From Saprospiraceae bacterium (GTDB lineage: Bacteria; Bacteroidota; Bacteroidia; Chitinophagales; Saprospiraceae), in contig JADLDL010000210.1 of the NCBI GenBank assembly GCA_020846655.1, forward strand, positions 1 through 46,222: a stretch of 46,222 nt of DNA. Reading direction: 5' to 3'. The position numbers and the translations under genes are program-made. This document shows, in pieces, positions 1-46,222 of the stretch. The notes under the pieces were generated by a model. It saw nothing but the letters and a program-made list of their open reading frames with translations, did not search any database and was not told the DNA's origin. How positions within the stretch are numbered: the first letter of the stretch is position 1; every line of letters starts with the position of its first letter.

Positions 1-1319
1 CCCGACAGTTGGCTGACGTATACCTGCTGCTGAGGCCGGCTGAAGAGAAACCGCTCGAGCAATTGGGCGGCGCTCAGTTCTTTGCCTTTTTCCAGCGGAA
101 TCACATCGGCGATGTCGCGCACGGCGTCGATGACGCGTTTGTCTTCGTTGAGTTGAATGCCTTCCTGCCGGTAAAATCCGAAAATAATGGTGTCGCCTAC
201 GATGACCTTTCCGGTGTCGGTTGGCACATTTTGGGTGATGAGTTCCAGAAAGGTGGATTTGCCGGCGCCATTGGGGCCCACGACCCCAACGCGTTCCTTG
301 CGTTTGAATTTATAGGAAAAATTTTCGAGCAACACCTTTTCGCCGTAGCGTTTGCTGATGTTGTGGCATTCCACAATTTTGCTACCCAACCAGTTTTCCT
401 TGATTTGGAGGCTCATTTCCTCCTTTTTCACTTTCAGGGCGTCGTTGTTTTCCCGCCGGTCAAAATAGGCGTCCACCCTGGCTTTGGCTTTGGTGGTACG
501 GGCCTGCGGGCTGCGTCGCACCCAATCGAGTTCGCGCTTGAGTAATTTGTTCTGGCGTTCGTAGGTGGTGGCGGCAACCTCCTCGCGGAGGGCTTTTTTT
601 TCGAGATAATCGGAATAATTGCCTTTGTAGCGGTAGAGTTGACCGCCGTCGAGTTCGATGATGTTGTCGCACACATTTTCGAGAAAATAGCGGTCGTGCG
701 TCACCATAAACAAGGTAATACCCGGTTGTTGGAGGTATTCTTCGAGCCATTCGATCATGTCCACGTCCAGGTGGTTGGTCGGCTCATCGAGGATCAGGAA
801 ATCGGGTTCGTCGAGCAGTACTTTCACCAGGGCCAGGCGTTTTTGCTGGCCGCCGGAAAGGGTGTTCACTTTTTGCTCCAGGTTGTGCATGCCAAAGCGA
901 AACAGCAGTTCTTTTACTTTCGACTCAAAGGACCAGGCCTGAAATTCGTCCATGGCTGCCATGGCTTCCTGTAGTTCCACGGCCTGTTCGGGGTGCGCCA
1001 GGGCGTGTTCGTAGCGACGCACCACTCGCACGAGGGGGATAGAATCGTCGAGCACCGCGCCCAGCACATCGATCCCGGGGTGAAATTCGGGTTCCTGGTC
1101 GAGCCAACCGATCCGGATATCTTTCCGCAGGATAATTTTTGCGTTTTCGCCTTCGCTGCCTTCCTTGCCCGCAATGACGCGCATCAGGGTGGTTTTGCCG
1201 GTGCCGTTTTTGGCGATCAGCCCTATTTTTTGCCCCTTGTCGATGTGCAGACTAATTTGGCGAAACAAGACTTTTTCGCCGTAGGACTTGGTGACGTTTT
1301 CGAGTGTAAGAAAGTTCAT
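1..1319 (-). CDS. ABC-F family ATPase, Uup-like (3' end cut by window edge)
   Basis: Soluble tandem-ATPase protein without membrane segments. ABC-F proteins act on ribosomes or, for Uup, on ribosome function and DNA-repair intermediates. Reading back from the ATG at 1319, the first cassette has Walker A (NGTGKTT, about residues 38-44), the signature LSGGQQ (about 153) and Walker B LILDEPTNHLD (about 175). A charged linker with WVRRSPQARTTKAKAR follows, which resembles Uup more than EttA. The second cassette has Walker A GPNGAGKST (about 350). The window ends exactly inside the second signature (QLSG), so about a fifth of the protein, including any C-terminal coiled coil, is missing. A TACCTTTG box lies 30 bp upstream of the start. 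ABC-F membership is certain from the motifs; the Uup subgroup is inferred from the linker. Confidence 0.93.
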   Translation of the reverse strand, partial: MNFLTLENVTKSYGEKVLFRQISLHIDKGQKIGLIAKNGTGKTTLMRVIAGKEGSEGENAKIILRKDIRIGWLDQEPEFHPGIDVLGAVLDDSIPLVRVVRRYEHALAHPEQAVELQEAMAAMDEFQAWSFESKVKELLFRFGMHNLEQKVNTLSGGQQKRLALVKVLLDEPDFLILDEPTNHLDVDMIEWLEEYLQQPGITLFMVTHDRYFLENVCDNIIELDGGQLYRYKGNYSDYLEKKALREEVAATTYERQNKLLKRELDWVRRSPQARTTKAKARVDAYFDRRENNDALKVKKEEMSLQIKENWLGSKIVECHNISKRYGEKVLLENFSYKFKRKERVGVVGPNGAGKSTFLELITQNVPTDTGKVIVGDTIIFGFYRQEGIQLNEDKRVIDAVRDIADVIPLEKGKELSAAQLLERFLFSRPQQQVYVSQLS

Positions 1320-1348
1320 GGATCTAGCAGCACGCCATTTTGCGCGGC

Positions 1349-1356
1349 CAAAGGTA
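1349..1356 (-). promoter_or_regulatory. Putative -7 box of the ABC-F gene
   Basis: TACCTTTG on the minus strand matches the Bacteroidota -7 consensus TAnnTTTG and ends 30 nt before the ATG. No clear TTTG was seen at the -33 spacing. Confidence 0.45.
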
Positions 1357-1365
1357 TACAATTCA

Positions 1366-1625
1366 GCGGCAGTTTGCAGTTTGCAGGGGCAGTAGGCAGT
1401 AGCACTAGGCAGTAGCAGGGGGCAGTAGCAGTTTGCAGTAGGCAGTAGCAGTAGGGAGGGGCTGGTATTTAAACGAGTAGTTGGTATCCTAACACAGATG
1501 TTGGATTTAAAAAATTGATTTAACCGTTTGGTTTTCTATTTTTTAAAACGACTGAATTCGCCCTGCCTACTGCCACTGCCTACTGCCACTGCCTACTGCC
1601 ACTGCCTACTGCAAACTGCAAACTG
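1366..1625. repeat. Inverted arrays of GGCAGTA / TTTGCAG short repeats
   Basis: This 306-bp gap between two minus-strand genes holds no credible gene. The left arm (about 1366-1456) is an irregular run of GGCAGTA, GCAGTAGCA and TTTGCAG words. The right arm (about 1563-1625) carries the complementary words: a 13-bp unit CTGCCTACTGCCA repeated about 3.8 times, then CTGCAAA twice. The arms flank roughly 105 bp of AT-rich sequence, so the two arrays are inverted relative to each other. The right arm runs up to the stop codon of the YbbP-like gene. There are no uniform spacers as in CRISPR and no transposase. The arms could form a large hairpin ending the permease transcript, or be the site of a small mobile repeat. 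Confidence 0.8.
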
Positions 1626-4157
1626 TTACACTTCTGCCCGCAGGACTTCGAGCGGCGGCTTACGCACCACCTCCCGGCTGTTCAGCAAGCCGATGACCAC
1701 CGTAATCAGCGTAATCACCACAAACGTTACGGCCAGCGGCAGCCAATCGGGCTCAAACGGGATTTTGAACGCAAAACGCGCCAGGGCCCAGGCCCCGGCT
1801 ACTGAAAGCCCAACCCCTGCCAGGCAGGCCAGCGCACCCAGCAACAGGTATTCCAGCGAAATAATCCGCAAAATCACCCGCCGCGAGGCCCCCAGGGTGC
1901 GCAGCAGGACACTCTCCCGAATCCGCGCAAACTTGCCCTGGTAAATCGAACTGAGCAACACCAACAAGCCGGTCAGGATGCTAAACATGGCCATAAATCG
2001 AATCACAAACGATACTTTGCCCAGCACCTCGTCTACGGATTTCAGGATCTGCGTCAAGTCGATGGCCGAAATATTGGGGTACCGCCGCACCAGGTCCGCC
2101 TGAAAACGAGCCGACTGCTCGGCATTGTTCACCCGCGAAACAACCACATGAAACTGCGGCGCCGGCTCCAGCACGCCTTTCGGAAAGACAATCATAAAAT
2201 TGGTCTGCACCCGGTTAAAATTCACTTTGCGCACGCTGCCCACCTCCGTCTCCAGGCGTGTGCCCTGCACGTTGAACACCATTTTGGTGCCGACTTTAGC
2301 CTTTGTGGCGCGTTGCAGGTTGTCGGAAATTGAAATTTTAACTGGCTGCCCGGGACTGTGCTCTCCGACCCACTGGCCTTCGGTCACTTCCTCGGTATCG
2401 ATCAGCGAATCGCGAAACGTGACGCGGTATTCGCGATCCCACACCCATTTGGGTAGCGATTGGGTGGTATCCGCCTCGTCCTGCATCTTGGTGCGCCCAT
2501 CCAGGGTTTCCAGTCGGGTGGTCACGATCGGCACCTGCTGCAGCACCGGCATGTCGTACGAACGCACCAGGGCAGCCACGCTGTCTTTTTGAGCGGATTG
2601 GATATCAAACAACACCATATTGGGCTGGTTGCCGCTGCCCGAAAATTCCACCTGCCGCAACAACAGGTTTTGAATCAAAAACAAGGTGGACAAGAGCATG
2701 GTGCCCAAGCCAATGGTCACAACCAGCAACACCGTCTGGTTTTCGGGGCGAAACAAATTCGCGATGCCCTGCCGCCACACGTAGGACCATTTTTTTGGAA
2801 AAAACCGGCGCAACAAAAACATCATCAGCCGGGCCACCCCAAACAACAGCAAAAACGCCAACGCAATACCACCAATAAACCAAAGGGTTTCTTGCCAATC
2901 GCGGATCAGCCACCAGGTGAACCCAAACAAAGCCGCCGCGATGAGGCTGTAAATGCCCCAACGCAAGCCGCCGTTGACCCGCTCCTGCTCCCCATAGGAC
3001 GCCCGCAGCGTGCGCAGCGGCGAGGTGCGCAAAATGCCCGACAAGGGCAGCAACGCAAATAAAATAGCCACCGAAACCCCCAGCAGCACCCCTTGTAACG
3101 CCGAAACCGGCGAAAAATCGGTACTCACGGTTTCGATAGGCAACAGGTCTTTCGTTACCCAGGGCAAGAGTTTTTGGATCAGCGAACCTAAGGTAGCCCC
3201 TAGCACCGCCCCCAAAAGCCCGATGCCGGCCACCTGCACCAGGTACACGTAAAATGCTTTTTTGCCGCTGGCACCCAGGCAACGCAGGATGGCCACCGTA
3301 GTGAGTTTGTCTTTGATGTAAATATGCACCGCCCCGGCTACGCCGATGCAGCCCAACAACAGGGCCACAAAACCAACCAGGTTCAGAAACGTAGAAAAAT
3401 TGCCGAAGGCCTGCCCGATCCCTTGTTTGTTGCTCTCCACCGTTTCCCAGTCCATATTGGCTTTTTCCAGCGGCTTTTCCAGCCGGGCAACCAGGCTATC
3501 CAGGTCGCGGGTGGCCGGAATTTTAAAATAATACTGGTACCAGATCCGGCTGCCTGTTTGCACCAGGCCCGTAGAGTCCAGCCATTGCATCGGGATAAAA
3601 GCCACCGGCGCGATGGCCGACCCGATACCCGCCCGGCCCGGGCGCGACAACAAGTCGCCCTCAATCCGGAAACGCTGGGTACCAATCTGTACCGTATCGC
3701 CCGGCTCCACGCCGAATTGCAACATCAGCCCGTGCTCCACCAGGGCCCGTTTTTCGCCGCTTTGCTGGTAGGTCTGCCAACTCTTTTCCGGCACGCTTTT
3801 CCAAGTGCCAAAAAACGGGTAGCCGGGGTCGGCCGCCCGCACGTTGGTGAGGCGCGTGCCCTGGCTTTTGGGGAAATAACTCATGTTGAGCAGGTTGAAC
3901 ACCCGCGCCCGCTCCACCCCCGGCGTTGCCATGGCAATGGCCATGAGCGAGTCGGACAAAGGTTGGTTCCCTTGAATGAGCAAGTCGGCGCCCAGCAGGC
4001 TTTTGGCCTCCCGGTCGATATCTTTGGTCAGGTTGACGCTGAAGGAACGCACCGCCGTGAGTGCGGCAATGCCGGCCACAATGGCCGAAATAAACAACAA
4101 GAGGCGGGCGCGGTTGCGGCGGCTGTCGCGCCAGGCCATTTTCAGAATAAACGACAT
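1626..4157 (-). CDS. YbbP-like ABC transporter permease (FtsX domains)
   Basis: Inner-membrane permease of 843 residues, the usual size of the COG3127/YbbP family, with two FtsX-type domains. The N-terminus (MAWRDSRRNRARLLLFISAI) is the family's typical first helix. A long periplasmic region follows (about 40-250). One cluster of hydrophobic helices lies near 255-375, more helices near 400-475, a second periplasmic part near 490-690, and a final three-helix FtsX domain near 700-840. Known relatives pair with a YbbA/LolD-type ATPase and often sit beside the esterase TesA. No such ATPase is present here: downstream is the ABC-F gene, which is not a transporter partner. A TATCTTTG box about 99 bp upstream suggests its own promoter, separate from lspA. 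Family is clear; substrate is unknown. Confidence 0.88.
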   Translation of the reverse strand: MSFILKMAWRDSRRNRARLLLFISAIVAGIAALTAVRSFSVNLTKDIDREAKSLLGADLLIQGNQPLSDSLMAIAMATPGVERARVFNLLNMSYFPKSQGTRLTNVRAADPGYPFFGTWKSVPEKSWQTYQQSGEKRALVEHGLMLQFGVEPGDTVQIGTQRFRIEGDLLSRPGRAGIGSAIAPVAFIPMQWLDSTGLVQTGSRIWYQYYFKIPATRDLDSLVARLEKPLEKANMDWETVESNKQGIGQAFGNFSTFLNLVGFVALLLGCIGVAGAVHIYIKDKLTTVAILRCLGASGKKAFYVYLVQVAGIGLLGAVLGATLGSLIQKLLPWVTKDLLPIETVSTDFSPVSALQGVLLGVSVAILFALLPLSGILRTSPLRTLRASYGEQERVNGGLRWGIYSLIAAALFGFTWWLIRDWQETLWFIGGIALAFLLLFGVARLMMFLLRRFFPKKWSYVWRQGIANLFRPENQTVLLVVTIGLGTMLLSTLFLIQNLLLRQVEFSGSGNQPNMVLFDIQSAQKDSVAALVRSYDMPVLQQVPIVTTRLETLDGRTKMQDEADTTQSLPKWVWDREYRVTFRDSLIDTEEVTEGQWVGEHSPGQPVKISISDNLQRATKAKVGTKMVFNVQGTRLETEVGSVRKVNFNRVQTNFMIVFPKGVLEPAPQFHVVVSRVNNAEQSARFQADLVRRYPNISAIDLTQILKSVDEVLGKVSFVIRFMAMFSILTGLLVLLSSIYQGKFARIRESVLLRTLGASRRVILRIISLEYLLLGALACLAGVGLSVAGAWALARFAFKIPFEPDWLPLAVTFVVITLITVVIGLLNSREVVRKPPLEVLRAEV

Positions 4158-4255
4158 GCTTCAGTAGGCTGTGCTCCTCCGGTCAACAACCAAAGGAAAA
4201 GAAAGTGACTGGCCGGCACAGCGGAGAGGCGGAGCGGCCGCTTTCAGGAACAGCC

Positions 4256-4263
4256 CAAAGATA
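4256..4263 (-). promoter_or_regulatory. Putative -7 box of the YbbP-like gene
   Basis: TATCTTTG on the minus strand matches TAnnTTTG in the 164-bp gap between lspA and the permease. It would give a leader of about 90 nt. No good -33 element was found. Confidence 0.35.
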
Positions 4264-4321
4264 GTGGAGTTGTGGCGGAGCAGCCTTTTTTCGATGGAAA
4301 ACAAGGATGGCCGGACGAAAG

Positions 4322-4810
4322 TCAGTCTTTTTTAAAAAACTGGAGGCCCAACATCAGCAAGACGCCAACAGTGATGCACACGTCAGCCACGTTGAAAATG
4401 CCGGTGTGCAGGTTTTGGACGCTCAGGATCATAAAATCCGGCACCCGGCTGTCGTGGAAAATCCGGTCGGTCAAATTGCCCAGCCCGCCCGAAAAAATAA
4501 GCGCCAACGCAGCAATCTGGCCGGATGGCAACTGACCGGCCTGCCGCAGGGTATAGACCAGCAAAAAGGCCAGCATGGCTACCGGAAACAGGTGCAACAA
4601 CCAAAACCGCACGCTTTCGGGCCAGTCGGCCCCCAGGCTCATCGCAGCGCCCGTATTCTCGGCATACTCCAGCCGGAACGTATCGTTCCAGTAGGAAATA
4701 CCCTCCCGGTGTGCCAGGTGCTCCTTGGCCAGGTGCTTGGTCACCCGGTCACAGCCAACGGCAGAAAAAGTAATCAACAAAAAGAGCAGGAGTTTGACGG
4801 GTAATTTCAT
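4322..4810 (-). CDS. lspA: Lipoprotein signal peptidase (signal peptidase II)
   Basis: Inner-membrane aspartyl protease that removes the signal peptide from prolipoproteins after diacylglyceryl transfer. The 162-residue protein has the family's conserved stretches: NTGAA (52-56), GNLTDR with catalytic Asp115, and FNVADV with catalytic Asp143. Four hydrophobic helices fit the fold. I chose the ATG at 4810 rather than an upstream codon at 4843 because the family starts directly with the first helix (MKLPVKLLLF). Its likely clients in this window include the dehydrogenase, dipeptidase and beta-barrel lipoproteins. It is followed by the YbbP-like permease after 164 bp. Length and both catalytic aspartates make the call secure. 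Confidence 0.96.
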   Translation of the reverse strand: MKLPVKLLLFLLITFSAVGCDRVTKHLAKEHLAHREGISYWNDTFRLEYAENTGAAMSLGADWPESVRFWLLHLFPVAMLAFLLVYTLRQAGQLPSGQIAALALIFSGGLGNLTDRIFHDSRVPDFMILSVQNLHTGIFNVADVCITVGVLLMLGLQFFKKD

Positions 4811-4964
4811 GGCCGGTAGTTTAAAATGCCGTTGTTGCCGCAAAGATCGGGTGATTTTGCCCGGCTGGGCTAATTAATTTTATCCCTCGACGCTGGCGGC
4901 TATTCCAAACGGATTCCTTGCCTTGAAAATTACGCCAACGCAGGCTCAGGCCCAAAAATCTCCC

Positions 4965-6320
4965 TCACACCGCCTGGCTGAACAATTTCCCTTCGGGTTG
5001 TTTAGCCCAGTAATGGGCATCAAATGCCATACAAATGTTGCGCAGGAAGGGCCGGCCGGCTGCTGTCACACGCACCCGGAAAGGCTCTAGTTCTACCAGC
5101 CCATCCTCGGCCAATTGTTCCAGTCGGGCGAGCACGGCAGGCAGTATTTCATCCTGCTCTTCCGGCCAAAACCAGGTGGTTTCGTCGCGGGTCATCAGTT
5201 GGAGGATGTGTTTGCGCATTCGCCGGTCCTGCTCCGTCAGAAAATGGCCCCGAAACACAGGCAGGCGGCCGGCATCCAGGGCCAGTTGATAGCCCGCAAT
5301 AGTTTTTTCATTTTGTGCAAAAGCATTCCAGGTATCGCCAATGGCAGAGGCCCCCAGCCCGATCATGAGCGGCGTACGCATGGGGGTGTAGCCCATAAAG
5401 TTGCGGTGCAGGGTGCCGTGTTCGAGCGCCAGGCTCAGGGTATCGGTGGGTAGCGCAAAGTGGTCCATCCCGATTTCGAGATAGCCCATGCCCTCCAGGC
5501 GCTCCCGGCCGGCTTCGTACAGCCGCCGTTTGGCAGCCCCGCCGGGCAAGTCGGCCTCGGAGTAGGCGGTTTGGCTCTGCTTGAGCCAGGGCACGTGGGC
5601 ATAGCTGTAAAACGCGATCCGGTCGGGTCGCAGTTGTTCGAGGTAATCCGCGTCGCGTTGGATGTGCACTTCGGTTTGGCGGGGCAGGCCAAAAATCAGG
5701 TCGTAATTGATCGAGTGGTAACCGACTTGGCGGGCGGTTTCCGTGCAACGCAGCACTTCTTCGGCGGTTTGTTGCCGGTTGACCAGCTGCATCAGCCCGT
5801 CGTCAAAATCCTGCACGCCGATGCTCACCCGCCGGAAGCGCAGTTCGTACAGGGTGCGCAGGTGTGCTTCCGTCGTGCTGTTGGGGTGGGCTTCAAAGCC
5901 AAAATGCGCCCCCAGCGGGATTTCCACGTCTTCAAAAATCGACTCCAGCAGCCAGCGCAAATGCTCAGGCTGAAAAAAGGTGGGGGTGCCGCCGCCAAGG
6001 TGCAGTTCGCGCAGCACCGGCCGGCCCGGCAAAGCAGCCCGGTACAGTTTCCACTCGCGCAACACGGCCCGCAGGTACGGGATTTCCACAGCGTGGTTTT
6101 TGGTGATGTGCTTGTTGCAGCCGCAATAGGTGCACAGGCTTTCGCAAAACGGCAGGTGGATGTACAAACTGATATCCCGCTCGGTTTCGGCAGCCCGTTG
6201 TACGCGTTCGAACCAAGCCTCAGCGCTCGGTTGTTCGACGGTCCAGTAGGGCACCGTTGGGTAACTGGTGTAGCGCGGGGCGGCTATGTCGTATTTGGCA
6301 AGGAGATCAGGACGTATCAT
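4965..6320 (-). CDS. hemN: Oxygen-independent coproporphyrinogen III oxidase
   Basis: Radical-SAM enzyme that converts coproporphyrinogen III to protoporphyrinogen IX without oxygen in haem synthesis. The cluster motif is the true HemN form CxxxCxxCxC (Cys59, 63, 66, 68, within CESLCTYCGCNK), not the shorter HemW motif. A GGGTPTFF glycine-rich SAM motif follows near residue 110, and the full-length C-terminal HemN domain is present (451 residues, close to E. coli HemN). The N-terminal YDIAAPRYTSYP segment is typical of HemN. It stands alone, 154 bp from lspA and 193 bp from the transporter gene, so it is probably its own transcript. Confidence 0.96.
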   Translation of the reverse strand: MIRPDLLAKYDIAAPRYTSYPTVPYWTVEQPSAEAWFERVQRAAETERDISLYIHLPFCESLCTYCGCNKHITKNHAVEIPYLRAVLREWKLYRAALPGRPVLRELHLGGGTPTFFQPEHLRWLLESIFEDVEIPLGAHFGFEAHPNSTTEAHLRTLYELRFRRVSIGVQDFDDGLMQLVNRQQTAEEVLRCTETARQVGYHSINYDLIFGLPRQTEVHIQRDADYLEQLRPDRIAFYSYAHVPWLKQSQTAYSEADLPGGAAKRRLYEAGRERLEGMGYLEIGMDHFALPTDTLSLALEHGTLHRNFMGYTPMRTPLMIGLGASAIGDTWNAFAQNEKTIAGYQLALDAGRLPVFRGHFLTEQDRRMRKHILQLMTRDETTWFWPEEQDEILPAVLARLEQLAEDGLVELEPFRVRVTAAGRPFLRNICMAFDAHYWAKQPEGKLFSQAV

Positions 6321-6513
6321 GCGCTTGGCTGAAAGACAGGGTGGTCAAAAACAATTTCCGGAAAGCGGTTGGACGGGGACACCCACAAAAAGGTGGCGCA
6401 AGGTAGCCGCAGTGCTACCGGCTGCGAAATGAGCACGGGCAACCCGGCCGGTGACAGCGGTCATCTCCCAATTTTTTGTTGCAGAAAACAGGCCAGCGAG
6501 GCCAAAAGGCTAT

Positions 6514-7443
6514 TTATTCTGAGAATTTGGCAGGCGCCGGGGCCGCTCCGGCGGCGCTCCGCCGCCACCAGGCGGCCAGCCCCATGCCGGTTACCAAATC
6601 CCAAATACCCCACCAGGCAGCGATCAGGGCCATACCGCCCAGCCCATTGAAAAAACGAAAAATCAGCAAGAGGCCCAGCGCGGTGTTGTGTACACCTGCC
6701 TCGAAAGCCAACGTGCGGCAATCATTTTCCGGCAGCCGGCTGAGGCGCCCCAAGCCATAGCCGGCACTCAGACCCAAAGCATTGTGCACTAGCACGATCG
6801 TAAACGCAAAGCCCAGGTATTGCACCAGGTTTTTGCCGTTGCCAAAAAGAGCCAGGATCAGAATCGTAAAAAAGATGAGCAGCGCCATGCGCTGTGCCCA
6901 GGGCCGAATGCGGGCCACTATGCCAGGAAATTGGCTGTTCAGCCACATCCCGAGGAGCAAGGGGGCCAGGATCAACTCTACAATGATCAGGGCCATATCG
7001 CCAAACCCCACTTCGAAGGATTTCCGTAGTTCGTCTGAGCCAGGAATCCATTGGGACCAGAACAAAAAACCCGCCGGGGTTATCACTGTGGCCGACAAAA
7101 TAATGATGGCATTCAGCGTCACCGACAAAGCGGTGTTGGCTTTTGAAAAATGAACCAAAAAATTGGTCATATTGCCTGAAGGGCACATGCTGACCAAAAT
7201 CATGCCCATGGCCATGCTCACCGGTGGATGAAATACATAAATAATACCCAGAGTAAGCAATGGAAAGAAGAGGTACTGCATCACCATCCCCACGAAAATC
7301 GATCGTGGGAATTGCGCCACTTTCCGAAAATCCGACAGGTGAATATCCAGGGCTACGCTGAACATCAGAAACGCCATGGCAGCGTTCAGCACGGCCATCT
7401 GGTTGGGGTTGAAATTGAGGCGGAGGGCATCTACCGGGTGCAT
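6514..7443 (-). CDS. Bile acid:sodium symporter (BASS) family transporter
   Basis: Integral inner-membrane protein of 309 residues, about nine hydrophobic helices, matching the SBF/BASS family (PF01758) in length and in the MCPSGNMTNFL segment in the first half and EAGVHNTALG in the second, the two discontinuous-helix regions. Members carry out Na+-dependent uptake of bile acids, pantoate, oxo-acids or other organic anions; the substrate here cannot be read from sequence. It lies 25 bp downstream of the dehydrogenase lipoprotein gene on the same strand, so the two are probably co-transcribed. The C-terminus ends in a short alanine/proline-rich tail. Confidence 0.9.
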   Translation of the reverse strand: MHPVDALRLNFNPNQMAVLNAAMAFLMFSVALDIHLSDFRKVAQFPRSIFVGMVMQYLFFPLLTLGIIYVFHPPVSMAMGMILVSMCPSGNMTNFLVHFSKANTALSVTLNAIIILSATVITPAGFLFWSQWIPGSDELRKSFEVGFGDMALIIVELILAPLLLGMWLNSQFPGIVARIRPWAQRMALLIFFTILILALFGNGKNLVQYLGFAFTIVLVHNALGLSAGYGLGRLSRLPENDCRTLAFEAGVHNTALGLLLIFRFFNGLGGMALIAAWWGIWDLVTGMGLAAWWRRSAAGAAPAPAKFSE

Positions 7444-7468
7444 GTGGGTTCAGGTTGTGGGGGTAAAA

Positions 7469-8650
7469 CTATTTTGCGCCGTCGTAGTAAATCCGGTAAA
7501 TCGCATCGGCCTGATCGTCGGATACCAGTAGCGAGCCATCGGGCATCCATTCCAGGTCTACCGGACGGCCCCAGACTTCATCGCCAGGCTGCAACCAACC
7601 CACCGCAAAAGGCTCCTGCCCGGTGCAATTGCCTTTTTCGTCGATCCTGGCCAGTACCAGCTGGTAGCCCGATTTTTTTGCCCGGTTCCAGGAGCCATGC
7701 TCGGCCACCAGAATTTGATTTTTATACGCCGCCGGCCAATTGGCGCTTTTCCCAAACTCCAGGCCCAGCGGCGCCACGTGCGCACCGAGGTTTTGCGCCG
7801 GCGCCGTAAAATCGGAACATGGGCGTTTGTCGCCAAATTTCGGGTCTTTGATGTTTCCCTGATGGCAGTATGGATAACCGAAATGCTGTCCATCCTGTCG
7901 GGCATGGTTCAGTTCGCAGGAAGGTTCGTCTTCGCCGAGCCAGTCGCGGCCATTGTCTGTAAACCACAGCTCGCCACTCAGTGGGCTCCAGGTAAATCCG
8001 ACCGTGTTGCGGATGCCGCGCTGGACAATTTCGGGACCTTTTTCCGGGTGATCAACATCCAGGCGGGTGATGGTGGCATAAATTTCCTTTTCCGGCTCGC
8101 AGATGTTGCAGGGTGCGCCTACGGGCACATACAATTTTCCATCGGGGCCAAAGGCGATGTATTTCCAGCCGTGGTGGCCTTCTGTCGGGTACTGGTCGTA
8201 CACCACCACCGGAGCCGGCGGGTTGGCCAGATTTTTTTCAATATCGTCAAAGCGAAGGATGCGGTTCACTTCAGCCACAAACAGGCTCCCGTTGCGGAAG
8301 GCCACGCCGTTGGGCATGTTCAGGCCTGTAATCAGGGTGAATTGCTCGTCGGCTGCCCCGTCGCCGTTCGTATCCCGCAGGGCATACACATTGCCGGCGT
8401 CCCGGGTGCCCACAAAAAGAGTACCGCCCGGGCTCAGGCACAGGGAGCGGGCGTTTTTGACGTCTTCCGCGAACGTAGTAATGTGAAAGCCCTCCGGCAG
8501 TTTGATTTTCTCCAGGGGTAATTTGCCCGTATACGCCGGCGCCTTGGCCGATACCAGGGTACTCGGGGGCGGAGGTGCAACTGCGGGTGGCGTGGAAGGG
8601 GTGGAGCAGGCAATGGCAAGCAAGAGCAGGAACAAGGCAAACAGGCGCAT
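7469..8650 (-). CDS. PQQ-type glucose/sorbosone dehydrogenase-like lipoprotein
   Basis: Exported six-bladed beta-propeller protein of the GSDH family (PF07995), 393 residues. Members use PQQ to oxidise sugars, but many family proteins are uncharacterised. The ATG at 8650 is chosen because it gives a clean lipoprotein signal (MRLFALFLLLLAIAC, Cys15) followed by a Pro/Thr/Ser-rich linker; an upstream start at 8725 would put about 25 extra residues before the signal. Family segments are LPEGFHITTFAEDVKNAR, GTRDAGNVYAL, YVPVGAPCNICEP and WMPDGSLLVSDDQADAIYRIYY at the C-terminus. Several cysteines (CNIC, CHQG, CSDF) may form disulfides. It probably starts a two-gene operon with the BASS transporter, which suggests, without proof, import of an oxidation product. 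Confidence 0.88.
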   Translation of the reverse strand: MRLFALFLLLLAIACSTPSTPPAVAPPPPSTLVSAKAPAYTGKLPLEKIKLPEGFHITTFAEDVKNARSLCLSPGGTLFVGTRDAGNVYALRDTNGDGAADEQFTLITGLNMPNGVAFRNGSLFVAEVNRILRFDDIEKNLANPPAPVVVYDQYPTEGHHGWKYIAFGPDGKLYVPVGAPCNICEPEKEIYATITRLDVDHPEKGPEIVQRGIRNTVGFTWSPLSGELWFTDNGRDWLGEDEPSCELNHARQDGQHFGYPYCHQGNIKDPKFGDKRPCSDFTAPAQNLGAHVAPLGLEFGKSANWPAAYKNQILVAEHGSWNRAKKSGYQLVLARIDEKGNCTGQEPFAVGWLQPGDEVWGRPVDLEWMPDGSLLVSDDQADAIYRIYYDGAK

Positions 8651-8713
8651 GCAGATCAAGTTTTGATGGTAGACCGGGCAAAGCCTTGGTTCCGGAAAGC
8701 CATGCCGCCCGGA

Positions 8714-8721
8714 CAAATGTA
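8714..8721 (-). promoter_or_regulatory. Putative -7 box of the dehydrogenase/BASS operon
   Basis: TACATTTG on the minus strand matches TAnnTTTG, 63 bp upstream of the ATG in the 124-bp gap after the hydrolase gene. No TTTG at the expected -33 spacing. Confidence 0.4.
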
Positions 8722-8774
8722 ACAAAACCCTGAAAAAACCATCGCGCAGTTACCCGACCTGCCGGCTACGCTGT

Positions 8775-9833
8775 TTACTTTGCTACCGCAGCCTCCGCGC
8801 GTGCCTGCGCTTGCGCTTTGGCGATAGCCGGAATATGCTGCGGCAAAAACACATCGAGCGGCCGGATGGCCTGGCCGTTGGCCCAATGGCCCAGGTAGCG
8901 TTGCTGCGCGGTGCTGCCGAAGGCCACGTCGTGGTACAAACCCTCCCGGGTGTAGCCCAGCAGGGCGTCACCCAATTTCCAGTAGCAATTGAAATCCACT
9001 TCGTTGAGGCGAGAGGTTTGCAGCACCCGGGCTGTGGTATAGTTCCGGATGCCGGTATCGAAATCGAGGTCGTAGCTATAGGGTTCGTTGTGGGTAGCCA
9101 TTACCCAACGATGCCCGTCGGTATCGCGGCGCTGCACGATCAGGTTGCGGTTGGGAGTTTGGGTAGCCGTTTCGAACACCAACAGCCCAAATTCGTGCCC
9201 CACCACGTAGTCGTCTTCGCCTACCACGATGAGCAGGTTCAGGTCGGCAGGCAAGCCTTCGTAGGAAGGCAGCCGCGCGCCTTTCAGCGGACCGCTGCCG
9301 GGCTCACACAGCAGCATGGCCGCCGGTTTCGGGATGTCGAATTTTTCCCAATGCACCCCCAGGTTGGTCAGGATCACACCGCCATACGAATGACCGACAT
9401 AGGCCACCTGATCGGTACGGGGGCGCACATGATCACCCGTTTGCAATTGTGCCAGGGCATCGCGGATGCCTTTGGCGGCATTGGCCGGAAACCCGTTGGG
9501 GCGCGGCAGCAACAGGTTTTTCTGGTAGCGGGGATAGATGACGATATTGCCTTTGGCGACCAGGTGTTTGATCCATTTGCCGTAGGCCATAGGATTGTAG
9601 GCGCCGTAGCCGTGCATAAACACGACCACATTGGCAGAGTCCGGCTTAGGATCGGCGGGCTCAAAGAGCCAGTAGCCGTCGGCGCGGGTGGCGGCATCGC
9701 TGAACGCGACGGAATGGTGCAGGTAATCGGCGCCGCCGGGGCCATTGCTGGCCTGTCCGGGGTACGGTGTATTTTGGGCTGTTGCGAACAAGCCTTTGAA
9801 GATCAATGTGGCCATGAAGAGAGAAATGCGCAT
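8775..9833 (-). CDS. Secreted alpha/beta hydrolase
   Basis: Exported serine hydrolase of 352 residues. The nucleophile elbow is GHSYGG with Ser149, and an oxyanion-type HGYGAYNP segment lies before it. The ATG at 9833 yields a signal peptide (MRISLFMATLIFKGLFATAQ); a start at 9944 would add 37 non-conserved residues and is rejected. The sequence has a typical core followed by a C-terminal region with KLGDALLGYTREGLYHDVAFGS, possibly positioning the acid and histidine. It resembles broad alpha/beta-hydrolase and PET-hydrolase-like esterase groups, but the substrate cannot be inferred. It is separated by 124 bp from the dehydrogenase gene and is divergent from the dipeptidase gene. Confidence 0.85.
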   Translation of the reverse strand: MRISLFMATLIFKGLFATAQNTPYPGQASNGPGGADYLHHSVAFSDAATRADGYWLFEPADPKPDSANVVVFMHGYGAYNPMAYGKWIKHLVAKGNIVIYPRYQKNLLLPRPNGFPANAAKGIRDALAQLQTGDHVRPRTDQVAYVGHSYGGVILTNLGVHWEKFDIPKPAAMLLCEPGSGPLKGARLPSYEGLPADLNLLIVVGEDDYVVGHEFGLLVFETATQTPNRNLIVQRRDTDGHRWVMATHNEPYSYDLDFDTGIRNYTTARVLQTSRLNEVDFNCYWKLGDALLGYTREGLYHDVAFGSTAQQRYLGHWANGQAIRPLDVFLPQHIPAIAKAQAQARAEAAVAK

Positions 9834-10027
9834 GGAAACTGGATTAGGCCTTACAACGCGAAGCCACGCCTTTTCGTTTACGAATAATCGATGAGTGCCG
9901 GGAATTTCCGGATTTTTATGGTGTTTTCGGGTATCGGGGTGCATAACGCACAGAATAGTTTTTTCGTGAAACCGGATTTTCTTCTACATTCGTTGGAAAC
10001 CCGGGACGGGTTTACTTTCATTTGTGT

Positions 10028-10816
10028 ATGCAAAAAATCACAATCGTATTATTTCTGGCATCCTTGTGGTTGGCCTGTTGTGCCAATGACAAGCCTGTGG
10101 GTACCAGCGCCACACAGGCGCCACTACTGGCCGAAGCCGCTTCTGCTGCACCCGACACGCTCCGGCCGACACCCAAAGGCGGCGCCCAAAAACCATCGTC
10201 TGGCGCTCCGACAAAGACCTCTGAAAAGGCCGCCGGGGCGCCTGCACCAGCCCCAAATGCCGGGCGAAGGCTCGCTGGTTTTGTGGAAGTAAAAAGCCTG
10301 GATTCAAGTATCCAACTGGACATCCGGTACGCCACGGTCCATAATTTCACCAAAGCCAAAATTTACGATTGCCCGCGTTGCTTTCTCCGGCCTGAGGCAG
10401 CAAAAGCCATTGCAAAAGCCCAGAACCTGCTCCGGCGACAGGGCCTCCGGCTCAAACTATTCGATTGCTACCGGCCCCGCCCCTACCAACAACGTTTGTG
10501 GGACAAAGTCCCGAACCCTGATTACGTCACGCCGCCCGCCAAAGGCTCGATGCATTCGCGCGGCGCGGCCGTAGACCTGACGCTGGTGGATGCGCAGGGC
10601 AAAGAACTGGACATGGGCACGCCGTACGATTTTTTCGGTCCCGAAGCCCATACCACCTACACCCAACTCTCTGCCCAGGTGCTGGCCAACCGTCGCCTGC
10701 TCCGCCGCACCCTCGAATCGGTGGGTTTTCAAGGCATCCGGACCGAATGGTGGCATTTTTCGTTCCGGGGCAAAACCTTTCCGCTCTCCGACGCAGTGTG
10801 GAACTGCCGCGAATAA
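10028..10816 (+). CDS. VanX/DdpX-type D-Ala-D-Ala dipeptidase, lipoprotein
   Basis: Zinc metallopeptidase of family M15D that cleaves D-alanyl-D-alanine, probably at the periplasmic or outer-membrane face for peptidoglycan turnover. The metal motif SxHxxGxAxD is present (His176, Asp183) and the catalytic ExxH is EWWH (Glu240, His243). The segment IRYATVHNFTKAKIYD and the FDCYRPRPYQQRLW motif are also family hallmarks. The ATG at 10028 gives a lipoprotein signal ending LAC, followed by a roughly 70-residue Ala/Pro/Thr-rich linker before the catalytic domain, longer than in plain VanX. No van-type ligase or two-component system lies nearby, so resistance is not implied. Its stop abuts the stop of the RND gene on the other strand. 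Confidence 0.93.
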   Translation: MQKITIVLFLASLWLACCANDKPVGTSATQAPLLAEAASAAPDTLRPTPKGGAQKPSSGAPTKTSEKAAGAPAPAPNAGRRLAGFVEVKSLDSSIQLDIRYATVHNFTKAKIYDCPRCFLRPEAAKAIAKAQNLLRRQGLRLKLFDCYRPRPYQQRLWDKVPNPDYVTPPAKGSMHSRGAAVDLTLVDAQGKELDMGTPYDFFGPEAHTTYTQLSAQVLANRRLLRRTLESVGFQGIRTEWWHFSFRGKTFPLSDAVWNCRE

Positions 10817-13800
10817 TTACTCCTTCAGGTCTATTTCTTTTTTCTTGTCCAACCCAAACCGAACCAGGACGCTGTCGAACAGTCCATAAACCACCGGCAC
10901 AAAAATCAGGGACAAAAACATCGCCGAATTGAGGCCACCGATGATCGACCAGGCCAGGCCCACTTTCCAGGCGGAGCCGGCATTGGCCGACAAAGCCAGC
11001 GGCAGCAAGCCGATCACCATCGCAATATTGGTCATAAGTACCGGCCTGAACCGCATCTTAGTGGCGCGCATCAGCGCCTCGTTCAGGCTCATCCCCTGCT
11101 CTTTGAGGTGGTTGGCAAAGTCGACCACCAGAATAGCATTTTTGCCCACCAGGCCAATCAGCATCAACAAACCCAGGCCCGTAAACACCGTCAGGTTTTG
11201 TTGCGTCAGGGCCATCGCCAGGAAGGCGCCGATAATGGCCAGTGGGATAGACAGCAATACGACAAAGGGGTAGACCCAGTTGTCGTACAGAGCCACCATG
11301 ATCAAATACACCAGCACCAGCGAGGCCCAAAGTGCAAAGCCCAGGCTACCGATGCCTTGCTCCTGCCGGCGCAGGTCGCCGCCGTAGCGGAAATGCGCGC
11401 CGTTGGGCAAGCGGAGCTGGCTCAGGCGTTCTTTCACCTCGCGGCCTACCGTCCCGTTGGGCCGCCCGATGACTTGGGCCGAAAACTGCACGGATGGCAA
11501 GCGGTCGCGGCGTTCGAGACGGGTTGGGGCGGCCCGCTCCTGCACCTCGGCGAATTGCTTCAGGTACACGGTGCTGCCCAGGGGGTTGACAAACGACAGT
11601 TGCCGGATATCACTGGCGCTGCGGCGGTCGAAGGCATCCAAGCCAATCCGGATGGGATACTCGCGGTCGCCGTCGCGGTAGCGGGCATCGGCATTGCCGC
11701 TGAAGGCCGTTTGCAGGGTGAGGCCCACCTGTGCCATCGTGAGGCCGTAGTCGGCCATACGTTGGCGGTTGACCTCGACGTGCACCTCGGGGTTGCCGGC
11801 TTCCACACTGGGCGTGATTTCCACACAGCCGGGCACGGCAGCCATTTCTTTTTGCACCAGTTCGGACATCGCCAGCAGGCTGTCCAGGTCGGGGCCATTC
11901 AGGCGAACCTCGATGGGCGAAAATGACAAGCCCAGGATATCAATAGCCGAAACGCTGATTTTGGCGCCAGCCACAATCTCTTCGAGCCGCACTTTTGCCT
12001 TTCGGGCAAAAATATCGGTCGACACCTCCCGGGGTTGGTGGTAAGGCGTCAAAAAAACCAGGATTTCGGCCACATACGGTGCGTTTAAACCGAATGACTT
12101 GCCCGTTGTGCCTACTGTGGTAAACGTATTGACCACATCGGGTTGTTCGCGCAGCCAGTTTTCCACTTGTTTGGCTACGGCGTTCGTTTGCGGAAGCGAA
12201 GCATTTTTGGGCAATTGAATTTCGACCAAAAACTCGCCGCGCTCGCCGGGGTCGATAAACGCATTGCCGATAAAACCACTGGTCACGAGCAATACGGAGC
12301 CGCCAAGCAGTCCGCCGGCGATCAGCAGGGTCAGAAATTTGGTTTTCCAGTTGCGCAGTGCCCAGCGCAAGGCGGTCACGAACCCATCGGACAGCCAGTC
12401 CAGGAAGACTTCAAACCGAAGAATCACCCGGCCGGCCACGTTCCGGCCCTGAAAACGATGCACCTTGCCGAAACGCGAAGTAAGCCAGGGAACCAAGGTA
12501 AACGACACCAACAAGGACATCAGGGTAGACACCAGCACCGTCATGCAAAACTGCCGGAGCAGGTTGGGCACCATGCCGGTGGTGAAAATGATGGGCAGAA
12601 ACACCACCACATCCACCAGGGTGATACTGATGGCAGTAAAGCCGATTTCCATCCGCCCGTCGTACGAAGCCTGCACCCGTTTTTTTCCCATTTCGAGGTG
12701 CCGGTAAATATTTTCAATGACCACGATAGCGTCATCCACCAGGATACCGATCGCCAGGGAAAGGCCCAGCAGGGACATCAGGTTGAGCGAGTAATTCATC
12801 ACCTTCATCATCACGAAGGTGCTCACGATGGAAACGGGAATAGAGATCAGGACAATGGCGGCATTGCGCAGGCTGTGCAGAAACAGCAGCATGACCAGAC
12901 CCACGAGCAGTACGGCGATAAACAGGTCGTGTACCACCGCATCCGTCGCTTGCCGGGTAAACGTGCTCGTATTGGCCACTACCTCAAACTTGAGTCCCTG
13001 GTCGGCATAACTTTTTTCCAGGCTTTGCAGGCGGGCCAGTACCAGTTCGGCCATTTCCACAGCGTTGGCATCGCTTTGTTTGCGAATTTCGAGGCCGACT
13101 ACCGGCTGGCCGCCGGCCCGGCAGAGCACCTCGGCGTCTTTGCTCCCGTCTTGTACCTCGGCGATATCTTTGATAAAAATAGACGATCCGAAGCGCGATT
13201 TTCCCACAACGAGGTTGCGGATATCATCGAGGTTCAGAAACTTGCCGGCCAGGCGGATGCGCATTTGCGTTTCGCTGCCGCTCACTTTGCCGGTCGGGAA
13301 ATCGAGGTTGGCGGCCTGGATGGCCTGCGATACCTGGAGCAGCGACAACCCGTATTGCTCCAGCCGCGAACTGCTGATGTTGATCCGGATTTCGCGTTCT
13401 TCGCCGCCCAGGATGCTCACCTGAGCTACGCCTTTTACCTGTGCCAGTTCGGGCACGAGGCGCGATTTGACCAGGTCGTTAAACTCGAAACCGGCAACCT
13501 TGGCGCGCACTGCCAGGCGCAAAATGGGCAATTCGGAGAGGGCAAACTTGTTGATGACCGGCGGTCGTACTTCTTTGGGAAACGTGGGCAGGATCTGGTT
13601 GATCTTGCGCTGCATTTCCTGCACCGTCTTGTCGATATCGATATTTTGGTGCGTTTCTACCGCAACGAAACAAATATTTTCATTGGAACCGATTTGGATC
13701 TGGTCGATGCCTTCGAGTGAAGAAATGGCATCTTCGATGGGTTTGGCTACTGCATTTTCCACTTCGGCCGGCGAGGCGCCGGGATATACCGCCATGATGG

Positions 13801-13936
13801 TTACGACCGGGGGGTCAAATTTGGGCACCAATTCGATCGGCAAACCAAAATAACTGGCCACCCCCATAAACGTCAGCACGGCAAACACCACGATGATGAG
13901 GGAGGGGCGTCGAATAGATAGGGCGGTGAGATTCAT
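10817..13936 (-). CDS. RND efflux transporter, HAE1/AcrB-like
   Basis: Inner-membrane proton-driven exporter of 1039 residues, full length for the AcrB/MexB superfamily. The first helix (RRPSLIIVVFAVLTFMGVASY) is followed by the porter domain, the TM4 motif VDDAIVVIEN with the paired proton-relay aspartates near residue 400, a second periplasmic loop, and the final GLVGKNAILVVDFANHL block near 960. The ATG at 13936 is used since the family begins MNLTALSIRRPS; an upstream start adds 24 unrelated residues. Normally a membrane-fusion protein and a TolC-type channel gene sit beside it; neither is here, so partners must be elsewhere. A TACCTTTG box is 84 bp upstream. Drug, metal and lipid substrates cannot be separated by sequence alone. 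Confidence 0.93.
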   Translation of the reverse strand: MNLTALSIRRPSLIIVVFAVLTFMGVASYFGLPIELVPKFDPPVVTIMAVYPGASPAEVENAVAKPIEDAISSLEGIDQIQIGSNENICFVAVETHQNIDIDKTVQEMQRKINQILPTFPKEVRPPVINKFALSELPILRLAVRAKVAGFEFNDLVKSRLVPELAQVKGVAQVSILGGEEREIRINISSSRLEQYGLSLLQVSQAIQAANLDFPTGKVSGSETQMRIRLAGKFLNLDDIRNLVVGKSRFGSSIFIKDIAEVQDGSKDAEVLCRAGGQPVVGLEIRKQSDANAVEMAELVLARLQSLEKSYADQGLKFEVVANTSTFTRQATDAVVHDLFIAVLLVGLVMLLFLHSLRNAAIVLISIPVSIVSTFVMMKVMNYSLNLMSLLGLSLAIGILVDDAIVVIENIYRHLEMGKKRVQASYDGRMEIGFTAISITLVDVVVFLPIIFTTGMVPNLLRQFCMTVLVSTLMSLLVSFTLVPWLTSRFGKVHRFQGRNVAGRVILRFEVFLDWLSDGFVTALRWALRNWKTKFLTLLIAGGLLGGSVLLVTSGFIGNAFIDPGERGEFLVEIQLPKNASLPQTNAVAKQVENWLREQPDVVNTFTTVGTTGKSFGLNAPYVAEILVFLTPYHQPREVSTDIFARKAKVRLEEIVAGAKISVSAIDILGLSFSPIEVRLNGPDLDSLLAMSELVQKEMAAVPGCVEITPSVEAGNPEVHVEVNRQRMADYGLTMAQVGLTLQTAFSGNADARYRDGDREYPIRIGLDAFDRRSASDIRQLSFVNPLGSTVYLKQFAEVQERAAPTRLERRDRLPSVQFSAQVIGRPNGTVGREVKERLSQLRLPNGAHFRYGGDLRRQEQGIGSLGFALWASLVLVYLIMVALYDNWVYPFVVLLSIPLAIIGAFLAMALTQQNLTVFTGLGLLMLIGLVGKNAILVVDFANHLKEQGMSLNEALMRATKMRFRPVLMTNIAMVIGLLPLALSANAGSAWKVGLAWSIIGGLNSAMFLSLIFVPVVYGLFDSVLVRFGLDKKKEIDLKE

Positions 13937-14019
13937 ATGCGGCTGGCTATCGGCTGTTGGCGGCAGGAGAAACCGGAATGAAAGATACCTGTCCTTGCTC
14001 AACAGCAATGTTTTCGGCG

Positions 14020-14027
14020 CAAAGGTA
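14020..14027 (-). promoter_or_regulatory. Putative -7 box of the RND gene
   Basis: TACCTTTG on the minus strand, matching TAnnTTTG and followed by GCGCC, 83 bp before the chosen start codon. No clear -33 element. Confidence 0.45.
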
Positions 14028-14110
14028 TAAAGATCGCCAAGGAATGGAGCACAGGGTAGAAAATCACCGGTTCTCCCTGATTTCAGTGAGGGCGTGTCGC
14101 TATTGGGCAG

Positions 14111-14146
14111 GGTATCCCCTGCAACAGGGTATTTTTAGGGGATACC
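14111..14146. repeat. Perfect 10-bp inverted repeat between divergent genes
   Basis: GGTATCCCCT at 14111-14120 and its exact complement AGGGGATACC at 14137-14146, separated by 16 nt. It lies 100 bp before the surface lipoprotein gene and could be an operator or an RNA hairpin. No T-tract follows on the plus strand. Confidence 0.6.
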
Positions 14147-14246
14147 GGTTTTCGGGGTTACACGACAGGTATTTCAGTGTCATCTTTGTTGAAGCAATCT
14201 GCCTGGCCAGGCTTTTACAAGCAGCGTCTTACCAAAACGAAAATCA

Positions 14247-15032
14247 ATGAAATACCCAGCTTGTCTGTTCCTGCTCCTGTCCGCTCTTTGGCTCTCCAGC
14301 GGCTGTGCCTCGCACGGCCCCGCCTACCTCGGCAACACCGGCATGTACCTCACCAAACCCAACTACAACGGCCAACGCGCCGGCGGTTTTGCCTTCAGCG
14401 GCCGCATCAACCAGGGCTATGTGTATTATGCCGAAGAACAAAACCGGTCTTTTGAATTTTCCGGACACGTCACGCTTCTTTGGAAAAATTTTTACCTGGC
14501 GGGCGGCTTATTCGGCTATGGCGGCAAATACCAGATAGACCGCGATTCCTCTGCCGGCGTATCCTTGAAACCCTATGGCTATGAGGGCTTCGGCCAACGC
14601 TTCGAAATCGGCGCCCGCATCCCCCTGGAGCCCAAACTGGACCTGCTGTTTGGTATTTCAGAAGAAATGTTTGGCCAGCGGGGGGCGTATGAAGATGAAA
14701 CGGAAGGCGACATCGAGGATATTTTCGGCGATACGTTTACCTTGGGTATCGACGGCTTCGGAATCGGATACAACCTGGATTTGCGTTTTACGCCCACGCC
14801 CACCAGCAACATCGGCCTGCGCTACACCTGGGATACTGTAGTGGGCAATGCCGACAACCCACCCCTCGGCTACCTGAACCTCGACTATACCCACCGACTT
14901 ACCCTGCACGGCACCCTCAAACGCCTGACCGCGTTCGCGCAGGTAGGGTTTGCCAATACCGGCCAGGATATGTACAGCGTCGGCCTGAGTTATGCCTTTC
15001 CTTTTTGGCAAAACAGGGCGCTCGCCAACTAA
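14247..15032 (+). CDS. Predicted outer-membrane beta-barrel-like lipoprotein
   Basis: Exported 261-residue protein with a clear lipobox (MKYPACLFLLLSALWLSSGC, Cys20). The mature part alternates aromatic/hydrophobic and polar residues in short strands (GGFAFSGRINQGYVYYAEE, FEFSGHVTLLWKNFYLAGGLFG, LDLRFTPTPTSNIGLRYTWD, LTAFAQVGFANTG) and ends in YSVGLSYAFPFW, which looks like an outer-membrane barrel. An acidic loop (DETEGDIEDIFGD) lies near residues 150-162. I do not recognise a named family; it is not an obvious PorP/SprF protein. It starts 29 bp before the adhesin gene on the same strand and is very probably co-transcribed with it, which suggests a role in export, anchoring or display of that adhesin. 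Confidence 0.72.
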   Translation: MKYPACLFLLLSALWLSSGCASHGPAYLGNTGMYLTKPNYNGQRAGGFAFSGRINQGYVYYAEEQNRSFEFSGHVTLLWKNFYLAGGLFGYGGKYQIDRDSSAGVSLKPYGYEGFGQRFEIGARIPLEPKLDLLFGISEEMFGQRGAYEDETEGDIEDIFGDTFTLGIDGFGIGYNLDLRFTPTPTSNIGLRYTWDTVVGNADNPPLGYLNLDYTHRLTLHGTLKRLTAFAQVGFANTGQDMYSVGLSYAFPFWQNRALAN

Positions 15033-15061
15033 ACTAACAGCCTGAACCAATTCTCGAAAAC

Positions 15062-18000
15062 ATGAAAGCCATCTTGTACACCCTCGTGGTACTGGCAGCG
15101 CTATGCGCTGTGCCAGCCAAGGCCCAGACCATTCGCTACGTCGACCTTCAGGCCACCGGCGCCAATACCGGCACGTCCTGGGCCAATGCTTTTGTTCAAC
15201 TCCAAGCAGCCATCGATGCCGCCGCACCCGGCGACCAGATTTGGGTGGCCCAAGGCCGCTACCTGCCCACCGCCATTTTCAACGGCACGACTTTTAACCG
15301 GTCTAAAACTTTTTTTGTCAGCAAAAACATATCGGTGTATGGCGGTTTTGCCGGTACGGAAACGGCGCTGTCGCAGCGAAATCCGGATTTGAATCTGACA
15401 ATTTTGAGCGGCGACCTGGACAACAATGACCTGGACCCTGACGGCAACCACATTGCCGAAGATGCCACTCAGGTGATTGGCGACAATGCGCACCATGTGT
15501 TGTGGATCGAAAAAGTAGATTCGACTTGTCTGATCGATGGCTTCACTGTTACGGCCGGTTTGGCCACCGGTTCACAAACCAATGATTCCCAGAATGGCGG
15601 CGGCATCTACAACAATGCCAGCGGCGCCGGCCAACGATCGAGCCCGAAGTTCAGAAACTGTGTTTTTTCGGCCAACCGGTCTTCGTTTTTCGGCGCTATC
15701 CTGTACAACAATGCCCGGCAATACGGCACGGCAAGTCCTCAATTCGAACATTGCATTTTTCGCAAAAACAATGGCATTTTCGGCGGCTTGTACAACGACG
15801 CGACCTTTGGCGGTACAGCCAAGCCCGTTTTGGACCACTGTATTTTTTGGGAAAATACAGCACAGCATGGCGGAGCGGCGATCTGGATTCAATCTACCTT
15901 CTCTGGTGCTAATGTAAGTCCTCTGGTTCGAAATTGTGTTTTTACAAAGAACACCAGCGGCTTCGGAAGTGTCCTTTTTTCCAACACCCTGGACGATAAT
16001 GTCGTCAGCGCCGCTCAGTTTATCAACAGCACCTTTTGTGAAAACGAAAGCAGCTTTGGTGCTGTTTTTCACCTCAACACCAGCAATGGAAGCCTTACGG
16101 AACCCCTCTTCCTGAACTGTCTTTTTGTAGCCAACAAAGCCACCTTTGGAGCGGTCGGCAATATCGGCAACGCCGGAACGACCCGTGTGCAATGGACAAA
16201 TTGCAGTTTTTACGGGAATCAATCCAACCTCGGCAATATCCTGCGCCTGGACAACGGAACCGATACACCTATCCTGGAAACCAGTTTTAGCAACTGCATC
16301 TTGCAGGCCAACACCGGCGGTGCCCTCGGGACAGTCTCCTTGAGTACCGCTTCCAGTGCCGTCTCTACCCGAATGGAATATTCCCTGATCGATGCGGGCG
16401 CCTGCCCACCCGGAATACTTTGTGGTTCGGGTATGCTTTACAATCAAAATCCACTTTTTGTCGACCCCAGCACCCGCAATTTCCGGCTACAAATCAGTTC
16501 TCCAGCAGTAAACAGCGGCAACAACAGCCTACTCCCGCCCGGCATCCTGACAGACCTCGACGACAACGCCCGCTTGCTTGCCGGAACAGTGGACATGGGC
16601 CCATACGAATCAGGTGGGACACCACCCGCAACGCTGGTCGTGCATGTGGGTACTAACAACAACAATTGCCAATCATCCGAAGAGTCATCTGCAACAGCAC
16701 TTGTACAGGGCGGCGTGCCGCCGTATGCCTACCTCTGGAGTACCGGGGCTGCTACCCCATCCATCAATAACCTATCGGCCGGCACATACACCGTCACAGT
16801 GTTTGACAAAAATAATTGCCCCGTAACCGCGACGGCAACCATTTCAAATGCGCCGCCAATCCAGATCCAACCAACGCTACAAAACGCCAGCTGCAGCAAT
16901 TCCAATAATGGTCAATTGAGCCTGAGTGTTTCAGGCGGCACCAGCCCCTACCAGTACCTTTGGAGCACTAATGCCAACACCTCGGGGCTCAGCAACCTGC
17001 CGGCCGGAACCTACACCGTCACCGTCACCGATGCCAAGGGCTGTCAAAGCACAACCAGTGCCACGGTCTCTGCCCCTGCACCGATTCAGATCGGCTTGGT
17101 CTCCACCCCAGTCACTTGTGCCGGCGCCGGCGATGGAACGATCAACACCAACGCCTCGGGCGGCACCAGCCCCTACCAGTACCTTTGGAGCACCAATGCC
17201 AACACCCCCGGGCTCGGCAACCTGCCGGCCGGAACCTACACCGTCACCCTCACCGATGCCAAAGGCTGTCAAGGCACAACCAGTGCTACGGTCTCTGCCC
17301 CTGCACCGATTCAGATCGGCTTGGTCTCCACCCCGGTCAATTGTGCCGGCGCCGGTGATGGAACGATCAACACCAACGCCTCGGGCGGCACCAGCCCCTA
17401 CCAGTACCTTTGGAGCACCAATGCCAGCACCGCCGGGCTCAGCAACCTGCCGGCCGGGACCTACACCGTCACCCTCACCGATGCCAAGGGTTGTCAAAGC
17501 ACAACCAGTGCCACGGTCGTTGCCCCTGCACCGATTCAGATCGGTTTGGTCACCACCCCAGTCACTTGTGCCGGCGCCGGCGATGGAACGATCAACACCA
17601 ACGCCTCGGGCGGCACCAGCCCCTACCAGTACCTTTGGAGCACCAATGCCAACACCGCCGGGCTCAGCAACCTGTCAGCCGGAACTTACATCGTCACCAT
17701 CACCGATACCAAAGGATGCCAAAGCACAACCAGTGCCACGGTCTCTGCCCCTGCACCGATTCAGATCGGCTTGGTCACCGCCCCGGTCACTTGTGCCGGC
17801 GCCGGCGATGGAACAATCAGCAGCAGTGCCTCGGGCGGCACCAGCCCCTATCAGTATCTTTGGAGCACCAATGCCAGCACACCGGGGATCAGCAACCTGT
17901 CGGCCGGCAGCTACACCCTGACGATTACCGATGCGAACAATTGCCAAAGCACCAGCTCGGCGGTCATTGCTAAGTCAACAGATTTAGAACTACAACTAAT

Positions 18001-19207
18001 TACCCTGATCCCTACTGCCTGCACGGGTACAGGAACTATTGAAGCAGCTGCTTCCGGAGGCACCCCACCCTATGTGTACAGTTGGAGCAATGGCGCCTCC
18101 GGACCGATTGTCGACAATCTTCCCGCCGGCCAGTATGAACTGACCCTCACCGATGCCGCAGGCTGTTCTACCAGCGCCTCCGCAACGGTCAACGGAGGCG
18201 CTGCCGACACTGAAGCCCCGCAGCTGATTGCCGGGAATGCAGTTGTGCCGCTCGGGAGCAGCGGTACTGTGCAACTCACCCTGGAATTGCTGGGCGCTAT
18301 CGCTACCGACAATTGTCTGGTCAGCGAGTTCCTGATCGAGCCTTCGCTGTTCGACTGTGCCAAAATCGGAGAGCATTTGGTTACCATAACCGTGGCCGAT
18401 CCCAGCGGCAACCAAACACAAGCCACCATCACGGTCACCATTTCAGACCAAACACCCCCGGTGCTGAGTTGCCCGGCCGATGTGCAACGATGCCCAGCGG
18501 ACAACCCGGTGCAATATGAAGCCCCGGTAGCCACCGACAACTGCCTGCACGTGGGCGGCCCGGGTAGCGGATGGTCGTTGCTTGAAGGCTTGCCTTCGGG
18601 CTCGGTTTTTCCGGTCGGTGAAAGTACGCTGGTTGAATATGCCTATACCGATGGAAGTGGAAATGTCGGAACCTGTAGTTTCACAGTGACCATCAGCCCA
18701 TCGGTACAGGTACAGGTGGATGCCGTATGGCCGGATATTGGCAACCAGAGCAACGGAGCCATTCAGGTTACGCTTTTGGGTGGCATGCCGCCATTTGCCC
18801 TGGCCTGGTACCGCGACGGGCAGTTGGTCAGTACCCAGGAAGACCCCAGCGGTTTGCCAAGCGGATACTACGAACTGCGAATCACTGATGCCAGCGGCTG
18901 TCTGTTCGTTCCGGAAATCGTATTTGTCGACCAACTCGTGCGCACCAGCGAACCGGATTGGGTTGCCGGTATCCAGTTGCAGCCCAACCCCACGCATGGC
19001 TTCACCCGGATAGTATTTCCGGGGTCTTGGGACGGCGCCACAGTGCTGAACATCGTGGATGCTACCGGGCGGCTGGTCGAAACACGATCAGACCTCCAGT
19101 TGCCGTCGGTAGATTTGGATTGCTCCAGGCTGCCAACGGGGGTGTACACACTGGTATTCCAATCGGCCAGCCGGCGTGGCGTTCGGCAACTGGTGGTTCA
19201 GCGTTGA
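15062..19207 (+). CDS. Giant T9SS-secreted adhesin: beta-helix, SprB repeats, HYR, sorting tail
   Basis: Secreted surface protein of 1381 residues. A signal peptide (1 to about 21, ending PAKAQ) is followed by a right-handed beta-helix region (about 25-470) with recurring CxFxxNxxxFG motifs like those of polymorphic outer-membrane proteins. A choice-of-anchor-Q segment (about 470-515) carries SPAVNSG and TVDMGPYE. Then come SprB-type repeats (about 525-1045): a divergent one, five 75-residue copies with SGGTSPYQYLWSTNA and AGTYTVT, then another divergent copy. Two HYR-like modules (about 1048-1218; DQTPPVLSCP, TDGSGN) and one more SprB-like unit precede a T9SS type A sorting domain (about 1304-1381; QPNPTHGF to VQR). 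Known SprB is a mobile gliding adhesin; whether this protein moves is inference. Its stop lies 2 bp from the opposing stop of the GldM-like gene. Confidence 0.92.
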   Translation: MKAILYTLVVLAALCAVPAKAQTIRYVDLQATGANTGTSWANAFVQLQAAIDAAAPGDQIWVAQGRYLPTAIFNGTTFNRSKTFFVSKNISVYGGFAGTETALSQRNPDLNLTILSGDLDNNDLDPDGNHIAEDATQVIGDNAHHVLWIEKVDSTCLIDGFTVTAGLATGSQTNDSQNGGGIYNNASGAGQRSSPKFRNCVFSANRSSFFGAILYNNARQYGTASPQFEHCIFRKNNGIFGGLYNDATFGGTAKPVLDHCIFWENTAQHGGAAIWIQSTFSGANVSPLVRNCVFTKNTSGFGSVLFSNTLDDNVVSAAQFINSTFCENESSFGAVFHLNTSNGSLTEPLFLNCLFVANKATFGAVGNIGNAGTTRVQWTNCSFYGNQSNLGNILRLDNGTDTPILETSFSNCILQANTGGALGTVSLSTASSAVSTRMEYSLIDAGACPPGILCGSGMLYNQNPLFVDPSTRNFRLQISSPAVNSGNNSLLPPGILTDLDDNARLLAGTVDMGPYESGGTPPATLVVHVGTNNNNCQSSEESSATALVQGGVPPYAYLWSTGAATPSINNLSAGTYTVTVFDKNNCPVTATATISNAPPIQIQPTLQNASCSNSNNGQLSLSVSGGTSPYQYLWSTNANTSGLSNLPAGTYTVTVTDAKGCQSTTSATVSAPAPIQIGLVSTPVTCAGAGDGTINTNASGGTSPYQYLWSTNANTPGLGNLPAGTYTVTLTDAKGCQGTTSATVSAPAPIQIGLVSTPVNCAGAGDGTINTNASGGTSPYQYLWSTNASTAGLSNLPAGTYTVTLTDAKGCQSTTSATVVAPAPIQIGLVTTPVTCAGAGDGTINTNASGGTSPYQYLWSTNANTAGLSNLSAGTYIVTITDTKGCQSTTSATVSAPAPIQIGLVTAPVTCAGAGDGTISSSASGGTSPYQYLWSTNASTPGISNLSAGSYTLTITDANNCQSTSSAVIAKSTDLELQLITLIPTACTGTGTIEAAASGGTPPYVYSWSNGASGPIVDNLPAGQYELTLTDAAGCSTSASATVNGGAADTEAPQLIAGNAVVPLGSSGTVQLTLELLGAIATDNCLVSEFLIEPSLFDCAKIGEHLVTITVADPSGNQTQATITVTISDQTPPVLSCPADVQRCPADNPVQYEAPVATDNCLHVGGPGSGWSLLEGLPSGSVFPVGESTLVEYAYTDGSGNVGTCSFTVTISPSVQVQVDAVWPDIGNQSNGAIQVTLLGGMPPFALAWYRDGQLVSTQEDPSGLPSGYYELRITDASGCLFVPEIVFVDQLVRTSEPDWVAGIQLQPNPTHGFTRIVFPGSWDGATVLNIVDATGRLVETRSDLQLPSVDLDCSRLPTGVYTLVFQSASRRGVRQLVVQR
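16856..17980 (+). repeat. Five tandem 225-bp repeats inside the adhesin gene
   Basis: Units start at 16856, 17081, 17306, 17531 and 17756, an exact 225-bp (75-codon) period anchored on the phrase CCGATTCAGATCGG and its variant in unit 1. Units 2, 3 and 4 differ at only about ten positions per pair by eye; units 1 and 5 are more diverged. The repeats are nearly identical in DNA, not only in protein, which points to recent duplication or gene conversion. The number of copies can change without breaking the frame. Confidence 0.93.
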
Positions 19208-19209
19208 CT

Positions 19210-19860
19210 TTATTTGATCAGGATGACATAATTGTTGATCGGGCGGTTAGCGGTATCTCCGGCGCAGTTGGCTTCCAGATTGGAAAACAGGAAAATATCG
19301 CCGGCCACGGCTTGCGCCACCAGTTTGCGCGCAGGTTCTTCGTAACGGGCGCCCAGGTTGGGTACGCTGCTGCGGGCGCCCGTAGCGTCGATCCGGGTGA
19401 TGGTGTATTGTACGGTACGGCAATGCCCGTCGACTTCCAGGCCATCCTGCATCATACCCAAACCCCTGGTTTCTTTAAATTCTGCCGCCGTCAGGCTGGT
19501 GTTTTTGCGGAGCGACGTGCCGTTGAGCGAGGGTAGCGGGTCGGGCACCCGTTTGGCCACCAGGGCAAATTGCCCGATTACATTGCCGCCCTGCGTCACC
19601 ACGATGGCAACCTGCCCGATTTGATTTACGCGGGCGACAAAATGGTTGTCTTGTTCGCGCCGGATTGTCCCTTCCGAAATAGCCACTTGCACCTGGTCCC
19701 AGTTGGCGACCGGCAGGTGCAGGGTCACCGGATTGTCGATACCCAGGTAGAGCACATTGGGTCGGTCCATTTGGAGCAGCGACACCGGTGCTGTTTGTGT
19801 GTGCCCGGAGCAGAAAGCGGCAAGCAGTACGACGATCGTCAAGAAGTATTTACCCCTCAT
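19210..19860 (-). CDS. Stand-alone GldM D3-D4-like secreted protein
   Basis: Exported 216-residue protein with a signal peptide (1 to about 22) and no other membrane helix. Residues 33-110 resemble the third domain of GldM/PorM: NVLYLGIDNPV near the start and a closing KRVPDPLP. Residues 115-216 resemble the GldM C-terminal domain: LTAAEFKETRG, a central cysteine-containing strand HCRTVQYTITRID, and a final strand NYVILIK. Full GldM is a roughly 500-residue motor protein with an inner-membrane helix and four periplasmic domains that reach toward the GldK/GldN ring. The helix and D1-D2 are absent here, so it cannot be the motor. It faces the T9SS adhesin tail to tail (2 bp) and the CARDB protein head to head (27 bp). 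Homology is by motif recognition; function is inference. Confidence 0.82.
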   Translation of the reverse strand: MRGKYFLTIVVLLAAFCSGHTQTAPVSLLQMDRPNVLYLGIDNPVTLHLPVANWDQVQVAISEGTIRREQDNHFVARVNQIGQVAIVVTQGGNVIGQFALVAKRVPDPLPSLNGTSLRKNTSLTAAEFKETRGLGMMQDGLEVDGHCRTVQYTITRIDATGARSSVPNLGARYEEPARKLVAQAVAGDIFLFSNLEANCAGDTANRPINNYVILIK

Positions 19861-19887
19861 GTTGTATTCAATTTTTTAAACAAAATA

Positions 19888-20961
19888 ATGTCCAGTATGA
19901 AAATCAATTTTGCCATCCGACTTTGTTTTTTCGGCGCTGCTTTTTTGCTCCTGACCGCAGAGCGCTGCGTGGAAATTACCGAAATCAATACCCCTAATTT
20001 TGTTGCGCCGGGCACCCCGTTTCAGGTTAAAACACGCCTGAAACATTTGGCAGACGACAATAACGAATTTAACCTGACTTATTATTTGTCGTACGACAGA
20101 ATGTGGAACCCGGAAGACATTCCCATCGGCAGCAAAACCCTGGCCAATTTCCCCATCAACTCAGCCCGCCAGGTCGATCAGACGCTTCTGGTGCCCGCCA
20201 ACACCTTTTCCGGTAAATATTACCTGATCGCAAAGGCGCTGGACGGCGAAATGTACCGCCCGATCCAGGTCAATGGCCCGGTCAACATGGGCGCCGACCT
20301 GGTGCCTGCCGAGCTCATGAGCTATGGCGGAACACAGGCCGGCGAAACCTTTTCGTTTGCGTTCACCCTCTTCAACCGGGGTATGCTAAGCGCTGAGCAC
20401 TGTGTGGTGCGGGCCTATTTGTCGTCAGACGCCACCGTGGACGCCACCGACCGCCTGATGTATACCGTGCCCATTAGCAGCCCGATGGGCGCCAATAGCC
20501 TGCGCGAATTCGTGGGGCTCCAATTTGCCCTGCCCGGTGATTTGCCCAAACGCGATTATTATTTCATTCTTCAGGCAGATGCCAACAATGCAGTATCCGA
20601 ATCCTCCGAAACCAACAACCAGGTGTCCAAATTGCAGAACCTGGGTACCGAACAGGCAATGGCGGAAGCGGAAGACCGAGCAGCCGGTATAGATCCCGAA
20701 CCGGCAGCCGCAACACTGGCCCTGAGCCCCAACCCGACATTTGATTTTCTCCACGTCGCCTACCGCCTGGAAACCGCTTCGCCTGTACAACTGGAGGTAG
20801 TGGATGCCTCCGGAAAAACGGTATTTTCCAGCAGCGAACGGATGCTTGACGCTGGTGAATACACCCAGCAGATCGAACTGAGCAGATGGCCCGGTGGGCT
20901 TTACCTCCTTCGCATGCGCTGTGCCGGGCAGGAAATGGTTCGGAAAATAGTAAAACAATAG
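19888..20961 (+). CDS. CARDB-domain secreted protein with T9SS sorting tail
   Basis: Secreted 357-residue protein. After a signal peptide (1 to about 25) there are two immunoglobulin-like CARDB-type modules, about 30-130 and 135-255; the second ends in the family phrase NAVSESSETNNQV. A linker leads to a T9SS type A sorting domain (about 280-357; LSPNPTFDF, GLYLLRM, ending KIVKQ). CARDB modules are extracellular adhesion folds. Start chosen at 19888 within an AT-rich leader; 19897 is an alternative only three codons in. The start is 27 bp from the divergent start of the GldM-like gene, so at least one promoter must lie inside the other gene. A strong terminator follows at 20983. Domain calls are good; the ligand is unknown. 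Confidence 0.88.
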   Translation: MSSMKINFAIRLCFFGAAFLLLTAERCVEITEINTPNFVAPGTPFQVKTRLKHLADDNNEFNLTYYLSYDRMWNPEDIPIGSKTLANFPINSARQVDQTLLVPANTFSGKYYLIAKALDGEMYRPIQVNGPVNMGADLVPAELMSYGGTQAGETFSFAFTLFNRGMLSAEHCVVRAYLSSDATVDATDRLMYTVPISSPMGANSLREFVGLQFALPGDLPKRDYYFILQADANNAVSESSETNNQVSKLQNLGTEQAMAEAEDRAAGIDPEPAAATLALSPNPTFDFLHVAYRLETASPVQLEVVDASGKTVFSSSERMLDAGEYTQQIELSRWPGGLYLLRMRCAGQEMVRKIVKQ

Positions 20962-20982
20962 CCCGCACAGGGCCTGCCGTTT

Positions 20983-21024
20983 CAAAAAGCCTTTGCGAAG
21001 AAACTTTTTCGCAAAGGCTTTTTG
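20983..21024 (+). terminator. Strong hairpin terminator after the CARDB gene
   Basis: A perfect 17-bp stem (20983-20999 with 21008-21024) and an 8-nt loop. The arms carry A5 on the left and T5 on the right, so it could end transcripts from either direction. It sits 21 bp after the CARDB stop and before aspS. Confidence 0.85.
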
Positions 21025-21069
21025 TTTGCCAATAGTCGCGCCTATGCCGCGTTTTTGGCGCAGTTCCAT

Positions 21070-21077
21070 TACCTTTG
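21070..21077 (+). promoter_or_regulatory. Putative -7 box of aspS
   Basis: TACCTTTG matches TAnnTTTG and lies 49 bp before the aspS ATG, just after the terminator. A TTTG at 21054 is too close (12 nt) to be a standard -33 element. Confidence 0.5.
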
Positions 21078-21126
21078 CGCGGCTTTTTGCAAAAAATATT
21101 CCAACGCTTAATCACTACAGCACTCC

Positions 21127-22887
21127 ATGTATCGCACGCATACCTGCAATGAACTCCGCCTTTCTGACGCCGGCAAAACCGTAACCCTCGCCGGCTGGGT
21201 AGCCATCAGCCGCGCCCTGGGCGGCCTCACTTTCGTCGACCTGCGCGACCGCTACGGTATCACCCAATTGGTGTTTGACGCAGACGACAATGCGGCGCTC
21301 GGCGAACGCGCCAGCCGGCTGGGCCGCGAATTCGTGATCCAGGCTACCGGCCTCGTGCGCGAACGCGCCAGCAAAAACCCCAACCGGGCCACCGGCGACA
21401 TCGAGATTCAGGTGACCGCCTTCGAAGTGCTCAATACGGCCAAAACACCGCCGTTTACCATACTGGACGACACCGACGGCGGCGACGACCTGCGGATGAA
21501 ATACCGCTACCTCGACCTGCGCCGCAACGCCGTGCAGCAAAACATCATTTTCCGCTCCAACCTGGCCCTCGAAACCCGCAAATACCTGGCCGGCCAGGGT
21601 TTTGTCGAGATCGAAACGCCGTTTTTGATCAAGTCCACACCCGAAGGCGCCCGCGACTTTGTGGTGCCTTCCCGCATGAACAAGGGCCAGTTTTACGCCC
21701 TGCCCCAGTCGCCCCAAACCTTCAAGCAAATCCTGATGGTGGCTGGTTTCGACAAATATTTCCAGATCGTAAAATGCTTCCGCGACGAAGACCTGCGCGC
21801 CGACCGGCAGCCGGAATTCACGCAGATCGACTGCGAAATGTCGTTCATCCACCAGGAAGATATCCTGAACATGTTTGAAGGGCTCACCCAACACCTCTTT
21901 CAACATACCCTGGGCCTCGTACTCGGCGCCTTCCCGCGCATGACCTACGACGAAGCCATGCGCCGCTTTGGCTCCGACAAACCCGACCTGCGCTTCGGCA
22001 TGGAATTCGTCGACCTGAGCGATGTGGCCAAAGGCAAAGGCTTCCCGGTGTTCGACAGTGCCGAAACTGTGCTGGCCATTTGCGCGCCGGGCTGCGCCGA
22101 GTACAGCCGCAAACAAATTGACGAACTCACCGAGTGGGTCAAGCGCCCGCAAATCGGCGCCAAAGGCCTGGTGTACGTGAAATACGAAGCCGATGGTTCG
22201 GTGAAATCTTCTGTCGACAAATTTTACAGCCCCGAAGACCTGAAAATTTGGCTGGAGCGCTGCGGTGCCACTCCCGGCGACCTGCTCTTCCTGCTCTGTG
22301 GCGAAGACGAAAAAACGCGGAAACAACTCTCCGAACTGCGCCTCGAAATGGGCAGCCGGCTAGGCTTGCGCAAGCCCGACGACTTCAAACCGCTCTGGGT
22401 GGTGGATTTCCCGCTGCTCGAATGGGACGAAGACGAAGGCCGCTTTTTCGCCATGCACCACCCCTTCACCTCGCCCAAACCGGCCGATATCCCCAAACTC
22501 GACAGCGACGACCCGGCCACCCTCAAAGGCATCCGCGCCGATGCTTACGACCTCGTGCTGAACGGCGTCGAAATCGGCGGCGGCTCCATCCGGATCCACG
22601 ACCGCGACCTGCAAAGCCGCAACTTCCGCCTCCTGGGCTTCACGCCCGAAGAGGCCGAAGCCCAATTCGGCTTCCTGCTCGGCGCCTTCGAATACGGCGC
22701 GCCGCCGCACGGCGGTATCGCCTTCGGCTTCGACCGCCTCAACGCCGTGATGAACGGCGCCAACTCGATCCGCGACTTTATCGCGTTCCCGAAAAACAAC
22801 CAGGGTCGCGACATGATGATCGATGCGCCGGATGCCATCAAGTTGAAGCAGTTGGAAGAACTGGGGATCCGGGTGGTGACGGAATAG
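21127..22887 (+). CDS. aspS: Aspartyl-tRNA synthetase
   Basis: Cytoplasmic class II synthetase that charges tRNA-Asp, 586 residues, the normal size of the bacterial form with its inserted GAD domain. The N-terminal OB-fold anticodon-binding domain ([22 protein letters not shown]) covers about 1-110. Motif 1 surrounds FVEIETPFL, motif 2 is [18 protein letters not shown] near residues 218-237, and motif 3 is GIAFGFDRL near 533. The insertion domain (about 280-420) is present, which indicates the bacterial type. Whether it is discriminating for tRNA-Asn cannot be read reliably here. It has its own promoter-like box and ends 10 bp from the opposing aldo/keto reductase stop. Confidence 0.97.
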
Positions 22888-22897
22888 GCCTGCTTGT

Positions 22898-23869
22898 TTA
22901 TTGCGACCAAGCCGTCGGCTCGCGGTCCCAGCGGTGTTGTTTCAGGGCCGCCTGCAAGTCTGCCGGCAAACGCTGCCTGTCGCTGGCGGCGATATTGGCC
23001 TCCACGTGCCGTACCTGGCGCATGCCGGGGATGATGGTGTGTACGTCGTCGTTGCAGAGGATAAACCGCAGCGCCATTTCGGGCATGCTCATGCCGGAGG
23101 GCAGGAGCGGGCGAAGCGCTTCGGCGTGGTCTACGCTGGCGTTCAGGTTTTCGGGCACGAAATAGGTGCCGCGCCAGTCGCCCGGCGGGAAAACCGTGTC
23201 TTTGGTGAGTATTCCGGTGAGGGTACCTTCGTCGAAAGGGACCCGGGCGATGACGGCAATGTCCAGTTCGCGGCACAGCGGAAAGAGTTCATCTTCCGGC
23301 GCCTGGTCAAAAATATTGTAGATCACCTGCACGGCGTCGATGAGGCCACTGCGCAGGGTTTCCAGCACGTTGTTGGGTTCCCAGCGGTTCACGCTGATGC
23401 CAAAATGCTGCACTTTGCCTTCTTTTTTTAGTTTGACAACGGCTTCTTTCCAATCGTCGTTGTCGGCCCAGGCATCTTCCCAGACGTGGAATTGTTGCAG
23501 GTCGATGCAATCTACATCTAGGTTGCGCAGGCTTTTTTCAGTATATTCGATGATGTGGCTGGCCGGAAAACAATCGCGCAGGGCGTAATCTGGTCTGGAG
23601 GGCCATTTGAAGTTTTTCGGCGGTATTTTGGTGGCGGCAAACAAATGTTGTCGGTTGTGTTTTTTCAGCAAAGCGCCCAAAATCTGTTCGCTTTTGCCGG
23701 CGCCATAGCCCCAGGCCGTGTCGAAAAACGTGCAACCCAATTCGACGGAGCGTTCGAGCGCCTGCTCCACTTCGGCCTGGTCGGTGCCTTTCCAGCCGGC
23801 AAGGCCCCACATGCCGTAGCCGATTTCAGAACTTTGAAAAGCAGTGCGGCCAAATCTTCGATAGTGCAT
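22898..23869 (-). CDS. Aldo/keto reductase
   Basis: Cytoplasmic NAD(P)H-dependent oxidoreductase of 323 residues with the TIM-barrel AKR fold. Conserved residues are FFDTAWGYG (catalytic Asp and Tyr), the lysine of FAATKIPP and the histidine of LQQFHVWED, which complete the tetrad. The C-terminal cofactor segment HTIIPGMRQVRHVEANI is also present. I used the ATG at 23869 (MHYRRFGRTAFQSSEIGYG), where the family begins; an upstream codon at 23923 adds 18 unconserved residues. Substrate is unknown. It is convergent with aspS and divergent from the small membrane protein gene. Confidence 0.92.
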   Translation of the reverse strand: MHYRRFGRTAFQSSEIGYGMWGLAGWKGTDQAEVEQALERSVELGCTFFDTAWGYGAGKSEQILGALLKKHNRQHLFAATKIPPKNFKWPSRPDYALRDCFPASHIIEYTEKSLRNLDVDCIDLQQFHVWEDAWADNDDWKEAVVKLKKEGKVQHFGISVNRWEPNNVLETLRSGLIDAVQVIYNIFDQAPEDELFPLCRELDIAVIARVPFDEGTLTGILTKDTVFPPGDWRGTYFVPENLNASVDHAEALRPLLPSGMSMPEMALRFILCNDDVHTIIPGMRQVRHVEANIAASDRQRLPADLQAALKQHRWDREPTAWSQ

Positions 23870-24044
23870 AGTTATTGCGGTGTAGGGCGAATTTTCAAGT
23901 CGCCTGATGAACAAGTTGCGCAAAGCAAGTGGATTTTTTAGAAAAACAGAAGTAAAAAACGGCTGCCAAAGGGTGCTTTACAAGTGCGCAACCCAAGGGC
24001 ATTTCGCAGTACCTTGGTCCATTCAACAAACGACACCAATCTGC

Positions 24045-24830
24045 ATGAAATGGCAAACCTTGCTGTTCCCGTTTTGGGATGAAACCCGATCCGCCGGGAA
24101 ATACACCCAACTGAATCCGGAGAGTATTTTGCACACCATTGGCCGCCTGGAGCGGCGGATCGCCGAGCGGTTTCCGGATTCGGGGTTGTTGCAGGTCTGT
24201 ACGGAGTTTTGCACCCTGGCCAGCCAATCGGCTCAAATGGCACGACGCCTGGGGCCGCCGATCTGGCCGGTACGGCTCATTGCTATTTTGGCTGGCGCCT
24301 GCCTGGTATTTGTGGCTGTTGGGGCGGGCATGGTGCTGGTGGAGCGGTTTTCGCTGAACACCGATGATATCGCGGATCTGCTGCAAGCCACCGAAGCCGG
24401 CCTCAACGAACTTATTTTCCTGGGTCTGGCGCTGTTTTTTCTCAACAGCCTGGAAACCCGGATCAAGCGGCATTCGGCGCTGCAAGCCCTGCACCGGCTG
24501 CGTTCGGTAGCCCACGTGGTGGATATGCACCAATTGACCAAAGACCCCGCGCATCTTTTGGCGCATTTTCCGGAATCGGAGGACACCGCCTCCTCGCCGG
24601 TGCGGGTGTTAAGTCGCTACGACCTGGTGCGGTACCTGGACTACTGTGCCGAGATGCTGGCGCTGGACAGCAAAATTGCGGCGCTGTTTGCCCAAACGAT
24701 GGACGACCCCGTCGTACTCAATGCGGTGAACGATTTGGAATCGCTCACACAAGGCATGTCGGGCAAAATCTGGCAAAAGATCATGATCCTGGATTTGGCG
24801 GTCGATACCGGTCATCCAGGCGACGGATAA
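24045..24830 (+). CDS. Conserved-looking membrane protein of unknown function
   Basis: I do not recognise this family. The 261-residue product has two hydrophobic segments: about 87-110 (WPVRLIAILAGACLVFVAVGAGMVLV) and about 131-146 (LNELIFLGLALFFLNSL). Soluble, charged parts lie before and after. The N-terminal part includes ESILHTIGRLERRIAERFPDSGLL; the C-terminal part (about 155-261) is helical and rich in leucine and aspartate. The ATG at 24045 fits the start of the conserved-looking region; an earlier in-frame codon at 23907 would add 46 residues of low-complexity translated intergenic DNA. It stands alone between a divergent reductase and a 407-bp gap. Confidence 0.7.
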   Translation: MKWQTLLFPFWDETRSAGKYTQLNPESILHTIGRLERRIAERFPDSGLLQVCTEFCTLASQSAQMARRLGPPIWPVRLIAILAGACLVFVAVGAGMVLVERFSLNTDDIADLLQATEAGLNELIFLGLALFFLNSLETRIKRHSALQALHRLRSVAHVVDMHQLTKDPAHLLAHFPESEDTASSPVRVLSRYDLVRYLDYCAEMLALDSKIAALFAQTMDDPVVLNAVNDLESLTQGMSGKIWQKIMILDLAVDTGHPGDG

Positions 24831-25021
24831 ATGTTAAAAGTGCCAGCCCGGCCAATTGATTTGGCCAAATGTTGTTTCTTCGCAGCCCGCTCTTTTGGAA
24901 AAAAGTGTTTTTTTACAAAGAAGCCGGACCGATTAAAATACGGTACAACTCGCAGGATAGCCAAAGAAATTGCAAGACAGGCGTCGTTTTTCGCGCAAAA
25001 CAACCCGCCATATTGTGATTT

Positions 25022-25041
25022 TTGACAAAATGTTTTGTCAA
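25022..25041. promoter_or_regulatory. Perfect 9+9 palindrome, operator-like
   Basis: TTGACAAAA, TG, TTTTGTCAA: both 9-nt arms match exactly. The right half contains the TTTG that serves as the -33 element of the M23 promoter, so a dimeric regulator bound here would contact or block the polymerase site. The half-site TTGAC..GTCAA superficially recalls FNR-type boxes, but the spacing is 10 nt rather than 4, so I do not name the factor. Confidence 0.7.
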
Positions 25042-25064
25042 TACCCTTTGCTTTTCTACTTTTG
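25034..25064 (+). promoter_or_regulatory. Bacteroidota promoter of the M23 peptidase gene
   Basis: TTTG at 25034-25037, exactly 19 nt, then TACTTTTG at 25057-25064, an exact match to the TTTG-N19-TAnnTTTG pattern. Transcription would start near 25071, giving a leader of about 165 nt. Confidence 0.7.
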
Positions 25065-25237
25065 TGCGTCCGTTGGCAGATGAGCCGGCAGATTTCACAA
25101 ACCAGGAGCATCGCCTGCGAACAATACCCGCCTACCCTTAAAGCCCAAAATAATCCGGCAATTGTTCGCAAAATTGATTCAGAACTAAAACATCCACCTT
25201 CAGAATCGATTAGATGATCCAGGTAAACACCTAAAGT

Positions 25238-26221
25238 ATGGGCAGGAAAGAAAAGTTTGTTTACAACATTCACACCCTCACGTACGAGAAAGTCGTAGTT
25301 CCTTTTAAAACAAGAATCTGGCAAGCATTCGGGTTTTTCTCCGTAGTTCTGGTTACTTCCGTTGCCTTGCTTGCCCTCCTGTATTCTTATTTCCCTTCTC
25401 CCCGCGAACAGGAGTTGATCCGTGAGATCAAACAAATGGAGTACAAATACAGCCAATTAGACGGCCAGTTGGACATGATGTCCAAAGTGCTCCACAATAT
25501 TCAGGACCGTGATGCCAATGTACACCGTGCCGTATTCGGGATGGATCCAATCGATCAGGATGTCTGGAACAGCGGTATTGGCGACCACGAAGAACACCCG
25601 GAACTCACCGCCTTTAAATACGGCGGTACGTTTATCCGGGGTGCCGTTGAGAAAATTGACGAACTCAGCCGGCAACTTTCCCTGCAAAGCAAATCGCTCG
25701 ATACCATCCAGCAATTGGCCAACAACCAGCAAAAAATGCTGGCCTCCATCCCCAGCGTAAAACCGGTACGGGAAGATAAACTGCAAAAAAGCATGAATAT
25801 CCTCTCCGGCTTTGGCTACCGCATCCACCCGGTATATAAAATTAAAAAATTCCACGAAGGCGTCGACTTCCCGGCCCGCATTGGAACCGCTATCCAATCG
25901 ACCGGCGACGGTGTAGTGGTAGAGGCCGGCTGGCACCACGGGTACGGCAATTGCGTGCGCATCAGCCACGGGTACGGATACGAAACCTGGTATGCGCACA
26001 TGAACAAAATGACGGTTCGTGCAGGCGAGCGCATCACCAAAGGTCAAAAAATTGGTGAAGTAGGCGACACTGGTTTGTCTACCGCCCCGCACCTGCACTA
26101 TGAAGTGCATTACAAAGGCAACCCGATCAACCCGATCAACTTCTGCATGGACAACCTTACGCCACAGGAATACCAGCAAATGGTAACCAACGCCAACAAG
26201 GCCAACCAATCACTCGACTAA
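25238..26221 (+). CDS. M23 family metallopeptidase, membrane-anchored
   Basis: Peptidoglycan-directed LytM/M23 endopeptidase of 327 residues. One N-terminal transmembrane helix (about 30-50) places the rest in the periplasm. A coiled-coil-rich stalk (about 55-185; EQELIREIKQMEYKYSQLDGQ) leads to the catalytic domain (about 190-305). Zinc ligands are present: His-x3-Asp in FHEGVDFP and HxH in HLHYEVH, plus YAHM. Such proteins usually cut cross-links during cell-wall growth or division. All ligands are intact, so it should be active rather than an EnvC-like activator. The gene has its own palindrome-overlapped promoter and a strong terminator. Confidence 0.95.
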   Translation: MGRKEKFVYNIHTLTYEKVVVPFKTRIWQAFGFFSVVLVTSVALLALLYSYFPSPREQELIREIKQMEYKYSQLDGQLDMMSKVLHNIQDRDANVHRAVFGMDPIDQDVWNSGIGDHEEHPELTAFKYGGTFIRGAVEKIDELSRQLSLQSKSLDTIQQLANNQQKMLASIPSVKPVREDKLQKSMNILSGFGYRIHPVYKIKKFHEGVDFPARIGTAIQSTGDGVVVEAGWHHGYGNCVRISHGYGYETWYAHMNKMTVRAGERITKGQKIGEVGDTGLSTAPHLHYEVHYKGNPINPINFCMDNLTPQEYQQMVTNANKANQSLD

Positions 26222-26271
26222 GATTGTTTCCCGCCTGCCAGCAGGCCAAAACAATAAACAGCAAAATGAAG

Positions 26272-26312
26272 ATGAGCCATTCCGGTATTCCGGAGTGGCT
26301 CATGTTTTTTTT
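26272..26312 (+). terminator. Rho-independent terminator of the M23 gene
   Basis: A 14-bp stem (26272-26285 with 26290-26303, one G-U pair), TATT loop, then a run of eight T. It lies between the convergent M23 and DUF2142 genes. Confidence 0.9.
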
Positions 26313-26325
26313 GCAAAGAACAACT

Positions 26326-27672
26326 TTACCAGGTGTAGTAGCGCTGAAAAAGACTGACCAACAACATGGCATTGCCCAGCAACAACAGGCCGGCAGCCAA
26401 ACTACGGAACCCCTGCGGCAAGCCGGCCGGCGCCCGGCCCAAGCCCATCGCTACCAGGGGGAGCAACGGCACAAAATACCGCCCCTGCCAGTTGTCCAAT
26501 GCCGGGGCGCCCACCGGACACCACAGCGCATACATCGTCAGGGCCCACAAGATCAGACTGAGCAAACAAATGCCTACCACCCAACTGCGTTGCAATCCCG
26601 AAAGCGGGTTCTCCGACGTGCCCACCAGCGCCAGCAAAGCCAGCCACAAGGCGCCGATCAGCCAAGCCGGCAGGTAGTTTTTTTCCCAACCAAATTTTCC
26701 AACCACATGCGCGCACATCGACGGAAAAGCCCTGAGCGCCGAACCCAGCACTGTTCGTGCAAAGGCCATTGGATGGCCAAGCACGTACGCCAATTGGCCG
26801 CCCGGGTCGACCCCAGGGTTCAGGGTCTGTTGGTCACGCACGGCTATGTCGTAGCGGTCATACGGAATAAACCAGTCGTTGGCCAGGCTCCCCCAGGCAG
26901 CGGCGGTAGCCAGGGCCAGCGCAGCGGGCAACAAGGCCCGGCGCAAGGCGGATTTCCAGTTTTCTGCTTGCCGAAACCGCAACAACAATGCAAAGGGCGC
27001 CAACACCAGTTTGTTCAGCGCCAACACCAGTACGGCAGCCCAGCCGGAGGTTTCGGCAAGCGGCCGGCAGCAAACGGCAATCACCCAAAATGCCAATCCA
27101 TTGCTCAAGACATCGGCATTGCAGGACGCGGCAATAGCCAGCGAAGCCGGCAAGAGAGCAAGCCCGGCCAACACCCACTGGTAAAACGGAATACTCCGGA
27201 TGGCCAATCCTACCAGGCTTAGCCAAAACATCAGATTGAACAGGCGGGCGGCGTACAACCAGAGCAGGACCCGGTCGGTCAGCAGGCGGGCGATGCCAAT
27301 GCCCAGCGCCTGAGGCAAGTAGGCAACAGGCGCGTAAATGGCTGTGTTGGGAAAATCCAGAAAGACCCGCGAGGAGGCGCTTGCCTGCACAGCCAATGCC
27401 TGCTTCATATCCATTGCCGCAACCCGGGCCTCGTATCGGCCTTTGAGCGGAAGGAAAATCGTTTTCAGGGTATCCAAGGCAGCCGGTAGTGTGCCGCCCA
27501 GGCGATTGGCAGCCGGGCATTCAGGCCGCCACTGCCCTTCGCTGACCTGGCAGGCCCTGAAAAAGTGGTTGTACTCGTCGGGCGACTGAAACGGCGGCGT
27601 AAGTACTACCAGCAAAAGCCCAAACCATAGGGCGGTGAAAAGAAAAAAACGCGTTGGCGACGGAAGTTTCAT
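26326..27672 (-). CDS. DUF2142 family polytopic membrane protein
   Basis: Inner-membrane protein of 448 residues with about 11-12 hydrophobic helices. The N-terminal loop PPFQSPDEYNHFFRACQ matches the signature of DUF2142 (PF09913), a family similar in plan to GT-C glycosyltransferases, in which an acidic loop after the first helix is thought to bind the sugar donor. The final helices (GRYFVPLLPLVAMGLG) also fit that plan. Function is unproven; a role in polysaccharide or lipid glycosylation is inferred. The start is 9 bp after the stop of the pseudouridine synthase gene, so they are probably co-transcribed, though there is no obvious functional link. Confidence 0.85.
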   Translation of the reverse strand: MKLPSPTRFFLFTALWFGLLLVVLTPPFQSPDEYNHFFRACQVSEGQWRPECPAANRLGGTLPAALDTLKTIFLPLKGRYEARVAAMDMKQALAVQASASSRVFLDFPNTAIYAPVAYLPQALGIGIARLLTDRVLLWLYAARLFNLMFWLSLVGLAIRSIPFYQWVLAGLALLPASLAIAASCNADVLSNGLAFWVIAVCCRPLAETSGWAAVLVLALNKLVLAPFALLLRFRQAENWKSALRRALLPAALALATAAAWGSLANDWFIPYDRYDIAVRDQQTLNPGVDPGGQLAYVLGHPMAFARTVLGSALRAFPSMCAHVVGKFGWEKNYLPAWLIGALWLALLALVGTSENPLSGLQRSWVVGICLLSLILWALTMYALWCPVGAPALDNWQGRYFVPLLPLVAMGLGRAPAGLPQGFRSLAAGLLLLGNAMLLVSLFQRYYTW

Positions 27673-27681
27673 GCCTCCGAT

Positions 27682-28353
27682 TTAAAAATGAGAAGGCAAA
27701 GAATCAAAGGCTGCCCATACCGCATCGCCCTCGGGCAGGGATGCTTCGAGTTTGATCCATTCGCCCGAGCCAGGGTGTTCAAAAGCGAGTCTCCAGGCAT
27801 GCAGGTGGATGGACCGGTCCCGGTTACCCCGGCGAGCGCCGTATTTTACATCGCCTTTTATGGGACAGCCGATGGCCGTCAACTGCGCCCTGATTTGGTG
27901 GTGCCGGCCGGTGAGCAGCCGGATGTGCAACAAATGATAACGCTGGCTGCTGCCACAAACCCGGTAGCGCAATTCGGCGCGGTCGGTATGCGCCCGTTCG
28001 GTGAGGTAAGCAATACTGCGGTTTTTATCGGCTTTTTTTTGCAGAAAATGCACCAATTGCGCCTCCGGCTCAGCGGGCAGGGAGGCCACCACGGCCAGGT
28101 ATTCCTTTTCGACGGCTTGTAGTTGAAACTGCTGTTGCAATTGGGTCATGGCCAGGTTCGATTTGGCCAGTAGCAGTATGCCACTGGCGGGCCGGTCGAG
28201 CCGGTGTACCAGATGGAGGGTTTGCTTGCACTGGTTTTCAGCCCATTGCAAGGCCGAAAGGTTGCCAGTTTGGTCATCTTGTGCTGGCATACCGGTTGGT
28301 TTGAAGAGGATCAGGAGCTGGGAGTCCTGGAAAAGAATATTGGGTGTGGACAT
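27682..28353 (-). CDS. RluA-family RNA pseudouridine synthase
   Basis: Cytoplasmic enzyme that isomerises uridine to pseudouridine in rRNA or tRNA. The 223-residue protein has the RluA signature HRLDRPASG, with the catalytic aspartate, near residues 50-58, and the RLLTGRHHQIRAQL segment near 143-156. It is a minimal catalytic domain with no N-terminal S4 domain, in the size class of RluC/RluD core or TruC/YqcB-like proteins. ATG at 28353 is preferred over a TTG two codons earlier. It is divergent from the TonB-dependent receptor gene (110 bp) and probably heads an operon with the DUF2142 gene. The exact target base is not readable. Confidence 0.92.
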   Translation of the reverse strand: MSTPNILFQDSQLLILFKPTGMPAQDDQTGNLSALQWAENQCKQTLHLVHRLDRPASGILLLAKSNLAMTQLQQQFQLQAVEKEYLAVVASLPAEPEAQLVHFLQKKADKNRSIAYLTERAHTDRAELRYRVCGSSQRYHLLHIRLLTGRHHQIRAQLTAIGCPIKGDVKYGARRGNRDRSIHLHAWRLAFEHPGSGEWIKLEASLPEGDAVWAAFDSLPSHF

Positions 28354-28463
28354 GTGCAAAAAGCGGTTTACTCCAATGGTTTGCTAAAACCACGGCTCCA
28401 ATTTCCGGAAGATGGGATATCTTTTCGTTTTTTTGACCAAAAATATACGTCATCTATCCGATT

Positions 28464-30800
28464 ATGCGCTTCTGGTTGTTCCTTTTGTTCAGTGCCTTTG
28501 GTATTTCGCTGGCTGCCCAATCCGATACTTCTTTTTTGTTGAAACCCGATCGTTTCACCGAGAAGGACATTGTTTTTCATAAACTGGGGATCGCAAAACG
28601 CAAGGCGATCTCCGCTACCCGTTCGCTCGAAGAAACGGATCAGTTGCCTTTTAGTGTTTGGGTCGTCACGTCGGAAGATATTTTGCGCAATGGCTTTGTG
28701 ACCCTCGGCGATGTGCTGCGCGCGGCGCCCGGCGTGCGGGTATCGCAACCCGGCAATACCCTGGAAGGGGAAACTTTTATGGTGCGCGGCTTGCCAGGCA
28801 ACCGGCATTTTAAAGTGCTGATCAACGATGTGCCCATAAAGCCGTCGGGAGCACCGGGCACCTCTATTGGCGCTCAACTGCCCATCCGGCAAGCCGAACG
28901 CATCGAGGTGTTGTTTGGCCCGGCATCGGCCATTTATGGCGACGATGCTTGCGGAGGCGTCGTGAATATTATCCTGAAAGAAACGGAACGGCCGATTTTT
29001 ACCCAGGCCGATTTGGCTTTTGGCAATTTTGGATACAACAGCCTCGATCTGATGCTGGGCGGAAAATTATTCAAAGACCAAAAAGTCTTTCGGTTTAGCC
29101 TGTATGGCAGCAGTACGGTGCGCGAACGGACCGATGTTTTTTACGACGACCAGTTGTTTACCACCCAAAACTACCTGCCCTTCGGTTTGGATTCCAGCCT
29201 GTATCGCAACAACCAAAACTACCGGCCCAGCGATTTCGGTAGCGGGGTAGCGCGCACCGCGCCTGTGCCGCACGAAAGCCGCCTGCTGGGCATCAACCTG
29301 ACTTGGCGCAACATCCATTTCAATTACAACCGGATGCAGCGTTTTGATCACAGTGCGCTCGGACTGAGCCCACTGGCTGCTTCCTATGCCAACCCTTCCA
29401 ATCGGATTGCCGAGCAAATTGAAACCTTTGCCCTGAGTTTTCAGAAAAAAAAGATCAAACACTCGTCGTACAATACCTTGTCATTTGTACGCTACAAAGT
29501 AGACAATACGTCGACGTTCACACCAGTGTTTGACCGGCTTTCCACGGCGTTGTATTATTCGAAAATCCCGGATATACAGGCGGGTGAGCCGCAGCAAAAA
29601 GTATTGCAGGATATTTTCAACAAGTATGCCTCCAACGAGCGGTATTTTACGGCCAATAGCATTGACTTGCGTTTCGAAACGCGCCTGTCGGCTGCCCTGC
29701 GCCCCAGGTTACACCTGGATGTGGGCCTTCAGGCTTTCATTGGCGGCGGTGTGCCGCCCGTTGGCTATTTTATTGGACCGACCCAGGTAAATTTGTTTGG
29801 CGAAACCGATCCGCCAAATCCTCAGCCATTTGGGATCTATATCTCTGATGCCAATCTGGGGGTCACGGGGTTTGGGCAGTTACATTGGCGACTGAAAAAA
29901 CTGACCCTGGTGGCCGGCACTTCGATCAATGTCATCCTGGACAACCCGCCCCAACTGACGCCCCGACTCGCTGTGCAATACCGACTGGACAGTTCCTGGT
30001 CCATTTTTGCCAACTATGCAAGTGGCTTTCGCCGGCTGGCCATACACGAACGGGTAAATACCTACCGTATTTCGGCTGACGGCATCACCGTAACCCCTTT
30101 TGATGACAACAACCTGGTATCCATAGAACGGTTGCACTCCACTGAACTGGCGATTCGACGGTATAAAAACGGCTTTAGTACGAACCTCACGTTTTTCTAT
30201 CAGGAAGCCTATGACCTCGCCCGGAATGGCTATTTATACCCAACGGATAGCATTTGGACCTATGGTTATGCACAAGCCCCAGGTTTATCCATGTCCATTT
30301 GGGGCATTCAGGGCGCTGTCGGAAATGATCTCCTGGATTTTGACCTGAACAAAAAAAGCAAAGACAACGAGGTTAGGCTCCATGGCGAATTCTATTTCCA
30401 ATATACCCGTGGCCGGGAATGGTTTGGGTATGGGCTTCCGTCGACCACCGATGTGCGCAATTTTCCGCGCTGGATAACACAACTCCGACTGTCGCTGCGT
30501 GCAAAAAAATGGGAATTTTCTATGAGTTCAAACCGGCAAAACGGCATCCTGAGCGGCGCGGTGGTTTACCAGGATTTTTACCAGCGCCAAGCCTCGGCAA
30601 CCCATTTCCCTGCCTATCGCACCTGGGATTTTATGTTGCGTATTTACCTGAGCAACCACTTTTTGATCTATGTGCATACCCAAAATACGTTCAACAAACA
30701 CTACGGCGGGATCGATGCGACCGGCACACCCGACGACCTGCTGTACAACCCGCAACCCGGGCGTTCGCTGCGATTGGGGGTAAACTACACGATGAACTAA
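28464..30800 (+). CDS. TonB-dependent outer-membrane receptor
   Basis: Outer-membrane active-uptake receptor of 778 residues. A signal peptide (1 to about 18) precedes a plug domain (about 50-175; PFSVWVVTSEDILRNGFVTLGDVLRAAPGVRV, RGLPGNRHFKVLINDVPI, PASAIYGDDACGGVVNIILK) and a 22-strand barrel to the end (GRSLRLGVNYTMN). It lacks both the N-terminal CarboxypepD_reg-like domain of SusC proteins and a neighbouring SusD gene, so it more likely imports a metal chelate, vitamin B12 or a siderophore than a glycan. No ligand-specific motif was recognised. Its stop is 20 bp from the opposing gldE stop. Confidence 0.94.
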   Translation: MRFWLFLLFSAFGISLAAQSDTSFLLKPDRFTEKDIVFHKLGIAKRKAISATRSLEETDQLPFSVWVVTSEDILRNGFVTLGDVLRAAPGVRVSQPGNTLEGETFMVRGLPGNRHFKVLINDVPIKPSGAPGTSIGAQLPIRQAERIEVLFGPASAIYGDDACGGVVNIILKETERPIFTQADLAFGNFGYNSLDLMLGGKLFKDQKVFRFSLYGSSTVRERTDVFYDDQLFTTQNYLPFGLDSSLYRNNQNYRPSDFGSGVARTAPVPHESRLLGINLTWRNIHFNYNRMQRFDHSALGLSPLAASYANPSNRIAEQIETFALSFQKKKIKHSSYNTLSFVRYKVDNTSTFTPVFDRLSTALYYSKIPDIQAGEPQQKVLQDIFNKYASNERYFTANSIDLRFETRLSAALRPRLHLDVGLQAFIGGGVPPVGYFIGPTQVNLFGETDPPNPQPFGIYISDANLGVTGFGQLHWRLKKLTLVAGTSINVILDNPPQLTPRLAVQYRLDSSWSIFANYASGFRRLAIHERVNTYRISADGITVTPFDDNNLVSIERLHSTELAIRRYKNGFSTNLTFFYQEAYDLARNGYLYPTDSIWTYGYAQAPGLSMSIWGIQGAVGNDLLDFDLNKKSKDNEVRLHGEFYFQYTRGREWFGYGLPSTTDVRNFPRWITQLRLSLRAKKWEFSMSSNRQNGILSGAVVYQDFYQRQASATHFPAYRTWDFMLRIYLSNHFLIYVHTQNTFNKHYGGIDATGTPDDLLYNPQPGRSLRLGVNYTMN

Positions 30801-30820
30801 ACCAACCCGCAAACAAGCGC

Positions 30821-32086
30821 TCAGATCAAAATCGTAAACTTAACTTGTTCGATGCGGCGCTCATCGGCCGCTACGACGGTGATTTGATAGTCGTTCCAAC
30901 GGAGTTCGGTTCCCGGTTTTGGAATATCGCCCCGAATCTCGAGGGCCAGGCCGGCTATGGTATCGGCATTGGCCCGAATCTCATCGAAAACCTCCGAGTG
31001 GAGGCCCGCAATCCGGCAGACATCATTGAGCAGGGTATGGCCGTCGAACAAATAATTGTGCTCGTCCAGTTTGCGGTACCGGATTTCACTTTCTTCATCG
31101 AATTCATCCCGGATTTCGCCGGTCACTTCTTCCAGGATATCCTCCATGGTGACGATGCCCGAGCTGCCGCCGTACTCGTCGACTACGATAGCCATGTGGC
31201 GCTTGTTGCGTTTGAATTCCTGCAACAACTCACTGGCCCGCTTGGCTTCCGGCACCAGCGAAACTGTGGTGCGAATCAGGGATTGCCACTCGAACGTATC
31301 CGGCTTATCGAGGTGCGACACCAGGTCTTTTACATAAAGGATGCCGGTGATATTGTCCAGGTCTTCGTCATACACCGGCATGCGCGAAAACCCGGCTTCC
31401 TGCACAATGCGCAACAATTCGTGAAACCGCGTCCGGAAATCTATGGCTACCACCTTCGAGCGCGGCTGCATGACCTGTTTGACGGTGACGTCGCTGAATT
31501 TGACGATGCTTTTCAGCAATTCAATATCCCGTTGTTTGGCCGCTTCGAGGCCCGTTGGTGCATCTGTTCGCGTGTCTGGCGAGGCGGGCGAAACATCGCT
31601 TCGGGTCGCCGATTTCCGTTTGGGTAGCAAGGGGGAAAAAAGCAGTTTCCAAAAATAAACAAACGGGCTTAGTCTTTGGAGCATCGAACGGGCCCGTTCG
31701 CCGCTCAAAGCCGGCCATTTGATTTTTTGCAAAGCGGCAAAGGCCAGGGCCAGCAGCAGCGCCAGCGCCAGAACACCAATACCCCAGATCAGCCACCCCG
31801 GCAAACCACTGCGCAGGCTTGCATCATACATCGTGGTCCGAAGTGCGGGCAGGCCAGCCAGGCGCAATACCAAAAACACAGCAATCCAAACTTTGAGCAG
31901 CAACCGCAACAGCAATAGGGCTGTGAGCGACCCGCGAATATCGAGGGCCAACAAACGGGCGTAGCGGGCCGAACGGCCGTCTTCCGTCCGAAACTGCTCC
32001 AGATCATGCGGCGAGATATCCACCAGCACCCGTTCGGAGCGCAGCGCCAGCAGATAAATAACGATACCGAAAATTGACCAGATCAT
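30821..32086 (-). CDS. gldE: Gliding-motility protein GldE (CBS/CorC-like)
   Basis: Inner-membrane protein of 421 residues. Two or three hydrophobic segments fill the first 160 residues, a CBS-domain pair follows (about 195-320; [66 protein letters not shown]), then a CorC/HlyC transporter-associated domain (about 340-421). The gene order mutY-ssb-gldE is the arrangement conserved across Bacteroidota, which separates GldE from generic CorC proteins. GldE supports GldD and assembly of the gliding/T9SS machine. gldD is not next to it here; the convergent receptor gene follows. Start at ATG 32086; a TTG at 32116 is less likely. Confidence 0.88.
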
Positions 32087-32170
32087 ATGCCTGACAAAAG
32101 TAAGGCAAATAAACAAGGCGTTGGCTCAAACGGCTGTGTGGTAAGAATTTAATCGGCGTCTTGCAGGAAT

Positions 32171-32200
32171 GTTACTTGGCAGGTTTGCCAGCCAAGTAAC
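32171..32200. repeat. Hairpin between ssb and gldE
   Basis: GTTACTTGGC at 32171-32180 and its exact complement GCCAAGTAAC at 32191-32200, with 10 nt between, in a gap of 135 bp. No T-tract follows on the minus strand, so it is not a standard terminator; it may separate ssb from gldE expression. Confidence 0.65.
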
Positions 32201-32221
32201 ACCTGAATGCGATTCCAAACC

Positions 32222-32674
32222 TTAGAACGGCAAATCGTCGCCTTCTGCGGGCGTAGCAGAGGTTACGGCTGCCGGCATATCGCCTTTTTTGCTCGCTGGG
32301 GCATCTTCCGCCGACGGGAAACGACTTTCAAAACCACCGCTACCACCTTCCTTACGTTCGAGCAGGCGGAAAGTATTGGCAATAATGTCTGTGATATACC
32401 GCTCCTGGCCATCCTGGGCGGTGTATTTCCGGTACGAGATTTTGCCCTCGATATAGACGAGCATGCCTTTTTTCAAATTCTTTTCGGCACGCTCACCCAA
32501 CTCGCGCCAGGCCACCACATTGTGCCATTCTGTTACTTGCTGAAAATTGCCGTCCTTGTCTTTGTAGGTCTCATTGGTGGCTACCGGAAACCGGGCAACC
32601 ATCACTCCGTTTTCCAGGTGCCGCACTTCCGGGTCGGCACCCAGATTGCCGATGAGGGTTACTTTGTTAATCAT
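32222..32674 (-). CDS. ssb: Single-stranded DNA-binding protein
   Basis: Cytoplasmic homotetrameric SSB of 150 residues that coats single-stranded DNA during replication and repair. The OB fold covers about 1-108 (MINKVTLIGNLGADPEVR, WHNVVAWRELGERAEKNLKKG, IEGKISYRKY). A short flexible linker leads to the acidic tip DDLPF, which recruits partner proteins. It lies 77 bp after mutY and upstream of gldE on the same strand, the conserved Bacteroidota order. Confidence 0.97.
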   Translation of the reverse strand: MINKVTLIGNLGADPEVRHLENGVMVARFPVATNETYKDKDGNFQQVTEWHNVVAWRELGERAEKNLKKGMLVYIEGKISYRKYTAQDGQERYITDIIANTFRLLERKEGGSGGFESRFPSAEDAPASKKGDMPAAVTSATPAEGDDLPF

Positions 32675-32751
32675 GATACAGTTGTTTAAAATTTAGAATT
32701 GCAAGGGAAAACAGCCCCGGCCAAGCCTTGATTTTCTCGGCCGCCCGGGTA

Positions 32752-33861
32752 CTAAATGAACCTTAAAGTTATGTCTTTTTCCTGCCAAAACCAATCGATC
32801 ACCCGGGGCACAGCAAGAATTTTTTTTAATTTAAAGTGTTCTATTTTTTGAAAATCTCCGGCCATATCATTCTGAATATCAGCGCTTTTTGATTTTTCCG
32901 GAAAATCAAATTCACAGAAAACAGCGGTCACCACGCGGTGCGAAAGCGTCTGCCGGTAAGGTTTGGAAATGCCACGCAAACGGGTGCCCGGCGGCGCGCC
33001 CCCGGGGAAAAACTGAGACAAGAGCAGCGCCGGCAAACTGCCGGTATCGGCGGGTAATGCTGCCAGTTCGAGCAATGGAAATTCGTACAGGTTTTGCCAG
33101 ATATCCCGTTCGCCGCGCTGGTGCACCCAGATGTGCTCGCGGTGATAAAATACGGCATACACAAAGTAACGGTCCGTTTTGGCGAGTTTCTTCGACTTGA
33201 TCGGCAAGGCCGCCACCCGACCACTTCGGAAGGCCTCGCACTGCGTGTGGAGCGGGCAGGCGCCGCAATCCGGACTTTTGGGCACACAGGCCGTCGCACC
33301 AAAATCCATAATAGCCTGGTTGTAGGCGCCGGGCTGGCCTGTGTCGAGCAGCGCATCGGCCAGTTGGCCAAACACCTTCTTGGCCGCCGGCGTGTCGATC
33401 GGGGTGTCCAGCCCGAAGAAGCGCGCCAGAATCCGGTACACATTCCCGTCGAGCACGGCATGCGGCAAATCGTAGGCAAAGGAAGCAATAGCAGCGGCAG
33501 TATAGTCGCCCACGCCTTTCAATTGTCGGATCGCCTCGTAGGTGTCCGGAAACTTGCCGCCACACTCCTCGGCGATATACCGGGCGGTAGCGTGCAGGTT
33601 GCGGGCCCGCGAGTAATAGCCCAGGCCTTCCCAGTGCTTGAGCAACTCGTCTTCGGGGGCTTCGGCCAGCCGACGGATGTCGGGGTAGGCTGCCAGCAGG
33701 TTTTCATAATACGCCATGCCTTGCTGCACCCGCGTTTGCTGCAAAATAATTTCCGACAACCAGATTTTATACGGGTCCCGTTCGCCCTTCCAGGGCATCG
33801 GCCGGTGGTGGTTTTGATGCCACAGGAGCAATTGTTCTCTAAAAAAAATCCGCTTGTCCAT
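32752..33861 (-). CDS. mutY: A/G-specific adenine DNA glycosylase
   Basis: Base-excision repair enzyme that removes adenine mispaired with 8-oxoguanine. The 369-residue protein has the catalytic glutamate (Glu37 in SEIILQQT), the helix-hairpin-helix LKGVGDYTAAAI (114-125), the catalytic aspartate (Asp138 in LDGNVYRI), and the iron-sulfur cluster motif with four cysteines in CVPKSPDCGACPLHTQC. A C-terminal NUDIX-like domain for 8-oxoG recognition follows (about 230-369). In many Bacteroidota an HU-type DNA-binding gene sits beside mutY; here an unrelated exported protein gene is divergent. Confidence 0.96.
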   Translation of the reverse strand: MDKRIFFREQLLLWHQNHHRPMPWKGERDPYKIWLSEIILQQTRVQQGMAYYENLLAAYPDIRRLAEAPEDELLKHWEGLGYYSRARNLHATARYIAEECGGKFPDTYEAIRQLKGVGDYTAAAIASFAYDLPHAVLDGNVYRILARFFGLDTPIDTPAAKKVFGQLADALLDTGQPGAYNQAIMDFGATACVPKSPDCGACPLHTQCEAFRSGRVAALPIKSKKLAKTDRYFVYAVFYHREHIWVHQRGERDIWQNLYEFPLLELAALPADTGSLPALLLSQFFPGGAPPGTRLRGISKPYRQTLSHRVVTAVFCEFDFPEKSKSADIQNDMAGDFQKIEHFKLKKILAVPRVIDWFWQEKDITLRFI

Positions 33862-34013
33862 TCTTTTTTCCGTTTACTCAAAAAACACCCCCGAAGGATA
33901 ATTTCAGGCGCTTAATAAAATTTCTGCAAAATTTTTTTCTACCCATTTCGCGTTAGAAAAGAATTGGCACGAAATTTTAATCCATTTAGCGGTTGCATCT
34001 CAAATTCACGACC

Positions 34014-34568
34014 ATGAAAGTATTTATCAGCGTCAGCATTTCCGCAGTCCTCCTTTTCGTCGCCGGCGCCTGGAAAATGCAGCGTACCCAGGAATCGTTC
34101 GCTTCATTACCATCCGATAGCCCATCCGCCGGTACGGGCAGCCTTGTGGAAGAAAAAGTCCCAAAAATGTGGACCAATTCGTCTACCATCTACAAAGGGG
34201 ACAGCTTCGATCTCAATTTTTCCGCCCCCAATGCCCCCTTTCTCGGGGTCATTGACCCGGCCGGACACTTTTTTTACGTGGTTTTCCCCAAGGAAGACGC
34301 CGTTGGCAAACTAAAACCGCTGGTCGGCAGCGCCCAGTTTGCCTCCTTGCACACGCTAAAAATCCGGACCAGCACGCTTAAAGCCGATCCCTACACCTAC
34401 GGCGTGTACACCAATCAGCCTGTATTTACCCGTTCAGGCACCTATACCTTCATTTTAGGTGAAAACCTGCACATCGACGATCCGAACTTTGTGGACAAAG
34501 TAGTGATCCACTACGTGCACAGCCGGCGCCCGGCGCGCAATGCTTCGACCGATGTGGCGATGAACTAA
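34014..34568 (+). CDS. Small exported protein of unknown function
   Basis: I do not recognise a family. The 184-residue product begins with a signal peptide or anchor (MKVFISVSISAVLLFVAGAW, 1 to about 20). The rest looks like one beta-rich domain (about 50-175; DSFDLNFSAPNAPFLGVIDPAGHFFYVVFP, DPYTYGVYTNQPVFTRSGTYTFILGE), possibly an Ig-like fold. Length and even amino-acid use support a real gene, as does the very strong inverted repeat after its stop. ATG at 34014 is chosen over 33993 because the hydrophobic signal starts there. It is divergent from mutY. Not an evident T9SS cargo, since no sorting tail is present. Confidence 0.75.
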   Translation: MKVFISVSISAVLLFVAGAWKMQRTQESFASLPSDSPSAGTGSLVEEKVPKMWTNSSTIYKGDSFDLNFSAPNAPFLGVIDPAGHFFYVVFPKEDAVGKLKPLVGSAQFASLHTLKIRTSTLKADPYTYGVYTNQPVFTRSGTYTFILGENLHIDDPNFVDKVVIHYVHSRRPARNASTDVAMN

Positions 34569-34581
34569 GAATTTTAGTTTT

Positions 34582-34634
34582 GACATGTAACAAAGGGCAA
34601 AAAGCAGCGCGCTTTTTGCCCTTTGTTACATGTC
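34582..34634. terminator. Perfect 24-bp inverted repeat, probable bidirectional terminator
   Basis: Arms 34582-34605 and 34611-34634 are exact complements around a 5-nt loop. The arms contain A5 and T5 runs near the loop rather than a trailing T-tract. The repeat ends 13 bp after the small protein gene and 9 bp before the PIG-L stop on the opposite strand, so it sits where both convergent transcripts end. Confidence 0.8.
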
Positions 34635-34643
34635 CGGCTTGGC

Positions 34644-37193
34644 CTACGGTTTTGTCTTGGAAGAAACCAGGTTGGCAAACAGCCGGAAGGCGCCCGGCAC
34701 ACCGGCGGGCAATTGCCGGAAAAAGGACAAGGAACTGTACACCAGTTGGCCTTGTCCGTAGGGCGCTACCAGCAAGGATCCGTCGGCTGCATTTTCACCG
34801 GGGTCATTGCTCGAAAACAGGGGCGTAAAATGCGCATCCCATTCCGTGGGGAAATACAAGCCTCGCTCCTGCACCCAGCCTTTGAAATCATCCGCCGTGA
34901 TCTTGTTCGGCGTATTCAGCAAGGGGTGTTCCGGGTGCAGCAGGCGAATCTCGGCTGCTTCGTCGGTCACACGGGCGCGCCCCAGTTTGAGCGGATACGG
35001 CGCCAGATCGGTTACTACCAGGTCAAAACTGTTGTTGTATTGCGTGACCAGGGTGCCGCCGTTTTTCACGTATTCAAACAACTCGCCCTGGTGGAAGCGC
35101 AAGGCTTCTTTGGTGTTGTAGGCCCGGATACCGAGCACCACAGCGTCGTATTTTTTCAGGTTGGCGGCGCTCAGGTCGCTATCGTCAAGCAGGGTCACCG
35201 TGCAGCCCATTTGCCGCAAGGCATTGGGGCCCTCGTCGCCGGCGCCCATGTAGTAGCCGATGTTTTTAGCGCTCACCTGCAAGTCGAGGCGGGCAGCGTG
35301 TACTTCGGCGGGCAACAGGATGCTTTGCTGCGGGATATGGTCGTATTTGATGGTCACCAGCCGTTTGGTGTAGGTTTTATCGCCCACCTGGGCGGCAGCC
35401 GTCAGCGTGGCTTCGCTGGGCAGGTAATTGCCTTCCACCGTAAACGAAAAGATTTTTTCCTCGCCTTTGTACTTGAATTCGAAGGGCTGTTTGCCGCCGC
35501 TGGACACCCAGCCATTGCCCGGCCCCAGCACCGACACGGCGCCCGACACGTTGGCGCGGCCCGCTTTTACCCGCACCTGCACGGTGTGCGCACGTTCGGT
35601 AAACAGGTAGGAAGGTTCTACAAACTCCACAAACACAGGCGGCAGCACATCGAACGGCCGCCAAATTTCACCAATGGCCGGCTCCTCGGTTTTGTAGGCC
35701 ACATCGGTCACAAACTCCACCGGCGTGCCGTTTACGCTGAGGCTCCAGCGCACCTTGATGTCGCGGGGCGTCTCGGGCACGCCGCGCAGGCGCTGGTCTT
35801 TCACGGTGTACATGCCCAACGTGGAGCGGTCGTTGAGCCAATAGGGCGATGTAAAGGGGGTGTTGGCCGGGATCGTCACGGTTTTGTTGAGCACCCAGTC
35901 AAAATTGCGGGGCAATACCTTGGCCGGCAGCGTATCAAACACGCCCGGCAGCACCGACACCCCGGTGAGGGTGACCTCGCCGGCCGGCGGGGCGTTGCGG
36001 AAAATGCATTCGAGCCGCAGTTTCACGGCATCGCCGGGGGTGGCCGTCGGTTCGGCAGCCGTGGCTTCCAGGTACAAGCCCATGCAGCCGCGGATTACGT
36101 CTTTGATTTCTTCCAGTTTGACGCGGCGCCAGTAGCCGTCGGGCAGTTTTTGGATCCCTTCCATGGCGTTCAGCAAATCGGGCAGGGAGGCACCGGGGTT
36201 GTCGGGGCGGAAATTTTGTTCCACCCGGGCCAGCAGTACACCGATGGTTTCGCCGCCCGGCACACGCGACCAGGTGGTATTGATGCCGGCAAACACGTCG
36301 TTGGTGGTCGGGCGATCGCCCTGGATAAATTCGAAATAATCGGTGCTTTCGCCCCGGGTACTGAGCGAGCCAAAGCCCTGACAGCGGTGCATAGAGCGTG
36401 CTTCGGCGGCTATTTCGTTGTTGCTTTTGCCTTTGAGGGGCAGGTACACGCCCAGGTCGAGCGAGAACAACTGGCTTTTGTCCATTTTTTCAAAGGCCTC
36501 TCGGCCGCCGTAAAACCACCAGGAGGTGTTGAAAAACTGGCGTTTGGGCTGCCAGGGTTTGGTGAAGCTCAATTGCTCGGGGTACACATCCGATTTGCCG
36601 GCCAGCACAAAGGCGTCGACAGAAAGGATGGCCGAAGAGGTATGGTGGCCGTGGGTGTCGTATTTTTTGTCGTGGTAAAACCGGTTGATGATCACGTCCG
36701 GCTGGGTTTCGCGGATCGTCCAGACCACGTCGGAGAGCACTTCGTCGCGGTTCCAGAGTTGGAGGGTTTCTTCGGGGGTTTTGGAAAAGCCGAAGTCGTT
36801 GGCGCGGGAGAAGCGCTGCCGGCCGCCGTCGACGGAGCGGGCCATGAGCAGCTCTTCGGTGCGCAGCACGCCCAGGAGTTCGCGGAGTTCGGGACCGACG
36901 AGGTTTTGGCCACCGTCGCCCCGGGTGAGCGAGAGGTAGTTGACGGTGTAGAGTTTTTCGTTGGCGCAGTAGGAAATCAGGCGCTGGTTTTCGTCGTCGG
37001 GGTGGGCGGCCACGTAGAGCACGGAGCCGAGCACGTTCAGTTTTTTGATGGCCTGCTGCAGGTCGGAAGCCGAGGGCTTGACCGGCTTTTGTGCCCATTG
37101 GGCCAGGGGCAGGCAGCAGAGTGCCAGGAGCAGGAAGCCGGTTGAGATGGGCCGGAGGGCCGGGAGGAAAAGTGTTGGGAAGATGTGTTTCAT
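34644..37193 (-). CDS. Exported PIG-L (LmbE) family deacetylase-like protein
   Basis: Secreted or periplasmic protein of 849 residues. A signal peptide (about 1-34) precedes a PIG-L/LmbE zinc deacetylase domain (about 50-260) with the metal motif AHPDDE (63-68) and a later HGHHTSS. PIG-L enzymes remove acetyl groups from N-acetylglucosaminyl or related amides. The middle part (about 300-560) looks like beta-sandwich modules; about 575-780 recalls a class-I glutamine amidotransferase-like/ThuA fold (LDDSDLSAANLKKYDAVVLGIRAYNT, YVKNGGTLVTQYN). The large multi-domain form is typical of Bacteroidota. The ATG at 37193 is chosen for the signal peptide. Substrate is unknown; a cell-surface glycan is plausible. 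Confidence 0.88.
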   Translation of the reverse strand: MKHIFPTLFLPALRPISTGFLLLALCCLPLAQWAQKPVKPSASDLQQAIKKLNVLGSVLYVAAHPDDENQRLISYCANEKLYTVNYLSLTRGDGGQNLVGPELRELLGVLRTEELLMARSVDGGRQRFSRANDFGFSKTPEETLQLWNRDEVLSDVVWTIRETQPDVIINRFYHDKKYDTHGHHTSSAILSVDAFVLAGKSDVYPEQLSFTKPWQPKRQFFNTSWWFYGGREAFEKMDKSQLFSLDLGVYLPLKGKSNNEIAAEARSMHRCQGFGSLSTRGESTDYFEFIQGDRPTTNDVFAGINTTWSRVPGGETIGVLLARVEQNFRPDNPGASLPDLLNAMEGIQKLPDGYWRRVKLEEIKDVIRGCMGLYLEATAAEPTATPGDAVKLRLECIFRNAPPAGEVTLTGVSVLPGVFDTLPAKVLPRNFDWVLNKTVTIPANTPFTSPYWLNDRSTLGMYTVKDQRLRGVPETPRDIKVRWSLSVNGTPVEFVTDVAYKTEEPAIGEIWRPFDVLPPVFVEFVEPSYLFTERAHTVQVRVKAGRANVSGAVSVLGPGNGWVSSGGKQPFEFKYKGEEKIFSFTVEGNYLPSEATLTAAAQVGDKTYTKRLVTIKYDHIPQQSILLPAEVHAARLDLQVSAKNIGYYMGAGDEGPNALRQMGCTVTLLDDSDLSAANLKKYDAVVLGIRAYNTKEALRFHQGELFEYVKNGGTLVTQYNNSFDLVVTDLAPYPLKLGRARVTDEAAEIRLLHPEHPLLNTPNKITADDFKGWVQERGLYFPTEWDAHFTPLFSSNDPGENAADGSLLVAPYGQGQLVYSSLSFFRQLPAGVPGAFRLFANLVSSKTKP

Positions 37194-37275
37194 GCGTAGC
37201 CGGGTAGTTGAAGTGGTAAAAGTACGGAGAAAAAACACTCAGGTAGAACCGAAGGTTTTGACGCAGCACCTTCCT

Positions 37276-37283
37276 TACCTTTG
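37276..37283 (+). promoter_or_regulatory. Putative -7 box very close to the acyltransferase start
   Basis: TACCTTTG matches TAnnTTTG but ends only 5 nt before the ATG. If used, the transcript would start at or just before the start codon. A TTTG at 37257-37260 lies 15 nt upstream, shorter than the usual 19. Confidence 0.35.
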
Positions 37284-37288
37284 CCCCC

Positions 37289-38161
37289 ATGAACCGAATC
37301 AGTTACCTTTTTACCCGACTCGTTGTCGAATTGTTTCGTTTGATGCCCTTCTGGCTCTTGTATCGTTTATCCAACGGTTTGGCGTTTCTGCTCTACCGCG
37401 TCGTGGGCTACCGGCGCCAGGTGGTATGGGACAACCTGCGGCGTTCGTTTCCCGAAAAAACAGACGCTGAACTCGCGCCCATCGCCCGCGAATTTTACCG
37501 CAACCTCACGGACGTGATGCTCGAGACGATGAAATCCTACACCTTGTCGATCCCCGAAATCAAGCGCCGCTGCCCGGTGCTCAACGTCGAACTGGTCAAC
37601 CAATACCTCGACCGCGGCCAATCCATCATCCTCAGCGGCAGCCACTACGGCAACTGGGAATACACCGGCATCACCATGCCGCCCCAGTTTCACGGCACCG
37701 CCGTCACGGCCTTCAAGGCGATCAGCAACCCACTCATGGACGCCTACGTGAACCACACCCGCGAACGCACCGGCATGGTGATGGTGAGCATGGACCAGAT
37801 GTTTACGGCCATGCGCCAACGCGAGCGCGAAGGCCAGCGCTCGGTCTATATCCTGCTCGCCGACCAGTCGCCCTCCAGCCGCAAAAGCGCGCATTGGGTG
37901 GAATTTTTGGGACAAGACACCGCTTCGCTGCCGGGCATGGACGTGTTGGCGCGAAAATTCAATTTCCCGGTCCTGTACTACGAAGTGCGGCGCCTGCGGC
38001 GCGGGTTTTACGAAGTGGAATTTTCAGAAATCTGCACCAATCCCGCCGAAGCCGGCGAAACCAACATCACCCGGGCCTATGCCCGGCACCTCGAAAACAT
38101 CATCCGCCGGCAGCCCGAGCCCTGGCTCTGGAGCCACAAACGCTGGAAAATGACGCGCTGA
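37289..38161 (+). CDS. LpxL/HtrB-family lysophospholipid acyltransferase
   Basis: Inner-membrane acyltransferase of 290 residues, the family that adds secondary acyl chains to lipid A or acyl groups to other lipids. One hydrophobic segment near residues 15-38 anchors it. The catalytic HxxxxE motif is HYGNWE near residues 119-124, with the conserved LLADQSPS near 190-197. It ends in PEPWLWSHKRWK, a typical C-terminus of this family. The gene is divergent from the PIG-L gene and 69 bp ahead of the S9 peptidase gene. The lipid acceptor is not certain. Confidence 0.93.
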   Translation: MNRISYLFTRLVVELFRLMPFWLLYRLSNGLAFLLYRVVGYRRQVVWDNLRRSFPEKTDAELAPIAREFYRNLTDVMLETMKSYTLSIPEIKRRCPVLNVELVNQYLDRGQSIILSGSHYGNWEYTGITMPPQFHGTAVTAFKAISNPLMDAYVNHTRERTGMVMVSMDQMFTAMRQREREGQRSVYILLADQSPSSRKSAHWVEFLGQDTASLPGMDVLARKFNFPVLYYEVRRLRRGFYEVEFSEICTNPAEAGETNITRAYARHLENIIRRQPEPWLWSHKRWKMTR

Positions 38162-38193
38162 GCCGGCAAGCCGATGGTTTTGGAACAAAGGGT

Positions 38194-38210
38194 TACATTT
38201 GTTTCCTTTG
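38194..38210 (+). promoter_or_regulatory. Putative promoter boxes of the S9 peptidase gene
   Basis: TACATTTG at 38194-38201 matches TAnnTTTG. Alternatively TTTG at 38179-38182, 20 nt, then TTCCTTTG at 38203-38210 gives better spacing but one mismatch. Either is 20-30 nt before the ATG. Confidence 0.35.
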
Positions 38211-38230
38211 CTTCAAATATTCGGTTCCGC

Positions 38231-41116
38231 ATGAAATTCACCACCACTACCCTGCTGCTCCTGTTGCCCGCCCTGCTGCTGGCCCAAAAAAAGCCGCTTG
38301 AAATCGCCGACGTGGCCCGTTGGCAAAAAATCGGGCAGCCGCTCATCACCCCCAACGGCCAGTGGGTCGCCTACCTGCTCACGCCCACTACCGAAGGCGA
38401 CAACCGCCTGTGCCTCTGGAATATCCGCAGCCACCAGACCACCACCTTTGCCCGCGGCGCCGAGCCCCGCTTTTCGGCCGACGGCAATTACCTGGTTTTT
38501 AAAATAAAACCCCCGCTCGACACCCTCAAGGCGCAACGCCGCCGCAAGGTGAAAGAACCCGATTTGCCCAAAGATTCCTTGGGCGTGTACGCGCTCGCTA
38601 CCGCCAAATTGCAAACCTTTCCGCAGGTAAAATCCTATGCCCTGCCGGAAAAATGGTCGGGCTGGCTGGCCTACCAACTCGAACCGGAAAAACCCGCTGC
38701 CGCGAAAAAAGACACCAGCGCCGTCAAAAAAACGGAGCCGGAACCCGCCAAACCCAAAGGCAAAAAGCCGAAAAAAGAGGACGCCAAAGACAACGGCTCG
38801 CGCCTCGTACTGCGCCAACTGGCCTCGGGCCGCGAAGACACCGTGGCCTTTGTGCGCGAATACCGCTTCGCCAAACGCGGTCCCGCCCTCTTGTTGCAGT
38901 CCAGCGGCCGCGACTCGGGTTTTATGGCCGGCGTATACCGCTACAATTGCGACAACAACCAACTCACGCCGCTGCTGCGGGCGCCCAAGGCCAAATTTGC
39001 TCAACTGGCCCTCGACGACTGGGGCAGGCAGGCGGCCTTTCTGGCCGACACCGACACCTCCAAGGCCCGCATCCGCCCCTGGAAACTTTGTTATTGGACT
39101 GAAAAACAAGACTCCGCCCGCATCCTGGCCGATACCAACAGCGCATTCCTGGCCCGCGCCGAAGTCCGCTGGGGTATCAGCGAGCACGTCCGGCCCGCGT
39201 TCAGCGAAGACGGCCGGAAATTGTATTTCAACATGACACCGCCGCCGGTGCTCAACGACACGACCCTGCTGCCCGAAGAAATCGTGAACGTGGAAGTGTG
39301 GGCCTGGAACAGCAGCCGACTTTACACCGAGCAGGAAAACCGCCTGGAAGCCGATAAAAAACGCAGTTACCCGGTGTTGTACCACATCCGCGACGAGCGC
39401 TTCGTGCCGCTGGGCTCGCCCGAACTGCCCGACTGGCGTTTCCAGGAACAACGCGACGCCGAGCTGGCACTGGCGTTCACCGAAGAACCCTACGCGCAAT
39501 ACGTGCAATGGGAAGGCGCGGCACACAAGGACGTGTACGCCGTGGATTTGAAAAAAGGCGAAAAAACACAAATCCTGAAAGACCTGCGCTGCAAGCCTCG
39601 GCTCTCGCCCGATGCCCGCTACATCCTCTGGTGGAACGAACCGGACACGGCCTGGTTTGCCTGGAATGCCCGCAGCGGTGTTGCTGCCCGGCTGACCGAC
39701 AACACCCAAACCCGCTTTTTTGACGAAGAAAACGACACCCCCGACTTTCCAGACGAATACGGTGTAGCCGCCTGGCTCCAGGAAGATGCTGCCTTGCTGC
39801 TCTACGATCAGTTTGACCTTTGGAAAATAGACCCCAACGGCAAGCAAGCGCCGCAGCGCCTCACCCGGGGCCGCGAATCCCAAACCCGCTACCGCTACAT
39901 CCGGCTCGACCCCGAAGAGCGCTCCATTGCGCCCGGCGCCCGACTGTTGTTGCATTCCTTCGAAAAAGTAAGCCGCGCGGAAGGGTACGCCTGGCTCGAC
40001 CTGAACACCAACACCCTCAGCGCCTGGAACCCTGGGCCGGCTGTTTCCAAAGAAACCAACTTGTTTTCGTACACCAGAACCCCGGTCAAAGCCGAAAAAG
40101 CGGGCACTTTTGTATTCAGTCGCCAAAACTACCAAACGTTCCCCGACCTCTGGTGTACCCAGTTGCCGGATGCCAAGTTCAACCTGAGCGACGCGGCCAT
40201 GCGCGTGTCCAACGCCAACCCGCAACAAGCGGAATACCACTGGGGCAGCATCGAACTGCTGCGCTGGACCTCCCTTTCGGGCGAAACCCTGGAAGGTTTG
40301 CTGATCAAACCCGACGATTTCGACCCCGGCAAGCAGTACCCTATGCTGGTCAATTTTTATGAAAAACTGTCCGACGGCTTGCTCCAGCACCGGGCGCCCG
40401 ACATCCACCGCTCTACCATCAACTTCACCATGTACGCCAGCCGGGGCTACCTCATTTTTGCGCCCGACATCCCCTACCGCACCGGCCATCCGGCCGAAAG
40501 CGCCTACGATGCGGTGATGAGTGGCGTGACGGCCCTGATCCAGAAAGGATTTGTAGACCAAAAGCACATCGGCCTTCAGGGGCACAGTTGGGGCGGCTAT
40601 CAGGCTGCCTACCTCATCACCCGGACCAATATGTTTGCCTGCGCCGAAGCCGGTGCGGCAGTGGCCAATATGACTTCGGCCTATGGCGGCATTCGATGGG
40701 AATCGGGACTGAGCCGGCAGTTTCAGTACGAGCACCAGCAAAGCCGCATCGGGGGCACACTTTGGGAGTCGCCGATGCACTACCTCGAAAATTCGCCTTT
40801 GTTTGCCCTGCCCAAGGTGAACACGCCCGTGTTGCTGATGCACAACGATAACGACGGCGCCGTACCCTGGCAACAGGGCCTGGAGTTGTTTACCGGCCTG
40901 CGCCGCCTGGGCAAGCCCGCCTGGATGCTGAACTACAACGACGAGCCGCACTGGCCGGTTAAATTGCAAAACCGGATCGATTTCCAAACCCGTATGCAAC
41001 AGTTTTTTGACCATTACCTCCGGCAGGCGCCGTTGCCCCGCTGGATGGAACGCGGTGTGCCCCCAATCGAAAAAGGGATTCGGCAGGGCCTGGAACCCTT
41101 CGACCGGAAACAATAG
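38231..41116 (+). CDS. S9 family (prolyl oligopeptidase-type) exported peptidase
   Basis: Exported serine peptidase of 961 residues. A signal peptide (1 to about 19, ending LLLAQ) precedes a long beta-propeller half. An unusual Lys/Pro/Glu-rich insertion (about 155-195; KPAAAKKDTSAVKK, KPKGKKPKK) interrupts the early propeller. The alpha/beta-hydrolase domain lies at about 680-961, with the nucleophile in GHSWGGY (Ser786), the acidic residue in NDNDGAVPW and the histidine in EPHWPV. Family members cut short peptides after proline, alanine or other residues; specificity is not readable here. ATG at 38231 is used since it starts the signal peptide. A 966-codon antisense frame over the same DNA is a shadow. 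Confidence 0.92.
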   Translation: MKFTTTTLLLLLPALLLAQKKPLEIADVARWQKIGQPLITPNGQWVAYLLTPTTEGDNRLCLWNIRSHQTTTFARGAEPRFSADGNYLVFKIKPPLDTLKAQRRRKVKEPDLPKDSLGVYALATAKLQTFPQVKSYALPEKWSGWLAYQLEPEKPAAAKKDTSAVKKTEPEPAKPKGKKPKKEDAKDNGSRLVLRQLASGREDTVAFVREYRFAKRGPALLLQSSGRDSGFMAGVYRYNCDNNQLTPLLRAPKAKFAQLALDDWGRQAAFLADTDTSKARIRPWKLCYWTEKQDSARILADTNSAFLARAEVRWGISEHVRPAFSEDGRKLYFNMTPPPVLNDTTLLPEEIVNVEVWAWNSSRLYTEQENRLEADKKRSYPVLYHIRDERFVPLGSPELPDWRFQEQRDAELALAFTEEPYAQYVQWEGAAHKDVYAVDLKKGEKTQILKDLRCKPRLSPDARYILWWNEPDTAWFAWNARSGVAARLTDNTQTRFFDEENDTPDFPDEYGVAAWLQEDAALLLYDQFDLWKIDPNGKQAPQRLTRGRESQTRYRYIRLDPEERSIAPGARLLLHSFEKVSRAEGYAWLDLNTNTLSAWNPGPAVSKETNLFSYTRTPVKAEKAGTFVFSRQNYQTFPDLWCTQLPDAKFNLSDAAMRVSNANPQQAEYHWGSIELLRWTSLSGETLEGLLIKPDDFDPGKQYPMLVNFYEKLSDGLLQHRAPDIHRSTINFTMYASRGYLIFAPDIPYRTGHPAESAYDAVMSGVTALIQKGFVDQKHIGLQGHSWGGYQAAYLITRTNMFACAEAGAAVANMTSAYGGIRWESGLSRQFQYEHQQSRIGGTLWESPMHYLENSPLFALPKVNTPVLLMHNDNDGAVPWQQGLELFTGLRRLGKPAWMLNYNDEPHWPVKLQNRIDFQTRMQQFFDHYLRQAPLPRWMERGVPPIEKGIRQGLEPFDRKQ

Positions 41117-41154
41117 CCCCGTTTCAAGGTATTAAAAAACAGATTTTCAAGAAA

Positions 41155-41190
41155 AAACAGGTTTTCGGAAGAAATTCCGGGGACCTGTTT
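41155..41190 (+). terminator. Hairpin after the S9 peptidase gene
   Basis: A 16-bp stem with a GAAA loop: 41155-41170 pairs with 41175-41190, including three G-U pairs. T-rich sequence is poor after it, so termination may be weak. Its last bases overlap the -33 TTTG of the creD promoter. Confidence 0.6.
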
Positions 41191-41218
41191 GCGTTTTAGG
41201 CAACAACAAATAACTTTG
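41188..41218 (+). promoter_or_regulatory. Promoter of creD
   Basis: TTTG at 41188-41191, exactly 19 nt, TAACTTTG at 41211-41218, matching the Bacteroidota consensus. Start of transcription would be near 41225, about 44 nt before the creD ATG. Confidence 0.75.
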
Positions 41219-41268
41219 CAATTCAAAGCACTTTATTCACCCGCATTTACAACCCAATTTCTCCACGT

Positions 41269-42606
41269 ATGGAACACAGCGAATCTGCCGGCCCCGAATC
41301 CGGTTTTTGGCAACGCCAGGGCACCACACTCAAGGGCGTCATTATTTTCTTCCTGGTCCTGGTCCTGCTCATCCCCACCTTTATGGTAGAAGGCCTCATT
41401 CACGAGCGGGAAAGCCGCCAGAACGAGGCAGTGTTGGAGGTTAGCAACAAATGGGGCAACCAGCAAACCCTTTCGGGCCCGGTGCTGGTGTTGCCCTATG
41501 AGCAAGTATTCCGCGACCAGAAAGGCCAGGAAACCTCCCGCCAAACTGGGTATTTGTATTTTTTGCCCGACGAATTGAAGGTAAACGGCTCGGTCAATCC
41601 CGAAAAACGGTATCGCGGCATTTTTGAAGTCGTCTTGTACAGCACCCAGTTGGCCCTGGAAGGCACATTCGGGCCCCTGGTGCTGGACAAACACTTGCCT
41701 GCCGATGCCGTGCCGCAATGGGACAAAGCAGTGCTGGTGCTCGGCATCCCCGACCTGCGCGGACTGAAAGAGCAAGTCACCCTGGAATGGGGCGACCAGA
41801 AAAAAGTAGCCGACCCGGGCATCCCGGTGCCCGGCCTCAGCGAAAGCGGCATCCACGTGCCGCTGAACCTGAGCGCGGTGCAAGGTTTGGGGGAAGCGGG
41901 CCAGACATTTCGGCTGAATGCTGCGCTGAAAGGCTCGGGCTCTTTGTTTTTTACGCCCCTGGGCAAGGTGAGCACGGTCCACATCAGTTCCTCCTGGCCC
42001 GATCCCAGTTTTACTGGCGCATTTTTGCCCGACGATAAAACGATTTCCCCCAGCGGTTTTGAAGCCAACTGGAAAATCCTGAACCTCAACCGGAATTACC
42101 CGCAGCAATGGAACAGCGAAAAGGGCTATAGTTTCACGGAAAGCGCATTCGGGGTAGAGTTTTTGCTGCCGGTAGACAACTACCAAAAATCGACGCGTTC
42201 GGTGAAATACGCCATCCTGTTTATCGGCCTCACTTTTTTGTGCGTATTTTTTGTGGAAATGCGGCAATCGCGCCGGGTGCACCCGTTCCAGTACGCCCTG
42301 ATTGGCCTGGCCATGGTCATTTTTTACACCTTGCTGGTGTCGTTTTCGGAGCATATCCGCTTCAATCCGGCCTACCTGCTCGCCGCCTCCATGACCGTCG
42401 GGCTGACGGGGCTTTACGCGCGCTCCCTGTTCCAGTCGACCCCGATGGGCTTGCTGATCGGGGGCACACTGACCACGCTGTACGGCTTTTTGTTCGTCAC
42501 CCTACAGTTGCAGGACTACGCCTTGCTGATTGGCAGCCTCGGCTTGTTCGCTATTTTGGCGACCGTGATGTACTTCTCCCGCCGGATCAGTTGGTACAGC
42601 GCATAA
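41269..42606 (+). CDS. creD: CreD-family inner-membrane protein
   Basis: Inner-membrane protein of 445 residues of the CreD family (PF06123). One helix near the N-terminus (about 22-40; GVIIFFLVLVLLIPTFMVEGLI) precedes a large periplasmic domain (about 45-305), then a cluster of five or six helices (about 308-440; YAILFIGLTFLCVFFVEM, NPAYLLAASMTVGLTGLYARSLF). In E. coli and Aeromonas, creD is controlled by the CreBC two-component system and linked to envelope stress and beta-lactam response. No CreBC-like genes are nearby; the gene sits between two S9 peptidases with its own promoter. The molecular activity of CreD is not established. Confidence 0.93.
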   Translation: MEHSESAGPESGFWQRQGTTLKGVIIFFLVLVLLIPTFMVEGLIHERESRQNEAVLEVSNKWGNQQTLSGPVLVLPYEQVFRDQKGQETSRQTGYLYFLPDELKVNGSVNPEKRYRGIFEVVLYSTQLALEGTFGPLVLDKHLPADAVPQWDKAVLVLGIPDLRGLKEQVTLEWGDQKKVADPGIPVPGLSESGIHVPLNLSAVQGLGEAGQTFRLNAALKGSGSLFFTPLGKVSTVHISSSWPDPSFTGAFLPDDKTISPSGFEANWKILNLNRNYPQQWNSEKGYSFTESAFGVEFLLPVDNYQKSTRSVKYAILFIGLTFLCVFFVEMRQSRRVHPFQYALIGLAMVIFYTLLVSFSEHIRFNPAYLLAASMTVGLTGLYARSLFQSTPMGLLIGGTLTTLYGFLFVTLQLQDYALLIGSLGLFAILATVMYFSRRISWYSA

Positions 42607-42647
42607 GCCGGCGCAGAGCGGTTGCCCGCACGCCGGCTGGCTTTTTT
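42606..42647 (+). terminator. Terminator after creD
   Basis: AGCCGGCG and CGCCGGCT (42606-42613 with 42631-42638) form an 8-bp GC stem, followed by T6 at 42642-42647. It starts at the last base of the creD stop codon. Confidence 0.7.
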
Positions 42648-42664
42648 AGTCGTAAAAATGCCGG

Positions 42665-42700
42665 ATAAGGCGCAGTTCCCAGGGGCTGCGCCTTATTTTT
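42665..42700 (+). terminator. Second strong hairpin, just before the DPP IV gene
   Basis: ATAAGGCGCAG and CTGCGCCTTAT (42665-42675 with 42686-42696) make a perfect 11-bp stem followed directly by T residues. It ends 28 bp before the DPP IV ATG, so it is either a backup creD terminator or a leader hairpin of the next gene. Confidence 0.8.
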
Positions 42701-42728
42701 ACCCATCTGAACCATTTCAACTCCTGCG

Positions 42729-44981
42729 ATGAAAAACATATCCCGCGCCTGGCGCCTGTCCTTGCTTCTGCTGTTTCTGCTGCCCCTGGCAGCGCTGGCC
42801 CAAAAACCGATCACCCTCGATGACATCTGGACCAACCAGGTGTTCGACACCAAGGGCATTCCGGGATTTCGTTTTCAAAACGACGGCGTACATTTTACCC
42901 GCCTGGCCGATGGGGTGATCGAACAAGTTGACTTGCGGACCGGCGACAAAACCGGCCAATTGTTCGATGTGGCAAGTGTGACCACTCAAGCGCCGGGCTG
43001 GCAGGGTAAATTTAAAAACTATGCCTTCAGCGCCGACGAGTCCAAAATCCTGCTGGCTGCCGATGTCGAACAAATTTACCGCTGGAGCAGCCGGGCCCAG
43101 TATTTTGTGTACGACCGCCAAAACAAAACCCTCAGCCGCCTGCACGAAGGCGCCAAACAGCGCTACGCCAGTTTTTCGCCCGATGCCTCGAAAATTGCTT
43201 TTGTCGTAGACAATGATTTGTATTACAAAGATTTATCCTCCGGAAAAACTACCCGCGTTACGTCCGACGGCAAAACCAACGCCATCATCAACGGCGCCTC
43301 CGACTGGGTTTACGAAGAAGAATTTACCCTGGTGCGCGCCTTCGAATGGAGCCCCGACGGGCAAAAACTGGCCTACCTGCGTTTCGACGAAAGCGACGTG
43401 CCCGAGTACACGATGGAAAAATACACCGGCGCCGATTATCCGGAGCAAGTGAGCTTCAAATACCCGAAAGTCGGCGAAAAGAACTCCGTGGTGACGGCGC
43501 ATATTTACCAACTCCCGGCGGCCAAAAGCATCCCGGTCGATGTGCCCATGCGCCCGGCCGACAAAGACGATTACCTGCCGCGCATAGCCTGGACGCCCAG
43601 TGGGCAACTCTGCCTGACGCAGATGAACCGCCACCAGGATGAGCTCCGCTTGTGGCTGGCCGACCCCGCATCCGGCGCCTGCCGCAGCCTGCTGGAAGAA
43701 AAAAGCAAATACTACCTGGAGCTCCAGGAGCCCGTTTTCCTGTCCGACGGCTCCGGTTTTGTATGGCAAAGCGAAAAAAGCGGCTTCAACCACCTGTACC
43801 GGTTCGACATGCAGGGCAACCAGCAGACCGCACTGACCAAAGGCGACTGGGAGGTGACCAGTTTTTATGGCCTGGATGAAAAATTGGGGCAGGTATATTT
43901 TCAGGCAGCTGCCAAAAACCCGATGCAACGCGAGTTGTACACCGTGAAACTCAATGGCAAGGGGCGCAGCAAAATCAGTGACGCGGCGGGTTTCCACAGC
44001 GCGCAATTCAGCAGCACGTACGACTATTTCATCGATACCTATTCGACGGCCAATACGCCGCCGCAATACGCCGTGCGCAACCGCCAGGGCAAGGTCGTGC
44101 GGCTGCTGGAACAAAATACCGGCACCCAACTCCAGCAATCCGAATGCAGCACCTTGCCGGTTGAATTTATGAAAATACCGATCAAAAACGGCAGTGCGCC
44201 CGACGGCCAGGTTTGGAACGGCGAATTGAACGCCTGGATGATCCGGCCCACAGCGCCGCAGTTTGCCGGCCAGAAACTACCCGTGTTGATGTACGTGTAC
44301 GGCGGCCCCGGCAGCCAGCAAGTGACCGATGCCTGGAAAGGCGCCAACTACTGGTGGTTTCAAATGCTGGCGCAAAAAGGGTACGTGGTGGTATGCGTCG
44401 ACAACCGGGGCACCGGCGCCCGGGGAGAGGAATTTAAAAAAATGACCTACCTGGATTTGGGCAAATACGAGTCGGAAGACCAGATTGCGGCAGCCAAATA
44501 CCTGGGCACCCTGCCTTTTGCCGATCCGGCGCGTATTGGCATCTTTGGTTGGAGCTATGGCGGCTACATGTCCAGCCTGTGTTTGTTCAAAGGAAACGAC
44601 GTGTTTGAGGCAGCAATCGCGGTGGCGCCGGTGACCAATTGGAAATGGTACGACAGTATCTACACCGAGCGGTACATGCGCACCGAAAAGGAAAATCCAG
44701 ACGGATATGCCAAGAACTCGCCGGTCAATTTTGCCGAACAACTCAAGGGCGAGTACCTGCTCGTACACGGTATGGCTGACGACAACGTGCATTTCCAGCA
44801 CAGCGCCGAAATGACCAACCAACTGATCCTGAACAACAAGCAGTTTGACACCATGTTTTACCCCAACCTGAACCACGGCATTAGCGGGCCCAATTCCAAA
44901 ATACACCTGTACAACCTGATGACGCGTTTTCTCGATGAAAAACTGAAAGGCACTACCGATACGAAAGTGGTGCGGCCCTAG
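42729..44981 (+). CDS. Dipeptidyl peptidase IV (S9B)
   Basis: Exported serine exopeptidase of 750 residues that releases Xaa-Pro or Xaa-Ala dipeptides from N-termini. A signal peptide (1 to about 25, ending AALAQ) precedes the beta-propeller. The DPP IV hallmark DWVYEEE is intact at 192-198; its glutamates bind the substrate N-terminus. The hydrolase domain has GWSYGGY with Ser609, HGMADDNVH with Asp684 and NHGI with His716, a complete triad. The YGGPGSQ loop near 520 also fits. The fully conserved signature gives a firmer assignment than for the S9 neighbour upstream. It probably supports use of peptides as nutrients, together with that neighbour. Confidence 0.95.
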   Translation: MKNISRAWRLSLLLLFLLPLAALAQKPITLDDIWTNQVFDTKGIPGFRFQNDGVHFTRLADGVIEQVDLRTGDKTGQLFDVASVTTQAPGWQGKFKNYAFSADESKILLAADVEQIYRWSSRAQYFVYDRQNKTLSRLHEGAKQRYASFSPDASKIAFVVDNDLYYKDLSSGKTTRVTSDGKTNAIINGASDWVYEEEFTLVRAFEWSPDGQKLAYLRFDESDVPEYTMEKYTGADYPEQVSFKYPKVGEKNSVVTAHIYQLPAAKSIPVDVPMRPADKDDYLPRIAWTPSGQLCLTQMNRHQDELRLWLADPASGACRSLLEEKSKYYLELQEPVFLSDGSGFVWQSEKSGFNHLYRFDMQGNQQTALTKGDWEVTSFYGLDEKLGQVYFQAAAKNPMQRELYTVKLNGKGRSKISDAAGFHSAQFSSTYDYFIDTYSTANTPPQYAVRNRQGKVVRLLEQNTGTQLQQSECSTLPVEFMKIPIKNGSAPDGQVWNGELNAWMIRPTAPQFAGQKLPVLMYVYGGPGSQQVTDAWKGANYWWFQMLAQKGYVVVCVDNRGTGARGEEFKKMTYLDLGKYESEDQIAAAKYLGTLPFADPARIGIFGWSYGGYMSSLCLFKGNDVFEAAIAVAPVTNWKWYDSIYTERYMRTEKENPDGYAKNSPVNFAEQLKGEYLLVHGMADDNVHFQHSAEMTNQLILNNKQFDTMFYPNLNHGISGPNSKIHLYNLMTRFLDEKLKGTTDTKVVRP

Positions 44982-45023
44982 TTTGCAAGCGTTGAAGGGG
45001 CGCCGTGTTTTGTGTTAGAAAAA

Positions 45024-45473
45024 TCAGTATTCCGGGAAATCCGGCAAAAAAGAGAAACTACCGGCAGCCAGGTCAAGCGCACAACTGAAGGTAGCCAGTC
45101 CGTTGGTGACGGCCAGAAAAGGCGCCTGGAACTGGAGGTTGTAGCGGGCGGCCTGTTCGAAACTCGCCTGGGTGAGCGGCACTTTGGGCGATTTGCATTC
45201 CACAATGAGCCAGGGCGCCAGTTTCCCGTCGAACACAGCGATATCGCAGCGCTTTTGGCGTTGGTTGATCGTCAGGCCTATTTCCGATCGAATGCGCTGG
45301 GCCGGGTATTTTTTGGCTTCCAACAAGTAGAGCAAGACCAACTGGCGCAACAATTCTTCGGGCGTCAGGGCCACGTATTTGCGTCGGATGGGGTCAAACA
45401 CCCAACGGGATACACCATCGGTTTGCAGCCGCAGCGCAGGTTCGAATTGCAGAAAATCAAGTTGAAGAAGCAC
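45024..45473 (-). CDS. Small HsdR_N-domain (PD-(D/E)xK-like) protein
   Basis: Cytoplasmic 149-residue protein matching the N-terminal nuclease-like domain of type I restriction HsdR (PF13588), in the stand-alone form common in Bacteroidota. The nuclease-fold residues appear intact: Glu64 (RSEIGL), Asp77 (KRCDIAVFDG) and the ExK pair Glu92/Lys94 (IVECKSP), then QAARYNLQFQAPFLAVTNG. There is no helicase, HsdM or HsdS gene here, so it is not a working restriction system. Activity is unproven. The start is a GTG at 45473, chosen because the family's LQLDF beginning follows directly; the codon lies inside a small palindrome. Convergent with DPP IV and divergent from the lipid kinase gene. Confidence 0.87.
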   Translation of the reverse strand: MLLQLDFLQFEPALRLQTDGVSRWVFDPIRRKYVALTPEELLRQLVLLYLLEAKKYPAQRIRSEIGLTINQRQKRCDIAVFDGKLAPWLIVECKSPKVPLTQASFEQAARYNLQFQAPFLAVTNGLATFSCALDLAAGSFSFLPDFPEY

Positions 45474-45485
45474 CTTGCAAAGGTG
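45471..45485. repeat. Palindrome CACCTT-GCA-AAGGTG over a start codon
   Basis: Perfect 6-bp arms with a 3-nt centre that include the GTG start codon of the HsdR_N gene and a CACCTTTG sequence (minus strand) one mismatch from the -7 consensus. Confidence 0.5.
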
Positions 45486-45578
45486 TGTCTTTTTGAAAAA
45501 AATTAGGCATTCCCCCGGTTTCTACCCTTGAAATTATTCTTCTTTGCAGTTCTATTCGGGCAAATTTTCTACTTTTTT

Positions 45579-46222
45579 ATGTCGAACCCATTTTGGTATA
45601 TCATTGCCAATCCGGCTGCTGGCAACGGCGCCGTTGCGCGGCAATGGCCCGAGATTGAAGAACTGTTGCAGGAACTCGGCTTTTCGTACAGCATAAAATT
45701 TACGGACAGCCGGGGGCATGCGGTGCGGCTGGTGGAAGATGCCATACTGAAGGGCCACCGGCACTTGTTGGGTATTGGTGGCGACGGCACCAACCACGAA
45801 ATTGTGAACGGCATTATGCAACAGGACCGGATTCCATCGACCGACCTGCACTATGCCCTGCTGCCCATTGGCACCGGCAACGACTGGGCGCGGATGTACG
45901 GGATTCCCAGCGATCCGCGCCAACGCCTCTTGCGCCTGCTGGAGGGCAATACCGTTTGGCAGGATGTCGGCCTGGTGTTGTACTGGCAGGAAGGTCAGGC
46001 AGCCGCCCGGTATTTCGCCAATGTCGCTGGTATGGCCTACGACGCCTATATTGCCCGCCAACTCGACCGGCACCGCATGGTATCGCGCCTCCAATATCTG
46101 CTGATGGTGGGCCGGTATTTGTTCAAATACCGGCTTCGGCATGCCCGCTTGCTGTTCAACGAGCAAGTGGTGGAAGACCATTTTTATACCATCAATATCG
46201 GGGTTTGCCGGTATTCCGGCGG
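45579..46222 (+). CDS. Diacylglycerol kinase-like lipid kinase (cut by right edge)
   Basis: Cytoplasmic or membrane-associated kinase of the DagK/YegS family that phosphorylates diacylglycerol, sphingosine-like or undecaprenol-type lipids. The first 214 residues are in the window: IIANPAAGNG at 8-17, the nucleotide motif GGDGTNHEIVNG at 67-78, and LLPIGTGNDWAR near 95-106. The start of the second beta-sandwich domain follows, and the window ends at INIGVCRYSG. ATG at 45579 is preceded by a T-rich leader and fits the family start. Lipid specificity cannot be decided. The missing part is about a third of the expected length of roughly 300 residues. Confidence 0.93.
   Translation, partial: MSNPFWYIIANPAAGNGAVARQWPEIEELLQELGFSYSIKFTDSRGHAVRLVEDAILKGHRHLLGIGGDGTNHEIVNGIMQQDRIPSTDLHYALLPIGTGNDWARMYGIPSDPRQRLLRLLEGNTVWQDVGLVLYWQEGQAAARYFANVAGMAYDAYIARQLDRHRMVSRLQYLLMVGRYLFKYRLRHARLLFNEQVVEDHFYTINIGVCRYSG

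Follow-up and report, generated by a model that had tools for sequence, protein, structure and literature searches.

The 46,222-nucleotide stretch of DNA from a Saprospiraceae bacterium that was analysed here (the window) carries a small gene between two genes for cargo of the type IX secretion system (T9SS), and its product resembles the tip of the T9SS protein GldM (PorM) but has no motor. The question raised by this locus is what such a free tip may do: act on the T9SS ring, serve its two neighbours, work as a module recruited for something else, or represent no more than the remnant of a gldM gene.

A GldM tip without its motor

The gene (19210..19860, minus strand) encodes a protein of 216 residues, in which a signal peptide region (residues 1-22, 19795..19860, recognized by eye; pLDDT of the model below 50) is followed by the third domain of GldM (D3, residues 33-98, 19567..19764) and a diverged fourth domain (D4, residues 106-206, 19243..19545), all on the minus strand. 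D3 reaches 37.8 bits with PF21602 (cut-off 25.2), D4 is present by domain match and alignments although its score stays under the Pfam cut-off, and the predicted structure has the D3 and D4 fold of PorM (TIGR03517; PDB 6ey6, 7cmg, 6ey4). Domain matches, the signal peptide seen by eye and the predicted fold thus bear out the free exported D3-D4 protein of the initial annotation. The NVLYxGxDNP motif and the PDP linker of PorM/GldM are also found in the protein, which shares 28% identity with the genome's own GldM and scores 45.1 bits with TIGR03517, below the NCBIfam equivalog cut-off of 180 bits; the canonical GldM of the genome scores 282 bits. Unlike in PorM/GldM, the motor helix, D1 and D2 are absent from the reading frame, and the signal peptide stands at its start instead. 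A frameshifted longer gldM was considered and ruled out, as a tblastn search of the window with GldM residues 1-300 revealed no trace of D1-D2 (best E 1.9). Up to E 1, the protein also has no match to the T9SS C-terminal sorting domain (PF18962) or to the M56 protease domain (PF05569).

For PorM, PMC5790014 reports that D4 by itself is enough for PorN binding in a two-hybrid assay and that periplasmic PorM has an affinity of about 1 uM for PorN, and PMC12421860 describes a cross-link of the D4-PorN contact between PorM S460 and PorN A241. Conservation of the PorN-docking hairpin was dropped as evidence, as the position of PorM S460, which by counting in the alignment maps near residue 157 of the window protein, lies in a variable hairpin and is therefore uninformative either way. 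In the window D4, eight positions are changed where at least 48 of 49 GldM rows are identical, most of the FDFDA stretch included, whereas the cysteine pair as well as G-D and R near the C-terminus are retained; the eight other free copies in the D4 alignment are also variable at several of these positions. In view of the eight alterations, a competition with GldM for the ring, which had been suggested along with a capping of the ring as hypothetical roles, is possible but does not appear to be favoured. The two cysteines (Cys147 and Cys199), shared with Saprospiraceae GldM, are invariant across a 62-row alignment with canonical GldM, albeit not present in every free copy, and as they are invariant also in the canonical rows, an internal bond is the more likely role of this pair. 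Disulfide links of GldK are covered in PMC12635249.

The family of free copies and its ancestry

The window protein is a motor-free GldM tip that belongs to a larger, fast-evolving family. In its own genome, five proteins exceed the D3 cut-off, and a comparison with the window protein gives the same set: the canonical GldM on contig C201, a fusion of an M56 protease with D3-D4 on C308, and the free copies in the window, on C253 and on C10. The canonical gldM is part of a gldK-L-M-N cluster (L018), all four genes of which exceed their NCBIfam cut-offs. Two long frames of 866 and 2159 residues, on C62 and C331 (L022 and L023), also contain weak matches to D3 (E 0.10 and 0.73).

Profiles run against 60 related genomes gave 26 loci with free copies, some of them in tandem, in 15 of 37 same-genus genomes, the window's own included. 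Free copies were assigned by frame length and inspection of the loci, and the count leaves out short partial matches in seven genomes (G001, G003, G014, G023, G026, G027 and G031). Rows left out of the analysis were canonical gldM genes that were judged by neighbours and position to be cut by contig ends (L060, L062, L116, L117 and the first gene of L155), two loci with the same genes as L058 and L057 (L088 and L091), and the second copy of L165, an inverted duplicate that is perhaps an assembly artefact; L066 at a contig edge was kept for the tree but not for adjacency counts, and the gene called in L169 lacks the beginning of D3 and is perhaps truncated. Like the window protein, the free proteins of the relatives (L020, L021, L053, L054, L067, L068, L085 and others) consist of an export signal, as judged by eye, and D3-D4 only; their identity to the window protein is 18 to 40%, and unlike it, some have lipoprotein-like signals (by eye) and some are paired with a two-repeat GldN-like gene. 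Phylum-wide, 93 of 395 genomes have a D3 match, and besides the window's genome five in this sample have frames of free-copy length, one of which (L187) by eye stops after D3 and has a different N-terminal part, and one (L186) apparently has two D3-D4 units. The named genomes with free copies are Saprospiraceae assemblies and Neolewinella agarilytica DSM 24740 (L085). For the copies in six genomes of other genera, no neighbour was matched by the T9SS profiles used.

Some related architectures stand beside this census. The exported protein of L186 (8679-9959, 426 residues) looks like two D3-D4 units, with one Pfam stretch per domain in its first half. Proteins of 465 and 453 residues in L222 (1672-3069) and L223 (1291-2652) match the D3-D4 profile and have neither an M56 match nor an obvious motor helix, and Pfam assigns GldM D2 and D4 to the former. 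At L089, L094, L122, L127 and L129, a full-length gldM adjoins gldN with no gldL among the called neighbours, perhaps as second gldM-gldN pairs.

In a tree built from 81 D3-D4 rows, with canonical GldM subsampled, one group (88/96, unstarred) contains all 43 GldM rows; 32 of 33 free copies, the window protein among them, and 4 of 4 M56 fusions fall outside it. The window row, on a long branch of 1.67, clusters with L053 and L054 (90/56, unstarred). The sole free copy within the GldM group is that of L158 (9734-10546), a protein of 270 residues encoded directly behind gldK-gldL-gldM-gldN and freshly copied from the GldM of that same cluster (100/99). Three pairs of free copies from relatives, to which the window gene itself does not belong, gave Ka/Ks values of 0.38, 0.10 and 0.31, with Ks of the second saturated at 2.0 and a fourth pair dropped as misframed; the topA-like gene of one such genome pair has 0.02. 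The free copies are thus constrained but fast-evolving.

These data also bear on the view that the gene is what remains of a gldM copy in decay, for which the long branch and the low-scoring D4 could be quoted, as could L158, which shows in another species that gldM tips get copied. The intact frame with its export signal, the missing trace of D1-D2, the conserved cysteines, the selection on the relatives and the position of nearly all free copies outside the GldM group make such a decay very improbable, and in this the earlier assessment of the gene is followed.

The architecture had been regarded as not described before, which holds for the literature searched, as neither a stand-alone D3-D4 protein nor the two-repeat GldN-like family nor the M56 fusion was found described there, most subscription papers being outside its scope; PMC5790014 does mention in one sentence "other extra orthologues of porM" in F. 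johnsoniae, and the parts seen of PMC5445135, PMC6387759 and PMC8986121 contain nothing that bears on free copies.

Neighbouring genes and the link to the T9SS

Whereas gldM normally lies beside gldL and gldN, the window gene adjoins two cargo genes, as judged by domain matches, and no T9SS machinery gene; the gldK-L-M-N cluster is on another contig. The convergent neighbour (15062..19207, plus strand) encodes a cargo of 1381 residues with SprB repeats, HYR domains and a C-terminal sorting domain, and its end is two bases apart from that of the D3-D4 gene. The divergent neighbour (19888..20961, plus strand) encodes a cargo with CARDB and a C-terminal sorting domain; its putative start is the ATG at 19888, with another ATG at 19897, and with the former the start codons are separated by a gap of 27 bp (19861..19887). 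Such close divergent starts may permit shared control, but being convergent with one cargo gene and divergent from the other, the gene is in no operon with either. Just upstream of the gene with the SprB repeats, an exported protein of 261 residues with no Pfam match is encoded (14247-15032).

This position suggests that the protein could be an accessory of the two cargo proteins, for example a periplasmic chaperone or anchor, and the relatives at first seem to agree, as cargo neighbours, scored with a sorting-domain profile from 20 independent sequences, are found at 8 of 26 free-copy loci versus 7 of 166 background genes (Fisher 1.3e-4). A copy beside a mutS-like gene (assigned by eye) faces a cargo gene in three genomes (L056, L059 and L063), and the copy of L065 faces a cargo of the same type. 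However, these four of the eight loci represent one orthologous locus type, and if orthologous loci are counted once, 5 of 23 remain, which is significant against the measured background (Fisher 0.008) but not at a cargo-neighbour rate of 13% (binomial 0.17), a true rate with which the 332 candidate cargo genes of the window's genome, at least 116 of them cargo genes, would be compatible. In addition, the ORFs were called by a longest-ORF heuristic that yields some false ORFs, and the background is diluted by them, so that the enrichment is overstated. The nearest relatives of the window gene (L053 and L054) adjoin a GH2 gene and a gene judged by eye to be topA-like, but no cargo, L224, L225 and L226 also have no cargo neighbour, and the same is true for 18 of 26 loci in total, 14 of which have no adjacent GldN-like gene either. 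A role as an accessory of the neighbouring cargo is therefore unlikely, and the dedicated adaptor that had been envisaged for it is not supported, in view of the different neighbours of the nearest relatives and the lack of an operon.

A better case for the T9SS comes from other neighbours. Two-repeat GldN-like proteins, which are exported, have about 340 to 380 residues and match PF19841 weakly, occur in 23 of 37 same-genus genomes, and at 5 of 26 loci a free copy lies head to head with such a gene within 250 bp (the GldN-like genes L021:4990-6111, L067:8858-9988 and L068:8010-9116, as well as those of L165 and L169; further such genes lie elsewhere). In the window's own genome, GldN-like proteins are encoded on contigs C10 and C123. 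The binomial probability of this is 3.6e-11, assuming two such genes in 4500 and independent loci. The D3-D4 proteins of the five loci share a starred clade (100/98) that comprises nine proteins encoded at seven loci and does not include the window protein, and this single clade implies that the pairings may go back to one event; the GldN-like partners are 27 to 43% identical to that of L021. Among the 37 same-genus genomes, 12 have both free tips and two-repeat GldN-like genes, 3 only the tips, 11 only the GldN-like genes and 11 neither, a co-occurrence that is not significant (Fisher p 0.09). The two-repeat proteins lack the C-terminal segment of GldN to which PorN A241 maps by counting in the alignment, so that the known PorM-PorN contact cannot simply be transferred to them, and the pairing, if physical, must use another surface.

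Orthologous free copies of two related genomes (L224:4692-5354 and L225:5461-6123) are convergent with porQ (NF033711, E 3.4e-104 and 4.7e-104), with ends within 6 bp, and the free copy of L061 adjoins an FGE-domain gene whose resemblance to GldK is weak. Of the T9SS link that had been assumed, the part that stands is the position of some relatives beside GldN-like, porQ, FGE-domain and gldKLMN genes, while the adjacency to cargo loses significance once collapsed if the true rate is near 13%. For the family as a whole, the link to T9SS genes is patchy but non-random.

Protease fusions and possible roles of the tip

The D3-D4 unit also occurs on membrane proteases. In the window's genome, L019:7498-9291 (C308) encodes a BlaR1-type M56 protease of 597 residues that is fused to D3-D4 and lies directly behind a BlaI-type gene. 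It shares the two domains with the window protein and lies with the free copies outside the GldM group, but differs from it by the membrane protease domain and the adjacent repressor. With 12 of 16 further long-frame loci (L209-L219 and L221), this fusion is found in 13 of 37 same-genus genomes, M56 being assigned by Pfam in L019 and L209 and by a custom profile in the others, and a BlaI-type gene is directly upstream of 9 of the 13 (8 calls by custom profile, L209 also having Pfam PF03965, and L019 by NCBIfam matches below cut-offs). In L115, a free copy follows 23 bp behind a fusion gene.

The fusions and the L115 arrangement could mean that D3-D4, once taken over from GldM, has become a general sensor or ligand-binding module of the periplasm and has lost its function at the T9SS ring; the free copies would then bind a different ligand, perhaps in common with the BlaR1-type sensors that bear this module. 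The changed GldM-specific residues of the window D4 and the different neighbours of the copies in other genera would agree with this, but the free copies are repeatedly linked to GldN-like, porQ and gldKLMN genes, and as the fusion may itself monitor the T9SS, being possibly a sensor of this secretion system, the recruitment of the module away from the ring is somewhat less likely than an action on it.

The most likely single reading, still a tentative one, is that the window protein, as a periplasmic version of the GldM/PorM tip that arose as a paralogue and lost the motor, exerts its effect either on the T9SS ring itself or on GldN-like paralogues, and the gldK-L-M-N cluster of its own genome would offer a binding partner for this. 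The protein would be exported by Sec, D3 would form a short Ig-like stalk and D4 the docking head, and D4 would dock on GldN-type subunits without passing on torque, in which case the protein would work in trans, as an adaptor or as a regulator of occupancy.

Free tips, two-repeat GldN-like proteins and tip-bearing BlaR1-type proteases might even constitute an additional layer on the type IX ring that works without motors, although this is improbable; if it existed, the two-repeat proteins could provide the tips with a binding site outside the ring, and the layer would report or set the number of motor-engaged ring sites and switch genes via BlaI. For studies of the engagement between PorLM motor and PorKN ring and of its regulation, the natural motor-free tips, some of them paired with GldN-like proteins, are ready reagents, as such a tip may bind but cannot turn. 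As the same tip also occurs on a BlaR1-type protease encoded next to a BlaI-type repressor, it may be the means by which some bacteria sense the condition of their secretion system.
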